This document shows positions 1-64,000 of a stretch of 64,000 nt of DNA, in pieces. A program made the position numbers and the translations under genes. This DNA is from Anaerolineae bacterium (GTDB lineage Bacteria > Chloroflexota > Anaerolineae > UBA4142 > SHND01). Position 1 is the first letter of the stretch. Each line of letters begins with the position of its first letter. A model generated the notes under the pieces. That model saw only the letters and a list, made by a program, of their open reading frames with translations, was not told the origin of the DNA and did no database searches. The DNA lies in contig JADZCJ010000002.1 of NCBI GenBank assembly GCA_020851635.1, positions 1 through 64,000 of the forward strand. The letters are read 5' to 3'.

Positions 1-102
1 ACCTTCGATGAGCTCGTTGAAGCACTCAATCTGGCATTCCAATCCATTACGCCCGAAGATGCGCGCGCTTGGTTCGAACACTGCGGTTATCTTTCGCCTT
101 GA
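1..102 (+). CDS. IS630-type transposase, C-terminal 33 residues only
   Basis: An open frame enters from the left edge and stops with TGA at 100-102. Its last residues contain ITPEDARAWFEHCGY, which resembles the extreme C-terminus of IS630/Tc1-type DDE transposases, where a closing FxHCGY block is common. Only the tail is visible, so integrity of the catalytic DDE core cannot be judged. The stop lies 2 bases from the stop of the convergent BNR gene, and the element appears to end near a TA dinucleotide at 122-123, the target site used by this family. The family call rests on a short stretch. Confidence 0.6.
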   Translation, partial: TFDELVEALNLAFQSITPEDARAWFEHCGYLSP

Positions 103-103
103 G

Positions 104-928
104 TCAAAGAGGAATTCGCTCTAATCCATTCGACGCGGAGGTCCATGTCGCGCCGCCGTCGCGCGATTCTTCAATCCGCCCGTTGCGGTCCACCCCGTCG
201 GCAGGTCCCAAAACAAAATGGTCGGCGTTGTTCGGGTCCACCCACATCGCGCGCACATAGCAGTCATATTTCAAAGCCCAATTCGCGCCGCCGTCGCGCG
301 AAATATAGAAACCTCCGCCTGTGGGCGCAAAAGCCCAATTTGGCGTCGCGGAATGTGATTCAATCGAATGAACGTCGGGATGAATCAATGGCGCGGGGGG
401 ACCTTGCAAATCGGGGTCGCCGTTCGAGCCGTCGCACAGGCGCCACGTGGCGCCCCAATCGTCCGAACGCAGCGCGCCGCCCACCTCGACTGCCGCGTAC
501 GCGCGCGAGCCGCAAAACGCAAAACCGCGCACGCAGCCCGCGCCTTGCGAGTACGGCAAGAACCAATGATGCGCGTCACGCAGCGGCGGTATCTCACTGC
601 ATTCGCGCCAGGTCTTGGCGCCGTCGCGCGAAACAAAAATGTCGGCGGGTTCGGTCCCTGCAAATTCGCAATCCGAAATATCGGGATGAGAGGCGAGCCA
701 GCGCACGTATTTGATCGTGAGACCATCTGACGCATCGCGCCACGTTTTTCCCAAATCATCCGAACGCATGACGCCCTGGCGAGAGCCGACGAGAATCACG
801 TCCCCACGCGCAACGACGCTCGTGAGGTGCGTTCCATTCAGCACACGGTCAACGATTTGCCATGCGTTCGCAGCGCGTTCTGCAATGACAAGCCCGTCGG
901 AGGTGGCGAGAAATACGTGTTGGGACAT
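104..928 (-). CDS. BNR/Asp-box beta-propeller protein, probably 3'-truncated
   Basis: Five Asp-box motifs of the type S-x-D-x-G-x-T/N-W are visible (SDDLGKTW, SRDGAKTW, SDDWGATW, SRDGGANW, SRDGGATW). They mark a sialidase/sortilin-like beta-propeller. No signal peptide is evident, so a cytoplasmic location is likely. I place the start at 928 because GAGGTG lies 5 bases upstream; an ATG four codons earlier at 940 is also open. The last residues after SNGL read ERIPL and stop inside sequence that looks like the terminus of the IS630 element, so the native C-terminus seems lost. Such propellers are often somewhat longer. The substrate cannot be inferred. Confidence 0.75.
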   Translation of the reverse strand: MSQHVFLATSDGLVIAERAANAWQIVDRVLNGTHLTSVVARGDVILVGSRQGVMRSDDLGKTWRDASDGLTIKYVRWLASHPDISDCEFAGTEPADIFVSRDGAKTWRECSEIPPLRDAHHWFLPYSQGAGCVRGFAFCGSRAYAAVEVGGALRSDDWGATWRLCDGSNGDPDLQGPPAPLIHPDVHSIESHSATPNWAFAPTGGGFYISRDGGANWALKYDCYVRAMWVDPNNADHFVLGPADGVDRNGRIEESRDGGATWTSASNGLERIPL

Positions 929-956
929 GTGGCACCTCATTCACCAATAGGTTCTC

Positions 957-1418
957 TTATCGTCGCTTTCGCCCGCGGCGGCGCGCCTGCTCCGCCGGGA
1001 CCCAGCCGCCCGGCTGGGATTCGATTTTTCTGTAACTCTTGAAATCCGCGAGATGCTCGAACATCTCATCCGTTGTCTTTTGGGTAGTCAAACCTTCGCG
1101 CCACGCTTGATGTTCGACCGTGCCAATCACCAAATAGTCATTGCCAATCACCGAGGGGTCATACTGTGTAAAGAGTTCCGCCAACAACGCTTCCAGCTCA
1201 TCCTGATGCGCGATGATGAGTTCATCCTTTGGGCAATAGCGACACGTTTTGCCCAGAGCGATCAGCTGCTGCGGGTCAACGTGTATCATCAACGCAAACT
1301 TGCGCAAGGTGGTTGGGCGATCGCACCTTGGGCAGCGCGTGGCGCGATAATCGCTGTGCGGATTCAACGTGAAATCGTAACGCGGCGGCAGTTTGCCAAG
1401 ATGGGGTCTTTTGGGCAT
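957..1418 (-). CDS. Conserved-looking hypothetical protein with two CxxC pairs
   Basis: A 153-residue soluble protein. Cysteine pairs at residues 29/32 (CPRC) and 59/62 (CRYC) could bind one zinc ion as a split ribbon. The N-terminus is basic and the C-terminus ends in an Arg-rich tail (ARRRGRKRR), which might contact nucleic acid. The start is the ATG at 1418, preceded by GGAG; a TTG four codons upstream is less likely. It lies 26 bases downstream of rph on the same strand and may be cotranscribed with it. I do not recognise the family and assign no function. Confidence 0.7.
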   Translation of the reverse strand: MPKRPHLGKLPPRYDFTLNPHSDYRATRCPRCDRPTTLRKFALMIHVDPQQLIALGKTCRYCPKDELIIAHQDELEALLAELFTQYDPSVIGNDYLVIGTVEHQAWREGLTTQKTTDEMFEHLADFKSYRKIESQPGGWVPAEQARRRGRKRR

Positions 1419-1444
1419 GGTAATCTCCAACGGAAATACAGTTT

Positions 1445-2164
1445 TCAGATACGCGCGTCGAGCAAAATCTTGTGTTGAATCGCAAGCAATTCCTTGATGC
1501 CGCCGCTCGCGAGGTCAAGCAGTTGATTCATTTGCGCCCGCGAATACGTAGCCGCTTCGCCTGTCCCCTGCACTTCGACAAAATTCCCCTCACCCGTCAT
1601 GACGACATTAAAGTCCACTTCGGCGCGTGAATCTTCGGGGTAATTCAAATCGAGCAAGAGTTCGCCGCCGACAATCCCGACGCTGACGGCGGCGACCGCC
1701 GTTTTGAGCGCTCTCGGCGAGGCCTGTTTTATCTGGATCATTTTGTCGAGCGCAATGCTCACGGCAACAAATGCGCCCGTGATCGCAGCGGTGCGCGTGC
1801 CCCCGTCCGCTTGCAGCACATCGCAATCAATATTGATGGTGCGCTCGCCAATCACGCGCAGGTCCACTGCCGCGCGCAAACTGCGTCCGATGAGACGCCG
1901 AATCTCTTGCGAGCGCGCGCTCGGCGTGGTCTCGCGCGGGGAACGGGTGTGGGTGGCGCGCGGGAGCATGGCGTATTCGGCGGTGAGCCAACCCTGGTTC
2001 TGCCCCACCAACCATTTCGGCACCTGGTTTTCGACGGACACGGCGCACAGCACGCGCGTTTTGCCCATCTCGATCAAGACCGAGCCTTCGGGATAATCCA
2101 CATAGCCCGGCGTGATTTTCACCGGGCGGAGTTCATTGCTTTTTCGTCCGTCGGAGCGAGACAT
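1445..2164 (-). CDS. rph: Ribonuclease PH
   Basis: RNase PH is a phosphate-dependent 3'-5' exoribonuclease that trims tRNA 3' ends. At 239 residues the length is typical. Recognisable family blocks are the N-terminal SRSDGRKSNELRPV, the RPATHTRSPRE-like stretch seen here as LPRATHTRSPRE, GRSLRAAVDL, and the phosphate-site region DCDVLQADGGTRTAAITGA. The start codon sits 1 base after the SulP stop, so the gene is probably translated from the sulfatase/transporter transcript. The Asp/Arg-rich active-site blocks all look intact. Confidence 0.97.
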   Translation of the reverse strand: MSRSDGRKSNELRPVKITPGYVDYPEGSVLIEMGKTRVLCAVSVENQVPKWLVGQNQGWLTAEYAMLPRATHTRSPRETTPSARSQEIRRLIGRSLRAAVDLRVIGERTINIDCDVLQADGGTRTAAITGAFVAVSIALDKMIQIKQASPRALKTAVAAVSVGIVGGELLLDLNYPEDSRAEVDFNVVMTGEGNFVEVQGTGEAATYSRAQMNQLLDLASGGIKELLAIQHKILLDARI

Positions 2165-2165
2165 A

Positions 2166-3905
2166 TCAGTCCTTTGATGGCGGCGCGTACGTCAATGCGG
2201 GTTCCACCGGCGACTCACCCAGCCAGGCATACGCGGCTGCGGCAGCGCGGTTCATGGCAGTGCCAAGTTGAGGGGTGGCGAAAAAGATATTCTCCTCGCC
2301 GATCGTTTTGAGCACGCCCGTCCGCGCGAGCTGCTCATAGACTGCACGATCAATCCCCACAAGCATCAGTCTGCTGTCGCGCTCTTTCAGAGCTCCGGCA
2401 TAACGCTCCAACACGGTGATGAACGTGCTGCCAATCTCGGTCCTGCCGCGCAGCCCCAAAGCGACGGCGGCACGGGTGGTGTTGTCTACTCGCGGCAGCA
2501 TCTCTTCCAAATTTTTGGCGGCGGCGAAAAAAAGACTGCCATAGACCTGAAGTATTGTAAAGTGGTGGCTCGGCAGCTCTGCGGGCGCAGGTCGTTCTTC
2601 CGGCAGTCCGCCGGGCACCAGCACCCACTGTGTCATCACCACCTGGTTGGACTGACGGATCACATAAAGCAGAATGCTAAAAGCAACGCCGACCAACACC
2701 GCATACTGGAGCGGCATGAACAGCGTCGCAAGAAAGGTCAGTCCCATCACGGCGGCAGGGAATTTTCCGGTATTCCAAATGGTCGTGGCAGCTGGGATGC
2801 GCAGTCCCTGGTAGCCCGCCACGATCAAGAGAGCGGCGAGTGACGGCATCGGGACCAATTCCACAAGCGGAGCAAGCAGCAGCACAACTGCGGCGACAAA
2901 AATCCCCGCCGAGATATTGGTCCACCGCGACCGGGCGCCCGCGCCCATAACCAGCGCCGTGCCGGAGATTGACCCGCCGGCAGGAATGCCGCCAACAAAC
3001 GCAGTGGCAAGGTTGGCTGCTCCCTGCCCCAGAAAATCACGCGAGACATTCGGATACTTGCCATCGGGGTTCGGATAGCCCTGACTGACCCCTGCGCCCT
3101 GAATCAAACCGATGATTGCTACCGCGAGCGCGGGTAGAAGCATTGTGACAATCAGACCCAATGAGGGCATGCTCAATTGCGGCAACGCGCGCGGGATGGC
3201 TGAAACGTCTCCCACCGTCCGGACGGTATTCCAGTTCAATATCATACCCAACTGCGGCAGTGTCAAAATCGCCAACAGCACGGTAGAAAGCAGGATGCCG
3301 ATGATAAAAGCAAATTTTCGCCACGCCGAGCCGAGAAACAACACAATCAATGCAAGCGTCAACAATCCGATGACTGTGGTAGGCAAGCTAATCTGGTCGA
3401 GATGGAGAAACAAGTCCATCGCGCGGGCGACGTTGTTGGTATAAACACTTTGGTAGCCCGTCAGTTCGCCCAGTTGCCCCAGAATAATCAACACCGCCAC
3501 GCCGTTGAGGAAACCGGTCATCACCGCGTTGGATACAAACCGCACAACAAACCCCAATCGAAACAGCCCCGCCAACAGTTGGATGGCGCCAACCAATAAC
3601 ACCAGGACGGCAACCGCCTCTGTTTTCATCGAGTCGGGAACATCATATAGCCCCGCGCCCGTTGCCACTGACATGGCGCTGGTGGTAGAGACGTTCATAA
3701 ACACCGAGCTGGTAAAGACCGCGCCGATAGGGACGGCGATCATGAGGGTATAGATACCCAATACGGGATTGACCGTTGCCAGCAGCGCGTGCGCCATCGC
3801 CTGAGGCACATTGACCACGGCAAACGTCAAGCCCGCCACCAGGTCCGAGCTCAGATTCTCGCGGTCGGGTTTCGCTCTTTGCGCACGGGTCCTGATTTGT
3901 TCCAC
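2166..3905 (-). CDS. SulP family anion (sulfate-type) transporter with C-terminal STAS domain
   Basis: An integral membrane protein with about 10-12 hydrophobic segments (roughly residues 20-440) followed by a cytoplasmic STAS domain (about 450-560). The N-terminal block DLVAGLTFAVVNVPQAMAHALLA is the SulP signature region, and GGIPAGGSISGTALVMGAG matches the conserved central segment. SulP proteins move sulfate or other anions such as bicarbonate. The frame is open from a TTG at 3971, but that overlaps the upstream gene by 47 bases, so I prefer the GTG at 3905. Its position behind an alkylsulfatase suggests handling of released sulfate; this is inference. Confidence 0.88.
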   Translation of the reverse strand: MEQIRTRAQRAKPDRENLSSDLVAGLTFAVVNVPQAMAHALLATVNPVLGIYTLMIAVPIGAVFTSSVFMNVSTTSAMSVATGAGLYDVPDSMKTEAVAVLVLLVGAIQLLAGLFRLGFVVRFVSNAVMTGFLNGVAVLIILGQLGELTGYQSVYTNNVARAMDLFLHLDQISLPTTVIGLLTLALIVLFLGSAWRKFAFIIGILLSTVLLAILTLPQLGMILNWNTVRTVGDVSAIPRALPQLSMPSLGLIVTMLLPALAVAIIGLIQGAGVSQGYPNPDGKYPNVSRDFLGQGAANLATAFVGGIPAGGSISGTALVMGAGARSRWTNISAGIFVAAVVLLLAPLVELVPMPSLAALLIVAGYQGLRIPAATTIWNTGKFPAAVMGLTFLATLFMPLQYAVLVGVAFSILLYVIRQSNQVVMTQWVLVPGGLPEERPAPAELPSHHFTILQVYGSLFFAAAKNLEEMLPRVDNTTRAAVALGLRGRTEIGSTFITVLERYAGALKERDSRLMLVGIDRAVYEQLARTGVLKTIGEENIFFATPQLGTAMNRAAAAAYAWLGESPVEPALTYAPPSKD

Positions 3906-3924
3906 GATGTTACGCTCTGGTACA

Positions 3925-4599
3925 CTAGCCGAGCAACCCGCTAATCCCCTTGAAAATAAAATACGCCCCAAAGACGACCGAGACCGCGACGACGATGGTC
4001 CGATTGTTGCGCTCCAGCCAGTCGCTGCCTGCAGCGAGGAGATGCGAGGCTTGCCGGGGCGCGACGGCGGTAATTACGATCGGGACCAGCACAAGCAATT
4101 GCGCCCCAAACACAAAAATCAGATAGGCAATAATATTCTCCGGGCGTTCCAGTTCCGCCTCACGGATCACACCCAGCGCGCCCAGCGTAAAAACCCACTG
4201 CTTGGCAGCGACCAGCATCAAACCGATACTGAGCAAAAATGCCCTGCCCGCAGAAACCGAGCTGAACATGGTCATCCATTTCGGCGGCGGCGCATCCGGG
4301 TCCTCTTGCTTGCGCCACTTGAGAAACGCGGTGATCAACAACAGGATGCCGAGCACCAGCAATAGCGTGCTGACAATAATGGCGGCGCCTTGTTCGGTGC
4401 TCGCCGCCTCGGATGAACCAAAAACCAGACCGAAAGCCAGCCCTTGCGTCAACCGCACGAGAATCTGTCCACTGACAAAGGCGACCGCTTTGAGCAACCC
4501 GCCCTCGCTCTTGAGCAGCAAGAGGACAATAATGGTCCAGACCGGGACGAGAGCCGCGCCGAGCATTAACGGAATAAACTCGGTGATGACAATGTTCAT
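3925..4599 (-). CDS. GAP-family (LysE-like) six-helix membrane protein
   Basis: 224 residues with about six hydrophobic segments: residues 5-28, 36-60, 74-96, 115-140, 150-180 and 200-222. The pattern, including the early LMLGAALVPVWTIIVLLLL and the central AFLLSIGLMLVAAKQW, resembles the GAP/Sap-type family related to LysE exporters. These are thought to move small or amphipathic solutes. It sits 9 bases downstream of the alkylsulfatase and 19 bases upstream of my chosen SulP start. It may export or import a product of sulfatase action, but the substrate is unknown. Confidence 0.72.
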   Translation of the reverse strand: MNIVITEFIPLMLGAALVPVWTIIVLLLLKSEGGLLKAVAFVSGQILVRLTQGLAFGLVFGSSEAASTEQGAAIIVSTLLLVLGILLLITAFLKWRKQEDPDAPPPKWMTMFSSVSAGRAFLLSIGLMLVAAKQWVFTLGALGVIREAELERPENIIAYLIFVFGAQLLVLVPIVITAVAPRQASHLLAAGSDWLERNNRTIVVAVSVVFGAYFIFKGISGLLG

Positions 4600-4608
4600 G
4601 TCAAATTC

Positions 4609-6654
4609 CTACGGTCGCGGCTCTACAGGGGCATCGTCCTGCAACAGTTCGGGCTTGGACTCCTCCGGGGCGCCCGGTTTGGTTCCGGGCAACACCTCAA
4701 ACCACGGGTCAAAGCGAACAAATGTCGAAGCAAGCTGCATCAGGACCTGCGGGTTTCCTTCCATTTTGGCTTTGCCTGCCGCGACCTGGTCTGCCAGTTT
4801 GACCGTCCCAATCATGACGTCTTCCAGATCGCGACGATTGATTGTGAGCGTGAGGTCGGCATCCGCCGCGCGATAGCCCGAAATTGTGGTCAGGGTGGCG
4901 TTGCTCAGCTCGACGATAAATTGCTCACCGTTATCGGGCGTGCTCAGGTTGATCTTGAATTTCAATCCCTCCGCCTTGCGACTGTCCATCTGGATGCCCA
5001 GGTATTCAAGAAACAATTGCGTACTCGTGCCGCGCACAAAGTCGGCGCTGCCTGCTTTGGCGGCGCTCACCGGGACAACGCCGTCGCGCAACTCTTTTGC
5101 TCCCGATAAAAAGCTGTTTCGCAGCGCAAGACTTTCGTGCTGATACCCCAACTGCTCGTATGCGTCCGCCAAAAGGTCTTTGGCGGTCTGATTGGCGGGC
5201 TCACCATAAACCAGCTTGTTGAGAATCTCGACGGCGTGGTGATACTTGCCCAGTTCATACAGCTCGCGCGCTTTGGCAAGAATCTTGTCCGAACCACCCA
5301 TCATCTCCACATAGAGCGGCGCGGAATCTTCGGGCGAGAGCGGGACGAGTGTTGCCGGGTTCAAGTCCCAGAATCCGAGATAGCGTTGAATGACCGCGCG
5401 GCTATTGTGTTGATACGACCCGTGATAGCCGCGGGCGTACCAGGCCTGTTGGAGTTTTTTAGGCGGCTCGTACACATTGTGGATTTGATTAATCGTGACG
5501 CCCATGTTTGCCAGGTGCAGCACCTGATTGTTCAGATGGGCATACATATCACGCTGATCACGCATGACCAGTTGGATCCGGTCCTTGCCCCAGCGGGGCC
5601 AATTGTGCGACTGGAACATCACCTCGGAACCGTCAAGAAAACGATACATTGCCTCGTTGATATACCTGGACCAGGTGAGCGCATCGCGGACGGGCGCGCC
5701 GCGCAGGGTAAGAATATTATGCAGACTGCCGACCATGTTTTCGGCAGCCCAGAACGCCTTCAGGTCGGGAAACCAGGTGTTCATTTCGGCAGGCGCCTCC
5801 GTGCCGGGCGTGTTTTGAAAAACCATGTGCACGCCGTCAATTTCCAATTCCTCATAGGGCAAATCAATTGTTCGGGTCGGCGGCAAAATGCCAATTTCTC
5901 CGCTGGCAACTGCCTTGCCGATCGCCATATCCACATGTCCGAACGGACTGCTCGGCACGAGGTCCGCGTACGTATAGGACTTGCGGCGCACCATCGCGTT
6001 GCCCGCATACAGGTTCTCCGAGATCGCCTCGTACATAAACCCCTTGGGCGCAATGATCTGCACCTTGCCCTCGGCAAGCGCGGTCTCATCAACCACCCCG
6101 CGCACCCCGCCAAAATGGTCGCCGTGAGTATGCGAGATGATAACCGCCACCACGGGTCGCGCGCCAAGCGTTTCGTTCACAAACTTGAGCGCGGCGCGGG
6201 AGGTTTCTTTGACGGTAAGGCAATCAATAACGATCCAACCGGTCCTTCCTTTGACAAATGTCATATTGGCAAGGTCAAAGCCACGGACTTGGAAGATGCC
6301 CGGAGTCACCTCATACAGACCGTATTCCATGTTGAGCAGCGCCTGACGCTGGAGCGAGGGATGTATGCTGTCATAGTCCTGTCCCTTGAGCAAAAAATCC
6401 CAGTTGTCCATATTCCATGCCACCCCGCCCTTGTCGTTCATGATCTTGCGATATGGCGGAGCGGCGATGAAACCCTGTCGGGCTTCTTCAAAATCCTGCT
6501 TGTCCGTAAAGGGGAGCAGTCTGCGTTGCTCCCGTTGTTTCTCGACAGTCTCCTTGGAGGGCAATTTGCCCCGGGGATGAAAATGTGTCGTGTGCGGAGC
6601 GCCGCCGGTGTCATCGGGGCTGCACGCGAGGGTCGGATGTTTCAGCGAGTTCAT
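4609..6654 (-). CDS. Alkyl sulfatase (SdsA1/BDS1 type, metallo-beta-lactamase fold)
   Basis: A 681-residue enzyme that hydrolyses primary alkyl sulfate esters such as dodecyl sulfate to alcohol and sulfate. Domains in order: a metallo-beta-lactamase core with the di-zinc motif SHTHGDHFGG near residues 173-182, an all-alpha dimerisation domain with HAVEILNKLVYGEPAN and the YHGSYQHNSRAVIQRYLG block, and a C-terminal SCP2-like domain from about residue 540. Length and order match the family. No clear signal peptide is seen, unlike secreted SdsA1. It is the first gene of a minus-strand run with a GAP-type membrane protein and a SulP transporter, which suggests a surfactant or sulfate-ester utilisation operon. 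Confidence 0.95.
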   Translation of the reverse strand: MNSLKHPTLACSPDDTGGAPHTTHFHPRGKLPSKETVEKQREQRRLLPFTDKQDFEEARQGFIAAPPYRKIMNDKGGVAWNMDNWDFLLKGQDYDSIHPSLQRQALLNMEYGLYEVTPGIFQVRGFDLANMTFVKGRTGWIVIDCLTVKETSRAALKFVNETLGARPVVAVIISHTHGDHFGGVRGVVDETALAEGKVQIIAPKGFMYEAISENLYAGNAMVRRKSYTYADLVPSSPFGHVDMAIGKAVASGEIGILPPTRTIDLPYEELEIDGVHMVFQNTPGTEAPAEMNTWFPDLKAFWAAENMVGSLHNILTLRGAPVRDALTWSRYINEAMYRFLDGSEVMFQSHNWPRWGKDRIQLVMRDQRDMYAHLNNQVLHLANMGVTINQIHNVYEPPKKLQQAWYARGYHGSYQHNSRAVIQRYLGFWDLNPATLVPLSPEDSAPLYVEMMGGSDKILAKARELYELGKYHHAVEILNKLVYGEPANQTAKDLLADAYEQLGYQHESLALRNSFLSGAKELRDGVVPVSAAKAGSADFVRGTSTQLFLEYLGIQMDSRKAEGLKFKINLSTPDNGEQFIVELSNATLTTISGYRAADADLTLTINRRDLEDVMIGTVKLADQVAAGKAKMEGNPQVLMQLASTFVRFDPWFEVLPGTKPGAPEESKPELLQDDAPVEPRP

Positions 6655-6712
6655 TGCGAGTCCTTTGCCTTGTTTATTTGATATTGTAAGCTCGAGATGG
6701 GAAACGGGGCGA

Positions 6713-6741
6713 TTGACACTAGATATAGGCGATGTTAAAAT
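6713..6741 (+). promoter_or_regulatory. Sigma70-type promoter for the HTH/AT-hook gene
   Basis: TTGACA at 6713-6718 and TAAAAT at 6736-6741 are separated by 17 bases. The next plus-strand start codon is at 6810, leaving a leader of about 60 bases. Confidence 0.65.
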
Positions 6742-6809
6742 ACCGAAAATTAGCGCGCAGCATGTAGCAAATTATCTGGAACGTTTATTTCGGTGAAATA
6801 GGTGTTTTT

Positions 6810-7157
6810 ATGGCGATTCAGCGCGAATATCTTTCACCCAATGAAATTGGCGAATATCTTGGCATATCACCGTTCACCATTCGCCGTTACATTAAATTAG
6901 GTGAACTAAAGGCGGTTAAACTGCTGGGCAGCTTTCGCGTGCATAAAAACGACTTGCAGGCATTCTTGAAGGCGCATGAGGTAAATCCGGCGGAAGAGGC
7001 GCTTGAAAGTGACGACGAGACCGAGCCGATACCGGCGCAACCTTCACCCCTGCCCGCTCCCCCGCCGAGCGTTGCCGGGATGCCCGAAATTCCAATGCCG
7101 CAGAATCCCCCCAAAAGACCGCGGGGGCGTCCGCGCAAAGCGCCGCTTTCCATGTAG
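6810..7157 (+). CDS. Excisionase-type HTH protein with proline-rich linker and C-terminal AT-hook
   Basis: Residues 1-55 form a MerR/Xis-like helix-turn-helix: LSPNEIGEYLGISPFTIRRY followed by a short wing containing KLGELKAVKLLGSFRV. Residues 60-100 are acidic, then proline-rich. The C-terminus carries KRPRGRPRKA, a canonical AT-hook core (RGRPRK) that binds AT-rich minor groove. The architecture predicts a small bivalent DNA-binding protein, perhaps a regulator or nucleoid-associated factor rather than a phage excisionase, since no integrase is nearby. It is transcribed alone, from a good promoter into a strong terminator. Function beyond DNA binding is unknown. Confidence 0.82.
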   Translation: MAIQREYLSPNEIGEYLGISPFTIRRYIKLGELKAVKLLGSFRVHKNDLQAFLKAHEVNPAEEALESDDETEPIPAQPSPLPAPPPSVAGMPEIPMPQNPPKRPRGRPRKAPLSM

Positions 7158-7168
7158 CATATCATACT

Positions 7169-7206
7169 GCGGGCTGCTCGATGTTGATCAAGCAGCCCGC
7201 AAGTTT
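7169..7206. terminator. Bidirectional intrinsic terminator
   Basis: A perfect 10-bp stem (GCGGGCTGCT at 7169-7178 with AGCAGCCCGC at 7191-7200) is followed by AAGTTTTATT. It lies between two convergent genes and could serve both. Confidence 0.8.
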
Positions 7207-7208
7207 TA

Positions 7209-8009
7209 TTATGCGCCTCCGTGCACGCGGATAAATTCGGTGATGGCGTGATTAAAGGCGGCTGGCTGCTCCATCGGCGTGAGATGCCCCGCGTCGGGAA
7301 TTGTGACGAGTGTGCTGTTGCGCGCGGCGAGTTTCATATTTTGCTGGTCCGTTTCGGTCATCAATTGATCGTCTGCGCCGGCGATAATGAGCACGGGCTG
7401 ACCACATTCCAGCAAGGTGGATGTCGAATCGGGCCGGTCGCGCATGGCATTCAACGCGCCTATAATCCCGGGGACCGATGCAGACTCCATAATCTGCTTG
7501 ACCCGGGTGACGAGTTCGGGCTTGGTCGCAAATGTAGCGGACGCCAGCATTTTGGGGAGCATCCCCTCGGCGATGGCGGTCGCACCCTTGTCCCTGGCAA
7601 TCCCGATGTTTTTGTCGCGGCCCATCTTGCCTTCCGGGCTGTCCGGGGTCGCTTTGGTGTTGGCAAGCACGAGCGCGCGGACGTGTTCGGGATAGCGGCG
7701 CAGATACGACATTGCCACATACCCTCCCATCGAAAGACCGACGATGATCGCCGGTTCGGTCACGCCGAGTGCGCCGAGCAATTCGCGCACATCATCCGCA
7801 TAGTTGGAAATTTCATACGCGCCGTCAATCATCGGCGTTTCGCCAAACCCGCGCAAATCGGGAACAATCACGCGGGCGTGATCAGAGAGACCTTCCCACT
7901 GCGCCTGCCAAATCATGCGATTCAGCGGATAGCCGTGAATAAATACAAACGTCGGACCCTGACCGCGCTCGTCATAGGCAAACTTGCGCTGCATTACTTG
8001 AATATCCAT
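7209..8009 (-). CDS. Alpha/beta-hydrolase
   Basis: 266 residues with the alpha/beta-hydrolase fold. The oxyanion block FIHGYPLNRMIW, nucleophile elbow GLSMGG (Ser near residue 93), acid Asp in GADDQL (about 210) and catalytic His in DAGHLTPMEQP (about 240) are all present. Sequence style is closest to the 3-oxoadipate enol-lactonase/esterase group, but no neighbouring aromatic-degradation genes support that reaction, so substrate is left open. No signal peptide is seen. It is a monocistronic unit convergent with the HTH gene. Confidence 0.9.
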   Translation of the reverse strand: MDIQVMQRKFAYDERGQGPTFVFIHGYPLNRMIWQAQWEGLSDHARVIVPDLRGFGETPMIDGAYEISNYADDVRELLGALGVTEPAIIVGLSMGGYVAMSYLRRYPEHVRALVLANTKATPDSPEGKMGRDKNIGIARDKGATAIAEGMLPKMLASATFATKPELVTRVKQIMESASVPGIIGALNAMRDRPDSTSTLLECGQPVLIIAGADDQLMTETDQQNMKLAARNSTLVTIPDAGHLTPMEQPAAFNHAITEFIRVHGGA

Positions 8010-8136
8010 CGCGCCTCCAAAGGGGGATTATCCGGTGTTACAATCCAAGTGTAGCACAAGTTTCGCCAATTGCTCTGCCGGGCGAACGTGGTAGTATACT
8101 GACCCAATCGCAATCAAGGAGACGGCAAAGAACGAT

Positions 8137-8958
8137 ATGCCGACGAAAAAATCAACACACACGGCGACACCCGCCCCTTCAGGCAAAATAATCAAGCGCG
8201 CGGCAAAAATACCAAAGTCCAACACCAACAGCGAACCGGAATTCGAGACCTATGGCGATGTTCGCCCGCCGCGCAACGGAGCCAAGCCGTCGGACAAAGC
8301 CGCGATCGTCAGACAGAAAATGACGTTTGGCGACCAAGATGGCAGTCTCTCCTGGCGCGTCTTTCGCATCATGTCCGAATATGTGGACGGGTTCGAGTTC
8401 CTTTCCAAACTCGAACATACGGTCACGTTCTTTGGCTCGGCGCGCCTGCCCGAAGAGAGCGTGTATTATCAAAAGGCGCGCGAGCTGGCGTTTCGTCTTG
8501 CGAAAAAGGGCTACACGATCGTGACGGGCGGCGGACCCGATATTATGGAAGCGGGCAATCGCGGCGCCGCCGAAGCGGACGGCAAGAGTGTGGGTCTCAA
8601 CATCGAATTGCCGTTGGAACAGGAATTCAACCCGTATGTCAAACAAGGCATCGGGTTTCATTATTTCATGTCGCGTAAATTCATGCTGGACTATTCAGCG
8701 CTGGCGTATGTGTTTTTTCCCGGCGGGTTTGGGACGCTGGATGAGCTGTTTACGATCAGCACTTTGATCCAAACGGGCAAGGCGGACCGCGATGTGCCGG
8801 TAGTCCTGATCGGCAGCGAGTTCTGGACCCCGCTTTTTAACTGGATGAGAGAGGGACACGTGGGACAATGGCGGACCGTGGCCGTCGCGGACCTGGAAAT
8901 TTGGAAATTGACGGACAATTTGGACGAGGCCGCCGAATGGATTTACGCGAAAGCATAG
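8137..8958 (+). CDS. LOG-family (TIGR00730-like) Rossmann-fold nucleotide hydrolase
   Basis: Lysine decarboxylase-like/LOG proteins typically release a base from nucleoside 5'-monophosphates, and plant and some bacterial members activate cytokinins. The signature pair is visible: GGGPDIMEAGNRGA (usually GGGPGIMEA, so Gly is replaced by Asp) and FPGGFGTLDELF. About 75 basic, proline-containing residues precede the core, making the protein 273 residues rather than about 190; this extension looks disordered. A possible start-proximal AAGGAG lies at about 8116. Catalytic Glu of PGGxGTxxE is kept. Confidence 0.88.
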   Translation: MPTKKSTHTATPAPSGKIIKRAAKIPKSNTNSEPEFETYGDVRPPRNGAKPSDKAAIVRQKMTFGDQDGSLSWRVFRIMSEYVDGFEFLSKLEHTVTFFGSARLPEESVYYQKARELAFRLAKKGYTIVTGGGPDIMEAGNRGAAEADGKSVGLNIELPLEQEFNPYVKQGIGFHYFMSRKFMLDYSALAYVFFPGGFGTLDELFTISTLIQTGKADRDVPVVLIGSEFWTPLFNWMREGHVGQWRTVAVADLEIWKLTDNLDEAAEWIYAKA

Positions 8959-9036
8959 GATGACAAGCGACAAATGAATTACGACCGGCAGTCCAGGTCG
9001 AATCAGCAAAGACGCGGAGAATAAAGCCGCACACGG

Positions 9037-9066
9037 CGCAAACGCGAGAAAAAGCGCGTTTTTGCG
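9037..9066 (+). terminator. Probable intrinsic terminator of the LOG gene
   Basis: CGCAAACGCG (9037-9046) pairs with CGCGTTTTTGCG (9055-9066) around an 8-base loop. The T-run lies inside the 3' arm, so termination may be partial. Confidence 0.5.
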
Positions 9067-9462
9067 TAACTTGAAAGCCGTGCTAAAATCTTGATGCCAT
9101 CACACCGAATGTGCCGGGGACGTTGCCCGGCAGTGCTGTGATGGCGTTCTTGTGCCAAATTTGTCCGCTATCGCAACAACTATCCATTCTGTTTTGACCA
9201 TCATGTTCAAACGGCAGGCGCAGCATCTCGCTTGCGGCTCATCAAAAGATTGAGGCATGATGCGCTGCGGAACTTTTGACGCCGTTCCACTGTCTATTTA
9301 GAGACCATCTCGGAATGACTGTCGGCGCTCAACGTGTGCCCGGAACAGTAGCGATTGTAGAATTCAAATTTGCTCGCCATTCATTCCGAGATAGATTTTT
9401 GAGGACAGAATTTGACGCAAGCTCGATTCCTCCGCCGATCTCGAAAAGGAGCAAGAAAACGT
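9067..9462. other. Gene-free stretch with two inverted-repeat structures
   Basis: No supported gene. At 9096-9145 an outer 9-bp stem (GCCATCACA/TGTGATGGC) encloses an inner 7-bp stem (TGCCGGG/CCCGGCA), forming a two-tier hairpin with no T-run. Further on, ATCTCGGAATGA at 9307-9318 is repeated inverted and perfectly at 9381-9392, 62 bases apart. I see no clear function for either. They could be structured leader RNA for the lipoprotein gene or remnants of small palindromic elements. Confidence 0.5.
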
Positions 9463-9987
9463 ATGTTTTCACGATTTACAAAACTCGTCTCTGCGTTGGG
9501 TGTGGTCCTGATCCTGGCATCCGCGTGTGGGGGAGGTGCGCCCACGCCGCCTGATGTCCAGACCCAGCCACCGCGCGAACGAACCGCGACGCCGGTCCCC
9601 GCGTCCGATGAAGAGGCGATTCGTCAACTTATCAACGCCGAATGCGAAGCCGTCGTCCAGCAGGACGTTGACCGCTTGCAGGGCATGTGGACAAGCACGG
9701 GCGTGGTAATGGACGCCAACCACACCAAAGACAATCCGGGCGACGATGTGACCTGGAAGAACTGGGAAGCACTGCGCGACCGCTATGTGAATATTATTTT
9801 CCCTTCCAATCCGACTTTTTGCGAACACCCGAACATTCAGGTGACTATCAACGGCGACACGGCGACTGCCACCAGCGCCGTCAACATTGGCGTCACCAAG
9901 TGTGACAACTGCAATGCATGGGTCTTTGCCAAAGACGCCAACGGCTGGAAAATTACATCCCTGACTTATAACCTCAACCAACAATAG
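9463..9987 (+). CDS. Lipoprotein with SnoaL/NTF2-like domain
   Basis: 174 residues from the ATG at 9463, chosen because it begins a clear lipoprotein signal (FSRFTKLVSALGVVLILASAC, with Cys in the LASAC lipobox) and is preceded by AAAAGGAGC. An earlier ATG/TTG frame from 9412 would bury the signal. After a TP-rich linker (about 25-50), residues 55-174 look like a SnoaL/NTF2 cone fold: DEEAIRQLINAECEAVVQQD at the start and NAWVFAKDANGWKITSLTYN at the end. The protein is expected to be anchored on the outer face of the cytoplasmic membrane. The ligand is unknown. Confidence 0.75.
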   Translation: MFSRFTKLVSALGVVLILASACGGGAPTPPDVQTQPPRERTATPVPASDEEAIRQLINAECEAVVQQDVDRLQGMWTSTGVVMDANHTKDNPGDDVTWKNWEALRDRYVNIIFPSNPTFCEHPNIQVTINGDTATATSAVNIGVTKCDNCNAWVFAKDANGWKITSLTYNLNQQ

Positions 9988-9990
9988 ACA

Positions 9991-10025
9991 AGCCCTGCGA
10001 GCCGGTCCCTCGCAGGGCTTTTTTT
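9991..10025 (+). terminator. Intrinsic terminator of the lipoprotein gene
   Basis: AGCCCTGCGAG pairs perfectly with CTCGCAGGGCT around a 7-base loop, followed by at least seven T residues. Confidence 0.92.
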
Positions 10026-10114
10026 CAAACAATATCGCACAGACATCCCCTTTTAACGTCCCCCAACGCTTTTTTTTCGTAATCATGCTATATGCGACTG
10101 TATCTTTTGCCCCC

Positions 10115-10144
10115 TTGTCGCACCTGCCCTGCGAATGATATAAT
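10115..10144 (+). promoter_or_regulatory. Candidate promoter of the REC-GGDDF gene
   Basis: TTGTCG (10115-10120) and a consensus TATAAT (10139-10144) with an 18-base spacer. The start codon follows 20 bases later. Confidence 0.5.
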
Positions 10145-10164
10145 TTAGCGCACAACGCCCGCCT

Positions 10165-11097
10165 ATGGAAAAAATCGGCAACCATCTTTGTGAAAAAATC
10201 CTGATCGTGGACGATATTCGCCTGCATCGCGATCGCACGTCCGAAATCCTGGCGCGGCGCGGTTACGTGACGGTTCAGGCGGAGAACGGCATCCGCGCGT
10301 TGGACATGGTAACCAGCGAAAGCCCCGATCTGGTGATTCTCGACGCCTATATGCCGGATGTGGATGGGCTGGACGTGGTTAAACGCCTAAAAGCCGACCC
10401 CTTTACGCATCATATTCCGATCCTCGTTTTTACGGGCGACGGCAGCACCAATTTCGAAATTCAGACGCTCAGGGGCGGCGCGGACGGTTTTGTGCGCAAG
10501 ACGTTTGACGCTGAAGAACTGGTTGCCAATGTCGAGGCGCTGCTGCGGCGCAGTTATCAATTCAATCCGTTGACCAAGCTGCCCGCCGCGCCGTATCTGC
10601 ATCGCCAGATCAACGCGCGCCTGGCGCAAAATCAACCGACCGCCGTCATTTACGCCGACATTGACCATTTCCGGGCATACAACCAAATATACGGACAACA
10701 GGCGGGCGATCAGGTGCTGCTGCACGTCGCGCGCTTGTTGGTGGAAACACTTCCCGCGCGCGGCGCATTTGTGACGCATCTTGGCGGCGATGATTTTATT
10801 GCTGTGGCGCTGCCCGAGATGGCGGAAACCTTTGCCCAGACGATTGTGGACCGTTTTCGGTTCCTGCGCGACACCTTTTACAGCGCCGACGACCTCGAGC
10901 GCGGACATATTTTTGTGCAGGGGCGACGCGGGGACCAGCGCGCCGTCCCTCTGATGACCCTCTCTGCCGCCCTCGTCAGCAACGAACGCCGTGTCCTCAT
11001 CAACTATGTTCAGGTCAGCGACCTCCTCGCCGATCTTATGCGGTATCTCAAAGCGCAAGGCGGTGGGAACTGGGCGCGCGACCGTCGAACGCGATAA
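10165..11097 (+). CDS. Response regulator with receiver domain and degenerate GGDEF domain
   Basis: Residues 10-125 form a CheY-like receiver: acidic pair D16-D17, phospho-acceptor D60 in ILDAYMPDVDG, Thr in VFTGDG and Lys in VRKTFD. Residues 135-300 resemble a diguanylate cyclase: YADIDHFRAYNQIYGQQAGDQVL for the first metal-binding block and HLGGDDFIAV where GGDEF/GGEEF is expected. GGDDF keeps Gly-Gly-Asp but shortens the acidic side chain, so cyclase activity is doubtful. It lies 87 bases upstream of a CheA-like protein, which could be its kinase partner. Confidence 0.88.
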   Translation: MEKIGNHLCEKILIVDDIRLHRDRTSEILARRGYVTVQAENGIRALDMVTSESPDLVILDAYMPDVDGLDVVKRLKADPFTHHIPILVFTGDGSTNFEIQTLRGGADGFVRKTFDAEELVANVEALLRRSYQFNPLTKLPAAPYLHRQINARLAQNQPTAVIYADIDHFRAYNQIYGQQAGDQVLLHVARLLVETLPARGAFVTHLGGDDFIAVALPEMAETFAQTIVDRFRFLRDTFYSADDLERGHIFVQGRRGDQRAVPLMTLSAALVSNERRVLINYVQVSDLLADLMRYLKAQGGGNWARDRRTR

Positions 11098-11184
11098 CTG
11101 TCAGGCGCGAGCGCTGAGGACTGAGGACTGAGCCGAGGTCAAGCCAAAACTCTGTCCACAGTCCTCGTGCCTCAGTCCTGTCAA

Positions 11185-12693
11185 ATGTCTGCCGATCTCG
11201 AAAAATATCGTTCGATGTATTTTGTGGAAGCGCACGAGCAGCTTGCCGAGATTCATCGCTGTCTCGATGCGCTGGCGGATGCGCCGGATGACCGCAAACA
11301 AGTTCATGCGGCATTTCGCGCCGCGCACACGCTCAAAGCCATGTCCGCGACGATGGGTTATGGCGATTTGACGCGCGCGTCCCACGCGCTCGAAGACCTG
11401 CTGGCGCGCTTGCGAAACCAATCGGAAACGCCGACCGATCTGTCGGTCCGCCTCTTGCGCAATGCCACCGAGGAAATAAACGCGCGCTTGCGTCACGCCG
11501 AAGCGAACGCAATGATCGCTTTGGCGGACACCCCCCCCTCCGATGATTTGGGTGACCCGAACCTCCCGGTGCCGCTCGCCGCGCATGTGCGCGTGCGACA
11601 ACAGGATTTGAATCTGTTGTTGGAATTGGTGGCAGAGCTCGCGGCGAGCAGCAACGTGCTGGAAAATGCCGCGCTGCAATCCGAAACGCCGAATGCCGCC
11701 GCAGCCGTCCGCAACCAGCGCGAGCTCGTGGCACAGGTGCGCCGCCTCACCTGGCAGCTCAACATGTCAACGGTAGGACCCGTGTTTGACCGCTATGCAC
11801 GCGTGCTGGGTGAATTGGCGCGGCAGCAAAACAAGACGATTCGCGTGGTGACGCAGGGGACGGACGTGGAATTGTGTCACACCATGTTGGACGAACTCTA
11901 CGAGCCGCTCCTGCATCTTTTGCGCAACGCGATTACACACGGCATAGAAATGCCGGCGGAACGGACGTGGAGTCATAAGGATGCGGCGGGCAGCATCACC
12001 CTGCGCGCCCAGCGCAGCGGTGACCGCGTGATCATTCAAATCGCCGATGACGGGCGCGGGATGGACCCGGGCGAGATTTTGCAAGCTGCCTATGCCCAGG
12101 GCTTGGTGACGCGCGAACAGCGGCGGGAGATGAACGCGCGGGACGCGCTGCGTCTGATTCTTTTGCCGAATTTCTCGATGGCGCACACTGTCACGGCAAA
12201 CGCGGGGCGCGGGATTGGCATGAGCGTGGTACAAGAGTGTTTGAACGCCGTCGGCGGTCGCATTGACATCCGGTCCGAATTGGGTCATGGCACGACCTTT
12301 ACGTTGGATGTGCCGCGCCTGGTGGGGCTGATGGAAGTGGAACTGGTGAGGGCGGGCACACGGGTTTATGCCATTCCAACCATCGAGATCGCCGGCGCGC
12401 ACATCTGGCAGCCGTCCGAAATTGCCAGACGCCAAAAAGAGATCGAATGGCGCGTTTTTGACGTGGCAACCCTCAAACCTGCCACCAAAGCGCAGTTGAC
12501 CACACCTGGGGGTGTGCCGCTCGTCGAATTTCGCATGCCTCCAGGCGTAGCGCTGCGCGTGGATGAACTGCTGGGCAAAGCGCTGTTGAATTATCCTTTT
12601 GCCGTGCGCGCCGCCTCGATTCCGATTCTCGAACCGTCCGCGCTGCTGCGTGATCAGTCCCCACATCCTGCCCCCACCCGCAATATCCAATAA
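11185..12693 (+). CDS. CheA-like histidine kinase (Hpt - ATPase - CheW)
   Basis: Domain order: Hpt (1-110) with phospho-His H48 in RAAHTLKAMSATMGY; a linker/dimerisation region (about 130-190); an HATPase domain with HLLRNAITHGIE (N box), IADDGRGMDP (G1) and GRGIGMSVVQECL (G2); and a CheW-like adaptor at about 375-495. The CheY-binding P2 domain of chemotaxis CheA is absent. The usual DHG of the N box reads THG. No methyl-accepting receptor or other che gene is in view, so it probably serves a non-chemotactic pathway with the adjacent REC-GGDDF protein. ATG 11185 is preferred over GTG 11167. Confidence 0.9.
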   Translation: MSADLEKYRSMYFVEAHEQLAEIHRCLDALADAPDDRKQVHAAFRAAHTLKAMSATMGYGDLTRASHALEDLLARLRNQSETPTDLSVRLLRNATEEINARLRHAEANAMIALADTPPSDDLGDPNLPVPLAAHVRVRQQDLNLLLELVAELAASSNVLENAALQSETPNAAAAVRNQRELVAQVRRLTWQLNMSTVGPVFDRYARVLGELARQQNKTIRVVTQGTDVELCHTMLDELYEPLLHLLRNAITHGIEMPAERTWSHKDAAGSITLRAQRSGDRVIIQIADDGRGMDPGEILQAAYAQGLVTREQRREMNARDALRLILLPNFSMAHTVTANAGRGIGMSVVQECLNAVGGRIDIRSELGHGTTFTLDVPRLVGLMEVELVRAGTRVYAIPTIEIAGAHIWQPSEIARRQKEIEWRVFDVATLKPATKAQLTTPGGVPLVEFRMPPGVALRVDELLGKALLNYPFAVRAASIPILEPSALLRDQSPHPAPTRNIQ

Positions 12694-12778
12694 CACCGTT
12701 TTTATCTTTGCCCCGCTTGTGATAATCTAGGGGCGTATCTTGCTCATCCATCGCGTCCGATAAAAATCTTGCGCGCAA

Positions 12779-13885
12779 ATGGGTGCAGTGGACGCGCCTT
12801 TTATTTTGAAACTCGCCTTTGTCGTCAGCTGGCTAAACCAATACGGCGGCGCGGAACGCGTGCTAGAAGCGGCACATGCGCTTTATCCCGATGCGCCGAT
12901 ATACACGTCCATGTACGATCCCGCCGCCATGCCGCGCGCCTATCGGGGCTGGGATATTCGCGTTTCGTTCATGGACCGATTGCCATATGTCTACCGGCGG
13001 CACCAGCTTTTTTTGCCATTGTATCGCTATGCGTTTGAAGGGTTTGATTTGAGCGGGTACGACAAGATTCTTTCGATCACCAGCGCGTTCGCGCACGGGA
13101 TTCAGAAACCCAAGTCGGCAGAGCACATTTGCTATTGTCTCACCCCCGCGCGCTTTTTGTGGCAGTATGACGAGTATGTGATGCACGAGCCGGTGAACGG
13201 CGTGGCGCGAAAATTTTTACCGGCGATGGTGTCGCAGCTGCGCGAATGGGACCGCCGCGCCGCGTCACGCGTGGACGAGTTTATAGCGATTTCGCGCGAG
13301 GTGCAGAACCGCATTCGGGCGTGCTATGGGCGCGAGTCGTGCATTGTCTATCCGCCTGTGGGCGCGGACGCTTTTCATATCGCCCCTCCCGCCGAGATTG
13401 GCGATTATTTTTTGATTATTTCGCGTCTCATCCCCTACAAGCGCATCGAGCTGGCAGTGGATGCCTTTAACGAAACGGGGCAGCCGCTGCTCATTGCGGG
13501 CGACGGGCGCGACCGGGCGCGCCTGCAAGCGCGCGCCAAATCCAATATCAAATTTCTGGGACGCGTTTCCGACCGGGAACGGTTGGACTTGATGGCGCGC
13601 TGCAAGGCATTTGTGTTTCCCGGGCAAGAGGATTTTGGCATTACGCCGCTGGAAGCGAACGCGGCGGGTCGCCCCGTGATTGCCTATGGAGGGGGGGGGG
13701 CGTTGGATACGGTCATTCCGGGAATGAACGGCGTGCTCTTTGATTTCCCGACGACGAGCGCGCTGGTCGAATCGCTGCAAACGTTCGATGCCTCAGATTA
13801 TGATTCGCAGCAGATTCGGGCGCACGCCGAACGGTTTGATACGCGCGTATTTCAAGAAGCGATTAGGGCGCGCATTGCGGCGTGA
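12779..13885 (+). CDS. Family 4 glycosyltransferase
   Basis: A GT-B fold retaining glycosyltransferase, likely transferring a sugar from a nucleotide donor to a lipid-linked or polysaccharide acceptor in the cytoplasm. The N-terminal acceptor half has LNQYGGAERVLEA; the donor half has ISRLIPYKRIELAVDAF, LIAGDGRDRARL and the E-x7-E-type block EDFGITPLEANAAGRPVIAYGGGG. 368 residues is normal. The YGGGGA stretch is encoded by a run of ten G residues (13691-13700), a site prone to slippage. It opens the polysaccharide region upstream of Wzz, CpsD and Rml genes. Confidence 0.93.
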   Translation: MGAVDAPFILKLAFVVSWLNQYGGAERVLEAAHALYPDAPIYTSMYDPAAMPRAYRGWDIRVSFMDRLPYVYRRHQLFLPLYRYAFEGFDLSGYDKILSITSAFAHGIQKPKSAEHICYCLTPARFLWQYDEYVMHEPVNGVARKFLPAMVSQLREWDRRAASRVDEFIAISREVQNRIRACYGRESCIVYPPVGADAFHIAPPAEIGDYFLIISRLIPYKRIELAVDAFNETGQPLLIAGDGRDRARLQARAKSNIKFLGRVSDRERLDLMARCKAFVFPGQEDFGITPLEANAAGRPVIAYGGGGALDTVIPGMNGVLFDFPTTSALVESLQTFDASDYDSQQIRAHAERFDTRVFQEAIRARIAA

Positions 13886-14055
13886 CGTAGAGACGCAAGA
13901 TCTTGCGTCTCTATGCGATCCACCCAGACGCAAGATCTTGCGTCTCTATGCGATCCACCCAGACGCAACATCTTGCGTCTCTATGCGATCCACCCAGACG
14001 CAACATCTTGCGTCTCTATGCGATCCACCCAGACGCAATATCTTGCGTCTCTACG
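13886..14055. repeat. REP-like palindromic array, five 20-bp cores at 35-bp intervals
   Basis: A 20-bp palindrome AGACGCAAGATCTTGCGTCT starts at 13891 and recurs at 13926, 13961, 13996 and 14031. Copies 3 and 4 read AACATC and copy 5 reads AATATC at the centre. Four identical 15-base linkers (CTATGCGATCCACCC) separate them. The array is bounded by CGTAG on the left and CTACG on the right, so it looks like one 30-bp palindrome that was expanded internally. It follows directly on the GT4 stop codon and could act as a transcription or mRNA-stability boundary. Confidence 0.9.
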
Positions 14056-14160
14056 CAAATTCCCCCAATTCACCGACACGGAACGTTCTGCACGCAAAAC
14101 CAGTCTTTCTTGTAGGGAATGCACGTTTGGTTGGGCTTGTTGTTTGTAAGGAGGTTTGCC

Positions 14161-14349
14161 TTGGACGATTTGACTCTGACCTCGTCGGAGCTCCTCTCGG
14201 AATTGACCCCGCGCGAGCGACAAATTTCCCTCCTCGTGGTGCGGGGTCTGAACGGCAGGTATTTACTTTTTGCAATCCTTCCACTCGCGCTTATACTCGT
14301 TTTGTTGCCTCACAGCTTGAACAGAGGCATTCATCGCTTGCCCACATGA
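14161..14349 (+). CDS. Short ORF with a truncated LuxR-type HTH start and a hydrophobic tail
   Basis: TTG at 14161 is preceded at the right distance by a perfect AAGGAGG (14148-14154). The 62-residue product contains ELLSELTPRERQISLLVVRG, matching the first helix of LuxR-family DNA-binding domains, then changes into a hydrophobic stretch YLLFAILPLALILVLL instead of the recognition helix. Its TGA overlaps the ATG of the following Wzz-like gene (ATGA), so translation may be coupled. It could be a remnant regulator or a leader peptide. That it is expressed is inference. Confidence 0.4.
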   Translation: MDDLTLTSSELLSELTPRERQISLLVVRGLNGRYLLFAILPLALILVLLPHSLNRGIHRLPT

Positions 14350-15017
14350 CAGACATTCGCGAATACTGGCGCATTTTTCGTGCGCGGTGGTACATCCCCG
14401 TACTTCTCACCGTACTGACCGTTCTCTTTTCCGTTCTGACCTATCAAGCGCCCCCACCCACCTATTTAGCCACCCTGCGGTTCACGATTGGAGTGAATGC
14501 CAACCCAAACGTGACGGGCACGGACCCGATTCTCGCTGCCTACCAGGCGTCGGAATACATTCGCGACGATTTTGTGGACATTTTACGCAGCGACATGTTT
14601 GCGAACGACGTCAATACCGCGCTCAACGACCCCAATTTAAAGATTTCCAAAGGCAACATCTCGGGCGCGGTCGAACGTCAGCGGCGCATCATGTCCATGA
14701 CGATTGCCTGGAACAACCCCGAGCAAGCCGCGCGCATCGCCGAGGCGGCAGCAAAGACGTTAGAGACGCAAAACGCAAAGTATTTTGCCCAACTGGGCGC
14801 GGCGGGCGCGACTGTCACACTCATTGATAATCCGAGCGTTTCGCCCGTGATACAGGGCTTGCGCGAACGCCTCGACCTGCCCATCCGCGCGCTGCTCGCA
14901 TTTTTGGCAGGCATCGTCATCATTTTCATACTGGACTATTTGGACGACAGCGTGAGAGGGAGCCGCGACCTGGAAAAGATGGGATTCAAGGTGATGGGAG
15001 AGATACCGGACCGGTGA
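14346..15017 (+). CDS. Wzz/GumC-like polysaccharide chain-length protein
   Basis: 223 residues from the ATG at 14346. An N-terminal IREYWRIFRARWYIPVLLTVLTVLFSVL carries the first membrane helix; a periplasm-facing domain follows (to about residue 180); the second helix LLAFLAGIVIIFILDYL lies near 190, ending in a short cytosolic tail with LGFKVMGEIP-like sequence (LEKMGFKVMGEIPDR). This two-helix layout is typical of Wzz co-polymerases that set exopolysaccharide chain length with a CpsD-type kinase. The longer open frame from 13740 runs through the repeat array and is not real upstream of this ATG. Confidence 0.82.
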   Translation: MTDIREYWRIFRARWYIPVLLTVLTVLFSVLTYQAPPPTYLATLRFTIGVNANPNVTGTDPILAAYQASEYIRDDFVDILRSDMFANDVNTALNDPNLKISKGNISGAVERQRRIMSMTIAWNNPEQAARIAEAAAKTLETQNAKYFAQLGAAGATVTLIDNPSVSPVIQGLRERLDLPIRALLAFLAGIVIIFILDYLDDSVRGSRDLEKMGFKVMGEIPDR

Positions 15018-15186
15018 ATTTCGATTTTCAAATTTCGATTTTCGAATGAGTCTGACGATTGACGTTTTACGTTGCTCCTTTGACAATTGTCCTTGGTCCC
15101 CGGTCGTTCGTCCATCGTCCGCATTTGCGATAGGCGTTACGGTCTGCTAAGATGTTCCCCGCTTTCCTGAAAGGAGTTATTGCACT

Positions 15187-15912
15187 ATGGATTTACGAGA
15201 ATATGGACGCGTTCTGATTCGACGCGGTTGGATCGTGATTGTCGTGGCGATTGTGGGCGCACTGGCTGCGTTCCTGTTTAGCCGCCTCCAGACCCCGATT
15301 TATCGTTCGTCCATCACATTGTTGGTGCAGGCGTCGCGCCCGTCGGATTATTGACAGGGGCTTGCGATCAAAAATTCGCTGCGGCAGTACGGGCTCCAGT
15401 TACAGACCAAGACCATTGCGCAAAAGGTCATTGACCAGCTGCAGCTCGATATTCCCCCCGAAAAATTTCTCGGCGGCGTCGAAGTGAGCGCAAACGAAGC
15501 CGATACCTCCGTTCAGGTGGCGGTCAAGGACCCGAATATTGACAATGTTCAGCGCATGACGCAGGCGCTGGCAGAGAACTTTATCATTCTCCACCAGCAG
15601 GAAAATCTGCAGGTTGATCAAAACGACCGCCTGCTCGTTGCGATTCTCGACAACGCTTCGCCGCCCGAAAAATTCTCGCCCAAGACCACCATCAATGTGA
15701 TTGCGGGCGCCATTCTCGGCGCGCTCGCCGGGGTGATTGCCATTTTTGCGCTCGAATACATCCAGTCGGGTTATATCCGCAAACCCGAAGACATCGAACG
15801 CGTGCTTGGCTTGAACGTGCTCGGCATTATTCCGACCATCAGTAGCAAGGACGCAACCGCCAAACAGCCCGCCGCCGTCAAACGTGAAACGTCCAACGTC
15901 ACGACGGGTTGA
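15187..15912 (+). pseudogene. Second Wzz/GumC-like protein, interrupted by an in-frame TGA
   Basis: ATG 15187 (after GAAAGGAG) starts a 241-codon frame with one internal stop, TGA at 15352-15354 (codon 56). Before it: LREYGRVLIRRGWIVIVVAI (first membrane helix) and LLVQASRPSDY. After it, in the same frame: QGLAIKNSLRQYGLQLQTKT and a second helix INVIAGAILGALAGVIAIFAL, then KPEDIERVLGLNVLGIIP. TGG (Trp) or another sense codon is expected at codon 56. TGA is an ordinary stop elsewhere in the window, so this is a point mutation, a sequencing error or readthrough. A GTG restart at 15484 would lack the first helix. Confidence 0.8.
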
Positions 15913-15984
15913 CAAAAGAAAAAAGTGGATAGCCAGACTCTCATTTGACGTTTGACGCATCGCGTTTCACGTCTCGCATCTCGC

Positions 15985-16659
15985 ATGACAACACAAACAC
16001 TGATTACGATTTCCAATCCGCGTTCGCCCGTCGCCGAAGCCTATCGGACGCTGCGGACGAACATGGAATTTTCCAACCTCGACAAAAATCTGCGTGTGAT
16101 TCTGGTCACCTCCGCGGGCGCGGAAGAGGGCAAGAGCACAACCCTCTCCAATCTCGCCGTGACCATTGCCCAGAGCGGCAAACGCGTGATTCTGGTGGAT
16201 GCAGATTTGCGCCGTCCGACCCTGCATCAGGTATTTGGGCTCAAAAACAGCGTGGGGCTGACCGACATGGTGCGCGACGAGACCATCCTCGCCAACCCGC
16301 CGGCACAGGAAACTTCCGTGCCGAATTTGCGCGTCCTGACCAGCGGACAACTGCCCCCCAACCCCGCCGAAATTCTGGGGTCCAAACGGATGAGTGAAAT
16401 CCTTGCCGCGCTCCTCGAACGCGCCGACATGGTGCTGCTGGATGCGCCGCCCGTGCTCGCCGTCACCGATGCCGCCGTGCTTTCGAGCAAAGTGGACGGC
16501 GTTTTGCTCGTCGTGAGCGCGGGCAAGACCAAGCGCGAAAACGCTCGCAAGGCGCAAGCCCAGTTGGAAAAAATCAATGCTCGCGTCATTGGCGCGGTGC
16601 TCAACAATGTGCAGGCAGACCAAAGCGCACAGACCTATTATGCGGAGGGGAATATATGA
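15985..16659 (+). CDS. CpsD/CapB-family tyrosine autokinase (BY-kinase)
   Basis: A cytoplasmic P-loop ATPase that cycles tyrosine phosphorylation to control polysaccharide assembly with Wzz-type partners. Seen: SPVAEAYRTLRTNMEFS (the activator-binding segment), Walker A TSAGAEEGKSTT (near residue 45), Walker A' VILVDADLRRP and Walker B DMVLLDAPPV. The C-terminal Tyr cluster is short (QTYYAEGNI). ATG 15985 is chosen; the open TTG at 15952 lies in low-complexity sequence. Its last bases overlap the rmlA start as ATGA. Confidence 0.9.
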   Translation: MTTQTLITISNPRSPVAEAYRTLRTNMEFSNLDKNLRVILVTSAGAEEGKSTTLSNLAVTIAQSGKRVILVDADLRRPTLHQVFGLKNSVGLTDMVRDETILANPPAQETSVPNLRVLTSGQLPPNPAEILGSKRMSEILAALLERADMVLLDAPPVLAVTDAAVLSSKVDGVLLVVSAGKTKRENARKAQAQLEKINARVIGAVLNNVQADQSAQTYYAEGNI

Positions 16660-17720
16660 AGGGGCTGGTCCTCTCCGGCGGCAAGGGCACGCGTCTGCGG
16701 CCCCTCACCTATACCGGACCAAAACAATTGGTGCCCGTCGCCAACAAGCCCGTTCTTTTTTACGCGCTTGAAGACCTGGTTGAAGCGGGTGTCACCGAGA
16801 TTGGGATTGTCATTTCGCCCGAAACCGGCGATCAGGTCAAGCAGACGACCGGCGACGGCTCGCAGTTTGGCGCGCGCATCACCTACATTCTCCAGGCGCA
16901 GCCCCTCGGCATCGCCCACGGCATCAAGGTCGCTGAGGAATTTCTGGCGGGCGAGCCGTTCATTCTCTTTCTCGGCGACAATTTCATTCGCGGCGGTATC
17001 GTGCCGCAGGTCGAAGCGTTCCGCACACAGGCGATGGACGCGCAGATTATTTTGTACGAAATGCAGGACCCCAGTTCGATGGGCGTGGCAGTCCTGAACA
17101 GTGAGGGGCGCGTCGAGCGCGTGGTGGAAAAGCCGAAACAATTTATTTCGCCCTTTGCAGTGATCGGGATTTATATGTTTGGCGCATCCGTATTTGATGC
17201 CGTCAACAATATCAAACCGTCGGCGCGCGGCGAATTGGAAATCACCGACACAATTCAATATCTGGTGGACAAGGGCTTGAACGTCCGCGCACACAAGCTG
17301 ACCGACGAATGGGTAGATACGGGGCGCATCGGCGACATGCTCGAAGCAAACCGGCTCGTGCTGGAAGTGATGGAAAAAAAGAACGAGGGCACTGTAGAAA
17401 ATTCCGTGCTCGAGGGGCGCGTGGTGCTGGAAGAGGGTGCGCGCGTGATCAATTCGAAAATTCGCGGTCCCGCCATCATCGGCAAGCGCACGGTGGTTGA
17501 AAACGCCTTTGTGGGACCTTATACGGCAATTCACCACGACTGTGAGATTCGCAACTGCGAAATCGAGCACAGTATCGTGCTTGAAAACAGCTGTCTTGAA
17601 GAGCTGCACACCCGCATCGCCGACTCGCTCATCGGACGAAACGTGAACATTCACCGCGCAGAAGGTCCGACCAAGACGATCCGTCTGATGCTCGGAGACT
17701 TTTCCCAGGTAGGGATATAG
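16656..17720 (+). CDS. rmlA: Glucose-1-phosphate thymidylyltransferase, long form
   Basis: Converts glucose-1-phosphate and dTTP to dTDP-glucose. The nucleotidyltransferase core has LSGGKGTRLRPLTYTGPKQL at the N-terminus, FLGDNF for metal binding, and VEKPKQFIS. Residues 245-350 add a left-handed beta-helix of hexapeptide repeats, as in the StrD/long RmlA subgroup. 354 residues fits that group. It overlaps cpsD by 4 bases and is followed after 2 bases by rmlB, so the three are cotranscribed. A bifunctional acetyltransferase role for the helix is not supported by any motif I see. Confidence 0.93.
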   Translation: MKGLVLSGGKGTRLRPLTYTGPKQLVPVANKPVLFYALEDLVEAGVTEIGIVISPETGDQVKQTTGDGSQFGARITYILQAQPLGIAHGIKVAEEFLAGEPFILFLGDNFIRGGIVPQVEAFRTQAMDAQIILYEMQDPSSMGVAVLNSEGRVERVVEKPKQFISPFAVIGIYMFGASVFDAVNNIKPSARGELEITDTIQYLVDKGLNVRAHKLTDEWVDTGRIGDMLEANRLVLEVMEKKNEGTVENSVLEGRVVLEEGARVINSKIRGPAIIGKRTVVENAFVGPYTAIHHDCEIRNCEIEHSIVLENSCLEELHTRIADSLIGRNVNIHRAEGPTKTIRLMLGDFSQVGI

Positions 17721-17722
17721 GA

Positions 17723-18754
17723 ATGAAAAACTTGCTCGTAACCGGCGGGGCGGGCTTTATTGGCTCGAATTTTGCCCGCTATATGCTGGAAAAATATCCA
17801 CACTACAAGATTGTGGTGTTTGACAAACTCACCTATGCGGGGAATCTGGACAACCTGCGCGATGTGGCAAGCAGCCCGCGTTATGCGTTTGTGCAGGGCG
17901 ACATTTGCAGCGCGGACGAGGTGCAGGGCGCGATTCGCGCGCACGCCATTGATACGATTGTGAACTTTGCCGCCGAGACGCACGTGGACCGTTCGATTCT
18001 CGACGCGGACGCGTTTTTGCGGACGAATGTGGTTGGCACATTCGTCCTGCTTGAAGCGGCAAAGCAGTTTGGGCTGGAACGCTATCACCAGATCAGCACC
18101 GACGAGGTATACGGCTGGGTGGACAAGCCCGCGCACGAGGACGACCCGCTGATTCCGCGCTCGCCGTATGCGGCAGCCAAAGCGAGCGGCGATTTGATGG
18201 TGAACGCCTATTACGTCACGCATCACGTCCCGACGACCATCACCCGCGCGTCCAACACCGTCGGTCCATACCAGTATCCCGAAAAAGTGGTGCCGCTTTT
18301 TATCACCAACGCGCTGGAAAACGAGCCGCTGCCCCTGTATGGCGACGGCAAACAAATCCGCGATTGGTTGTATGTGACTGATCACTGTGAGGCGGTGGAT
18401 GTGGTCTTGCATCAGGGCAAGGTGGGCGAGGTGTATAACGTGGGCGGCGACAACGAGCGGCACAACGTCGAGGTGGTCAAGTTGATTCTGGACACGCTCG
18501 ACAAGTCGCCCGACCTGGTGCGCCGCGTCGCCGACCGTTCGGGACACGACCGCCGCTACTCGCTCGGCATTGAAAAAATCGAGCAGCTCGGTTGGAAACC
18601 GCGCCATTCGTTTGAAGGGGCGCTGACCGAGACAATTCACTGGTATGCCGAAAACAAGTGGTGGTGGCAAAAGATCAAGAGCGGCGATTATCGCGAGTAT
18701 TATGAACGGCAGTATGGGGAGAGGTTGAGGACGTCGGAAGCGATAACCGTCTAG
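17723..18754 (+). CDS. rmlB: dTDP-glucose 4,6-dehydratase
   Basis: Second step to dTDP-rhamnose and other 6-deoxysugars: dTDP-glucose to dTDP-4-keto-6-deoxyglucose. An extended SDR with NAD-binding TGGAGFIGSNF at residue 7, HISTDEVYG-type block (HQISTDEVYGWVDKPAHEDD) including the catalytic Asp/Glu pair region, and the catalytic YAAAK. 343 residues is typical. rmlC and rmlD are not in the window. A strong terminator follows. Confidence 0.95.
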   Translation: MKNLLVTGGAGFIGSNFARYMLEKYPHYKIVVFDKLTYAGNLDNLRDVASSPRYAFVQGDICSADEVQGAIRAHAIDTIVNFAAETHVDRSILDADAFLRTNVVGTFVLLEAAKQFGLERYHQISTDEVYGWVDKPAHEDDPLIPRSPYAAAKASGDLMVNAYYVTHHVPTTITRASNTVGPYQYPEKVVPLFITNALENEPLPLYGDGKQIRDWLYVTDHCEAVDVVLHQGKVGEVYNVGGDNERHNVEVVKLILDTLDKSPDLVRRVADRSGHDRRYSLGIEKIEQLGWKPRHSFEGALTETIHWYAENKWWWQKIKSGDYREYYERQYGERLRTSEAITV

Positions 18755-18765
18755 ACCAAACGTGA

Positions 18766-18806
18766 AAATAAAACGTCATGCCGCGCGGCATGACGTTTTA
18801 TTTTTT
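18766..18806 (+). terminator. Intrinsic terminator of the cps-rml operon
   Basis: AATAAAACGTCATGCCGC pairs perfectly with its complement GCGGCATGACGTTTTATT and is followed by further T residues. Confidence 0.93.
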
Positions 18807-18831
18807 GCGCTTCAAAACCCCTCTGCAATGC

Positions 18832-18837
18832 TATAAT
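18832..18837 (+). promoter_or_regulatory. Extended -10 element giving a near-leaderless nth mRNA
   Basis: TGCTATAAT (TG-n-TATAAT) has its hexamer at 18832-18837. A start about 7 bases downstream would coincide with the ATG at 18845, and no ribosome-binding site precedes it. Confidence 0.55.
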
Positions 18838-18844
18838 CTCCCCC

Positions 18845-19516
18845 ATGGACACCCGTGACAGGATTCTCGAAACGAACGCGCGATTGAAAAAGGTGTTTGG
18901 GACACCGAAACTGCGCGGGGGCGACCCGGTCGAGGCGCTGGTGGGATGCATCCTCTCGCAGGCAACAACGGACGCGCAGAGTGGGGCGGCATACGACGCG
19001 CTGGTCAAAAAATATCCGACGTGGAAACAGGTCCATCATGCGCGAGCAAGCGACATTGTGCGCGTGATCAAACAATCGGGACTGGCGAATGAAAAAGCGC
19101 GCTATATCAAGAACGCGCTCGAATTTATCGAGCGCGAGCGCGGCGAATACGGTCTCGATTTTCTTGCCGACATGCCCGTCGCGGACGCGCGCAAGTGGTT
19201 GACCCAGATTCACGGCGTCGGACCCAAGACCGCATCCATCGTGCTTTTATTTGCGCTCAAAATGCCCGTGATGCCCGTGGACACACATGTGCATCGCGTG
19301 ACGCGGCGGCTCGGTTGGATTTCCGAAAAAACATCGGCGGACAAGGCGCATGGGATTCTGGAAGGATTTGTGCCGCCCAGATTGTATTATCCACTGCATA
19401 TCAATCTGATTCGGCTCGGGCGCGAGATATGCCGCGCTCCGACGCCGCGCTGTGAAATGTGCCCGCTGACGGACATTTGCGATTATTTCGCAAAGACCCA
19501 TTTTCAAACCCTATGA
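18845..19516 (+). CDS. nth: Endonuclease III-like DNA glycosylase/AP lyase
   Basis: Base-excision repair enzyme of the HhH-GPD superfamily. The helix-hairpin-helix reads IHGVGPKTASIVLL with the catalytic Lys; the catalytic Asp is in MPVDTHVHRV. The 4Fe-4S ligands are intact with C-x6-C-x2-C-x5-C spacing (CRAPTPRCEMCPLTDIC). 223 residues is normal. Substrate preference (oxidised pyrimidine or uracil/mismatch) cannot be read off. The stop overlaps the galT start (ATGA). Confidence 0.92.
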   Translation: MDTRDRILETNARLKKVFGTPKLRGGDPVEALVGCILSQATTDAQSGAAYDALVKKYPTWKQVHHARASDIVRVIKQSGLANEKARYIKNALEFIERERGEYGLDFLADMPVADARKWLTQIHGVGPKTASIVLLFALKMPVMPVDTHVHRVTRRLGWISEKTSADKAHGILEGFVPPRLYYPLHINLIRLGREICRAPTPRCEMCPLTDICDYFAKTHFQTL

Positions 19517-20535
19517 ACTCGCCCCATCGTCGTTTGAATCCGCTGACCAATGACTGGGTGCTGGTTTCGCCCCAGCGCACACAGCGCCCCTGGCTGGGAC
19601 AGGTCGAAAAACCACAGGTAGAAACATTGCCTGCATATGACCCGGCTTGCTATCTGTGCCCCAGCAACGAGCGCGCGGGTGGCGTAAAAAACCCACCATA
19701 CGAAACGACATTCGTCTTTGACAATGATTATGCCGCGCTGACGCCGGGAGGGATGGACGCGCCGCGCGATCGCTCGCCGCTCTTGCGCGCGGAACCGACG
19801 CCGGGCAAGTGTCGCGTCGTCTGCTTTCACCCGCGCCACGATTTGACCCTGCCCTCCATGTCCCTGCCCGAAATCGAAACGGTGATCCGAACGTGGGCGA
19901 CCGAATCGAATACCCTCGGCTCGCTGGACTATATCAATTACGTCGAGATCTTTGAAAATAAGGGCGCGGCGATGGGCGCATCCAACCCGCACCCCCATTC
20001 GCAGATCTGGTCGTCGCACCATATTCCGAACGAACCAGCCAGAGAATTTTTTGCCCAAGAGAAATATTTTCTCGAACACGACGATTGTTTGTTGTGCGAT
20101 TACCTGCGCGTCGAACAGGAACGCGGCGAGCGCGTCGTGGTCGCGAACGAGCATTTCACCGTCGTCGTGCCGTTTTGGGCGGTCTGGCCCTTTGAAGTGC
20201 TGATGCTCTCGAATCGCCATCTCGGCGCGCTGGCGGAGCTGAGCGAGCTCGAGGTCAGTGCGCTGGCGGACATTCTCAAAAAAATAACCTCCCGCTATGA
20301 CAATCTGTTTCAGGTGCCATTCCCCTATTCGATGGGTTTTCACCAGACACCCACGAACGGCAATGCATACCCTTCACATCATTTCCATGCGCACTATTAC
20401 CCACCCCTCTTGCGCTCTGCTGCCGTCCGTAAATTCATGGTCGGTTATGAACTGCTCGCCATGCCTCAGCGCGACTTGACGCCCGAAAGCGCGGCGGAGC
20501 GGTTACGGGCGCAAAGCGACACGAGAGAATGGTGA
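19513..20535 (+). CDS. galT: Galactose-1-phosphate uridylyltransferase
   Basis: Leloir-pathway enzyme exchanging UMP between UDP-glucose and galactose-1-phosphate. Visible: the zinc-site CYLCPSNERAGG, the FENKGAAMGASNPHPHSQIWSS active-site region with the nucleophilic His of HPHSQ (family usually HPHGQ) and the late MGFHQTPTNG block. ATG 19513 begins the conserved RRLNPLTNDWVLVSP; the earlier open frame is nth sequence. Translationally coupled to nth. No galK or galE is adjacent. Confidence 0.93.
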   Translation: MNSPHRRLNPLTNDWVLVSPQRTQRPWLGQVEKPQVETLPAYDPACYLCPSNERAGGVKNPPYETTFVFDNDYAALTPGGMDAPRDRSPLLRAEPTPGKCRVVCFHPRHDLTLPSMSLPEIETVIRTWATESNTLGSLDYINYVEIFENKGAAMGASNPHPHSQIWSSHHIPNEPAREFFAQEKYFLEHDDCLLCDYLRVEQERGERVVVANEHFTVVVPFWAVWPFEVLMLSNRHLGALAELSELEVSALADILKKITSRYDNLFQVPFPYSMGFHQTPTNGNAYPSHHFHAHYYPPLLRSAAVRKFMVGYELLAMPQRDLTPESAAERLRAQSDTREW

Positions 20536-20602
20536 GCAGAGACCGAAAAATGTAGCTTTGTGACCGCGTCGAACGCAAGCAACACGTCAAAGGAGTCAAA
20601 CC

Positions 20603-21262
20603 ATGTCAACGACTGACTGGCTAGCTGATCTTTTGAGGCGGACTCAATCGCAACCGAACGTCGAGTTGGAACGTCGGTTCAAGGACCTCGATTGGTTTTA
20701 CGGTCCTCAAATCAAGTTGATGCAAAGCGTTCTGGAGAGAGCGGCAAGGAGCTATCTCGAACCCATTGCCTCCCGGGTGACCCTTTTGGACGCACGGCAA
20801 GCGCTCGGGTCAGAAGACGAAACGCCGCAAACCATCGGCATTTCACTCGCGGGCGGTCTGCCCGTTGCGAGCGCGTATCGAATCTTGCACGAGCGCGCCC
20901 CCGGACCAAATTCTGTGAACCGGGTGATTTTTCGCGCGCCGGAATCGGACCGTTCAGATTATTACTATGCAGAGTATGAAAAGGTGCGCGCGCTTGCGCG
21001 CTTGATGCAGGAAGGTTTTTTTCAGCATGTGCGAAACGCGCTGCCCCGTGGTGTCCCCTTTGACCTCAATTCATCCGTTGCGCTCTGGGCGTTGACCGAA
21101 CAGGTGTATCACCATGCGCTCGGCGCCTTTCTCCATGCGGGTGTGTGTCTGATCTGCGCCAATGACCACTGTCTGATTGGTAATGGCAGCAACGACCCGA
21201 TTTACTGTCACTGCTCTACCCCATACAAGCAGCGTTCTTTGCAGGATTGTAGTTCGTGCTGA
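20603..21262 (+). CDS. Hypothetical protein, first gene of an unrecognised three-gene cluster
   Basis: 219 residues, with AAAGGAG upstream. It begins WLADLLRRTQ, has no membrane segment or signal peptide, and ends with a Cys-rich tail (CLICANDHC, then CHCSTPYKQRSLQDCSSC), seven Cys and several His that might bind a metal. The middle has a predicted helical stretch (YEKVRALARLMQEGFFQHVR). I do not recognise a family. It precedes two genes for membrane/SAF-like proteins on the same strand. The stop codon is the first triplet of the inverted-repeat element at 21260-21363, so the native C-terminus may have been altered. Confidence 0.65.
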   Translation: MSTTDWLADLLRRTQSQPNVELERRFKDLDWFYGPQIKLMQSVLERAARSYLEPIASRVTLLDARQALGSEDETPQTIGISLAGGLPVASAYRILHERAPGPNSVNRVIFRAPESDRSDYYYAEYEKVRALARLMQEGFFQHVRNALPRGVPFDLNSSVALWALTEQVYHHALGAFLHAGVCLICANDHCLIGNGSNDPIYCHCSTPYKQRSLQDCSSC

Positions 21263-21363
21263 TGCATCATTAACCAAGCTCTTGCGCGCGAGTTGTTCCG
21301 CACGCGTCCGGTATTAGCTGTTTGCCGGGAAGGATGCAGAGCAAGTTGGTTAATAATGCATCA
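21260..21363. repeat. 104-bp element with 18-bp terminal inverted repeats (MITE-like)
   Basis: The left arm at 21260-21277 (TGATGCATCATTAACCAA) and right arm at 21346-21363 (TTGGTTAATAATGCATCA) pair with one mismatch. Partial pairing continues inward through GCTCT/AGAGC. It fills the whole gap between two genes and ends 12 bases before the next start codon. It may be a miniature transposable element or a large hairpin that tunes downstream expression. Confidence 0.65.
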
Positions 21364-21375
21364 AGAAGGTGAATC

Positions 21376-23367
21376 ATGGGAGCATTCGTGGGTATCATGA
21401 CCCAGGTATGGACGGCGCTGACCGGTCAGGTGACCACATACCTCAGCGCAAACGAAAGATTTCCCCGCGAGTTCCTGTTCCCTTCGCTGGCGTTCCTGTT
21501 GGGTCTGCTGGCAATCGTAATCGGCATCGTGGGGGTGGATGCGCCGCGCGTTTGGTGGGAAGGATTGTCGCTTCAGGTCACGCTCGTCATGGCGGGGCTT
21601 GCAGTTGCGTTGCTGCTCATCGTTGCCGAGTTGAACCGGTCATTTGTCCAGGTTATCCGCCGTCTCTATGCCGGTCAACTGCCGAGCGCCTTTTGGCAGC
21701 GGTACGGGCTGCGTTATTATCTCGACAAATATGGAATCAATCGCCAGAACCGGCTCGTGTTGGACAGGGCGCAGACAGAACTGCGCCAGGCGCGGCAGCA
21801 ACTCTTCCGGGTCGAGTGGGAACGCTGCGCCGTTTTGGCTCGACCGGTCAGCCGATTCGAGATCATCGAACCGGACAACTGGAAGACGATCCTGACAGAG
21901 CCGGACGCCGGCTCTGTGGAATCCGCTTCCAAATTCATCGGACGCTATGCCGTCCAGTCCTTGCCCGCGGGCAGACCCGTTCCGGCCAAATCGCTGCGCT
22001 CCCTGCCGGATTTGCGTTATCTCGACAACGATCGCGCGCTCGTCGAGGTCACGCCGCGCGGCACGACCGTGTCTCCATCTGCCGGGAGCGTTGTCACGAT
22101 GTTGTTTAGCGCCTGGGATTCAAACAGGTCGCCGATCAAGATTGATGATGTGTTTGTCGTAGACCGTTCTGACAAGAATCAACTTGTATTGGCGATTCCG
22201 GAAACAGAGTGGTCAACCGCAGCCGCCGTGATGGCGCATCGCGAGGTGGCAATCAGTTATCCTCTTGCCACCCACCCCGCGCTCGCGGTCTTGCCCGTTG
22301 CCGCCCGCACGATTCCGCCCAACACCGTCCTCCAACCCGGTGACATTGGCTGGGTCTATGCTTCCCCATTGCCCAACTCGGACGTTGTTCGGACTGAACT
22401 TGAACTGCTCGATCACCTGTACCAGCCGCCTATCCCTGTAGGGTCGGGCAAACCTGCGCCTGCCCTTTCAAAAGGGCAATTCTTTATCAAAGCAGCGATA
22501 ATTCCGCCACCGCCAACTCCACATCTGGCATATCAGCTGGAAGTCGAACTCGAAGATGTGAAAACCGGCGTTGCAGAAATGAACCAATTCGACATCTGGA
22601 AAAAGCTGCTCGACGCGCAAGCGCTCCAAGAGTCACTGGCTGAGCGCGCCCGGAGAACAAACCAGCTCGCGCAAAGATTGGCGCAGGTGATGAGTCAAGC
22701 CAAAAGTCTGCCAAAGAATGACCGTGATCGCCTATACCCCAGGGCAATCGAGCAGATAGAAATCATGAGCCCATTGACCCGCCAAATTCTGGGCGAAATC
22801 GAGAAACGCACTGTAGCGCCTCAATATTTCCTGCCGGCAGACCCGGTGGAAGCGGAACCGACTGAATTAGGCAACATCCTCACGGCGGCACTGAATTATC
22901 CACGACGCGCTTTTGCGATTGACCCGCCCACCATCCTGCCCCGCTTGCTCGTGGTCTTGAAACAGGATGATGAACTGGCTCAGCGGCTCAAGCGCGCCGA
23001 CAGCGACCTGAATATCCTCCTGCTCTATTCCTTTTGGGCTGCCGTCCTGACGATCATTGGTTTTTTCTCGCTGCTCGCCCTCCGAGGCACATGGTGGGTT
23101 TTTGTCGCCGTAATGCTCGTCGGTCCCCTCGTGTGGTGGAGCGCGCGGCAAGCCGCAATAACACAGGCGCTTGCATACGGACAGGTCCTAAAAGCTGTAT
23201 TCGATTTGAGACGGCGTGATTTGTTGACCGCATTTGGTTTTGAATTGCCGACCCAAGGGCTGACGCCGCAGCAAGAGCAAATTTATTGGGGACATTTGTA
23301 TAACCTCTTTGCTCTGGGTCATTCAAGTCCGGATTTTCCACCTCTCAAGCCGCTTAAAAAGGATTAG
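21376..23367 (+). CDS. Large membrane protein with SAF-like segments, unknown function
   Basis: 663 residues. Two membrane helices lie near the N-terminus (about 33-53 and 64-85) and two near the C-terminus (about 545-585). The segment between has two stretches like SAF domains: GRYAVQSLPAGRPVPAKSL (about 195) and VAARTIPPNTVLQPGDIGW (about 315), a form seen in CpaB/FlgA-type proteins. A helical, charged region (about 395-470) may be coiled. The ATG at 21376 has AAGGTG upstream. The next gene also has SAF-like repeats, so the two products probably work together at the membrane. No known machine is recognised. Confidence 0.7.
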   Translation: MGAFVGIMTQVWTALTGQVTTYLSANERFPREFLFPSLAFLLGLLAIVIGIVGVDAPRVWWEGLSLQVTLVMAGLAVALLLIVAELNRSFVQVIRRLYAGQLPSAFWQRYGLRYYLDKYGINRQNRLVLDRAQTELRQARQQLFRVEWERCAVLARPVSRFEIIEPDNWKTILTEPDAGSVESASKFIGRYAVQSLPAGRPVPAKSLRSLPDLRYLDNDRALVEVTPRGTTVSPSAGSVVTMLFSAWDSNRSPIKIDDVFVVDRSDKNQLVLAIPETEWSTAAAVMAHREVAISYPLATHPALAVLPVAARTIPPNTVLQPGDIGWVYASPLPNSDVVRTELELLDHLYQPPIPVGSGKPAPALSKGQFFIKAAIIPPPPTPHLAYQLEVELEDVKTGVAEMNQFDIWKKLLDAQALQESLAERARRTNQLAQRLAQVMSQAKSLPKNDRDRLYPRAIEQIEIMSPLTRQILGEIEKRTVAPQYFLPADPVEAEPTELGNILTAALNYPRRAFAIDPPTILPRLLVVLKQDDELAQRLKRADSDLNILLLYSFWAAVLTIIGFFSLLALRGTWWVFVAVMLVGPLVWWSARQAAITQALAYGQVLKAVFDLRRRDLLTAFGFELPTQGLTPQQEQIYWGHLYNLFALGHSSPDFPPLKPLKKD

Positions 23368-23376
23368 GGTATCAGC

Positions 23377-24171
23377 ATGCCGGTATCATCTGTCGCGCAC
23401 AATGTGTGGTTGGCGCTCACGTTACTCTTGACGGTCCCATTTGGGTTTGCAGTGTGGCAGCGCAAGGGCAAGCTTGCCGTTGCCGCGCTGCTTGGGATGA
23501 CTGCGGCAGGCGGGATATGGTTGTCCGCGCAGCAACCTGCAATCGAAATTGTCGAGATGGTCCAAGTGCCGATGCTTGCAAGGTCAATCGAGGCAAACCA
23601 AATCATTACGGGGGCGATTACGCAGCGACTCGTTCGCAAATCTCTGCCCGCGTCCGTCATCCTTGATTCTCAGGAATTGAATGGCAAGCTCGCATTGACG
23701 CGGCTCGAAATGTATACCCCGGTCCTCTCCACCCAAATCAGCGACTATTTGCCGATCCCTGTCCCAAAACACGCGATTGCGCCGGGCGTCGTCCTGACAG
23801 ATTCTTTCGAAATCCGAAACGTGCCGCTGTCCGCAATCAAAAGCAATACAGTTACAAGTCCGGACGATCTCGTGGACCGAATGGCGCTCGTCGCCCTCGC
23901 TCCGAATGAACCGATCGCGCGAGACCAACTTGTGGTTGTAGAGCGAGTTCCCGTGCCAAAACAGTTGATCCTGCGGGGAAAGCCCCTTCTTGTCGAGGAT
24001 TTCGAGTTGGGACCTGTCCAAGTCACAGAAATCATGACCGATACGCTCCTCGACTTGGATGAAATACAGACAGGGGGGTGGCAAGCCCGGGAACATCTCT
24101 TGCCGTTTGCTCCTGTCCGCAGACAACAACTCGCGCCGCTTGTCATGACGCCGACTCTACAATCTCCATAA
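23377..24171 (+). CDS. Membrane-anchored protein with tandem SAF-like domains
   Basis: 264 residues. Two helices at the N-terminus (about 8-27 and 33-50) anchor the rest. Three consecutive SAF-like units follow: ARSIEANQIITGAITQRLV (about 68), PKHAIAPGVVLTDSFEIRN (about 130) and ILRGKPLLVEDFELGPVQV (about 195), each with the Ala-x-x-I/L-x-x-G pattern that precedes a beta-clip. In CpaB, FlgA and sialic acid synthase this domain binds carbohydrate or assembles pilus/flagellar parts. No pilus or flagellar genes are adjacent. It starts 9 bases after its partner and ends the cluster. Confidence 0.7.
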   Translation: MPVSSVAHNVWLALTLLLTVPFGFAVWQRKGKLAVAALLGMTAAGGIWLSAQQPAIEIVEMVQVPMLARSIEANQIITGAITQRLVRKSLPASVILDSQELNGKLALTRLEMYTPVLSTQISDYLPIPVPKHAIAPGVVLTDSFEIRNVPLSAIKSNTVTSPDDLVDRMALVALAPNEPIARDQLVVVERVPVPKQLILRGKPLLVEDFELGPVQVTEIMTDTLLDLDEIQTGGWQAREHLLPFAPVRRQQLAPLVMTPTLQSP

Positions 24172-24208
24172 GCCGGGTGCAGCTCGCAGAAAACCGGTTC
24201 ACCAAAGT

Positions 24209-24237
24209 TTGACGCTCCGCGCGCGCTATGCTATAGT
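24209..24237 (+). promoter_or_regulatory. Sigma70-type promoter upstream of the beta-helix gene
   Basis: TTGACG (24209-24214) and TATAGT (24232-24237) are spaced by 17 bases. The -10 lies in a GC-rich imperfect palindrome (GCGCGCGCTAT/ATAGTGCGCGC), a possible operator. The leader to the start codon is about 200 bases and includes a 9-bp stem (ATGCAAAAT/ATTTTGCAT, 24335-24358). Confidence 0.6.
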
Positions 24238-24444
24238 GCGCGCGCTTGATTCTACGCGGCGTCGCTCGATGGACGCCGGACGCCCCATATCGCTGCATCC
24301 TCGCGCGCCCACTCGTGCGGTAGAGATGTAGATGATGCAAAATCCGCGAATTTTGCATTTGGAACGAGTCGCCCTCTCACGGCGTCTCGCGCTTGTAGTT
24401 GAGCAGGTCTTGCGTTCTCCCTGCCCTCTTTCTGCATCTCTATC

Positions 24445-26415
24445 ATGACCGGTTGGCGTCTCGTTATCCTCGTTGGGCTGGCGCTCGTGATTGGCGCGGT
24501 CGGGTTGTTTCTGATATTTGAGCCCGCCCCTGCGGAACCCCTCGACGAATTTGCCCTGCGCAACAATGCCGTCATGGCGTCTTCCGCCTCGACGGGCATG
24601 GGAATTCTGATTCCCCGCTTGGCTCTCGCCGCCGAGGTGGTCGAGCCACACACCACCGACGCTTCGGTTATCGTCGCGCTGGCGCGTCGCACCGAAACGC
24701 CCACGCTCGAGCCGCGTCAGGAACCAACCATTCAACCCACGGAACAAGCGACCCTCGAACCCTCCGCCACACACACTCTTGAGCCAAGCCCCGAGCCGAC
24801 GGTACAGCCAACCGACGGTCCGCTCGTTGACCCAACCATTCGTCCAACCGACCCGATACCCCCGACTGCGGTACCGGTAACCTTTACGCCTGCGCCAACA
24901 CAACCGCCGCGCCCCACGGAACCTCCGCAGTCTCCTGTTCCGGTAGAGCCATCCCCGACACCTGTCCCAACAGAGCCACCGGCAGAACCAACGCAGGCGC
25001 CGCCGCCCGAACCGACCCAGGCGCCGCCGGAACCCACTCGGGCGCCCCCCCCCTCATCGGACGCCGGGCTGTCGCTCGCGATCAACGGGTGCGGCGCGAT
25101 CACCAAAGCGGGTGGATACTATTTGACAGGCAATGTCGGCGGCAGCGGCGATTGCATCAATATTCGCGCGAACAACGTGGTGTTGGACTGCCGGGGGCAA
25201 GCCGTGCAGGGTGCTGATTTTGTCGGGGTTGGAATCGTCGTGCGTAAACTCGGACTCATCGGGAACGAGCGACCCAAGAATGTAGAGATTCGGAACTGCA
25301 CCGTGAGCGGTTATCGCTATGGGATCTATGTCGAGGGGTCCTCGGGCATACACATTCATCACAATACGTTGACCAGGAATTTTGATGATGTAAACGACCA
25401 GCGCTTTGGTATCTTTCTCGGCATGGTCGAAGGCGGCGGCATTCGGCTGAACGAATCCGACAACGGCATTGTCGAACACAACAATGCCAACTCGCAAGCC
25501 ATCGGCATTGACATTCGCACGAGCAGCGGGATTCATGTCCGCAACAACGATTCGTCCAACAATTCCGCCTGGGGCGTCAACCTCATGCAGACCAGCAACA
25601 GCGAAGTGTCAGGCAACACAACCAACGGCAACGTGCGCTTTTGCACATGGGGCGCAGGCGTAGTCGGTCCGGGCTGTGATGCGGGGGGCATTACCCTGCA
25701 GGACGGGTCCAACGGCAATCGCATCCTGAACAATGAAGTGGGCAGCGGCAACGGCAACGGCATTTTTATCAAGGCGCACGGCTTGCCCTGTGGCAACAAC
25801 AATGTGATTGCGGGCAATAATATCCACGACATTATGTACAATGCGGTTGAACTGGGCTTTTGCACCGGCAATCAAGTCATTGGCAACAACATGCACAACT
25901 GCATTGACGGCATCTGGATGGGTTTTGCCAAAGGCAACGTCATCAAAGACAACACGATCGCCAACATGAATAATCACGGCATCATCGTGCTCAACAGTCT
26001 GGAAAACGAAATCAGCGGCAATCAGATCATCAACACACGAGAAGGCATCAAGCTTTTTTATGAGCAAAAGAACCCCGGCGAATTTTGGTGGCTGGACGTA
26101 AACGCGTTCCCCTCGCGCAGTAATCGCATCGTCAACAATACCCTGCGCGATAATGCCGGCTCGGGCATCTACCTCATGGACTCGCAGGACAACCAGGTGC
26201 ACAATAATGTCTTTGCCAACAACGCCAAAAATATCAAAATGGAAGGTAACACCAACGGCAATGACATTCGCGACAATCAGGAAAGCAGAATAGACGAACG
26301 GTACCCGGATGGCTTGCGGCGCGAGTACGCCCTCTATTTCTCCAGACCGCTTATCGCGATGCGTTATGGCACAACTCGGATTGACCCGGTGGCAAGCAGC
26401 ACAGCCGCCAACTGA
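24445..26415 (+). CDS. Exported right-handed beta-helix (NosD-like) protein
   Basis: 656 residues. An uncleaved-looking N-terminal helix (LVILVGLALVIGAVGLFLIF) is followed by a long Pro/Thr/Glu-rich linker (about 80-210) that would span the cell wall. Residues 215-620 repeat the parallel beta-helix pattern, for example GIYVEGSSGIHIHHNTLTRN, GIDIRTSSGIHVRNNDSSNN and GSGIYLMDSQDNQVHNNVFA, with asparagine ladders. Such folds bind or cleave polysaccharides, but no lyase active site can be named. It is followed, with a 50-base overlap, by a small cupin. Confidence 0.88.
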   Translation: MTGWRLVILVGLALVIGAVGLFLIFEPAPAEPLDEFALRNNAVMASSASTGMGILIPRLALAAEVVEPHTTDASVIVALARRTETPTLEPRQEPTIQPTEQATLEPSATHTLEPSPEPTVQPTDGPLVDPTIRPTDPIPPTAVPVTFTPAPTQPPRPTEPPQSPVPVEPSPTPVPTEPPAEPTQAPPPEPTQAPPEPTRAPPPSSDAGLSLAINGCGAITKAGGYYLTGNVGGSGDCINIRANNVVLDCRGQAVQGADFVGVGIVVRKLGLIGNERPKNVEIRNCTVSGYRYGIYVEGSSGIHIHHNTLTRNFDDVNDQRFGIFLGMVEGGGIRLNESDNGIVEHNNANSQAIGIDIRTSSGIHVRNNDSSNNSAWGVNLMQTSNSEVSGNTTNGNVRFCTWGAGVVGPGCDAGGITLQDGSNGNRILNNEVGSGNGNGIFIKAHGLPCGNNNVIAGNNIHDIMYNAVELGFCTGNQVIGNNMHNCIDGIWMGFAKGNVIKDNTIANMNNHGIIVLNSLENEISGNQIINTREGIKLFYEQKNPGEFWWLDVNAFPSRSNRIVNNTLRDNAGSGIYLMDSQDNQVHNNVFANNAKNIKMEGNTNGNDIRDNQESRIDERYPDGLRREYALYFSRPLIAMRYGTTRIDPVASSTAAN

Positions 26416-26677
26416 ATCGGACATTCGACAGACGATTCGCGCTGAGGGACTGCACGGTTACACGTGGTCGAATGGTCCTTTTGACGAATACAGTCCCCAC
26501 GTCCACACCTTTGACAAGGTGCTGTATGTCCTGTCCGGGAGCATCACGTGGATTTTGCCCGAGACGGACCAAGAGATTGTCACGAATGCGGGAGACCGCC
26601 TGGACCTGCCGCGCGGCACGGTGCATGGGGCACGTGTGGGCAAGGACGGCGTGACGTGCTTTGAGGCGCAGTGTTAA
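26366..26677 (+). CDS. Small single-domain cupin
   Basis: 103 residues. The first cupin motif is HVHTFDKVLYVLSGSITWIL with potential metal ligands His-x-His; the second is AGDRLDLPRGTVHGARVG with a His. A small beta-barrel protein that may bind a metal or a small ligand. ATG 26366 lies within the end of the beta-helix gene, so expression may depend on it. The gene is followed after 4 bases by a DUF5680 protein and then a CocE-type hydrolase, which look like one transcription unit. Confidence 0.8.
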   Translation: MAQLGLTRWQAAQPPTESDIRQTIRAEGLHGYTWSNGPFDEYSPHVHTFDKVLYVLSGSITWILPETDQEIVTNAGDRLDLPRGTVHGARVGKDGVTCFEAQC

Positions 26678-26681
26678 CCGC

Positions 26682-27143
26682 ATGAACGATTCGCAACTCG
26701 CCGAATTTCTGGTACAGGCAAAACGCGCGACATACGCCGCACAGGGCGACAGCGCGTCCGTGGCGCCCCTTCTCCCCGGTTCGCGCCAACTCGAGTATCA
26801 GCTGGGCGACGTGCTGTATCGCGACATTTATTTCGGCATGGACTATTTCGTGGGGCAAGAAACCGTGTATGAAAACGGACGCCCCATCTGGGCGATGAGT
26901 TATGCGGGCGGGATGACCGATCCGACCGCCGACCGCGGCGCAGCATATGGATTTTTGCAGTTTGCGCTGCGCCGGGTGGAAACAGCCAGCCCGTTTCGGG
27001 GACCGGGGCTGATTCGCGGGGATGGGTACCAATACACCAGTCAGACCACCGGAACAATTCAGAATTTTTGGGGCATCGAACGGATCGGACGCAATCACGG
27101 CATCATTTACGAGATGCGCTATCACGGCGGGAAAATAATCTAG
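26682..27143 (+). CDS. DUF5680-like protein
   Basis: 153 residues; the N-terminus AEFLVQAKRATYAAQGD and the core YRDIYFGMDYFVGQETVYENGRPIWAMSYAG match what I know of DUF5680 proteins, as does the closing YEMRYHGGKI. No catalytic motif is evident and no signal peptide is present. Function of the family is not established. The stop is 1 base from the start of the CocE-like hydrolase. Confidence 0.72.
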   Translation: MNDSQLAEFLVQAKRATYAAQGDSASVAPLLPGSRQLEYQLGDVLYRDIYFGMDYFVGQETVYENGRPIWAMSYAGGMTDPTADRGAAYGFLQFALRRVETASPFRGPGLIRGDGYQYTSQTTGTIQNFWGIERIGRNHGIIYEMRYHGGKII

Positions 27144-27144
27144 T

Positions 27145-28818
27145 ATGCCCAACCCCATCTTTGCAAAATACAATGTCCGCGTGCCCATGCGCGACGGCGT
27201 CACCCTTTCGGCGGATCTAGTTCTGCCGGGCGCGGTACCGGACGGCGAACGCTTTCCCGTCATTCTGGTGCGAACACCGTATAACAAGAATCAAAAGTTG
27301 TATATCGAAGCGGCGCGCTATTTTGCTGAACGCGGCTATGTGTATGTGACGATGGATGTGCGCGGGCGCGGTGATTCGGATGGCGATTTTGTGCCTTATC
27401 GGAATGATGGCCCAGACGGCTATGACGCCATCGAATGGTGCGCGGCGCAGGGCTGGAGCACGGGCGCAGTCGGCACACTGGGAGCATCATATCTCGGGCG
27501 GATTCAATGGCTCGCCGCGCTGGAAAAGCCACCGCACCTCAAGACCATGATCGTAATCGTCACGCCCGCCGACCCCTTTGTCGAATCGCCGACGGGGACG
27601 AACAATCTCGCGCACATTTGCGGGTTGTATTTGGTGAACGGGCGCTTGCGCCAGCCCATGGATGAGGTGGATTGGAATCCGGTATACGAGCATTTGCCCT
27701 TGTGCGAGTTGGATCAGATTGCGGGGTTTGAAAGCAAGCAATGGCAAGAGGAACTAAAGCATCCGACGCTCGACGCGTTTTGGGAAAAAATCTGCTACCA
27801 GCGCCGCTTTCACGAGATCAATTTGCCCGTGATGCATATCTCCGGCTGGTATGACGACGAGCAGATCAGCACGCCAATGAATTTTATCGGCATGACCAAG
27901 CGCGGCGCGACCGAGTTTGCGCGCAACAATCAAAAACTGTTGATGGGTCCCTGGGGACATGCAGTCAATAGCGCACAAAAAATCGGAGAGGTGGACTTTG
28001 GACCTGACGCCTTGATTGATTTGCGCGGATACGAGTTGCGGTGGTTTGATGCGCTGCTCAAGGGGCAGGATACGGGGATTTTGCAGGAACCCGCGGCGCG
28101 ACTGTTTGTGATGGGCGAAAACAAGTGGCGCGACGAAAATGAATTTCCGCTCGCGCGCACGCAATTTACGCGATTCTATTTCCACAGCGGCGGGAACGCC
28201 AACAGCCGCTTTGGCGATGGGGCGCTTTCGACCGAAAGACCCGCGACCGGCACGCCTGACCGCTACCTGTATGATCCCGCGCGCCCGACGCCGTATGTGA
28301 CCGCGCCAACTTCGTCTCAAATCGGCGGTCCCGATGATTACGCCGCCGTGCAGCAGCGCGGCGACGTGCTGGTCTATATGACGCCGCCGCTGGAACAGGA
28401 TGTCGAGGTCATCGGACCCATCCGCGTCGAGTTGTATGCATCGTCCTCTGCCGTGGATACCGATTTTACCGCGCTGTTGTTTGACGCGCACCCGACGGGG
28501 TTTGTCCAGCGTTTGAGTGACGGCATTGTGCGGGCGCGCTATCGCGATGGGATGGAGACGGCATCGCTTATCGAGCCGGGGAAAATCTATAAATTCGAGA
28601 TAGATGTTTGGAATACCTGTCAGGTGTTTTTTCGAGGACATCGCATCGGCATCCAGATCGCGTCCGCCGCATTCCCCAAGTTCGACCGCAACCTCAACAC
28701 GGGCGAGCCCCTCGCCACCGCCACACGGATGCTTCAAGCGGAACAGACCATCTATCACGACGCCGAGCATCCCTCGGCGCTCGTCCTGCCAATTATTCCG
28801 CGTTCCGAACCAGCATAG
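27145..28818 (+). CDS. CocE/NonD-family alpha/beta-hydrolase (X-Pro dipeptidyl-peptidase-like)
   Basis: 557 residues, typical of the S15/CocE family that hydrolyses esters or X-Pro peptides. Nucleophile Ser is in GTLGASYLGRIQWLA (about residue 116), the acid Asp in SGWYDDE (about 235), the His in MGPWGHAV (about 270). The C-terminal jelly-roll domain (about 340-550) begins with FYFHSGG. No signal peptide. Downstream in the same unit as cupin and DUF5680 proteins. The substrate is unclear; annotation as peptidase or esterase would be speculative. Confidence 0.93.
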   Translation: MPNPIFAKYNVRVPMRDGVTLSADLVLPGAVPDGERFPVILVRTPYNKNQKLYIEAARYFAERGYVYVTMDVRGRGDSDGDFVPYRNDGPDGYDAIEWCAAQGWSTGAVGTLGASYLGRIQWLAALEKPPHLKTMIVIVTPADPFVESPTGTNNLAHICGLYLVNGRLRQPMDEVDWNPVYEHLPLCELDQIAGFESKQWQEELKHPTLDAFWEKICYQRRFHEINLPVMHISGWYDDEQISTPMNFIGMTKRGATEFARNNQKLLMGPWGHAVNSAQKIGEVDFGPDALIDLRGYELRWFDALLKGQDTGILQEPAARLFVMGENKWRDENEFPLARTQFTRFYFHSGGNANSRFGDGALSTERPATGTPDRYLYDPARPTPYVTAPTSSQIGGPDDYAAVQQRGDVLVYMTPPLEQDVEVIGPIRVELYASSSAVDTDFTALLFDAHPTGFVQRLSDGIVRARYRDGMETASLIEPGKIYKFEIDVWNTCQVFFRGHRIGIQIASAAFPKFDRNLNTGEPLATATRMLQAEQTIYHDAEHPSALVLPIIPRSEPA

Positions 28819-28934
28819 CCCGAGATGATCTCGGCTGAAAACACAACCCAACCGCGCAAGCGACCGGGTAAACTCAAGGTCCTTGAACACATTCGGGATT
28901 TTGGCGATATCCGGTTGGATCGCGTTGCAGCGCC

Positions 28935-30392
28935 GTGAGACACACTACGACCGACTCTACACGCTCGAGCGCCCGTGCGCTTGCCAAATGGCTCGACCAC
29001 CCCTATGCCCTCCCCGGCGTATTGGCGCTGGCGTTCCTTTTGCGCGTCTTGTTTCTCGTGTTGGCGGACGTCAACGCACCGCTCACCGGTGACGAGCTCG
29101 CCTATCAACAGATCGCTGAAAATGTGCTGACGGGACGCGGTTTTTTTCAGGACAATAATCCCTTTTTTCCCGGACAGGTCCTGTATGCGTGGCAAGCGCC
29201 TTTGTATCCCCTCTCGCTCGCTGTCGCATACGCTCTCTTTGGCAATAGCTTGCTCGTCGCCAAGGGGATGGGCATCTTTATCAGCACCGCGACGGTGTAT
29301 GTGACGTACGATCTGGCTCGGCGCGTTTTCGCTCAAACCTCCCCCACAGAGCAAGACCACGTTCCAGCGCGCCGCATCGCGCTCGTCGCCGCGTTTCTCG
29401 TCGCGCTCTATCCGGGCTTTCTCACGCACGCGCATCTGCTGCTTTCGGAAACGCTCTTTATTTTTCTCGTCATGCTCGCGTTTGATTTTGTGGCGCGCGG
29501 GCTGGGGCAAGCAAGCGCGCGTGTTGGGGTGTGGATTTTTGGCGCGGGGACGATGTGGGGACTGGCGACGCTGACGCGGGGGATTACGCTCTATTTCACG
29601 CCGTTGTTTGCATTGTGGATTGGGTGGGCGTTATGGAGCGGGCAGCAGAGGATCGCCCGCGCGCTCCTGCCCGCGCTGCTTTTTGCCGTCGCGACTGCGC
29701 TCGTCATTCTGCCCTGGACGGCGCGGAACTATTCCCGGTTCGGTCAGTTTGTGCTGCTCGAAACCAAGGGGGGGGTGAATCTGTGGCTCGGCAACAGCCC
29801 CTATACCCCCAACGAGTTTATTCGCAATGTGTGGAAGGTGGGCGTGCGCGAGCCGATGCTAAACACACTGCCGACGGATGAACTGGAGCGCGACCGCGCT
29901 GCGTATGCGTTGGGTCTCGCCTATATCCGTTCGGAACCCTTTACATTTCTGTCGCGGATGCCCGCCAAATTCGCGGATTTCTGGGGATTCGAGCGCAACC
30001 TGCCGGACATTGCCGCGGCGACGACGCGGGGGACAGGATGGAATTCCTACTCGAAAATTGCCGCCGACCTGTTTGCGATGGTGGTTTACGTCGTGATTAT
30101 GCTTGCGGGTGTCGCGGGGCTGTTTCTCTCGCCCAACGACCGTTGGAAGGGGTTGTTGGGTGGCTTTGTCCTCTATTTTCTCATCGTCCATCTTGCAATT
30201 TTTGGCGATGGTCGTTTTCACCTCACTTTGATTCCTTTTTTTGCCCTGTATGCGGGTTGGATGATCATCCAATCCCGCCGCGCGGCGTATACACCGGCTC
30301 GTGTCGGGTTGACCCTCGTTACCGCGCTGGTTTTGGTCAGCGTCTGGGTGCGCGAGGCATGGGTGGCAGTTCAGATTCTGGCGCGGGGATGA
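28935..30392 (+). CDS. GT39/ArnT-like membrane glycosyltransferase
   Basis: 485 residues with about 10-11 membrane helices. The early loop LADVNAPLTGDELAYQQIAENVL carries the acidic D-E pair expected of polyprenyl-phosphate-sugar-dependent GT-C enzymes, and the N-terminal helix LPGVLALAFLLRVLFLVLAD precedes it, as in ArnT/PMT proteins. It would transfer a sugar from a lipid-phosphate carrier to protein or lipid outside the membrane. The start is the GTG at 28935; other starts are possible. Acceptor unknown. Confidence 0.88.
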   Translation: MRHTTTDSTRSSARALAKWLDHPYALPGVLALAFLLRVLFLVLADVNAPLTGDELAYQQIAENVLTGRGFFQDNNPFFPGQVLYAWQAPLYPLSLAVAYALFGNSLLVAKGMGIFISTATVYVTYDLARRVFAQTSPTEQDHVPARRIALVAAFLVALYPGFLTHAHLLLSETLFIFLVMLAFDFVARGLGQASARVGVWIFGAGTMWGLATLTRGITLYFTPLFALWIGWALWSGQQRIARALLPALLFAVATALVILPWTARNYSRFGQFVLLETKGGVNLWLGNSPYTPNEFIRNVWKVGVREPMLNTLPTDELERDRAAYALGLAYIRSEPFTFLSRMPAKFADFWGFERNLPDIAAATTRGTGWNSYSKIAADLFAMVVYVVIMLAGVAGLFLSPNDRWKGLLGGFVLYFLIVHLAIFGDGRFHLTLIPFFALYAGWMIIQSRRAAYTPARVGLTLVTALVLVSVWVREAWVAVQILARG

Positions 30393-30422
30393 TCAGCATG
30401 TAGCGGCATGGCAGTTGTCCTA

Positions 30423-30449
30423 TTGACCGCGCGCGCGCGGAATCGTACA
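30423..30449 (+). promoter_or_regulatory. Candidate promoter of the TP-rich exported protein
   Basis: TTGACC (30423-30428) and TACAAT (30444-30449) with a 15-base spacer, 15 bases before the start codon. Confidence 0.4.
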
Positions 30450-30463
30450 ATGCGCGACGACGC

Positions 30464-31546
30464 ATGAGATCACGCACCTTTGTCCTCCTCCTCCTCCTCG
30501 CGCTGGCAGCGGGCATGGCGATTGGTTTTTGGCTTGTCACGTCTCGCACCGAGGCAGCAGGACAGCCCGCCCCACAAGGTCTGCAGCTGACCGCGGACGA
30601 CCAGAATGACTATATTCTCAATGTCGGCGACGCCTACGCCGTGGATGGCGACCTGGACCTCGCCCGCCACCGCCTGAGCCGGCTTCAAGATTCGCAAATC
30701 GTAAAACGCGTCGAGACGTTTGCAATCAACTATGCCTCTCAACAAAACTCGAGCTCTCTGCATCTGATTCAGCTGGCGCTGGCACTCGGCTCGACGCACA
30801 ACAGTCTCGTCGCGATGGTCGCCACTCCGACCTTTACCCCCGCACCGACCGACACACCGGAAAACGCGCCCGTCTTTAGTAATGTGCGAGCGACGGTCGC
30901 CCCGACCGAACCGCCTACATTTACGCCGTCCGCTACACCGCCGCGCGTCTATGTCGTCGTGCCCAATGATAACCCCTATATCGTTTTGCCCACCAACACG
31001 CCAACGATCACGCCCACCCGACGTCCCAGCACGCGCGTCCCGCCCACCCTCACGCCCACCCCGACCGTGACCGCCGCGCCGCCGCCGCCCGTCATTTGGG
31101 AGCCGGGGCTCGACCGCTGGTGGGGCAGCATCTATTATGAACCGGTGAATGTGGAACCGGGAACGGGCTATTGGCACCTCTCCCACGCGATCTATTGTGA
31201 CGCCTACGCCCCGGGTGAGTCCGGACGCTTTGATTTTGGCTGCGACGAAATGCCGGGCGGCGGCGCGGGCACGAGCATCTATGTCATGACGGGTGGCGCT
31301 CCGATTGACGTGATTGCCCCCGATGGGCGCAATGTGGGCGATGACCCGACCATTGTCGGCGACCCCAAAGACCCCTCCGATATGTGCAACTGCAGCTGGA
31401 GCTTTGAATCTTCCAATTACAAGATCTCGGTGCGCGGCGCGCCGAGTGACGCCATCGGCGGCTTTTGTCTCTGCGGAAAGAATTTTGGCTGGGGCTCAAG
31501 GGCGCACGTGCGCTACTTTTTGTATTTTGATTATGTGATACGGTGA
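30464..31546 (+). CDS. Exported protein with Thr/Pro-rich linker, unknown C-terminal domain
   Basis: 360 residues. An N-terminal hydrophobic helix (VLLLLLALAAGMAIGFWLV) is a signal anchor or signal peptide. Residues 35-110 are helical; residues 115-210 are a TP-rich linker (TPTFTPAPTDTP, TPTITPTRRPSTR). The C-terminal 150 residues (WWGSIYYEPVNVEPGTGYWH onward) hold six Cys, suggesting disulfides outside the cell. No family is recognised for this domain. It forms its own unit ending in a strong terminator. Confidence 0.75.
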   Translation: MRSRTFVLLLLLALAAGMAIGFWLVTSRTEAAGQPAPQGLQLTADDQNDYILNVGDAYAVDGDLDLARHRLSRLQDSQIVKRVETFAINYASQQNSSSLHLIQLALALGSTHNSLVAMVATPTFTPAPTDTPENAPVFSNVRATVAPTEPPTFTPSATPPRVYVVVPNDNPYIVLPTNTPTITPTRRPSTRVPPTLTPTPTVTAAPPPPVIWEPGLDRWWGSIYYEPVNVEPGTGYWHLSHAIYCDAYAPGESGRFDFGCDEMPGGGAGTSIYVMTGGAPIDVIAPDGRNVGDDPTIVGDPKDPSDMCNCSWSFESSNYKISVRGAPSDAIGGFCLCGKNFGWGSRAHVRYFLYFDYVIR

Positions 31547-31556
31547 GCGGGCGATA

Positions 31557-31596
31557 AAAAAAGCGGCGCATCCCCTCGGGGATGCGCCGCTTTTTT
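31557..31596 (+). terminator. Intrinsic terminator
   Basis: AAGCGGCGCATCCCC pairs perfectly with GGGGATGCGCCGCTT across a 2-base loop. Flanking A- and T-runs would let it work in both directions. Confidence 0.95.
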
Positions 31597-31631
31597 GGTT
31601 CGATTTTTGATGCACAAGTTGCCGAACTTGA

Positions 31632-31659
31632 TTGACACCTTCCCAATTTCCCGTACAAT
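31632..31659 (+). promoter_or_regulatory. Sigma70-type promoter of the aldehyde dehydrogenase gene
   Basis: TTGACA (31632-31637), 16-base spacer, TACAAT (31654-31659). A GGAGG sits upstream of the start codon at 31714. Confidence 0.72.
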
Positions 31660-31713
31660 TCTTGCGCACGACTCTTATTCTGTGTAATTGAGCATTTCTA
31701 CGGAGGAAATATC

Positions 31714-33435
31714 ATGGCTGCCCGTACCAAAAAATCCGCCCCGAAAAAGAAAACTACAACCAAGTCAGCAATCAAGCGCACAACCGCCAAACGCGCCGCG
31801 CCGAAACGCGCCGCGTCCAAAGGCGCAGCAAAAGCATCCACTCACAAAAAGACCGCGACCCGCGCTACGCCGCGCATCACCTATTCCACCCTGACACTCA
31901 CCGAGAGCGATCACGAGGTCTATGACGCCGCGGTCGGTCATTTCCGCGAAGAGCTGGGCGCGCATTACAAAAATGTGATCAACGGCGTATTGGTGGACGC
32001 GGGCGACGGCGCCCAGCAAGCGCACAACAGCCCCGCCGATACGCGACTCACCGTCAGTTATTTTCCCAAAGCCACCCGCGAGGATGCGGTCGAAGCCATT
32101 CGCGCCGCGCGCCTGGCGGCGAACGAATGGGGGCGCACCTCGTACAAGGAACGCATCGCCATCATGCGCCGCGCCGCGGACCTGATGTACGAACGCGGCT
32201 GGCAAGCTGCCGCGCTGATGGCATTCGAAGTCGGCAAGTCGCGCGCCGAAGGCATCGCCGAAGTGTATGAAGCTGCGGAACTCGTTCGCTACAACTGCGA
32301 CGCGATCGAGCGCGCAAACGGCTTTGTCTATGACCTCACCTCGCCCGGCAAAAACCAACGCACCCAAAGTGTGCTGCTGCCCTATGGTGTCTTTGGCGTC
32401 ATTGCGCCGTGGAATTTTCCCATTGCGCTCTTGACCGGTATGAGCTCGTGCGCGCTCATTGGCGGCAACACGGTCGTGGCAAAACCCGCGTCCGAATCGC
32501 CCGTCAGCGCGTACTTTATCTGGCAATGTCTGCGCGACGCGGGTTTGCCCGATGGGGCGTTCAACCTCGTCCACGGACCCGCGTCACAGGTGGGTGAAGA
32601 AATTCGCACGAGCGAGTATATTGACGGGATTGCATTCACCGGGTCGTACGATGTGGGCATGCACCTCTATCGGAACTTTGGGATCAAGTATCCCAAGCCC
32701 GTGATCGCCGAGATGGGCGGCAAGAACCCCGTCATCATTACCGAGAACGCCGACCTTGATGCCGCCGCGGAAGGTGTTGCGCGCGGCGCGTTTGGATTCA
32801 GCGGACAAAAATGTTCCGCCACCTCACGCGTCTATGTGGACAAGCGCGTCAAGGGCGATTTCCTGGACAGACTCGTGGATTTCACGACGAACCGAATCAC
32901 AGTGGGTTTTCCGACCGAACGCGGCTCGTTTACCGGTCCCGTCATGAACGAGGGCGCGGTAAAAACCTGGCAGCAAGCGGTGGACGACGCAATTGCGGCG
33001 GGCGGACGAATCGTTTATGGCGGCAATCGCATTCTCGATGGCGAACTCAAATACGGCTATTACGTCCAGCCGACGATTGCCGACGGCTTGACCCCTGACA
33101 ATCGTCTATTCAAGGACGAGTTGTTTGTGCCGTTTATCGTGGTGCAACAAGTCGAATCGTTGGAAGAGGGAATGCAGTTGGCAAACGATGTGCAGTTTGG
33201 TTTGACGGCGGGGATTTACTCAAAAGACGACCGCGAAGTGCAGTATTTTTACGACAACATCCAGGCAGGCGTGACCTATTCGAACCGGCGGCAAGGCGCG
33301 ACTACGGGCGCGTGGCCCCAAAACAATACGTTTGGCGGTTGGAAAGGGAGCGGCTCGACGGGGCATAACGCGTTCGGTCCGCACTATCTCCAACACTTTA
33401 TGCGCGAACAATCGCGCTGGATTGTGCAAGAATAG
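31714..33435 (+). CDS. Aldehyde dehydrogenase (P5C dehydrogenase-like) with Lys/Ala-rich N-terminal tail
   Basis: 573 residues. Residues 56-573 are an NAD(P)-dependent aldehyde dehydrogenase: FGVIAPWNFPIALL, FTGSYDVGMHLYR, general-base Glu in IAEMGGKNP and nucleophilic Cys in FGFSGQKCSATSRVYV. The last motif and the sequence style resemble 1-pyrroline-5-carboxylate dehydrogenase (proline/arginine catabolism). Unusually, residues 1-55 are almost all Lys, Ala, Thr, Arg and Ser (KKSAPKKKTTTKSAIKRTT), like a histone H1 or HupB-type tail. This suggests binding to nucleic acid or polyanions. The start has a GGAGG. No PutA-like proline dehydrogenase is nearby. Confidence 0.92.
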   Translation: MAARTKKSAPKKKTTTKSAIKRTTAKRAAPKRAASKGAAKASTHKKTATRATPRITYSTLTLTESDHEVYDAAVGHFREELGAHYKNVINGVLVDAGDGAQQAHNSPADTRLTVSYFPKATREDAVEAIRAARLAANEWGRTSYKERIAIMRRAADLMYERGWQAAALMAFEVGKSRAEGIAEVYEAAELVRYNCDAIERANGFVYDLTSPGKNQRTQSVLLPYGVFGVIAPWNFPIALLTGMSSCALIGGNTVVAKPASESPVSAYFIWQCLRDAGLPDGAFNLVHGPASQVGEEIRTSEYIDGIAFTGSYDVGMHLYRNFGIKYPKPVIAEMGGKNPVIITENADLDAAAEGVARGAFGFSGQKCSATSRVYVDKRVKGDFLDRLVDFTTNRITVGFPTERGSFTGPVMNEGAVKTWQQAVDDAIAAGGRIVYGGNRILDGELKYGYYVQPTIADGLTPDNRLFKDELFVPFIVVQQVESLEEGMQLANDVQFGLTAGIYSKDDREVQYFYDNIQAGVTYSNRRQGATTGAWPQNNTFGGWKGSGSTGHNAFGPHYLQHFMREQSRWIVQE

Positions 33436-33454
33436 GTTTGATGCCGTCATAATC

Positions 33455-33508
33455 AAAGAGGGGCGATGATTTTTTGGCGAATTCCGCATAAAGTCATCGC
33501 CCCTCTTT
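33455..33508. terminator. Long-stem hairpin between convergent genes
   Basis: AAAGAGGGGCGATGA (33455-33469) and TCATCGCCCCTCTTT (33494-33508) form a perfect 15-bp stem with a 24-base loop. The flanking T-run is weak, so it may be a terminator or an mRNA-end stabiliser. Confidence 0.55.
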
Positions 33509-33616
33509 GTTCCAAACGGTAAATACAGTTTTTCGGGTTCAACGGCCACGATCTTGCCCTTGTCCTCATGCGGCGTGCCGTCCCAAATACCTCGATAGAA
33601 AAGTGGAATTGGCGGG

Positions 33617-34798
33617 CTAATTTCCGCCAGAAAGCTCGTCGCGGATCAACTCTTCCAGCGTCACGTTCTCCCGGAGAATACGCTCTTTCCAATCCGGCGC
33701 CAGGCGGTCGAGGATGACCGCTTGTGCCAGCCCCGAATAATAAAACAGGGATTCTTCCGACCCAAGCGCGAGCGTGATTTGATTTACTTCTTGGGTCCAG
33801 TGCTGCTCAAAGGATGAATAATCCTTGAATCCGGCGTCTGCAGCCATCGCGGGCAGCGCCTTGTAGCCGGGCGTCTGTGCGGCGCGTCGCCAGATTTCAA
33901 GTTCGGTGTACTTTGCCAGACCTTCGAGCCACTCGCGCTCGGTTTCAAACACGACGAGTTCGCTGTCCAGTCCCTGTGCCATCCTTCGCGCTGCGCGCCC
34001 GGCGAGAAATTGTCGCGCGAGCTCTTTGGTTTCTGATTCCGTTTGTGCTCGCACAGCCCTCGCGAGTAGGTCCAATTCCGTTTGCCATGCCGCGCGAAAG
34101 CGGACATCCGCCAGGGGGTACTTGGTCGCCCGGCTCATCATTCTTTCCGCCGCGTTCAGGCGCGCAGGTGCGGTCATTCCCTGGTACGCGTGAAAGGACT
34201 CGTGCAGCACTAACGAGATATACTTGGAACTGCTGCCCACAAAGAGGTTTGCGATGAACCCGCGCGGGAAAAGCGGGCGCAGGGGTGTCGGAACCTGCTC
34301 ACTCAGAAAATTCCCCAGAGCGATGAGCATCCATTCCTTGGTCTGCAAACTCGACACCCACCGCTCTCCGACAAGGACCGTGAAATTCTGGGGGCGTTCG
34401 GCATCGGACGGCAGGCGCTGGCGATAACACGTCTGCCCCGCCAAATGCTCATCAGGGACCGGTTCCCACGCCGCGCCCTGCGGGGTCATTTGTGGGACTC
34501 TTACCCACCCATCCGGCGGATCGCGATAGCCAAGCAAAAAGACGTATTCCTCGTTATAGACAATCATTGGAATGTCCGCGCTGCCCCATCCCGCCCACAC
34601 TTGATCGCCGAGCGTTTGACGCAGGTGAACCGCTTCGGCTGCCCGCGCTTTTTCCTCTGGGCTCAGCCGGTCTATGGTTTGGGAATGTGTGGCCGTGGCA
34701 AGATTGCTCAACGCAGAGACCACCATCAACCCTGTGCATGCCAACAGCAGCACGATGGCGAGACCAGCCAACAGACGCCGCACGCGTATTTTTCTCAT
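33617..34798 (-). CDS. Membrane-anchored putative zinc metalloprotease (HESFH)
   Basis: 393 residues. One N-terminal helix (LLAGLAIVLLLACTGLMVV, about 9-28) anchors a large extracytoplasmic domain. A gluzincin-like zinc motif HESFH occurs in ISLVLHESFHAYQG (about residue 198), and a downstream Glu-rich helix with EWLEGLAKYTELEIWRR (about 285-300) may give the third ligand. The C-terminus is helical. I do not recognise a named peptidase family, so protease activity is predicted from motif only. Monocistronic, convergent to the aldehyde dehydrogenase gene. Confidence 0.78.
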   Translation of the reverse strand: MRKIRVRRLLAGLAIVLLLACTGLMVVSALSNLATATHSQTIDRLSPEEKARAAEAVHLRQTLGDQVWAGWGSADIPMIVYNEEYVFLLGYRDPPDGWVRVPQMTPQGAAWEPVPDEHLAGQTCYRQRLPSDAERPQNFTVLVGERWVSSLQTKEWMLIALGNFLSEQVPTPLRPLFPRGFIANLFVGSSSKYISLVLHESFHAYQGMTAPARLNAAERMMSRATKYPLADVRFRAAWQTELDLLARAVRAQTESETKELARQFLAGRAARRMAQGLDSELVVFETEREWLEGLAKYTELEIWRRAAQTPGYKALPAMAADAGFKDYSSFEQHWTQEVNQITLALGSEESLFYYSGLAQAVILDRLAPDWKERILRENVTLEELIRDELSGGN

Positions 34799-35047
34799 TG
34801 ATGACCAGAATACACGGTGTAGGTCAAAACTGCGTCAGTATTGGGTTACAAAACTGGGTAACTCGGGGGTCTCAGATAGAACATATTTTCTAATCTATGG
34901 TATAATACGGCCCGACGGAGGTAGCCGCCCTGCACTCGTATCGCACAAGTGTGTAAAGGGAGTAAAAGAGGACTAGTCTCCAATCTCCATTCTGGGTTCC
35001 AATAATAGACCTGCTATAGGAAGTCAAGAGGTCGAACCTTAAAATTT

Positions 35048-36232
35048 TTACGCGGTTGCGCCTCCCGTTCGGACTTGATAGGGTCGTTGTTCTTTGAGCA
35101 CGACAAAGATGCGTGCCAAGAGTTTACGACAGAGTGCGCCGATGACCGTGTTGTGATGTTTGCCTTCGGCACGCTTGCGTTCGTAATACGCCTGCAACTC
35201 CGGATCGTGCTGGCGTGCGATATTGGCGGCGAGCCAGACGGCACGGCGCAAGTAGGGCGACCCGCGCTTGCTCATATGCATCTCGCTGGCGGTGAACTGG
35301 CCGCTTTGATACACCCGCGCATCAATGCCCGTATAGCCGACCAACTTTTCAAGGGTGTCGAAGCGGTGGATGTCCCCAATCTCACCGAGAATCGTGGCGG
35401 CGGTCACGGGACCGATGCCGACAATCGTCGTCAAGTGTTGGGGGAGTTGTGTCAGCAAGGCTTCGATGGCGAGATCGACTTGCTCGACTTGGCGTTGCAA
35501 GAATTCGATTTGGGCGATCAAACAGCCCACTTCCAGTTGGGCCGCATCGGCGAGAAACGCAATGCCAATCGAGTTTTTTGCGGCGTCCAACACTTGCTGG
35601 GCTTTGGTGACGCCAAAGCGTCCGCGACTGCTGCTGTGCAAGAGGGCGGTCAGTTCCCGCAAGTCGAACGCCGCCAACTCGTCGGCACTGGCGGCTTGTT
35701 TGAGCAAGGTGCGCGAACTGGTCAGAAACACGTCGGAAAACAAGGTCTCGTATTCGGGAAAGATGCGATCCAGCACATTCAAGACCCTGCGCTTGTTGTC
35801 GCCGATTTGGTCAATCAAGTTCCAACGAAAGCGGGTCAGTTCGCGCACTTGTAACAAGTGTTGGTTGGGTGAGGGTGTGGCGGCGCTACCGCCAATGCGT
35901 AAAAAGTTCGCAATCCAAAACGCATCACGGCGATCGGTCTTGGTGATCCGCACGCCCGTTTTACGATAAGCATGCACTTGCAATGGATTGAACACATGCA
36001 CCTGGAAGCCGGCACTGGTGAGATGTTCATAGAGGGCGAGCCAATAGGGGCCCGTCGCTTCGAGCGCCACTTGCACCGTCTCGGGCAGCGCGCGCAACGT
36101 GTCAACGCACTGTGTAAAACCATCGCGCGTATTGGCGATGGTTAGCGGTTTGCCGACGGCTTGTCCCCTTTCATCCACGACCACCATTTGGTGCGCGCGT
36201 TTGGCAATATCAATTCCAGCAAAGTACGGCAT
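35048..36232 (-). CDS. IS110-family transposase (DEDD type)
   Basis: 394 residues from the ATG at 36232, which has a GGAGG upstream; the open frame from 36337 lies in the non-coding end. The N-terminal RuvC-like DEDD domain has YFAGIDIAKRAHQMVVVDE (first Asp), ALEATGPYWLALYEHL (Glu) and TKTDRRDAFWIANFL (two Asp). The C-terminal Tnp2 domain has the IVGIGPVTAATILGEIGD helix-hairpin-helix, MHMSKRGSPYLRRAVWLAA with the catalytic Ser region, and HHNTVIGALCRKLL. All blocks look intact, so the element may be active. Confidence 0.95.
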   Translation of the reverse strand: MPYFAGIDIAKRAHQMVVVDERGQAVGKPLTIANTRDGFTQCVDTLRALPETVQVALEATGPYWLALYEHLTSAGFQVHVFNPLQVHAYRKTGVRITKTDRRDAFWIANFLRIGGSAATPSPNQHLLQVRELTRFRWNLIDQIGDNKRRVLNVLDRIFPEYETLFSDVFLTSSRTLLKQAASADELAAFDLRELTALLHSSSRGRFGVTKAQQVLDAAKNSIGIAFLADAAQLEVGCLIAQIEFLQRQVEQVDLAIEALLTQLPQHLTTIVGIGPVTAATILGEIGDIHRFDTLEKLVGYTGIDARVYQSGQFTASEMHMSKRGSPYLRRAVWLAANIARQHDPELQAYYERKRAEGKHHNTVIGALCRKLLARIFVVLKEQRPYQVRTGGATA

Positions 36233-36239
36233 CGAGACC

Positions 36240-36416
36240 TCCAGAATGAATGAAGTGAGGTGCCCTCGGTGCTCTACGTCATCACAGCCTTGTGGGTGAT
36301 GCGAGACAAAGTTCTCAACCTGCTTATCCGTGACCACACGTAGAGCCGAGGCGGCAGTCTATATGACGAGGCGGACCCTCAAGGAGGACAACGTCGACCT
36401 CGACTTCTACATGCAG
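36240..36416 (-). ncRNA. Candidate bridge RNA in the IS110 left end
   Basis: The non-coding 5' end, read on the minus strand, is highly structured. CCTCGGTGCTCTACG (plus 36264-36278) pairs with CGTAGAGCCGAGG (36339-36351), and inside it CATCAC/GTGATG (36280-36301) forms a second stem. The 10-mer TATAGACTGC (minus strand) occurs twice: in the flank at 36421-36412 and in this RNA at 36363-36354, as a guide copied from the target would. IS110 transposases are known to use such RNAs from this position. No expression evidence is available here. Confidence 0.5.
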
Positions 36417-36475
36417 TCTATAAATCTTGTTCATGGTCGTCAACCGTGAACGACTCTACTATACAAGGAGGAAAA

Positions 36476-36646
36476 ATGAAACGTCGCTCGTCACTCAGAA
36501 TCAAAAATGGCATGGGTATGCTCCTGCTCGCCGTGTGGCTCATTATTTCCGGGCTGCAGGTCTTTGTCCCAGCCGCACGCGCCCTTAACGAATTCACCCC
36601 GCTCATTGCCCTCGCCGCCGGCATCTTGATTCTGCTCGATCGCTAA
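36476..36646 (+). CDS. Small two-helix membrane protein
   Basis: 56 residues from an ATG preceded by a strong AAGGAGG. Two hydrophobic segments, MLLLAVWLIISGLQVFV (about 14-30) and LIALAAGILILL (about 43-54), are joined by a short loop (PAARALNEFTP). The basic N-terminus would stay in the cytoplasm. A well-placed terminator follows, so a real monocistronic gene is likely. The IS110 element lies immediately upstream and may have separated it from its promoter. Function unknown. Confidence 0.75.
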   Translation: MKRRSSLRIKNGMGMLLLAVWLIISGLQVFVPAARALNEFTPLIALAAGILILLDR

Positions 36647-36668
36647 ATCGTCCTGTGCCGCATCCAAC

Positions 36669-36700
36669 AAAAAATGCGCCTCCGATAGGGCGCATTTTTT
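36669..36700. terminator. Intrinsic terminator
   Basis: AAAAAATGCGCC (36669-36680) and GGCGCATTTTTT (36689-36700) form a 12-bp stem with an 8-base loop, T-run included. Symmetrical A/T runs allow use from either side. Confidence 0.9.
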
Positions 36701-36825
36701 GTTCTCTTGCCGGGCGACGCACGGGCATTGTTTCTCGCGATTTTTGTCACGCTCTGCTTGACGACAAATCCGCGCGTCCAAGACGAACCCAATCGTGAAA
36801 ATTCGCATAGATTCGCCGGAACATG

Positions 36826-37866
36826 CTATGCCGTTCTGGGCACGAGCTCCGAGTCTCGAGCCGATTCTCGCAGCAGCGCCTCATTGATGCGTCGGACCAG
36901 TCCGGGACCCTCGTACACCAATCCCGTAAACAACTGGAGCATTGTCGCGCCCGCACGCAATTTTTCCAGCGCGCTCTCGGCATCGCTGATCCCACCGACT
37001 CCAATGATGGGAAATTCGCCGCGCGTGTGGGCGTGAATGTGACGGATGATGTCGGTCGCGCGCGCTTGCAAGGGTTTGCCGCTCATACCCCCGCCCCACT
37101 GTCGCGTGTGCTCGGGCGCGCCCGCGCGGCAGATTGTGGTGTTGGTCGCGATAATCCCATCAAATCCCGCGTCGCGCGCGGCATCCACCACACCGCCGAT
37201 TTCGTCACATGACAAATCGGGCGCGATTTTTACAAGCAGCGGCACGCGCGACGACAAGTTCGCCCGCGCATCGGCGATTTTTCGCAGCAGCGGTTCGATG
37301 GCATCGCGCGCTTGCAGGGCGCGCAATCCGGGCGTGTTGGGACTGCTGATGTTCACGGCGACATAGTCGGCGCGCGCATACACCTCTTCGAGCAGCGCGA
37401 CGTAATCGTCCGCCGCATGTTCGAGCGGTGTATCCTTGCCTTTGCCGATATTGACGCCGAGTCGCGCGCCCGTGCTCGGAAGTTTCAATGTCGCCACACC
37501 GCTGTTCGGAAAACCCATGCGGTTCACCAGCGCCCGGGCTTCGGGGACGCGCCAGACGCGCGGTTTCTCGTTCCCGCTCTGCGGCAAACGCGTGACGGTT
37601 CCGACTTCGACATGTCCGAACCCTAACGCCGCCAACCCTTGCACCGCCACACCGTTCTTGTCATATCCCGCCGCCAGTCCGACCGGGTTCTTGAATTCCA
37701 AGCCAAACGCGTGCACGTGCAGGCGCGGGTCCTCTATCGAGTACATGGCGCGCAGCATCGCGCGCGTTGGCGGCGCGTCGCCCACCCACCTCAAGAGCGA
37801 CAGCGTGAGATTGTGGGCGGTTTCGGGGTCAAGCCGAAAAAGCAGCGGTCGCAGGTTCTCGTACAT
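36826..37866 (-). CDS. pyrD: Dihydroorotate dehydrogenase, quinone-dependent (class 2)
   Basis: Oxidises dihydroorotate to orotate at the membrane with FMN and quinone. 346 residues including the N-terminal helical quinone-tunnel extension YENLRPLLFRLDPETAHNLTL, diagnostic of class 2. Core blocks: NPVGLAAGYDKNG, NRMGFPNSGV, VNISSPNTPGLRALQ with the catalytic Ser, and IIGVGGISD near the phosphate site. Its ATG overlaps the pyrFE stop as TAATG. Last gene of the pyr operon. Confidence 0.96.
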   Translation of the reverse strand: MYENLRPLLFRLDPETAHNLTLSLLRWVGDAPPTRAMLRAMYSIEDPRLHVHAFGLEFKNPVGLAAGYDKNGVAVQGLAALGFGHVEVGTVTRLPQSGNEKPRVWRVPEARALVNRMGFPNSGVATLKLPSTGARLGVNIGKGKDTPLEHAADDYVALLEEVYARADYVAVNISSPNTPGLRALQARDAIEPLLRKIADARANLSSRVPLLVKIAPDLSCDEIGGVVDAARDAGFDGIIATNTTICRAGAPEHTRQWGGGMSGKPLQARATDIIRHIHAHTRGEFPIIGVGGISDAESALEKLRAGATMLQLFTGLVYEGPGLVRRINEALLRESARDSELVPRTA

Positions 37867-39254
37867 TAGCCGGATCCAAGATACGCTCTGATTGCGCCAT
37901 ATTGCTCTTGGGTAACTCGGTTTGACGCGCGCCAGATTTCAAGAAGGCGCGGCAGCGTCGTCACGGCATGCAGCGCATAACCTTGACGCCCCAAAAGTTC
38001 CGCCGCACCCTGCCCGCGGTCAATCAGCACCACAATGTCGCGCACGTGCAGTCCCGCGCTCTCGAGTTTCTCGATCGCTTCGAATTTGGTCTCACCCGTC
38101 GTGGTCAGGTCATCCAGCACAACGACGGTCTCGCCCGCCGCGTATTCGCCTTCAATCAGTGCCCTGGTCCCATATTCTTTTACTTCTCGACGCGGATAGA
38201 CCAGAGGCGTATTCAATTCCATCGCCACCGCCGTGGCAATCGGCAGCGCCGCGTACGGGATGCCCGCTAGACGGTCGTATTCCAGATCGCCCAGCACCCG
38301 CGCGTATGCGCGCGCAACGCGTCTCAGAATGGTGGGATACGAAACGAGACGGCGCAGGTCCAGATAGATCGGCGACACCTGACCCGATTTGAGGGTGAAC
38401 GTGCCAAAGCGGACACATTTGGATTCGACCAGGTCTTGTGCCAGCTGTTCCTGCGGGTCGCGCACAATTGCTCCGCCCGATGTCTGTATGCGATAGCTGT
38501 TGATTTCGTCGCGCAAGCGCATGGCTGTCGCGGCGGGGTCTGCGGCGCCCGATATCGAGCGCGACGCGTTGATCAACACACCCATCCCATCGCCGCGCAC
38601 GCCTGCGCGAAGGGCTGCCTCGAGATCACCGCCCTGTGCCCCAACGCCGGGTACCAAAATCCACAAATCACCCGCCGCCACTCGCGCCGACGCGATCCGT
38701 GCGGGGTCAGTGGCTCCGACTACCAAACCCACGTTGTTGCGCGTGTTCCATTTCTGCGCGTGGCGCGCGACCGTCTCGTACAACGGACCCTCATTGGTTT
38801 CGAGCGCCTGAAATTCGTCCGCGCCCGCGTTCGAGGTCTTGCACAATATAAACGAGCCGCGCTCAGGACGCTGAAAAAACGGTTCCAGCCCGTCACTGCC
38901 GAGATACGGGCTGAGCGTTATGGCAGACGCATTAAAGGTTTCAAATGCCGCGCGAGCATACGCCCAGCTCGTGTCAGAAATGTCACCGCGCTTGGCATCC
39001 AGAATCACCGGCACATTGGGCGGCACATGCGCCATCACCTCAAGCAGGACCTCAAACCCTTTCGCGCCAAACACTTCATAGAATGCGCTGTTTGCTTTGA
39101 ATGCTGCCGCGTACGGGTGCGTCGCATCAATCAATCGAAAACATTCGTCGCGCGCCGCCGCCGCATCCGTCGTCCGCGGGTCCAACCCCACACACAGCAG
39201 CGAATTGGCTGCCCGCACCCTTGTCTCTAGCTTGTTCACAAAACTCTGCGCCAT
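37866..39254 (-). CDS. pyrFE: Orotidine-5'-phosphate decarboxylase / orotate phosphoribosyltransferase fusion
   Basis: A 462-residue bifunctional enzyme for the last two steps of UMP synthesis. Residues 1-265 are type-2 OMP decarboxylase, with LLCVGLDPR, FKANSAFYE and the catalytic Lys/Asp block ILDAKRGDISDT. Residues 285-460 are OPRT with the PRPP loop VVVLDDLTTTGETKFEA and FGTFTLKSGQVSPIYLDLR. The order (decarboxylase first) is opposite to animal UMP synthase. It lies between pyrB and pyrD and overlaps pyrD by one base, so expression is coupled. Confidence 0.95.
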   Translation of the reverse strand: MAQSFVNKLETRVRAANSLLCVGLDPRTTDAAAARDECFRLIDATHPYAAAFKANSAFYEVFGAKGFEVLLEVMAHVPPNVPVILDAKRGDISDTSWAYARAAFETFNASAITLSPYLGSDGLEPFFQRPERGSFILCKTSNAGADEFQALETNEGPLYETVARHAQKWNTRNNVGLVVGATDPARIASARVAAGDLWILVPGVGAQGGDLEAALRAGVRGDGMGVLINASRSISGAADPAATAMRLRDEINSYRIQTSGGAIVRDPQEQLAQDLVESKCVRFGTFTLKSGQVSPIYLDLRRLVSYPTILRRVARAYARVLGDLEYDRLAGIPYAALPIATAVAMELNTPLVYPRREVKEYGTRALIEGEYAAGETVVVLDDLTTTGETKFEAIEKLESAGLHVRDIVVLIDRGQGAAELLGRQGYALHAVTTLPRLLEIWRASNRVTQEQYGAIRAYLGSG

Positions 39255-39352
39255 TTACACTTCTCCGCATTTCGTTCGTGATTCCTCATTCGTCACCGTT
39301 CGAATCACCCGATTCAAAATCAAAATTCAAAATTCGAAATTTGAAAATCTCC

Positions 39353-40351
39353 CTACGCTTTTCCCAACACCATCGCCAACAGCGCCATACGGACATACAT
39401 GCCATATTCGACCTGTCGAAAATACGCGGCGCGCGGGTCGTCGTCTACCGCCTGGCTGATTTCGCCCACGCGCGGGAGGGGGTGCATCAAAATCATGTCC
39501 GCTCTGGCGCGCGCCATGATTTCGGGTGTGATCACATACGACCCCTTGACCGCTTCGTAATCATCCAGATTCGCAAAACGTTCCTTTTGCACCCGCGTCA
39601 CATACAACACATCGGTCTCGCCCAACACCTCATCCAGTGAATGCGCTTGATGCTGTTTCACGCCGTGCGCGTTCAATTCGTCCACCAGTTCGGCAGGCAT
39701 CCGCAGCGCCTCGGGCGAGACATAATTCAGTTTGACGTCATAGCGCGCGAGCAGCCGCGCCAACGAGTGGACAGTGCGTCCATATTTCAAATCGCCGAGC
39801 ATGGTCACGGTGGAACCGGCGATCTTGCCGCGTTCTTCAAGAATCGTAAAGAGGTCGAGCAGCGCCTGTGTCGGATGCTCTCCGACGCCATCGCCCGCGT
39901 TGATGATGGGCTTGTGCGCGTATGTGGCAGCGAGCGCTGCCGCGCCTGTTTCGGGGTGACGCAAAACGATCACATCCGCATACGCTTCAAGCGTCCGAAT
40001 CGTGTCGGGCAGAGATTCGCCTTTGGCGACGGACGAGTATTTCACTTCGTTGATTGGGATGATGCTCCCCCCCAGCCGTTGGATCGCCGCAATAAACGAC
40101 GAGGAGGTGCGGGTGGAAGGTTCGTAAAAGAGGACGGCGAGCACTTTGCCTTTGAGCAAGTCGAACGAGCCGACGCGCTGGACCATCAGGCGCATCTCGT
40201 CGGCGACGACAAAGATCTGGTCGAGGTCGTTCTGGTCAAATTGTTTCACCGAAAGAATATGCTGATTAAAGAGCGGACCATCACGTTTTTCCCCAAAAGG
40301 CAGATGGGTTGTGTGTCCATTGCGACCGTTAGTCGCCAATGTCGAATTCAT
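39353..40351 (-). CDS. pyrB: Aspartate carbamoyltransferase catalytic subunit
   Basis: Condenses carbamoyl phosphate with aspartate. [15 protein letters not shown] (carbamoyl-phosphate loop), [26 protein letters not shown] and [11 protein letters not shown] are all present. ATG 40351 has AAGGAG 5 bases upstream; TTG 40369 would overlap the pyrC stop. 332 residues is slightly longer than usual because of a 30-residue N-terminal extension. No pyrI regulatory subunit is in view. Confidence 0.96.
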
Positions 40352-40369
40352 CTCTGCTCCTTGCCTCAA

Positions 40370-41503
40370 CTAAATTGGGCGGCGAATTTGTTTGTCGGCG
40401 CCGAGCTGACGAACAATATCGTCGCTACCTGTCTGTAGTGTCGCCGGTCGCACATTTCTGCCACTGCCGGGTTTCGCAAGCACGCGATCATTTTCAAATA
40501 CGGTTTCGCCGCGCAACACCACACGGGTTACCTTGCCGCGCATGGTGCGCCCTTCGAACGGCGTCCATTTGGCGCGCGTGCGCATGTGTGCGCCGTGCGC
40601 CACCCATTCGGCGTCCACATCCACCTCGATCCAGGTATTTTCTTGCGCCGGGAGTTTCAAATCGCGGCACGGATTGTCACAGCATTTTTTGATCAGGTCA
40701 TCGAGCGAAAGCAAACCCTCGTGCGCCAGCTCCAAATAGAGCGCCAGCGCCGTCTCTAGCCCGGGATAGCCCGGCGGCGGCAAAGCAGATTCTTTTTCCA
40801 TCAAGGTATGCGGCGCGTGGTCGGTCGCAAACCAGTCAACAATATCGAGATTCGCGCGCAGCGCGTCCACATCCGCGCGCGTGGCGATCATCGGACGCAC
40901 CTCGCACTTGCCTGCGCCGATATGCGCGCAATCGTCGAGCGTCAGGAAAAGGTGATGCGGCGTAACTTCGCAAGTGACGTTGATGCCCTTGTCCTTTGCC
41001 GCGCGGATCAGTTCAATTTCATCCTTGCGACTGACATGACAGATGTGAACGGGACGGTCAAACAGGTGCGCGGCGAAAATCGCGGCGGCGACAGTGCGGC
41101 CCTCGGCGTGGCATAAAATCGGCGTCTCTTTTGGAAATTGCCCCATATGCGCCATCAACGGACCCAAATCGTCGAGCCGCAAGGGTCCAAAGGTCTGGTC
41201 GAGATACATTTTCAGCCCCGTCACCTGCGGTCCCAGTTCGGCGGCGGCGGCGACGTTATCCGTGCCCGCGCCAAGATGAATGCCATAATCGCAGACCGCG
41301 CGTTCGGCGGCGGCGCGCTGTGTTGCGACAAGGGTGATCGCATCGGTGATGGGCGGATTGGTGTTGGGCATCGCCATGACCATCGTAAAGCCGCCCGCCA
41401 GCGCGGCGCATGTCCCACTGTGCCAGTCTTCCTTGTGGGTTGCGCCCGGGTCACGCAGATGCGTGTGCGGGTCAATCAGTCCGGGAAGTTTCAAGGTTGC
41501 CAT
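40370..41503 (-). CDS. pyrC: Dihydroorotase (CAD-like class I type)
   Basis: Cyclises carbamoyl aspartate to dihydroorotate. The metal-binding IDPHTHLRDPG is within the first 20 residues, so the usual N-terminal beta-sandwich strand set is reduced. Other ligands: carbamylated-Lys candidate in GLKMYLDQTFG, His in ILCHAEG and HICHVSRKDE, Asp in ATDHAPH. ATG 41503 is chosen since upstream sequence is the leader hairpin. First gene of the pyr operon, after a consensus promoter and a terminator-like hairpin. Confidence 0.93.
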   Translation of the reverse strand: MATLKLPGLIDPHTHLRDPGATHKEDWHSGTCAALAGGFTMVMAMPNTNPPITDAITLVATQRAAAERAVCDYGIHLGAGTDNVAAAAELGPQVTGLKMYLDQTFGPLRLDDLGPLMAHMGQFPKETPILCHAEGRTVAAAIFAAHLFDRPVHICHVSRKDEIELIRAAKDKGINVTCEVTPHHLFLTLDDCAHIGAGKCEVRPMIATRADVDALRANLDIVDWFATDHAPHTLMEKESALPPPGYPGLETALALYLELAHEGLLSLDDLIKKCCDNPCRDLKLPAQENTWIEVDVDAEWVAHGAHMRTRAKWTPFEGRTMRGKVTRVVLRGETVFENDRVLAKPGSGRNVRPATLQTGSDDIVRQLGADKQIRRPI

Positions 41504-41512
41504 GTCAAGACA

Positions 41513-41541
41513 AAAAAAAAGAGCCAACAACAAATTGGCTC
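41513..41541 (-). terminator. Probable attenuator in the pyr leader
   Basis: On the minus strand AGAGCCAA and TTGGCTCT form an 8-9 bp stem directly followed by a run of T residues and, 8 bases later, the pyrC start. A terminator within the leader of a pyrimidine operon suggests premature termination as a control step. Upstream, at 41570-41605, GCGCAC/GTGCGC encloses GCGACG/CGTCGC around the hexaloop CCGGAC. Confidence 0.7.
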
Positions 41542-41652
41542 TTGTTCATTCATGAAACGAATAAAAATAGCGCACCCGGCGACGGTCCGGCGTCGCGTTG
41601 TGCGCCCAACGAAAATCATACAGTACGTCTCGCATTTCGCTTGATCGGCGGC

Positions 41653-41680
41653 ATTATAGGGAAAACAAATCAAGTGTCAA
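41653..41680 (-). promoter_or_regulatory. Consensus promoter of the pyr operon
   Basis: TTGACA (minus strand, 41680-41675) and TATAAT (41658-41653) with a 16-base spacer: perfect sigma70 hexamers. The leader to pyrC is about 140 bases. Confidence 0.85.
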
Positions 41681-41749
41681 ATTTCCGAGTTGCAATTCTC
41701 GCCGGATTGATGATACTACTCTCAATATCTACCTCTCAAGGAGCTCTGC

Positions 41750-42739
41750 ATGACGACGTTATTGGATTCCATTACCGGCGCTCTGACCCCGCAGTTGATC
41801 GAGCAATTTTCCGCCGCGCTCGAACTGGATGCGCAGCAGACCAGGCAAGGGATCAATGTAGCTGCCCCGCTTTTGCTTGCGGCGGTCGGGAACAAGACGG
41901 CGACCCCCGAAGGCGCGCGCGAGGTCCTCGGTTCGTTGACACCCGAATTGCAAAATCCCCTGGATGCGCTCGCAGACGGGCGGGGTGACGCGCTCCTGAA
42001 TCAATTTCTGGGGGTCGGCGCGGGCAAGGTTGCCGGTTGGATTCAAGACAACACGGGCATAAATGTCGCGCCTCTTTTGCCGCTGGTTGCGCCGCTTGTC
42101 ATGAACGCCATCCAAAGCGCGTCCAAGACCCAAAATCTCGATGCCGCAGGTCTCGCAAACCTTCTAGAGACAGAAAAAGCGACGTATGTGCGCGCCAATC
42201 CGCAGCTGGCGAACCAAATTAACGCCGCGCTCGATCTCGGCGCGAATGTCAACGTTCACGCGGCGCGTATTCGCGCGCAATTCACCGATGAGGAATGGCA
42301 AATCCTGATCAAGACCCCGGCGCTTGCGGGTTATGCAGTGATGATGTCGTCGTTCAGCGGTCCTGTCGGCATCAACAAAGAGATCGCCGCGCTGCACCGT
42401 GCGATGCACGAGCTCGGAGATGCGGCGCAGCCCGACTCGCTCGTGGGGCTGGTCAGCCACGAACATACATCTCCCGACCAAATCAACGACCTCGGCGCAA
42501 ACCGCACAAACGCCACTGCGCTGATGCGCGATGCTTGTTTACAGACACTAAAGATTCTGAACGAAAAAGAGACCTATGAAGAAACGCTGTCCTACAAGGA
42601 ATTTGTTGTGGGTGTCGCCACCCGGGTTGCCCATGCAGCCATTGACGGTGGGTTCCTGAGCATTGGCGGAACACCTGTCACAAAACAAGAACAACAGACG
42701 TTGGATTTGATTGCGGCGGCGTTGGCTTTTACTCCATAA
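41750..42739 (+). CDS. DUF937-like protein
   Basis: 329 residues. The N-terminal 130 residues carry the DUF937 pattern: LLDSITGALTPQLIEQFSAALELD, AAPLLLAAVGNKTATPEGA and a Gly/Leu-rich QFLGVGAGKVAGWI. The C-terminal 180 residues are a separate predicted helical domain with no family I can name (FTDEEWQILIKTPALAGYAVM). No signal or membrane segment. RBS AAGGAGCTCTGC upstream. The gene diverges from the pyr operon and ends in a terminator. Confidence 0.78.
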   Translation: MTTLLDSITGALTPQLIEQFSAALELDAQQTRQGINVAAPLLLAAVGNKTATPEGAREVLGSLTPELQNPLDALADGRGDALLNQFLGVGAGKVAGWIQDNTGINVAPLLPLVAPLVMNAIQSASKTQNLDAAGLANLLETEKATYVRANPQLANQINAALDLGANVNVHAARIRAQFTDEEWQILIKTPALAGYAVMMSSFSGPVGINKEIAALHRAMHELGDAAQPDSLVGLVSHEHTSPDQINDLGANRTNATALMRDACLQTLKILNEKETYEETLSYKEFVVGVATRVAHAAIDGGFLSIGGTPVTKQEQQTLDLIAAALAFTP

Positions 42740-42787
42740 CAATCAAACACATTGCGGCGACACAAAATTCTGCGTCTTTACCACAAA

Positions 42788-42832
42788 AAAACCACCATCG
42801 AAACACAAAAAGTGTGCTTCGACGGTGGTTTC
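42788..42832 (+). terminator. Intrinsic terminator of the DUF937 gene
   Basis: AAACCACCATCGAA and TTCGACGGTGGTTT pair with one mismatch, with an inner ACAC/GTGT stem; T-rich sequence follows. Confidence 0.75.
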
Positions 42833-42850
42833 TGTTTTGACCGGGGACGT

Positions 42851-42949
42851 CTAGTAGTGCAACAACATGAGATGGAGTAGTCAAAGATCGAGTTTTATAA
42901 CTCGCACACCAGCACCTGACTAGGCATCTTCATCATGTTGTGGCACTAG
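42851..42949. repeat. 99-bp imperfect palindromic element with CTAG ends (MITE-like)
   Basis: Starts and ends with CTAG. The arms TAGTGCAACAACATGAGATG and CATCTTCATCATGTTGTGGCACTA (right side) pair imperfectly over about 30 bases, and CGAGTT/AACTCG forms a central stem. The right CTAG contains the TAG stop of the MoaD-like gene. Ends consistent with a TA target duplication. Confidence 0.6.
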
Positions 42950-43227
42950 CCGCCCGCCAGCGCGGGCAGCAAGACCACGGTATCGCCATCCTTGACATTC
43001 GTTTCCAGCCCGTTCAAAAAGCGAATGTCCTCGTTGTTGAGAAAGATATTGATATGCGATTTGACCTGACCCTGGCCGTCAAACAGACGCTCGCCGATGG
43101 TGGGGTATTGTGCCGTCAGCGTATCGAGCGTGCCGCGCACGTTCGCTGCGCCGCCGTTCACCTCTACGGTCGAGAGACCGTTTGTATGCCGCCGCAGCGG
43201 CGTGGGAATTTTGATTTTCGTAGTCAT
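42946..43227 (-). CDS. MoaD/ThiS-type sulfur-carrier protein
   Basis: 93 residues with the ubiquitin-like beta-grasp pattern (TTKIKIPTPLRRHTNG at the start; FLNNEDIRFLNGLETNVKDGDTVVLLPALAGG at the end) and the C-terminal Gly-Gly that becomes a thiocarboxylate after adenylation. ATG 43227 is chosen; the longer frame lacks similarity. The gene follows a threonine-synthase-like enzyme after 62 bases on the same strand, behind a SAM riboswitch. This favours a role in amino-acid sulfur transfer over molybdopterin synthesis; no moaE or moeB is in view. Confidence 0.88.
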   Translation of the reverse strand: MTTKIKIPTPLRRHTNGLSTVEVNGGAANVRGTLDTLTAQYPTIGERLFDGQGQVKSHINIFLNNEDIRFLNGLETNVKDGDTVVLLPALAGG

Positions 43228-43289
43228 AGTTCCAAGAGATTTGGGACTTGTTGACGCAAGTCTCTGATCTCGAATCTCCAATCTGTTGA

Positions 43290-44531
43290 TTACGCCACCA
43301 CAAACACGCGCGGCTCGAATTGTTCTTGAAAGGATTCAAGGTTGGGTGCGGTATCAATCCGCGTGTGCGCGACATTCTCGATCACTTCGCGCGTTTTCAA
43401 TCCGTTGCCCGTGAGATACGCCACAACGGTTTCATCGGGGTCAATCGCGCGGGCGTCCGCCAATTTTTTCAGCACCGAAACGGTCACCCCTGACGCGGTT
43501 TCGCCAAAGATGCCCTCGGTGCGGGCGAGCAGCGCCATACCCTGCGCGATTGCGTTTTCGGGAATCGAAAAGATTCCGCCGCCGGATTTGCGCGCCGCGT
43601 CAATCGCATAGCGCCCATCCGCGGGGTTCCCGATGGCGAGAGACTTGGCGAGGGAGCGCGGCTTGACGGGCACGATCTCGCGCGTACTTTTTCCGAACGC
43701 CGTCGCGACGGGGGCGCAGCCCGCCGCCTGCGCGCCGATCATTTTCGGCAAGGGTCCACTGATGAGGTTTGCCTCGTACAATTCTTCAAACCCGCGATTG
43801 ATCTTGGTATACAGCGCGCCGGAAGCGACCGGCGCAATCACACAGTCCGGCGCGCGCCACCCCAGCTGTTCCGCCACTTCGTACGCGAGCGTCTTGGAGC
43901 CCTCGGCGTAATACGGGCGCAGATTGATATTGACAAAACCCCAGCCATACGTTTCCGCCGCCTCTGTCGCGAGACGATTCGCCTGGTCGTAATCTCCGTC
44001 CACTGCCACGACTGTCGCGCCATAAATCGCCGCGCTTTGGATCTTTGCCGGTTCCAGATCGGCGGGGATAAACACATACGAAGGCAAGCCCGCGCGCGCC
44101 GCATGTGCCGCGACCGACCCTGCCAGGTTGCCCGTGCTCGCGCAAGCTAACGCGGGCAGATTAAATTCCAATGCTTTGGCAGCCGCCACCGAGACGACAC
44201 GGTCCTTGAACGAAAACGTGGGGTTCACCGTATCATTTTTCAGATACAGATTTCGCAGCCCCAGTTCGCGCCCCAGATTGTGCGCGCGGATCAGCGGGGT
44301 CCAGCCATCACTCAGGTCCACGCGCGGCGTGTATTCGCTCGGCAAAAAATCGTGATAGCGCCACAATGTGCGCGGACCTTGCGCTATACTCGCGCGTGTC
44401 ACGTGCGCGTTGCGCGCGGTCTCGTCATAATGCGCTTCCAACGGACCAAAGCACTCGTCACACACAAAAAGCGCGTCAACGGGATATAGAGTCCCACATT
44501 CCCGGCAACGTAAACCACGCAAGAACGACAT
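43290..44531 (-). CDS. thrC: Threonine synthase-like PLP enzyme with N-terminal zinc ribbon
   Basis: 413 residues. Residues 8-32 contain CRECGTLYPVDALFVCDEC, a zinc ribbon found in archaeal-type threonine synthases. The fold-II PLP core has NPTFSFKDRVVSVAAA (Schiff-base Lys), CASTGNLAGSVAAHAARAG and the phosphate cup VIAPVASGALYTKI. Threonine synthase acts on O-phosphohomoserine. ATG 44531 is preceded by AAGGAG. A SAM-I riboswitch upstream and a MoaD-like carrier downstream suggest it may instead, or also, make homocysteine from O-phosphohomoserine; the symbol is provisional. Confidence 0.85.
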   Translation of the reverse strand: MSFLRGLRCRECGTLYPVDALFVCDECFGPLEAHYDETARNAHVTRASIAQGPRTLWRYHDFLPSEYTPRVDLSDGWTPLIRAHNLGRELGLRNLYLKNDTVNPTFSFKDRVVSVAAAKALEFNLPALACASTGNLAGSVAAHAARAGLPSYVFIPADLEPAKIQSAAIYGATVVAVDGDYDQANRLATEAAETYGWGFVNINLRPYYAEGSKTLAYEVAEQLGWRAPDCVIAPVASGALYTKINRGFEELYEANLISGPLPKMIGAQAAGCAPVATAFGKSTREIVPVKPRSLAKSLAIGNPADGRYAIDAARKSGGGIFSIPENAIAQGMALLARTEGIFGETASGVTVSVLKKLADARAIDPDETVVAYLTGNGLKTREVIENVAHTRIDTAPNLESFQEQFEPRVFVVA

Positions 44532-44591
44532 AACTCTTTCTACTCCTTGTGCGTCCGCTGCTTTTTCGAAATTTTGGTCCGTGCTTGAACC

Positions 44592-44840
44592 AAAAAAAAC
44601 CACCTCTCCAATAGAGACATTGAAGAGGTGGGTATCTTAGCGACTATTCGTTTGCAATCTTGCGCCTCCGGCGCAAAATACTGCAAGCAAACTCTACTAC
44701 GCTTGTTTCATCTCGCGGAACGTCTCACAATCGAGCTCCCGTTCCACCGGAGTTGGCACCGAGACTCAAAGCAGCGTTGCTTTGACTGGTTGCCGGGCTT
44801 CCAAGGGCCGTTATCCCTCCACCTCTCTGGATGAAAAAGC
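44592..44840 (-). promoter_or_regulatory. SAM-I (S-box) riboswitch with terminator
   Basis: Read on the minus strand: CATCCAGAGAGGTGGAGGGA, then GGCCCTTGGAAGCCCGGCAACC-type core (44800-44780 region), a P3 stem TCAAAGCA/TGCTTTGA, GGTGCCAACTCCGG and the closing GATGAAA that pairs with TTTCATC (P1, about 44702-44713 with 44829-44838). These are the conserved S-box elements. Downstream, an accessory hairpin (44652-44691) is followed by CCACCTCT/AGAGGTGG with eight T residues (44631-44592), an intrinsic terminator. The arm CCACCTCT could also pair with AGAGGTGG of the aptamer. Binding SAM should stop transcription. Confidence 0.92.
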
Positions 44841-44891
44841 GCGGACAAATTCGTATTTGGTTGATTTCGTGCAGTCGCCTGCACTCGAAAA

Positions 44892-44920
44892 CTTATAGCA
44901 GAAAAAAACGCGCGTGTCAA
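44892..44920 (-). promoter_or_regulatory. Promoter of the SAM riboswitch transcript
   Basis: Minus strand TTGACA (44920-44915), 17-base spacer, TATAAG (44897-44892). The -35 box lies in the loop of the preceding gene's terminator and includes its stop codon. Confidence 0.8.
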
Positions 44921-44930
44921 GCGCGTTTTT
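44904..44930 (-). terminator. Terminator of the oxidoreductase gene, overlapping its stop codon
   Basis: Minus strand AAAAACGCGC pairs with GCGCGTTTTT around a 7-base loop, followed by more T residues. Confidence 0.8.
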
Positions 44931-45798
44931 CCCAGTCCTCCGCCACTACTCGCCACAGCGCCGAATGGTCATCGTTCCCGAACCCGCGCGCAATCAGTTC
45001 GTTGTACATTTTGGCGACTTGGGCGGTCACCGGCAGGTTTGCGCCATTCGCTTGCGCCATCTCTAATGAAATATTCAAATCTTTCAGATGCATCCACGCA
45101 TTTGCGCCGGGCGTGAAATTGCGGTCCACCATCCGCTTGCCGTGCAGATCCAAAACACGACTGGTCGCAAACCCGCCCATCATCACCTCGCGCGCTTTAG
45201 CGGGGTCTACGCCCGATTTCTCGACGAATGCGAGCGCTTCGGCAACTGCCTCGATAGTCAGTCCGACAATGATTTGATTTGCCGCCTTGACAACCTGTCC
45301 TGCCCCGGCGCCGCCGACAAGCATGATATTTTTGCCCATGCATTGAAAGAGAGGGAGCGCGCGCTCGAACGCTGCCGCATCCCCGCCAACCATAATCGAG
45401 AGCGTTGCCTGTTGTGCGCCAACCTGCCCGCCCGAAACAGGCGCATCCAACACGGACACTCCCTGTCTCGCACCGCGAGCGGCGAGGTCGCGCGCCAGCT
45501 GCGGTTGACTGGTGCTCATATCAATGATCAGCGCACCGACGCGCGCATCCGCCAACACTCCGTCTGTGCCGCCAATGACGCGCGCCACCGTGTCGGGGTC
45601 GGGAAGCATGGTAATGACAACGTCACATTGTTCCGCGACCTCGCGCGGCGAATGGGCAGCTCGCGCGCCCTGCGCCGCCAAAGCGTCCACTGCCTCGCGA
45701 CTGCGATTATGGACCACAAGCGGGTACCCGGTCCGCAATAGATTCTCTGCCATCGGTCTGCCCATCAGACCGAGACCGATAAAACCGATCGTTTCCAT
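44917..45798 (-). CDS. 3-hydroxyacid dehydrogenase (tartronate semialdehyde reductase/3-HIBDH family)
   Basis: 293 residues. Rossmann GFIGLGLMGRPMAENLLRTGY at the N-terminus, substrate-site DAPVSGGQVGA, and GAGAGQVVKAANQIIVG with the catalytic Lys. The beta-hydroxyacid dehydrogenase family reduces or oxidises C3-C4 hydroxyacids with NAD(P). Of its members, 2-hydroxy-3-oxopropionate reductase fits the sequence best, but substrate choice is uncertain. The gene is monocistronic and its stop codon sits in its own terminator loop. Confidence 0.93.
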   Translation of the reverse strand: METIGFIGLGLMGRPMAENLLRTGYPLVVHNRSREAVDALAAQGARAAHSPREVAEQCDVVITMLPDPDTVARVIGGTDGVLADARVGALIIDMSTSQPQLARDLAARGARQGVSVLDAPVSGGQVGAQQATLSIMVGGDAAAFERALPLFQCMGKNIMLVGGAGAGQVVKAANQIIVGLTIEAVAEALAFVEKSGVDPAKAREVMMGGFATSRVLDLHGKRMVDRNFTPGANAWMHLKDLNISLEMAQANGANLPVTAQVAKMYNELIARGFGNDDHSALWRVVAEDWEKRA

Positions 45799-45819
45799 AG
45801 GTGGGATTATAAATGCCTC

Positions 45820-45847
45820 TTGACCATCCTCCCAAAAAGTTTAGAAT
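45820..45847 (+). promoter_or_regulatory. Candidate promoter of the repeat lipoprotein
   Basis: TTGACC (45820-45825), 16-base spacer, TAGAAT (45842-45847). The leader to the start codon is about 150 bases. Confidence 0.5.
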
Positions 45848-46002
45848 TCAGTCCTCGATCGCGAATGTAATTTCGGATGTAAAATCAGCCCGCAGCTGTT
45901 TGGAGCAACGCCGCCTCCGCCCGAAAATGCGCTCGCAGAGTAAAAACAAGATACGCAAACGGAACCGGGCTCGTATCTCTTGATCAGTGGAAAGGAAACA
46001 AA

Positions 46003-48549
46003 ATGAAAACCAAAATCGCAATCGTGTGCGCCTCGCTTTTCTTGACGCTCCTGACAGTTGCCTGCGGGAGAGCTGCGTCCGCGCGCACCTCGGTCCAATC
46101 CACCGCCGCCCACGCGCCAAACCGCGCTTCCGTCAACACTCTGACGCTTGCCACCCTGCCGCCGCTCGCGGCGGATATCAACGCCGAGCGCAACACACTG
46201 GCGCAGGCAACGACCATGCCGCTTGCCACAGAAACCCCGACAACCGAGCCAAAAGAGCCAGTCAGCACGCCCATCGCAAGTCCCACCTCGGATGTGCCGC
46301 AAACCTATATCGCGTTTGACGCGAATTTTCTTGCGCGACCCTGTCCCCTCTTTACAGGCGATGACGAAATACGCGCCTATGCTTGCGATTTTGGCGAGTA
46401 TTATATGCTGCACAAGCAGGCGACAACGCGCTATTCGTATTTTGATAAACAGTTTGTCGACGGTGTCATCGAGGCAACCGGTTATTTCAACAAGGGCAGC
46501 GGCAAATACGAATATGGGATCGTATTCCGCGCCAACACCGACGGCACCGCATACTATGTCTTTACCGTCACGAACGACGGTCGCTACAATGTCTCGCTCT
46601 ATCAGAATGAAAAATACACCGACCTGATTCCCTACACCAGCTCTTCCATCGTCACCATAGGCGACGACGAATGGAATACGTTCAAGGTCGTCATGCGCGG
46701 GAACCGCTTTGATTTTTATCTGAACGACCAATTCCTGGACACGGTGCGAGATGATGCGCTCAAGAGCGGCGTCGTCGGTCTCTTTTTCTACAACGACACG
46801 CCCGATACCGAGGTGGCGTTCGACCAACTCACCATTTCGACTTTCGAGCCGCCTGTCAGCGAGACCCCCTCACCGGACCAGACCAGCACCGCGCCCAACG
46901 CAAGCCCTACCCCGGGCGAGCCGGAAACCTTTGTCGCGTTCGACGCCGATTTCTTGAGCGATCCTTGTCCCCTCTTTGAGGGTGACAACGATGTGCGCGA
47001 ATATGGCTGTGACTTGGGCGAATACTATATGCTCCACAAACAGGCGACGACGCGCTATGCGTTTAACGACGCATCGTTTGTTGACGGAATCGTGCAAGCC
47101 GCCGGCTATTTCAACAAGGGCAGCGGCAAATACGAATATGGGATCGTATTTCGCGCCAGCACCGACGGCACTGCGTACTATGTCTTTACCGTCACAGACG
47201 ACGGCAAATACAACGCCGCAATATATCAGAATGAAAAATACACCGACCTGATTCCCTATACCAGCTCTTCCATCGTCAATACGGGTGAGGGCGAACGAAA
47301 CACCTTCAAGGTGATCATGCGCGGGAACCGCTTTGATTTTTATCTGAACGACCAATTCCTGGACACGGTGCGGGATGATGCGCTCGAGAGCGGCGTCGTC
47401 GGTCTCTTTTTCTACAACGACACGCCCGATACCGAGGTGGCGTTCGACCAACTCACCATTTCGACTTTCGAGCCGCCTGTCAGCGAGACCCCCTCACCGG
47501 ACCAGACGAGCACCGCGCCCAACGCAAGCCCCACCCCGGACGTGCCGGAAACCTTTGTCGCGTTCGACGCTGATTTCATGGGCGAACCTTGTCCCCTCTT
47601 TGAGGGCGACAACGATGTGCGCGCGTATGGTTGTGATTTTGGCGAATACTATATGCTCCACAAACAGGCGACAACACGGTATTCATATTACGATGTTGAC
47701 TATGCCGACGCCGTGATAGAGGCAAACGGTTATTTCCACGAAGGCAGCGGCAAATACGAATATGGGATCGTATTTCGCGCCAGCGCAGATGGCACCGCGT
47801 ACTATATCCTGGTCGTCACAGAGGACGGTCACTATAATGTCGCGCGCTATCAAGATAAAAAATATACCGACCTGATTCCTTACACCAGTTCTCCCATCGT
47901 CGCGACAGGCGTTGACAACGGAAATACCCTCAAAGTTGTCATGCGCGGCGACCGTTTTGATTTTTATCTGAACGACCAGTTTCTCGATACGGTCACAGAC
48001 GATGCGCTTGCAAGCGGGACAGCCGGGCTCTTTTTCTATAATGACACTGCCAATACCGAGGTGCGTTTCGACCAATTCACCATCTCGACCTTTTCACCGC
48101 CTCCGACCACCACCCCCGAACCCACCTCGCCCTCCGGGACTGCCACGCCGACCGCTCCGTCAGTCGCGCCAACCGCCGCCGTTCGTCCCGGAATCTATGT
48201 CACGGGTCTCCGTTTTGCGCCGGGGGCTCCAAAACGCGGTCAGCCGATGACGTTTTACGCAACGTTTCTCAACACGACCGGCAGAGACCAGAACTATAAA
48301 TGGCTGGTCGAGATTTGGGAGACAAACACCAACAAAAAGAATCCATACGGTCAAGCGGACCATCTCGAACAGCTGATTCCGACGGGCGCCAACGAACGCG
48401 CCACAGGCGACAGTTTCAAAGTAGCGGGAGGCGGTCCCTGTATCTCTTTTCGGGCGCATGTCGTCTTTGTGGATGACCAGGGGCGCCGCGTTCCATTTCT
48501 GCGGACCAACGGCGTCGAGCTTTGGGTCCCCTTTCAAGTGTGCCCCTGA
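46003..48549 (+). CDS. Lipoprotein with three tandem 208-residue repeats and C-terminal domain
   Basis: 848 residues. The lipoprotein signal IVCASLFLTLLTVAC ends at a lipobox Cys. Repeats start near residues 101, 308 and 516, each with CPLFxGDxxxR-Y-CD, a concanavalin/LamG-like core (GSGKYEYGIVFRA, RFDFYLNDQFLDTV, VGLFFYNDT) and a TSTAPNASPTP-type linker. This beta-sandwich fold, related to DUF1080/3-keto-disaccharide hydrolases, commonly binds sugars. The C-terminal 120 residues (GIYVTGLRFAPGAPKRGQPM onward) are an Ig-like domain. Repeats 1 and 2 are nearly identical in DNA over about 220 bp (46697-46917 and 47321-47541). Confidence 0.88.
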   Translation: MKTKIAIVCASLFLTLLTVACGRAASARTSVQSTAAHAPNRASVNTLTLATLPPLAADINAERNTLAQATTMPLATETPTTEPKEPVSTPIASPTSDVPQTYIAFDANFLARPCPLFTGDDEIRAYACDFGEYYMLHKQATTRYSYFDKQFVDGVIEATGYFNKGSGKYEYGIVFRANTDGTAYYVFTVTNDGRYNVSLYQNEKYTDLIPYTSSSIVTIGDDEWNTFKVVMRGNRFDFYLNDQFLDTVRDDALKSGVVGLFFYNDTPDTEVAFDQLTISTFEPPVSETPSPDQTSTAPNASPTPGEPETFVAFDADFLSDPCPLFEGDNDVREYGCDLGEYYMLHKQATTRYAFNDASFVDGIVQAAGYFNKGSGKYEYGIVFRASTDGTAYYVFTVTDDGKYNAAIYQNEKYTDLIPYTSSSIVNTGEGERNTFKVIMRGNRFDFYLNDQFLDTVRDDALESGVVGLFFYNDTPDTEVAFDQLTISTFEPPVSETPSPDQTSTAPNASPTPDVPETFVAFDADFMGEPCPLFEGDNDVRAYGCDFGEYYMLHKQATTRYSYYDVDYADAVIEANGYFHEGSGKYEYGIVFRASADGTAYYILVVTEDGHYNVARYQDKKYTDLIPYTSSPIVATGVDNGNTLKVVMRGDRFDFYLNDQFLDTVTDDALASGTAGLFFYNDTANTEVRFDQFTISTFSPPPTTTPEPTSPSGTATPTAPSVAPTAAVRPGIYVTGLRFAPGAPKRGQPMTFYATFLNTTGRDQNYKWLVEIWETNTNKKNPYGQADHLEQLIPTGANERATGDSFKVAGGGPCISFRAHVVFVDDQGRRVPFLRTNGVELWVPFQVCP

Positions 48550-48581
48550 CCATATAAAAATCGAGCACGAATCAGATACCC

Positions 48582-48644
48582 ATGAGCAAAAAACAACGTA
48601 AACGGAACAAGCGCCAGGAAGAACAGAGAGGAATCGCCCTATGA
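48582..48644 (+). CDS. Very short basic ORF coupled to the cyclase gene
   Basis: A 20-codon frame, MSKKQRKRNKRQEEQRGIAL, starts at ATG 48582 and ends at TGA 48642-48644, overlapping the ATG of the cyclase gene. It contains GAGAGG close to that start, so it may simply place ribosomes at the next gene. It has 11 basic residues among its first 17. Existence as a peptide is unproven. Confidence 0.35.
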   Translation: MSKKQRKRNKRQEEQRGIAL

Positions 48645-50590
48645 AATGTTGGAATTGCGGTTTCGAAAATCCGCAAGGCGCAAAATTTTGTTCCAACTGC
48701 GGACAGGCACAGCAGCGCGCTTGCCCCAGCTGCGGCACGGTCAACCCTGCGAGCGCAAAATTTTGCTTTAACTGCGGCACAAACCTTCAACCGCAAGCGG
48801 CGGGCGCTCCGACTGGCGCGCCCCCGTCAGCGCGCACCCCATCCACGACCGGTGGAGCGCGTGAATCACTGGTCGAAAAATACATGACCAAAGAGGTTGC
48901 CGCCAAACTGGACGCCGCGCGCGATGTGCGCGCGGTCGAAGGCGAGCGCCGCATCGTCACCATTCTCTTTTGCGACGTCAAAGGGTCTACCGCGATGGCG
49001 GAACAACTGGACCCCGAAGAATGGGCAGAGATCATGAACAATGCGTTCGAGTATCTCATCAAGCCGGTCCACGATTATGAAGGCACGGTCGCGCGTCTCA
49101 TGGGGGACGCCATTCTTGCGTTCTTTGGCGCGCCGCTCGCGCACGAGGATGACCCGCAGCGCGCGATTCTGGCAGGATTGGAAATTATTGAAAACATCGA
49201 GCAGTACCGCGGCAAGATTCAGCAGCAGTACGGCATGGATTTTTCCGTGCGCGTCGGTTTGAATACAGGGCTCGTCGTCGTCGGCAATATCGGCAGTGAC
49301 TATAAATTCGAGTATACCGCCATGGGCGATGCCATTAACCTGGCGGCGCGCATGCAGAGCGCCGCCGAACCCAACTCGGTCTTTATCACCGAAAACACCT
49401 ATCGCCTTGTCCCTGCCCTCTTTGATTTCGAGGACAAGGGCTTGATGGAGGTCAAAGGCAAGACAGAGTCGGTCCACGTCTATCGCGTGCTGGATGCGCG
49501 CAAGGGCGCTATCAAAACGCGCGGCATCGCGGGGCTTGCCTCGCCGATGGTTGGTCGCCGCCGCGAGTCCGTCACGCTTCAGCAAATTGCCGACGACGTG
49601 AAAATGGGACACGGATCGAGCGTTGCCATTATCGGTGAAGCGGGTCTGGGCAAATCGCGGCTGATTGCCGAGTGGCGCAAAGCTGTTTTGTTGGAGGCGG
49701 GCGAGCAGCCCCTGCAATGGGTCGAGGGGCGCTGTCTCTCTTATGGCTCATCTATGGCGCACCATCTCAGCGCGGACGTCTTGCGCGCGCTGATTGGCGC
49801 GCCGGCGGGCGCGACCGAAGAAGAAACACACGCCATCCTCAAGACCGCGCTCGCAAACCTCTTTGCCGACGACCTCAAAGAAGTGTATCCATTTCTCGGG
49901 CACTTACTTGGCGTGAAACTGGAAGAGGATATGGCGGCACGCGTCAAATATTTGGACGGTCCCGCCCTCCAAGCCAAATACGTTGGCGCATACAAACGCT
50001 ATATCAAAGCGCGCGCCTCCATCTCGCCCTTGATCATTATTTGCGAAGACATTCACTGGGCGGACCCCTCATCGGTCGAGTTGTTATCGCAGGTCAACCC
50101 CATCGTCGCCGAAGCGCCCGTCGTCTTTGCGTTCGTCTCGCGTCCTGATAAAGATGCGCCGGGCTGGAAGCTCGTCACACAGGCGCGCGAAATCGCCGGC
50201 GCGGGCATGACCGAGCTGCATCTCGCGCCCCTCTCCGACAAGGACAGCCGGGAGCTGGTGAGCAACCTGCTTGAAATCGCATCGCTGCCCGCAAACGTGC
50301 GCGATCTGATCCTCGCCAAAGCCGAAGGCAATCCGTTTTTTGTCGAAGAAGTCATCCGCATGTTGATTGACCGCGGCAATCTGGTGCGCTCGGACGGCAG
50401 CTGGATCGTTGCCAAACCCATCAACACGATTGATATTCCCGATACGCTGCAGGGCGTGCTGATTGCGCGGATTGACCGTCTGCCGGAGGACGCCAAACGC
50501 GTCCTGCAAATCGCATCGGTCATTGGCAGAAAATTCCAGGTCAAGGTGTTGGAACAGGTGCTCGCCGCAGACCAGGAACGGAACGCGTAA
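48641..50590 (+). CDS. Class III adenylate/guanylate cyclase fused to a STAND ATPase, with double zinc ribbon
   Basis: 649 residues. Two zinc ribbons (C3/C6/C17/C20 and C28/C31/C42/C45). The cyclase domain (about 100-275) has metal Asp D112 in FCDVKGST, the second in LMGDAILAFFG, and transition-state Asn/Arg in AMGDAINLAARM. The STAND/AAA module (about 295-640) has Walker A GEAGLGKSRL (about 333) and Walker B LIIICEDIHWADPSS (about 466). Members of this family usually continue into TPRs in one chain. Here TAA stops the frame at 50588, and the TPR part follows in the same frame. Substrate base (ATP or GTP) cannot be fixed. Confidence 0.93.
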   Translation: MKCWNCGFENPQGAKFCSNCGQAQQRACPSCGTVNPASAKFCFNCGTNLQPQAAGAPTGAPPSARTPSTTGGARESLVEKYMTKEVAAKLDAARDVRAVEGERRIVTILFCDVKGSTAMAEQLDPEEWAEIMNNAFEYLIKPVHDYEGTVARLMGDAILAFFGAPLAHEDDPQRAILAGLEIIENIEQYRGKIQQQYGMDFSVRVGLNTGLVVVGNIGSDYKFEYTAMGDAINLAARMQSAAEPNSVFITENTYRLVPALFDFEDKGLMEVKGKTESVHVYRVLDARKGAIKTRGIAGLASPMVGRRRESVTLQQIADDVKMGHGSSVAIIGEAGLGKSRLIAEWRKAVLLEAGEQPLQWVEGRCLSYGSSMAHHLSADVLRALIGAPAGATEEETHAILKTALANLFADDLKEVYPFLGHLLGVKLEEDMAARVKYLDGPALQAKYVGAYKRYIKARASISPLIIICEDIHWADPSSVELLSQVNPIVAEAPVVFAFVSRPDKDAPGWKLVTQAREIAGAGMTELHLAPLSDKDSRELVSNLLEIASLPANVRDLILAKAEGNPFFVEEVIRMLIDRGNLVRSDGSWIVAKPINTIDIPDTLQGVLIARIDRLPEDAKRVLQIASVIGRKFQVKVLEQVLAADQERNA

Positions 50591-50632
50591 CAACTGAAAT
50601 CTGCAAGCACACGCGATAGTGAGTTGATCCGA

Positions 50633-52396
50633 ATGATTTCATCCGACAGCAAGCTCCTTCGACTCGAGAACGCCGACCTGATTCGTCGGCTGCTTGGATC
50701 GGATCTCGCCTATCAATTCAAGCACAACCTGATTCAAGAGTCGGCATACGAATCGCTCTTGCGCCATGATCGCCGGAACTTGCATCGCGCCACCGCGCGA
50801 GCGCTGGAAAACGCGTATCCGCAGGAATTGGACGGCAATGCCGCGCTGCTCGCCAAACACTATGCTGAAGCGGGCGATGAGGAAAAAACCTATGGCTATG
50901 CGCGCCGCGCCGGTGATGTCGCGCGACGTCTCAGCGCCTACCAAGAAGCCCTGATGCAATACGACACGGCAGCGCTGCTCGCGCCGCGCTTGCAGGTGCC
51001 CACCGCCGAGTTTGTCGAGCTGCACCAGGCGCGCGGTCGCACGCTGGAACTGATGGGCAAACACGACGACGCCAGAGAGGCATACCGCGCGCTGTATGAC
51101 CTCGGACACAAGCGAAACGACTCGCTAATCAAACTCGGCGCGCTCTTGGCGCTTGCAACCTTGCAGCTGTATCCCAACGAGACCCAAAACCTCCAAGCCG
51201 CGCTGGAAGCAAACCAGCAGGCACTAGAACTTGCGCGCGCAAGCGCCGACGCCGCGTCCGAAACACGCGCGCTCTGGAACATGGTCCTCTACGAGTACTT
51301 TTCGGGGCGCGCAAACGATTCGATCCGCTATGGCAATGAGGGGCTGGCGCTTGCCGACAAACACGGGCTGACCGAACTGCGCGCGTACATTCTCAACGAC
51401 ATGAGCCGCGCCATCGTATCTGCCGCATCAGTCCCGGATGCATTACGCACGCTCGAACAGGCGCGCGCCATCTGGACCGAAACACAGAACTTGCCCATGC
51501 TGGCTGACAATTTGGCTACGACATGCGAATTGTCGTTTATCAGCGGCGATCTTGGCGCGTTTGAAAGGCTCTATCAAGAGGCGGTTGACTTGTGCCACAC
51601 CATCGGTAATGACTGGAACCTGAGCTATGTGCAAGGCACACGCCTCCAGTTAAAGGCGTACCAGGGCGATTTCGAGTCCTTTGTGCGCGGAGTGGCTCAG
51701 GTCAAAAAACTGGCGCTGGCAAGCGGCTTTGGAGCCCGCATTTCCGCGAGCGTTATTTTGGAAGCCATGATGATGGGCGAGCTCGGCGCGCCCGCCGGAG
51801 GTTTGGCGCATCTTGAACACAACGCAACCCTCCATTCCTTTCAATTCATCGAGTTGTGGCGCTTTGGGATACAATCCTATCTTTACACCCTGCTCGGCGA
51901 GATGGAGCAAGCAAGCCGGGACCTTGCCCGGGCACGCGCCGGTCTCTTGCCCAACGACCTTTCCAATTATGGTCCGATCTTTATCGCTCTCTGCAGCGCC
52001 GAGTTGGATCTGGCTCTGGGCAACCCTGCCGCAGCTGTTCGCGAAACCGAACAGCCGATTCTCCGATTGCGCGCGGCGCATGTCAAATACCTCCTGCCCG
52101 AACTATTCATCTTGCGCACGCGAGGACTCTTGGAGCTTGGGCAGCACGACGCCGCGGAGCAGGACCTGCAGAACGCGGAAGAGGTTGCGCGCGCGATGCA
52201 GGACCGCCCCGGTCTCTGGCAGATCTATGCCTATCGCGCAAAACTCGAAACCATGCGCGGCAACGCGGAAGGGGCGCGCGCCGCGTGCCTCCAAGCGCGG
52301 GCGCTGCTAGAATGGATTGCCGAACATTCGCCGCAAGAATATCGTGATTCGTTTTTGGTCCGTCCGCTGGTGCAGTATGTCTTTGATGCAGCTTGA
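50633..52396 (+). CDS. TPR sensor-arm protein 1 (same reading frame as the cyclase/STAND gene)
   Basis: 587 residues. It begins at the place where the linker after the STAND module is normally found: LLRLENADLIRRLLGSDLAY then FKHNLIQESAYESLL and RHDRRNLHRATARALE, followed by about ten helical TPR-like hairpins. The C-terminus EHSPQEYRDSFL is typical of the family's closing segment. The frame is open upstream to the TAA at 50588, without frameshift. ATG 50633 is chosen because the three other arms also start about 10 codons before their RLE-type motif; TTG 50624 is an alternative. Confidence 0.85.
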   Translation: MISSDSKLLRLENADLIRRLLGSDLAYQFKHNLIQESAYESLLRHDRRNLHRATARALENAYPQELDGNAALLAKHYAEAGDEEKTYGYARRAGDVARRLSAYQEALMQYDTAALLAPRLQVPTAEFVELHQARGRTLELMGKHDDAREAYRALYDLGHKRNDSLIKLGALLALATLQLYPNETQNLQAALEANQQALELARASADAASETRALWNMVLYEYFSGRANDSIRYGNEGLALADKHGLTELRAYILNDMSRAIVSAASVPDALRTLEQARAIWTETQNLPMLADNLATTCELSFISGDLGAFERLYQEAVDLCHTIGNDWNLSYVQGTRLQLKAYQGDFESFVRGVAQVKKLALASGFGARISASVILEAMMMGELGAPAGGLAHLEHNATLHSFQFIELWRFGIQSYLYTLLGEMEQASRDLARARAGLLPNDLSNYGPIFIALCSAELDLALGNPAAAVRETEQPILRLRAAHVKYLLPELFILRTRGLLELGQHDAAEQDLQNAEEVARAMQDRPGLWQIYAYRAKLETMRGNAEGARAACLQARALLEWIAEHSPQEYRDSFLVRPLVQYVFDAA

Positions 52397-54134
52397 ACCT
52401 TCTCTCTTGCGCCTCGAATCCGGTGATTTGATTCGTCGCTTGCATGAAACAGACCCTGCTTTTCTTTTCAAGCAATCGCTCGTTCAGGACACGGTCCGCG
52501 AGTCTCTTTTACATCACGAACGCAAACGCCTGCACCGCCTGGTGGGACAGGCGTTGGAAGAGCTTTATCCCGAACGCCGCGTCGAGCTGGCGTCATTGCT
52601 GTGTCAGCATTTTTCTGCGGGGGGCGACGACGATAAAGCGCTCGAATACGCCGCGCTGGCGGGAGATGCCGCCGCGCGCATCAATGCCAACACCGAAGCC
52701 GTCGCGCACTATACCCGCGCGATCCGGGTGGCGGAACAACCGGGGCGTCCGGGAGCGCTTGTACAAGAGTTGTATCTCAAACGCGGGCGCGCCCTGGAAC
52801 TCGGAAACGATTTTGCCGCCGCGCTTGAAAACTATGATGCGCTGACAGAGCTGGCTTTCAGGCGGAATGATCGGCATATGGAGCTCGCTGCCTTGATGGC
52901 AAAGGGAACGATTCGTTCCATCCCCACCACAGCTTATGACATGGACCTTGCTTCTGTCCTGAACGACAATGCATTGGATTTGGCGCGCCAGCTGGGCGAC
53001 AAGTCCGCCGAGGCGACCATTTTATGGAACCGCATGCTCATGGAATCACGCGTGGGCACGAGTTTCTACACTGCCCTTGCCTATGGAGAGGAGGCGCTGC
53101 GGATTGCCCGTGAAAACAACCTGACCGAGCGCATTGCGTATCTGCTGAACGACATTTCGCCCCTGCTCGTATTCAAGGGTCAAGCCGAACTTGGCGAGCG
53201 GTACAATCTCGAAGCGCGCGACATGTGGATCGAATTTCAAAATCTCCCCATGCTCACCAGCAACCTGGGCTATGCCGTCATGATTCACCTTGCGGCGGGC
53301 AAGTATGATTTGGCAATTCAGGAATCTCAGCAGGCGCTTCGCATCAGTCGTGAAATAGACAACAAGTGGAACGAGGCGTTTTCGCAAGCGTGGGTTGGGG
53401 AAGCATACCTCGAACGGGGTGACATTGCGGCTGCCGAACGCGTCATGCTCGAGGCAATCGCCCTCGGCAAAGAGTATTTTCCACCCACACTGGTCATGAC
53501 CCGCAGCGATCTGGCGCGGCTTTATACCGAGTTGGGATTTCCCGAACGCGGCGCCCAGCTCGCCAACCAGGCGCTGGAGGTCGCATCCGCCAAATTTCTT
53601 GCCATTCGCTCGGTTGCTATCGGCGCTTTGGCGGACGCCTCTTTGGAGATGGGGATATTGGAACCGGTCCGCAAAATGCTGCCCGAAAAAATCGAGTTGA
53701 CAGATTTCATCGGGAACCCGTTGTTCGGCATTGACGTCGCCCGAAGCAAGATCCGGCTCCAACTTTTCGACCATGATTATCAAGGGGCGTTGACCGAGAC
53801 GAGTAAATTGCTCGAGTTTTTGTTCAAGAACAGCATTCGCCAGATGCAGCCAAATTTGCTCCTGCTCCGCGCGCGCGCGCTTTCGAGTCTCGATAGAGTG
53901 CCTGAGGCGGCGGACGACCTCTATCTGGCGCTCGACATTGCTCAGGCGATGGCGGCTCAATGGACGCTGTGGCAGATATTCGCCGCCCTGTCGCGGCTCG
54001 AAGCGCGGCGCGGCAATTTGGAACTCGCCGCCGATTTTCGCGCGCACACACAAACCCTGATCGCAAGTATTGCAGAGCGAACCCCGGAAGAATATCGCGC
54101 GCGCTTGAGGGCACGCGCGGCGCGCGAGCTATGA
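52377..54134 (+). CDS. TPR sensor-arm protein 2
   Basis: 585 residues. The start LLRLESGDLIRRLHETDPAF then FKQSLVQDTVRESLL and HHERKRLHRLVGQALEELYP parallels arm 1 block by block, followed by TPR-like repeats and the ending ERTPEEYRARL. ATG 52377 overlaps the end of arm 1 by 20 bases. No catalytic domain, signal peptide or membrane segment is present. As arm 2 carries the STAND-adjacent linker but no STAND module, it would have to act in trans with the upstream protein. This is inference. Confidence 0.85.
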   Translation: MSLMQLEPSLLRLESGDLIRRLHETDPAFLFKQSLVQDTVRESLLHHERKRLHRLVGQALEELYPERRVELASLLCQHFSAGGDDDKALEYAALAGDAAARINANTEAVAHYTRAIRVAEQPGRPGALVQELYLKRGRALELGNDFAAALENYDALTELAFRRNDRHMELAALMAKGTIRSIPTTAYDMDLASVLNDNALDLARQLGDKSAEATILWNRMLMESRVGTSFYTALAYGEEALRIARENNLTERIAYLLNDISPLLVFKGQAELGERYNLEARDMWIEFQNLPMLTSNLGYAVMIHLAAGKYDLAIQESQQALRISREIDNKWNEAFSQAWVGEAYLERGDIAAAERVMLEAIALGKEYFPPTLVMTRSDLARLYTELGFPERGAQLANQALEVASAKFLAIRSVAIGALADASLEMGILEPVRKMLPEKIELTDFIGNPLFGIDVARSKIRLQLFDHDYQGALTETSKLLEFLFKNSIRQMQPNLLLLRARALSSLDRVPEAADDLYLALDIAQAMAAQWTLWQIFAALSRLEARRGNLELAADFRAHTQTLIASIAERTPEEYRARLRARAAREL

Positions 54135-55939
54135 ATACCGAAATTCACCCTTCTCCGCCGCCCGCGTTTCCCCTCGCCGCCGCGCTGCGCGACATTCAAG
54201 CGGCGCAATTGATCGAGGATGGCGCAGAGAACGAACCGAGCTATTTGTTCAAGCACGCACTGGTCCAGGATACTGTCTATGCCTCCCTGATGCGACACGA
54301 CCGGCGACGCCTGCATCTCTTTGTTGCGCAAGCGTTCGAAAAAGCATATCCCGATCAGTTAGAAGACCTCGCGCCGCGGCTCGCCGAACATTTTGACCAA
54401 GCCGGCGAGATACGACGCGCCCTCTATTATTTCGAGCGCGCCGCCGAACATGCCGCCGCGCGTTATGCCAACCGGGAGGCGCTTGCTTTTTACACACGCG
54501 CCCTGGACGCGGCAACCGAGCTCAAGACTGATACGCGCGACACGCTCCATCGCGCCCGCGGCGTAATTTACGAACGCATCGGCAATTTTGACGCCGCCCG
54601 CGCGGATTTGGAAAACGCGCTCGCTCTCGCGCGCAGTGAGCAGGACGACCAAGCCGAGTGGCAGAGTCTGATTGACCTTGGGTTCGCATGGCTCGCGCGT
54701 GATTACGGGCGCGCCGGGGACTATTTTGAAAAGGCGCTCGAACTGGCGCGTGACAAGAATGACCGCGTCCGCATCGCCCACACTCTCAATCGCATCGGCA
54801 ACTGGTATATGAACAATGAGGATGTTCAACGCGCACACATGTATCATCAGGAGGCGTTGAATATTTTTCAACGCCTTCCGGATACGCGCGGGGTTGCCGA
54901 TACGTTCAACCTTCTGGGCATGACAGGGTTGATGAGCGGAGATTTTCAGACGGGCTTTGAACATTTTCACCAGGCAATTGATTTGTATCAAACGCTGGGC
55001 GATCGGCGAGGAATGGCAGAAGGTTGGATTTCGATGTATCTGCAAAATTCATCCCTGCAAAGTGACTCGCTCGTGCTGCCTCCCGGCGTCGGCTCGCCCG
55101 CCGACGGATTGGCGCATCTGCCCTCGCTCATGCAAGAGCTGGGTTGGCGCGCGGGCGAGGCCTTTGCGCTGTTGGTCTTGGGCGAAGGATTTGCGAGCGC
55201 GGGGGATTATGGGCGCGCGCTCGAACTTGAGATTCAAGCCATTGCGATTGCCGAAGAAATCGGGCACAAACAATGGCTTTCTGCCGCGACAATGATGCGC
55301 GGCGCAATTTTTGCCGACCTGCTCGATTTTCAAGCGGCGCAGCCGCACCTGGAACGCGCCCTCGAACTCGCGCACGAGATGGGTTCCCTGCATTGGACAC
55401 GCGTCGGCACGGGCTATCTCGCCTCGACCCTGATCGCCCAAAACGAATTGACTCGCGCGCAGCAAATTCTTGACCGTTATGTGCCCGAAGCGCTGCCCGC
55501 CCTCACGCTGGGGCAGCGTCAATCGTGGACGGCGCGCGCGGAATTGGCGCTGGCGCGACGCGACACCGAACGGACAATGGGCACACTCGACCATTTGCTG
55601 AAATTCGCCGCCAACCTCAAACCCGACGTCGTCATCCCTCGCCTCTGGATGCTGCGCGCGCTGACGTTCATGCAGATGGACCGCCCTGCCCAAGCCGAAA
55701 AATACATTCTCGCGGCGCGCGCCGACCTGGCACAACGCCCCCAAGACCGCTTGATGTGGCGCGTCATGTGCGTGCAAAGTCATTTGTATCACATGCAGGG
55801 GCGCCAAGCCGATGCCGACCTTGCGGCAAAAGCGGCGTTGGCAGTCGTGTATAAACTCGCGGCAACCGTGCCCGATCAGACTCTCCGCCAAACCTTTGCG
55901 CAGCGCGCTGCCACAATGATAAATACCCCCTCGCAATGA
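54131..55939 (+). CDS. TPR sensor-arm protein 3
   Basis: 602 residues. ATG 54131 overlaps the TGA of arm 2 (ATGA). N-terminal residues are Pro-rich (HPSPPPAFPLAAAL), then IQAAQLIEDGAENEPSYLFK, HALVQDTVYASLMRHDRRRL and HLFVAQAFEKAYPDQ, aligned with arms 1 and 2. TPR-like hairpins follow, for example ALNIFQRLPDTRGVADTFNL, and the end (TVPDQTLRQTFAQRA) resembles the family closing block. The open frame from 53960 is spurious upstream of the ATG. Confidence 0.85.
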   Translation: MNTEIHPSPPPAFPLAAALRDIQAAQLIEDGAENEPSYLFKHALVQDTVYASLMRHDRRRLHLFVAQAFEKAYPDQLEDLAPRLAEHFDQAGEIRRALYYFERAAEHAAARYANREALAFYTRALDAATELKTDTRDTLHRARGVIYERIGNFDAARADLENALALARSEQDDQAEWQSLIDLGFAWLARDYGRAGDYFEKALELARDKNDRVRIAHTLNRIGNWYMNNEDVQRAHMYHQEALNIFQRLPDTRGVADTFNLLGMTGLMSGDFQTGFEHFHQAIDLYQTLGDRRGMAEGWISMYLQNSSLQSDSLVLPPGVGSPADGLAHLPSLMQELGWRAGEAFALLVLGEGFASAGDYGRALELEIQAIAIAEEIGHKQWLSAATMMRGAIFADLLDFQAAQPHLERALELAHEMGSLHWTRVGTGYLASTLIAQNELTRAQQILDRYVPEALPALTLGQRQSWTARAELALARRDTERTMGTLDHLLKFAANLKPDVVIPRLWMLRALTFMQMDRPAQAEKYILAARADLAQRPQDRLMWRVMCVQSHLYHMQGRQADADLAAKAALAVVYKLAATVPDQTLRQTFAQRAATMINTPSQ

Positions 55940-57393
55940 ATCCTCTCGCGCTTTCGCTCGAACAGTTGGAAACGGCGCATTTGATTCGCGCGCTGACGGA
56001 TGCAGAGCACACGTATTTTTTTCGCCACATCCTTATTCAGGCAAGCGCGTACGACACCCTGCTCAAACAAGATCGCAAATTCCTGCACCGCGCCATTGCC
56101 GTGACCTTGGAGCAGCAAAGCCAGACTTCGGCAGACGAGCTGGCGCGGCACTATCGGGCAGCTGAAATGCCCGATCAAGCTGCGCGCTATTTCACGCTGG
56201 CAGGGCAGCGCGCCAGGTCTCGCTTTGAAAACAGTGAAGCGATCACATATTTTCGCGCCGCGCTCGACCAGGAGAAAAAACGGGCGCACCCTTCCACACA
56301 ATCCTTGCTCGAGCTCCATGAAAGTGTCGGTGATGTTCTTGCCATGATTGCCAAGTCGCAAGAGGCATTGACCGAGTATGCGGCGGGGCTGGACCAAGCG
56401 CAAGACGCGTTGACGCGAGCGCGTTTGACGCGCAAGATCGGCGACGTCCACCAGCTCTTGCTCGAATACGAAACGACGCGCCTTACCTACGAGCGTGCGC
56501 TGTCCGAATTGGGACCGCCCAACGAATCCCCATCGCGCGAGCGTTGGCACGAGTGGACTCAAATCATGGTCGGCGCAATGAACAACAACTATTGGCACGG
56601 GCACTGGGAGAACGTCAAGGTCTTGATCGAACAAGCAAGCCCGATCGTCACCCGCTATGGCACACCGCTGCTGCGCGCCATGTTTCTTGACCGCGTAGAA
56701 ATGATGCATGCGCGCCGCAATCGTTATGTGATGGATGACGATACGCGCCAACTGGTTGTGCTCATGCGAGAGGCGGCGGAAGAATCGGGGGACGCGCAGC
56801 AAATTCTCAATGCTCGTTTTTCGATGGCGTTCGTGGAGCTGCGACGGCGCGATTTGGATGCGGCTGAGAACGAATTTCTGTGGTCGATCCGGTACGCAGG
56901 GGAATTGGGGGCGGTGACCTATTCCCTCTGGTCCATGACATATCTCGCCGTCCTCTATCGCTGGCGCGGTGAGCCGGAGCGCGTGCGCGCGCTGGTCGAG
57001 ACGGCCCAAAAACTCGAGGGCGCCCTGGGAACGCCGTGGTATGCGGCAGGCTTGGCAAATCTGGCATGGATTGCGCTGCGCGAAAACAATGCGGCACAGG
57101 CGCGCCGGTTTGCGAACGATGCGCTGCAGATGTGGGAACCGTTCGGAGAGTTGTATCCGTTCAAGACGCTCGCGCTTTTTCCGCTGCTGGAATTGACGCG
57201 GCGGGAGCAGGATTCAGTGCAGGCAGTCCATTACATTTCGCAGATTCAAAAACCCTCGCAAGAAAAGCTGGACGACGGTCTGAATGACGCGCTCACCCGC
57301 GCTCAGGAGGCTCTGGTCGCGGGTGAGCCCGAACGCGGCTGGGGTCAACTAGAAATTGTGCGCAAGATCGCTTTCGCACAGGGCTTTATTTAA
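55936..57393 (+). CDS. TPR sensor-arm protein 4 (shorter)
   Basis: 485 residues. ATG 55936 overlaps the TGA of arm 3 (ATGA). The N-terminus again has the linker: SLEQLETAHLIRALTDAEHT, YFFRHILIQASAYDTLLKQD and RKFLHRAIAVTLEQQ. TPR-like repeats follow, but the protein is about 100 residues shorter than arms 1-3 and lacks the closing P-x-x-x-R-x-x-F block. Its stop codon directly abuts the stop of the convergent gene. Either a specialised arm or a truncated one. Confidence 0.84.
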   Translation: MNPLALSLEQLETAHLIRALTDAEHTYFFRHILIQASAYDTLLKQDRKFLHRAIAVTLEQQSQTSADELARHYRAAEMPDQAARYFTLAGQRARSRFENSEAITYFRAALDQEKKRAHPSTQSLLELHESVGDVLAMIAKSQEALTEYAAGLDQAQDALTRARLTRKIGDVHQLLLEYETTRLTYERALSELGPPNESPSRERWHEWTQIMVGAMNNNYWHGHWENVKVLIEQASPIVTRYGTPLLRAMFLDRVEMMHARRNRYVMDDDTRQLVVLMREAAEESGDAQQILNARFSMAFVELRRRDLDAAENEFLWSIRYAGELGAVTYSLWSMTYLAVLYRWRGEPERVRALVETAQKLEGALGTPWYAAGLANLAWIALRENNAAQARRFANDALQMWEPFGELYPFKTLALFPLLELTRREQDSVQAVHYISQIQKPSQEKLDDGLNDALTRAQEALVAGEPERGWGQLEIVRKIAFAQGFI

Positions 57394-58215
57394 TCAAGGC
57401 AGTTTCCAACCAAATCGTTCCTCTTCCTCGTGTAGAATTTTCTCTGCCTCATTCACGTCAAAAAAATTCGCCGAGCAGTCCCCGACCGCGCAAAAACCTT
57501 CAATGCGATTAAAAATCCGCGCGGTCAACTCTTGATTCCGCTTGCTCCGCGGCGTTCCCGCCAAAATCGTATCCGGATGACACCACGGCAGCGCGGTCCC
57601 GTCTTGCCACAATCCAAAAATCGCGCCGAAAAAGAAAAATGTCACGCGCACATCTGCTGCCGCGCACACCTCGCCGATTTTTTTCATGCCCGGCACACTT
57701 CCGGCAGGCGTGCCCAGCAAAATCTGTTCCGGTTTTGGCGCATTCTCAAACGCCGCCTCCAGCCCGCGCACCAGCGTCGCCCCGGTCGCAATCGTATCCA
57801 GCATCACCCACACCGGCGCAGGCGATTCAACCCGCAGATACTTGATTCGCGCGTCGAACGGCGTGTACGCGTCGTCAACCCCTTTGGACAAGGCAAAGCG
57901 ACTCACGCCCATAAAATTGTCGCCGCGCTGTCGCCCGGGTGCGAGTGCTGTCCCGAGCGCCGCGGGCAAATTATGCCCCATGCCCTCCGCCAGCACGGTC
58001 ACGGTGCAAATCTTTTGCGGGTTATCAGGCAAAAAACCCTGTTCGCCCAGGGCGCGACACCACGTCGTCGTCGCCTCAAACGCCGTGTTCATTCGTTCCA
58101 CGCCGAGCAGTTTTCGTCCCGGATTGACCAGCAGCCGATCAATGCTGTCCGATTCAAGGATGAAGGCGCGGGGCAGATTTTTCAGGTTCTTGATGGTCAG
58201 GGTATAGTTTTCCAT
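57394..58215 (-). CDS. Phosphoribosyltransferase-fold protein, unknown substrate
   Basis: 273 residues. A PRPP-binding-like loop occurs as VWVMLDTIATGATLVRGLEA (about 143-162), with the D-x-x-A/G-T-G-x-T pattern of type I PRTases, and RIKYLRV and ILLGTPAGSVPGMKKI around it fit the fold. The usual pair of acidic residues before the loop is reduced to one Asp. A C-terminal region has CAVGDCSANFFD. No signal peptide. The family is not one I can name. It is divergent from the glycogen synthase-like gene. Confidence 0.6.
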   Translation of the reverse strand: MENYTLTIKNLKNLPRAFILESDSIDRLLVNPGRKLLGVERMNTAFEATTTWCRALGEQGFLPDNPQKICTVTVLAEGMGHNLPAALGTALAPGRQRGDNFMGVSRFALSKGVDDAYTPFDARIKYLRVESPAPVWVMLDTIATGATLVRGLEAAFENAPKPEQILLGTPAGSVPGMKKIGEVCAAADVRVTFFFFGAIFGLWQDGTALPWCHPDTILAGTPRSKRNQELTARIFNRIEGFCAVGDCSANFFDVNEAEKILHEEEERFGWKLP

Positions 58216-58293
58216 TTTGCTCCCATCCGACTTGTGCCATCCTTATTCGTGCAACACCCATCTGATGTGCGTCCTATTTTTGGTCGTGAGTAG

Positions 58294-58343
58294 GGCACGC
58301 TCGCCGCAGCGTGCCGGGCAGGGAACGAAACAGCGTTCGTTCC
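58294..58343. repeat. Two adjacent hairpins in a divergent intergenic region
   Basis: GGCACGCT/AGCGTGCC (58294-58315) and GGAACGAA/TTCGTTCC (58322-58343), both with 6-base loops and no T-run. REP-like, or a paired operator between the divergent genes. Confidence 0.55.
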
Positions 58344-58466
58344 TTACCGTCCACATTTGTGACGCACACCCGGATTACGCCAAGCCATTGACAGTCGTAT
58401 GCGGAATCACTAAGATAGACGTGTACGTGCACGACCCCCATTTCCTCGAACGTTAAGGCATTCTCA

Positions 58467-60227
58467 ATGGCACATTCTCTCGACCTGGTCGTCCATTCCA
58501 CACACGAAGCAGGCATCAAACTCGGCGGCATCGGCGCGGTCCTCGATGGCTTGCTCACCCAACCCGCGTATAACGACGCCGTCACGCGCACCATCCTCGT
58601 CGGACCTCTCAATACGGCGGACGATTTGGAAATGTCGCGCCTGTTTGCGCCGCGCAACCATTTTCGCGCCGAGTATCTGACATGGCGGTGGGACAATACC
58701 GTCGCCCCCGAATTGGCGCAGGCGTTTAATCAGGTCGAACGCGATTACCACGTCTATATCGTATATGGCAAAAAAAGGTACGGGAATTTCGAGCACGAGG
58801 TGCTGCTGATTGACCCACACAACGTCAATCCCGCGAGTGTGACTGAAACGAAATATATCTTGAGCGCGGATTTTGGCATTGACAGTCGGCGCTATGAGTA
58901 TGACGGCGAATACAATTGGTATCTCGCCGCCGCCGCGCCGAGCGTCGCCGCGTTGGGTGCGCTCGTCAATTGGTCGCCCGGGCGCGCGGTGCTGCTCGCG
59001 CACGAGTGGCTCGGCTTGCCGATGGTCTTTGCCGCCCTCCACCGCCAACCCGGCACATACAAGTCTGTTTTTTACGCGCACGAGGTGGCGACGATGCGCC
59101 CCATCGTCGAGGGTGACCGCGGACACGATACGCGGTTTTATAACGTGCTCGACCGCGCACAACGCGAGAATTTATACGTCAGCGATTTATTTGGTGACCA
59201 GTGGTGGAATTATCGCCACGCCATGATTCATGCCGCGGGCAGGTTCGACGCGTTCCTCGCCGTCAGCGATATCACAATGCGCGAACTGCAATTTCTTTCG
59301 CCGCAATTTGCGTCGCGCCCGATTTCACTCGTCTATAACGGTGTTCCCGCGCAAACGATCAATCTTGACGACCGCTGGATAAGCAAAGACCGTCTCGCCC
59401 GATACGCCGAGGCGCTCACCGGCTTTCGCCCGACCTGGGTCTATACGCACGTGACGCGCATGGTTCTTTCCAAAGCGCTCTGGCGCGATATTGCGGTGAT
59501 GCGGCATCTCGACAACATGCTCGCGGCGCGCGGCGAAACCGCAGCGCTTTTTACGCTCAGTTCGACCATCCCCGCGGGCAGATCGTCCGAGCAGGCGTGG
59601 CAGTGGGAACGCGAGTATGGCTGGCCCGCGCGACACCGCGCAGACAACGGCGATCTGATGGGTATGGAGATCGAATACTATCAAGCCATTCAAGAATTCA
59701 ATGCCCGCGCCCGCGCCAGCCGCATTATTCTTTTCAATCAGTTCGGGTGGAGCCGCGACCGCTGCGGCGGGCGCATGCCGGGCGATATGGAATACGCCGA
59801 CATTCGCCGCGGACCGGATGTGGAATTTGGGCAGAGCATTTACGAGCCGTTCGGCATCGCGCAACTAGAGCCGCTCTCTTCGGGCGCCCTCTGCTGCCTG
59901 AGCACATCATGCGGCTGTGTGTACTTTATCGAGAGAACCGGAGGGCTTGAACTAGACAACATCGTCCTCGCCGATTATATCAGTCTGCCGTATGGCTGGG
60001 AGTATCCGACCGCGCGCGCCATGCTCAGCATTGGTTCGTTCGAACGCGACCAGATCGAAGCCGCCGAAAGCTATCGCGCCGCCGCCAAAATCATCGAGCG
60101 GCTCCCGCGCCGGGGACATGACGCGTGGGTGCTGTTGGAACAGGGGCGCGCCCTCGCCCACAAAATGTCCTGGCACGTCGTTGCTGAGCAGCAGCTCTTG
60201 CCTGCGTTGAATTCGCTTTTTTCATAG
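58467..60227 (+). CDS. Glycogen/starch synthase-like glycosyltransferase
   Basis: 586 residues, GT-B fold. The N-terminal KLGGIGAVLDGLL resembles the KxGGL donor motif of GT5/GT3 synthases; the acceptor half has LLAHEWLGLPM and SVFYAHEVATMRPIVEGD; the donor half has EPFGIAQLEPLSSGALCCLST, an E-x7-E-like block, then an acidic tail. Length exceeds bacterial GlgA (about 480) by 100 residues in the middle (about 300-430). Two GlgC-type genes follow within 650 bases, so synthesis of alpha-glucan from ADP-glucose is likely. Confidence 0.82.
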   Translation: MAHSLDLVVHSTHEAGIKLGGIGAVLDGLLTQPAYNDAVTRTILVGPLNTADDLEMSRLFAPRNHFRAEYLTWRWDNTVAPELAQAFNQVERDYHVYIVYGKKRYGNFEHEVLLIDPHNVNPASVTETKYILSADFGIDSRRYEYDGEYNWYLAAAAPSVAALGALVNWSPGRAVLLAHEWLGLPMVFAALHRQPGTYKSVFYAHEVATMRPIVEGDRGHDTRFYNVLDRAQRENLYVSDLFGDQWWNYRHAMIHAAGRFDAFLAVSDITMRELQFLSPQFASRPISLVYNGVPAQTINLDDRWISKDRLARYAEALTGFRPTWVYTHVTRMVLSKALWRDIAVMRHLDNMLAARGETAALFTLSSTIPAGRSSEQAWQWEREYGWPARHRADNGDLMGMEIEYYQAIQEFNARARASRIILFNQFGWSRDRCGGRMPGDMEYADIRRGPDVEFGQSIYEPFGIAQLEPLSSGALCCLSTSCGCVYFIERTGGLELDNIVLADYISLPYGWEYPTARAMLSIGSFERDQIEAAESYRAAAKIIERLPRRGHDAWVLLEQGRALAHKMSWHVVAEQQLLPALNSLFS

Positions 60228-60309
60228 CGTCGGAAATCGCGAATTTTCGCGAATTTTTACGAATTGGGTATCAATCATGCCAGAATTGCTGTACAAAGAG
60301 TAAGTTTTC

Positions 60310-60660
60310 ATGATTGTTGGGGCTGCGATGGAGGTTTACAACCACCTTGGTCCGGGCTTTTTGGAGGCGGTGTATCAACAAGCGCTGGAAATCGAGCTCG
60401 CGTCATGCAGTATCCCGTTTCGACCCCAGCAAGAACTGGCAATATATTACAAAAACCATAGGCTCCGCAAAGTATATGTGCCTGACCTTTTCTGCTTTGA
60501 TAAAATCATAGTTGACCTCAAAACGCTTGACCGTTTGACGTCCATTGAATTTGCGCAGATGAAGAACTATCTGAAAGGCACAAAATTTCAGCTTGGGCTG
60601 CTATTGGATTTTGGCGCTCCAAACTCGCTGGAATATAAAAGAGTAATCCTGACCCGCTAG
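60310..60660 (+). CDS. GxxExxY protein, probably 5'-truncated by an in-frame stop
   Basis: 116 residues. The naming motif is present as GFLEAVY in IVGAAMEVYNHLGPGFLEAVYQQAL; the later YVPDLFCFDKIIVDLKTLD has the acidic pattern of a PD-(D/E)xK-like fold. In this family the chain normally begins about a dozen residues earlier with LLYKEL. That sequence is present upstream from ATG 60277 as MPELLYKE, then TAA at 60301-60303, then the same frame again. So the full-length gene would be 60277-60660. The TAG stop lies within the CTAG end of the palindromic element that follows. Function of this family is unknown. Confidence 0.8.
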   Translation: MIVGAAMEVYNHLGPGFLEAVYQQALEIELASCSIPFRPQQELAIYYKNHRLRKVYVPDLFCFDKIIVDLKTLDRLTSIEFAQMKNYLKGTKFQLGLLLDFGAPNSLEYKRVILTR

Positions 60661-60754
60661 CAGGTTGTCGGAGAGACCTCATTTGTAACTATGAACGCGC
60701 GTCGTGGTATCTCAAAAATAACTATAATTTGATTTCACTCCGACAACCTGCTAG
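60657..60754. repeat. 98-bp element with perfect 17-bp terminal inverted repeats (MITE-like)
   Basis: CTAGCAGGTTGTCGGAG (60657-60673) and CTCCGACAACCTGCTAG (60738-60754). With TA at each end it fits a Tc1/IS630-type miniature element inserted at a TA dinucleotide. The left end supplies the TAG stop of the GxxExxY gene. Confidence 0.78.
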
Positions 60755-60877
60755 ACCGTGCCAATTTCTGTTTCGTGTAGATTCGCCAAGATTCGCGCAG
60801 ATTCGCGTTTTCCAACTTTTGCATCACCGTCTACCATCTTTGCAAATTCGCGGTTAGATCCCTTTGAGGTGTGAACT

Positions 60878-62149
60878 ATGTCCAACGTACTTGGAATCAT
60901 CATGGCGGGCGGCGCGGGGACTCGCCTCTCTGTCCTCTCGGAAGAGCGCAGCAAACCCGCCGTCCCTTTTGCGGCGCGCTATCGCATCATAGATTTCACC
61001 ATCTCGAACTGCGTCAATTCGGACATTTTCAATATCGCCGTCCTGACCCAGTATCGCCCCCGCTCGCTCAACGATCACATCGGCGTCGGCAAACCGTGGG
61101 ACCTTGATCGGGCGCGCGGCGGCATCCGGCTCTTGCAGCCCTTCCAAGCGCGCGGGCGCGAACACTGGTACGGCGGCACGGCAGACGCGGTCTATCAGAA
61201 CCTGGAGGACGTGCGCGACCAGCGCGCCGACGACGTCCTCATCCTTTCGGGCGACCATATCTACAAAATGGACTATCGCCCCATGCTCAAGTTTCACCAC
61301 GAAAACAATGCCGACCTGACCGTCGCCGTCATGAACGTGCCCCTGGAAGAGACCGACCGCTTTGGCATCATGACCGTAAACGACGAGATGCGCACCAACG
61401 CGTTTTTCGAAAAACCAAAAAAGCGCGACAAGGGCACCCTCGCCTCGATGGGTATCTATGTCTTTAATGCCCGGACCCTCGCGGCACAGTTGGAAGCGGG
61501 CACGCGGGTGTATGCGGACCTTGACTTTGGCAAGCACGTTATTCCCGAAATGATCCAGACCGGGCGCGTCTTTGCCTATCCCTTTGAGGGATACTGGGTG
61601 GATGTGGGCACCATCGAAGCGTATTGGGAAACCAACCTCGCCTTTTTATCCCCCACCCCCCCCTTGAACCTCTACGACCCGAACTGGATCATTCACACCA
61701 AGAGTTCCGAGCGTCCGCCCGTCAAAGTCGGACTGCAGGGACAAATCAGCACCAGCATGGTGGCAAACGGCTCGAACATTCGCGGACGCGTCGAACATTC
61801 CGTCCTCTCGCCGGGCGTCTATGTGTCCGAAGGCGCGGTCATTCGTGATTCGGTCGTCATGAGCGATACGTGGATCGGACCGGGCGCGGTGTTGGACAAG
61901 GTGATAGTGGACAAGCAGGTGGTGATCGGCGCGGGAGTCCAGTTGGGCGCGGGCGACGACAATAGACCCAACGGAAATGAACCCGACAAACTCAACACAG
62001 GGGTGACCGTCGTGGGCAAAGCCGCGCAGATTCCGCCGGGCGTGCGCATCGGTCGCAACGTGGTGATTGTTCCCAAAGCGGAACAAGATGCGTTTAGCGA
62101 GTATGGACAAGATGTGCCGAGCGGCGCAACCGTGGGGGTGCGCTCATGA
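60878..62149 (+). CDS. glgC: Glucose-1-phosphate adenylyltransferase, catalytic type
   Basis: Makes ADP-glucose for glycogen synthesis. 423 residues: pyrophosphorylase signature [20 protein letters not shown] with Arg16 and Lys26, [10 protein letters not shown], catalytic Asp in [32 protein letters not shown], and a C-terminal left-handed beta-helix ([20 protein letters not shown]). The FGG after the PAVP motif reads FAA. A 1,4-alpha-glucan synthase-like gene lies upstream; the next gene overlaps by 4 bases (ATGA). Confidence 0.94.
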
Positions 62150-63399
62150 GCGTCCTTGCAATGATTCTTGCCGGAGGTGAAGGGCGCGGGCTGGGTGTCT
62201 TGACGGCGGACCGCGCTGAAGCGGCGGTGCCGTTTGGCGGGAAATATCGGCTGATTGATTTTTCCCTCTCCAATTGTGTCAATTCCGGCATCTATAATGT
62301 CGGCGTGCTCACGCAGTATCAACCGCGCTCGTTGAACGACCACATTGCCATTGGCAAGCCGTGGGACCTCGACCGTGCGCGCGGCGGCGTGCGTTTGCTG
62401 CAGCCGTATCAGCGCGTGCGCGGCGCGGTGGGCGCCTGGCAAGACGGCACCGCGGATGCCGTGCGCTTTAATCTCGAGTTTGTCACCGAAAACGATACCG
62501 AACATGTGCTTGTCCTCGCGGGCGATCACATTTACAAGATGGACTATAACGCGCTGCTCGATGTGCATGTCGCCAAAAACGCGGATGTGACCATCGGCGT
62601 GCGCTCGGTCAATCCGCACGATGCCCAGCGCTTTGGCATGGTCACGCTTGACTCGGATGGGCGCATTTCGTATTTCAAAGAGAAACCCAAACGAACGCGA
62701 CGTTCGCAAGCGTCCATGGGAATCTATGCTTTCAAGCGCGAGTTTTTGCTGCAGTGGCTCAGCGGCAAGGGGTTGACCCAGCATGATTTTGGGCGCGATG
62801 TGCTGCCTTCGCTTGTCCAGCACGCAAATGTCTATGGGCACAACTATCAGGGCTATTGGGCAGATGTCGGCACGATTCAGTCCTATTTTGAAGCCAACAT
62901 GGCGCTGCTCGGCGAAACGCCAATGCTCGATTTGTACGACCCCGATTGGGTCATTCACACGCGCAGCCAGGAGCGTCCTGCCGTTTATGTCGGCGACCAG
63001 GCGCGCGTGGATGGCAATCTGCTCTGCGATGGCTGTCGCGTTGACGGAACGGTGACGCGTTCGGTCATCAGCCCCGGCGTCTATATTGCGCCCGGGGCAA
63101 TTGTCCGCGACTCGATCCTGATGAATGACACGGTCGTCGGCGAGGGCGCGATTGTGGACCGCGTGATTGCAGACAAAGGCGTGATCATCGGCGCAGGTGC
63201 ACAGGTCGGCGCAAACGGTGACAATACGCCCAATCATCTCTCCCCCACACGCCTCAACACCGGCATAACTGTCATCGGCAAACGCACGCAGATTCCGGCG
63301 GACATTTCCATCGGGCGCAACGTCGAGATTTTCCGGAACCTGCCCGCCGCTATCTTTGCAAAAGAGGGCGTCAAGAGCGGCGAGACGATAACGGGGTAA
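62146..63399 (+). CDS. GlgC paralogue, predicted non-catalytic (GlgD-like) subunit
   Basis: 417 residues, colinear with the upstream GlgC including [32 protein letters not shown] and the beta-helix [20 protein letters not shown]. But the signature reads [20 protein letters not shown]: Arg of TRL is Gly15 and Lys of KPAVP is Glu25, positions that bind ATP phosphates and glucose-1-phosphate in known enzymes. This predicts a regulatory partner, as GlgD is to GlgC in some Firmicutes. Coupled to glgC by an ATGA overlap. Direct activity tests are lacking. Confidence 0.88.
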
Positions 63400-63400
63400 A

Positions 63401-63883
63401 ATGAATCTCACAATCGAGCGCGATCTCTCGTTGCTTTGCCAATCCATCGCCGTCGCGCAGCGCGCCCGCGACAAGGGCAATCATCCCTTTGGTTCCGTGC
63501 TCGTGGATGAACATGGGCGGGTCTTGCTGGAAGGCGAAAATACCGTCAACACCGATCACAATGCCACCGCCCACGCCGAATCCAATCTCGTCCGCGCCGC
63601 CTGCAAACAATTCGACGCGGCAACGTTGGCAAAATGCACCCTCTATGCCAGCACGGAACCATGCCCCATGTGTGCGGGCGCCATCTTTTGGTCGGGCATC
63701 GGTCGAGTGGTCTATGCGCTCAGCGAAAATGAACTGTATCGCTTTGCCCCCAATTCCCCCGACAAACTGCCATTGGGCTGCCGCGAGGTCCTAAAGCACG
63801 GCGGACGCGCGGTCGAGGTGATTGGTCCTATGATGGAAGCGGAGGCACGCCAAGTGCATCAAGGTTTCTGGAGTCCACCCTGA
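63401..63883 (+). CDS. Nucleoside/nucleobase deaminase (CDA fold)
   Basis: 160 residues. Zinc-site HAESNLVRAA (His ligand and proton-shuttle Glu) and PCPMCAGAIFWSG (two Cys ligands) place it among guanine deaminase/tRNA-adenosine deaminase-like enzymes. The NHPFGSVLVDEHGRVLLEGEN region resembles guanine deaminase. A TadA role cannot be excluded, though the C-terminal helix expected in TadA differs. It starts 1 base after the GlgC paralogue stop and may be in the same operon, with no obvious link in function. Confidence 0.87.
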   Translation: MNLTIERDLSLLCQSIAVAQRARDKGNHPFGSVLVDEHGRVLLEGENTVNTDHNATAHAESNLVRAACKQFDAATLAKCTLYASTEPCPMCAGAIFWSGIGRVVYALSENELYRFAPNSPDKLPLGCREVLKHGGRAVEVIGPMMEAEARQVHQGFWSPP

Positions 63884-63898
63884 GTGTTGGATAATTGA

Positions 63899-63975
63899 TA
63901 TTCTCTTTTCCTTCATTCGTCATTCATCGTTCGTCGTTCGTCATTCGTCATTCATCGTTCGTCATTCGTCATCCG
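63899..63975. repeat. Imperfect short tandem repeats of CATTCGT/CATCGTTCGT type
   Basis: A run of variants of TTCGTCATTCGTCATTCATCG, about ten 7-base units. No open frame or regulatory motif is seen. Similar low-complexity tracts occur around 15940-15984 and 39270-39350. Confidence 0.6.
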
Positions 63976-64000
63976 CCGCCCAATCAAAAATTCCTTCCCA

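Follow-up and report, generated by a model that had tools for sequence, protein, structure and literature searches.

The window, by which we mean the whole stretch of DNA analysed (64,000 nucleotides), comes from a draft genome of 144 contigs, and its nearest relatives belong to Chloroflexota, several of these to Anaerolineae. A gene on its + strand (48641-50590, 649 aa), the head, encodes a double zinc ribbon, a class III cyclase domain, a STAND ATPase domain and the first half of a winged helix, and has orthologues that end at the identical C-terminal cut. The Pfam matches were Guanylate_cyc (9.8e-27), AAA_16 (2.6e-18) and a zinc ribbon; no TPR was detected in 48641-50590 by the same domain scan. 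The cyclase catalytic domain (PF00211, 48953-49471) retains its catalytic residues and the ATPase domain (PF13191, 49547-50095) covers residues 303-485 of the head. The C-terminal end (50486-50587, residues 327-360 of the AlphaFold2 model described below) supplies helices 1 and 2 of the winged helix and the strand between them, and is closed by a TAA stop (50588-50590) that marks the conserved cut position and is in frame with the next gene. Across 34 split heads the Walker A and B residues are invariant, and the metal-binding Asp pair and the transition-state Asn/Arg are kept in nearly all. Arg/Gln/Lys and Glu are present at the Lys/Asp substrate sites typical of adenylate cyclases; the nucleotide that the cyclase would use or produce cannot be told from these residues. 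With regard to Pycsar, where a cyclase is paired with a neighbouring effector that cyclic nucleotides activate, PADLOC PycC models matched the cyclase domain only (the window's flanking genes were outside that scan). Upstream of the head, 46003-48549 encodes a probably secreted protein that contains three repeats, almost identical to one another (DUF1583_N / 3-keto-disaccharide hydrolase-like domains), and homologues of this gene adjoin the head in two relatives, G003 and G001.

Four TPR genes, or arms, lie 3' of the head on the same + strand, none with a catalytic domain. Arm 1 (50633-52396; ATG 50633, alternatively TTG 50624) comprises the second half of the winged helix (about 50642-50752), a TPR-like region and a TPR superhelix, and has orthologues at L064 13129-14973 and L065 6534-8315. 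Arm 2 (52377-54134, from ATG 52377 or 52386) contains a MalT-like TPR region and has orthologues in G003, G004 and G005. Arm 3 (54131-55939), with orthologues in G001, G003, G004 and G005, overlaps arm 2 by ATGA; arm 4 (55936-57393) overlaps arm 3 in the same way, is the shortest at 485 aa and has no reciprocal-best orthologue among the genus members compared. Arms 1 and 2 overlap by about 20 nt, and the head is separated from arm 1 by the single TAA and 33-42 nt, with the reading frame unchanged. The first-pass annotation had described a cyclase-STAND gene devoid of TPRs, followed by four TPR genes without catalytic domains of their own, the last of them joined by ATGA overlaps. The coordinates, the domain scan and the two junctions (arm 2/3 and arm 3/4) all agree with this description.

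It was also proposed that each arm begins with one motif, F(K/R)H followed by DRRxLH. The block is indeed present in all arms, but the motif is looser than that: arm 2 has FKQ in place of FKH and so lacks the FxH histidine, and the second part reads DRRNLH, ERKRLH, DRRRLH and DRKFLH in the arms. A profile of the block scores array arms at roughly 115-163 bits, far above chance; the profile was built from array arms, and its scores are biased toward them.

In single-chain members of the family the block was said to follow the STAND module. This statement needs sharpening, since the cut actually falls inside the winged helix: according to the AlphaFold2 model, the N-terminal block that the arms share forms the latter half of this STAND domain and is not a separate linker. 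The model, of the STAND part of the head joined to arm 1 through a Gln in place of the TAA, drew on an alignment with 31 single-chain relatives and has a mean pLDDT of 90.6 and a pTM of 0.86. The stop is residue 361 of the model, between winged-helix helices 2 and 3. The head contributes helix 327-339, a short strand (342-344) and helix 345-363 as far as the stop; the arm contributes helix 379-388 and the hairpin 392-394/401-404. This order (helix-strand-helix-helix-hairpin) is that of a winged helix cut between its second and third helices. The segment directly after the stop has the lowest confidence (pLDDT 57-65). Structural alignments span the cut, to the NOD-arm region of MalT (8bob_C, Z 21.2), to PH0952 (6mfv_A, Z 20.0) and to Apaf-1 (Z 18.5), whereas a sequence-profile search of the PDB returned mainly TPR proteins and was uninformative on the winged helix. 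Directly after the wing, the arms carry the near-invariant FxH, at what we take to be the site of the ADP-contacting MHD-type histidine of Apaf-1 and NLRs. The same cut is apparent on TIGR03903, an NCBIfam profile of the single chain: positions 280-803 are matched by the head and positions from 806-810 onward by every arm, so that head and arms are, at the level of sequence, a seamless complement. Anatomy and cut position are thus observed. The model, however, was built as one joined chain and is no evidence for assembly in trans.

Since head and arm 1 are in frame with one TAA between them, the window alone could pass for a single interrupted gene. The split might then be an error or a decaying gene, the TAA interrupting a single chain and arms 2-4 being duplicates on their way to loss, for which a frameshifted arm in G001 could also be cited. 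We examined relatives for the cut. It is identical across Anaerolineae, elsewhere in Chloroflexota and in one Blastocatellia genome, yet the frames, spacers and inserted genes around it differ, and the split arrangement is kept in dozens of bacterial species. Among 60 relatives, short heads (62-88% identity, frames of 610-690 aa) were found in the window's genus, its order and a further family of the class. More short heads came from 396 surveyed genomes of that class, and 400 genomes of the phylum yielded short frames, mostly of 559-721 aa, in genera of other families, the junctions of which were not read one by one. A contig scan resulted in 78 named loci, in which a domain map separates single chains from split heads; most of the genomes compared are metagenome-assembled. 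An interrupted single gene was therefore rejected: 33 heads of one clade share the cut despite other frames, spacers and insertions. Decay of the arms was likewise rejected, as most genomes have intact arms, on which selection is purifying (dN/dS 0.11-0.26). The error or decay reading is largely refuted, and we consider it most improbable. At three loci, L049 (10276-11667), L050 (5728-6918) and L060 (11008-11628), all on the - strand, unrelated genes of the class I/II aminotransferase and DinB families are inserted between head and arm or between arms.

Twenty head-arm junctions overlap or abut: 18 are ATGA or GTGA, one is TTGA and one is TTGATG, where the ATG of the arm begins on the final base of the head stop. 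Simple pairs of one head and one arm mostly keep the 4-nt overlap (ATGA/GTGA). Overlaps of this form are the usual form of translational coupling, of which these junctions bear the signature. Two features, the -1 phase overlap that the 1:1 pairs strongly conserve at the cut and the unchanged frame across the TAA in the window, would also fit a programmed frameshift or stop read-through, by which the first arm would be made both separately and fused to the head. A slippery heptamer was present at only one of the 20 junctions (searched over the 45 nt up to the stop), on which ground programmed frameshifting was rejected; moreover, the usual coupling form accounts for ATGA/GTGA, and such a device would be unusable where an array has gaps of 100-1500 nt or genes inserted. 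This reading is thus very unlikely.

Trees of the head region unite 33 of the 34 split heads in one clade (SH-aLRT 100; FastTree 1.0). Two single chains, L063 and L082, fall within it and look like re-fused chains. The split head of L138 lies outside the main clade and, together with the similar loci L142-L145, indicates a putative second, independent fission at the identical site. These loci (L142-L145 and L138) belong to another family and have one arm per head; in L143, L145 and L138 a STAND-TPR gene of 1425-1479 aa is found further downstream. The tree of the winged-helix block, computed from about 120 columns, places 91 headless arms in a single clade (0.97) that also includes three single chains, among them the re-fusions L063 and L082. 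All trees were obtained by fast methods. Single chains and arms were intermixed in the whole-arm tree. The TPR bodies may be of mixed origin, but we make no claim from this tree because TPR alignments are unreliable. The head and arm of L106 are 93-94% identical to those of L105, although the contigs are labelled Acidobacteria gp7 and Chloroflexi, respectively, which reflects either a misbinned contig or a recent transfer.

Heads with several arms are not limited to the window. The search of Chloroflexota suggested in the first-pass annotation, for a TPR-less head followed by multiple arms, did recover such loci: within the window's order, one head is followed by three to seven arms. The counts per head are four in the window and in G014, three in G004, five in G003, six in G008 and G019, seven in G005 and five at the Blastocatellia locus L094. 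The outcome that would have refuted its modular head-plus-arms proposal, one full-length gene and decayed extra arms in relatives, did not materialise, since nearly all array arms are intact, G001 having one frameshifted arm. The proposal is strongly supported and extends well beyond the window. At L094 (8585-20165), the head consists of a Ser/Thr kinase, a zinc ribbon, a cyclase and a STAND domain, and is followed by five arms of ~500 aa.

Arms and heads are under purifying selection: dN/dS was 0.15-0.26 for array arms, 0.11-0.12 for the arms of 1:1 pairs and 0.10-0.16 for heads. When arms of one array are compared, identity is 41-74% in the winged-helix block and 26-39% in the remainder, and in each of the 105 pairs the block is better conserved (G005 entered this count with eight arms, one arm being present in two loci). 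The block belongs to a folded domain, and part of this excess conservation is thus expected anyway. Conservation, the excess of arms over heads and selection are direct observations. Between relatives, array heads are 90% identical and arms 58-83%; accelerated evolution of the arms as a special trait held only partly, because single-chain TPR regions also outpace their heads (70% vs 82% identity between the single chains of G003 and G005).

Arms are also observed away from any head. Four genus members (G002-G005) encode an arm of 467-479 aa with no cyclase-STAND gene nearby (L156 976-2379, - strand; L157 5917-7329, + strand; L158 6215-7654, + strand; L159 4688-6097, - strand). In L157 and L158 it sits after a gene for an iron-containing alcohol dehydrogenase, and in all four loci a gene for an MttB-family methyltransferase adjoins it or lies close by (neighbour domains were checked in L157). 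This genus-conserved orphan arm is a candidate sensor of an Fe-ADH/MttB-type pathway. In the genome of the window, a different orphan arm is present at C144:64505. Conversely, the split head of L081 has no arm within 10 kb, and headless arms are found on other contigs of its genome. If orphan arms work via their winged-helix half, they must work in trans.

These arrangements bear on what the additional arms do. They could be superfluous to a plain two-subunit receptor, in which one adjacent arm is the partner of the head and the others have drifted to different roles, as scaffolds or partners of other STAND proteins. Strict 1:1 pairs with a 4-nt overlap do occur in many lineages, and single-chain STAND proteins coexist in these genomes. 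Nevertheless, all arms retain the winged-helix half, useless without a head, and array arms and 1:1 arms belong to one block clade. Moreover, the Blastocatellia genome of L094 has five arms and one head, and no block match other than these arms was found in it at E 1e-12, so that no single-chain alternative partner was found there. We regard the plain two-subunit receptor as unlikely. Alternatively, some or all of the extra arms could be inhibitors with no sensor role, setting a threshold for the true partner. The region after the STAND winged helix does hold the closed ADP-bound form (PMC6468293) and arm 2 lacks the FxH histidine, but the arms retain full-length, diverged TPR superhelices and not a short inhibitory piece, and orphan arms are located in metabolic operons. 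Inhibition appears even less plausible.

We thus favour, as probable, a split STAND-cyclase receptor whose catalytic subunit is common to all arms, with docking, ligands and cyclase activity inferred. The head meets the ATPase-core criterion for a STAND protein with a TPR sensor (AAA_16; Walker motifs) and the catalytic-domain criterion for a class III nucleotide cyclase (PF00211; Asp pair, Asn/Arg). The winged-helix criterion is met only by head and arm jointly, the head alone being without the second half and everything beyond. In STAND proteins with TPR sensors, the closed ADP-bound form is held by contacts that the arm domain and the sensor make with the ATPase; an inducer breaks these contacts, ADP is swapped for ATP and the protein multimerises (PMC6468293). 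By extension, the head would provide the cyclase, the ATPase and the first half of the winged helix, and each arm would provide helix 3, the beta-hairpin wing, the near-invariant FxH, the TPR-like region and the TPR sensor. An arm would dock by completing the winged helix of the head, rebuilding an ADP-locked STAND. A ligand bound by the TPR sensor would open the ATPase and lead to oligomerisation; identical heads, whatever arms are attached, could then pair via their cyclase domains and so be activated, class III cyclases being active as dimers. Activation, the identity of the nucleotide, ADP/ATP exchange and oligomerisation are, like docking in trans, inferences. That arms assemble on the head is well motivated, by fold completion, orphan arms and unlinked heads and arms, but it has not been shown physically; that arms may compete for the head, as the first-pass annotation suggested, is conjecture. 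The split-receptor reading has points against it: the same genome has single-chain proteins of the family, which could in principle host the arms, arm 2 is without the FxH histidine, most of the genomes are metagenome-assembled, and folding alone would conserve the block.

In some relatives, neighbouring genes fit a cyclic-nucleotide output. Genes beside or near split heads encode proteins that combine a cNMP-binding domain with a histidine-kinase-type ATPase (L148 2479-4332, L149 7406-9037), and a cNMP-binding protein with a patatin phospholipase domain lies near a cyclase-STAND gene (L002 4606-6294). Long arms ending in a SpoIIE phosphatase domain are found at L089 (11584-14208) and L090 (10297-13125), so that arms in some lineages are predicted to carry output as well; the long arm of L134 (11155-13779), which was outside the domain scan, is a close homologue of the L089 arm. 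In those relatives only, the cNMP-binding neighbours and the SpoIIE arms point to outputs via cyclic-nucleotide receptors and perhaps partner switching.

The accepted picture of STAND proteins such as MalT, Apaf-1 and NLRs is of a single chain that carries a single sensor. The closest counterparts of the window's genes, single-chain cyclase-STAND-TPR proteins (L064, 1228 aa; L068, 1237 aa; L071, 1236 aa), have the domains and order of head plus arm, are often encoded directly upstream of a split head and, for most of those listed, are 41-51% identical to the window's head. However, they are one gene with one sensor per cyclase and an uncut winged helix; the one-polypeptide criterion of this family is not met in the window, where the arms are separate genes. 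The TOMM kinase/cyclase family of TIGR03903 is matched by head and arms in its cyclase-STAND-TPR part, and the L094 head also has a kinase, but the window's head has none and the score (227.6 bits) lies far below the cut-off of 705.75 bits. Group II ECF transporters combine one common module with many exchangeable binding subunits, some of them encoded elsewhere in the genome; by analogy, the hub logic is the same, although the proteins are unrelated and serve transport, not signalling. MalT and PH0952 resemble head plus arm, with a NOD containing a winged helix, an arm and a TPR sensor, and the model aligns with them (PMC6468293, PMC4381067), but they are single chains without a head common to several sensors, and the output of MalT is DNA binding. 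In NAIP/NLRC4 and the plant sensor-NRC helper networks, several sensors also act, by analogy, on a common STAND hub (PMC9975940); those sensors are whole STAND proteins, whereas a sensor of the window's type is half a winged helix and a TPR region without an ATPase. No split or one-head-many-arms STAND was found in the literature, within open-licence papers, PMC7159879 among them. The organisation is a real, conserved and apparently undescribed variant of a known receptor type.

With somewhat less assurance, though still on balance, we think that the head is a hub common to a repertoire of sensors, each completing its winged helix and some residing in distant metabolic operons. With one head used by every arm, several inputs would converge on one cyclic-nucleotide output, and we propose, from the sensors in distant operons, that a new input could be wired by adding an arm gene. 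If true, this would be a natural split-receptor system, in which STAND autoinhibition could be tested by mixing subunits, and a ready set of parts for sensor building. It would provide bacteria with a way to wire several inputs to one second messenger and, by analogy, may parallel, in bacteria, the sensor-helper networks known from plant and animal immunity.
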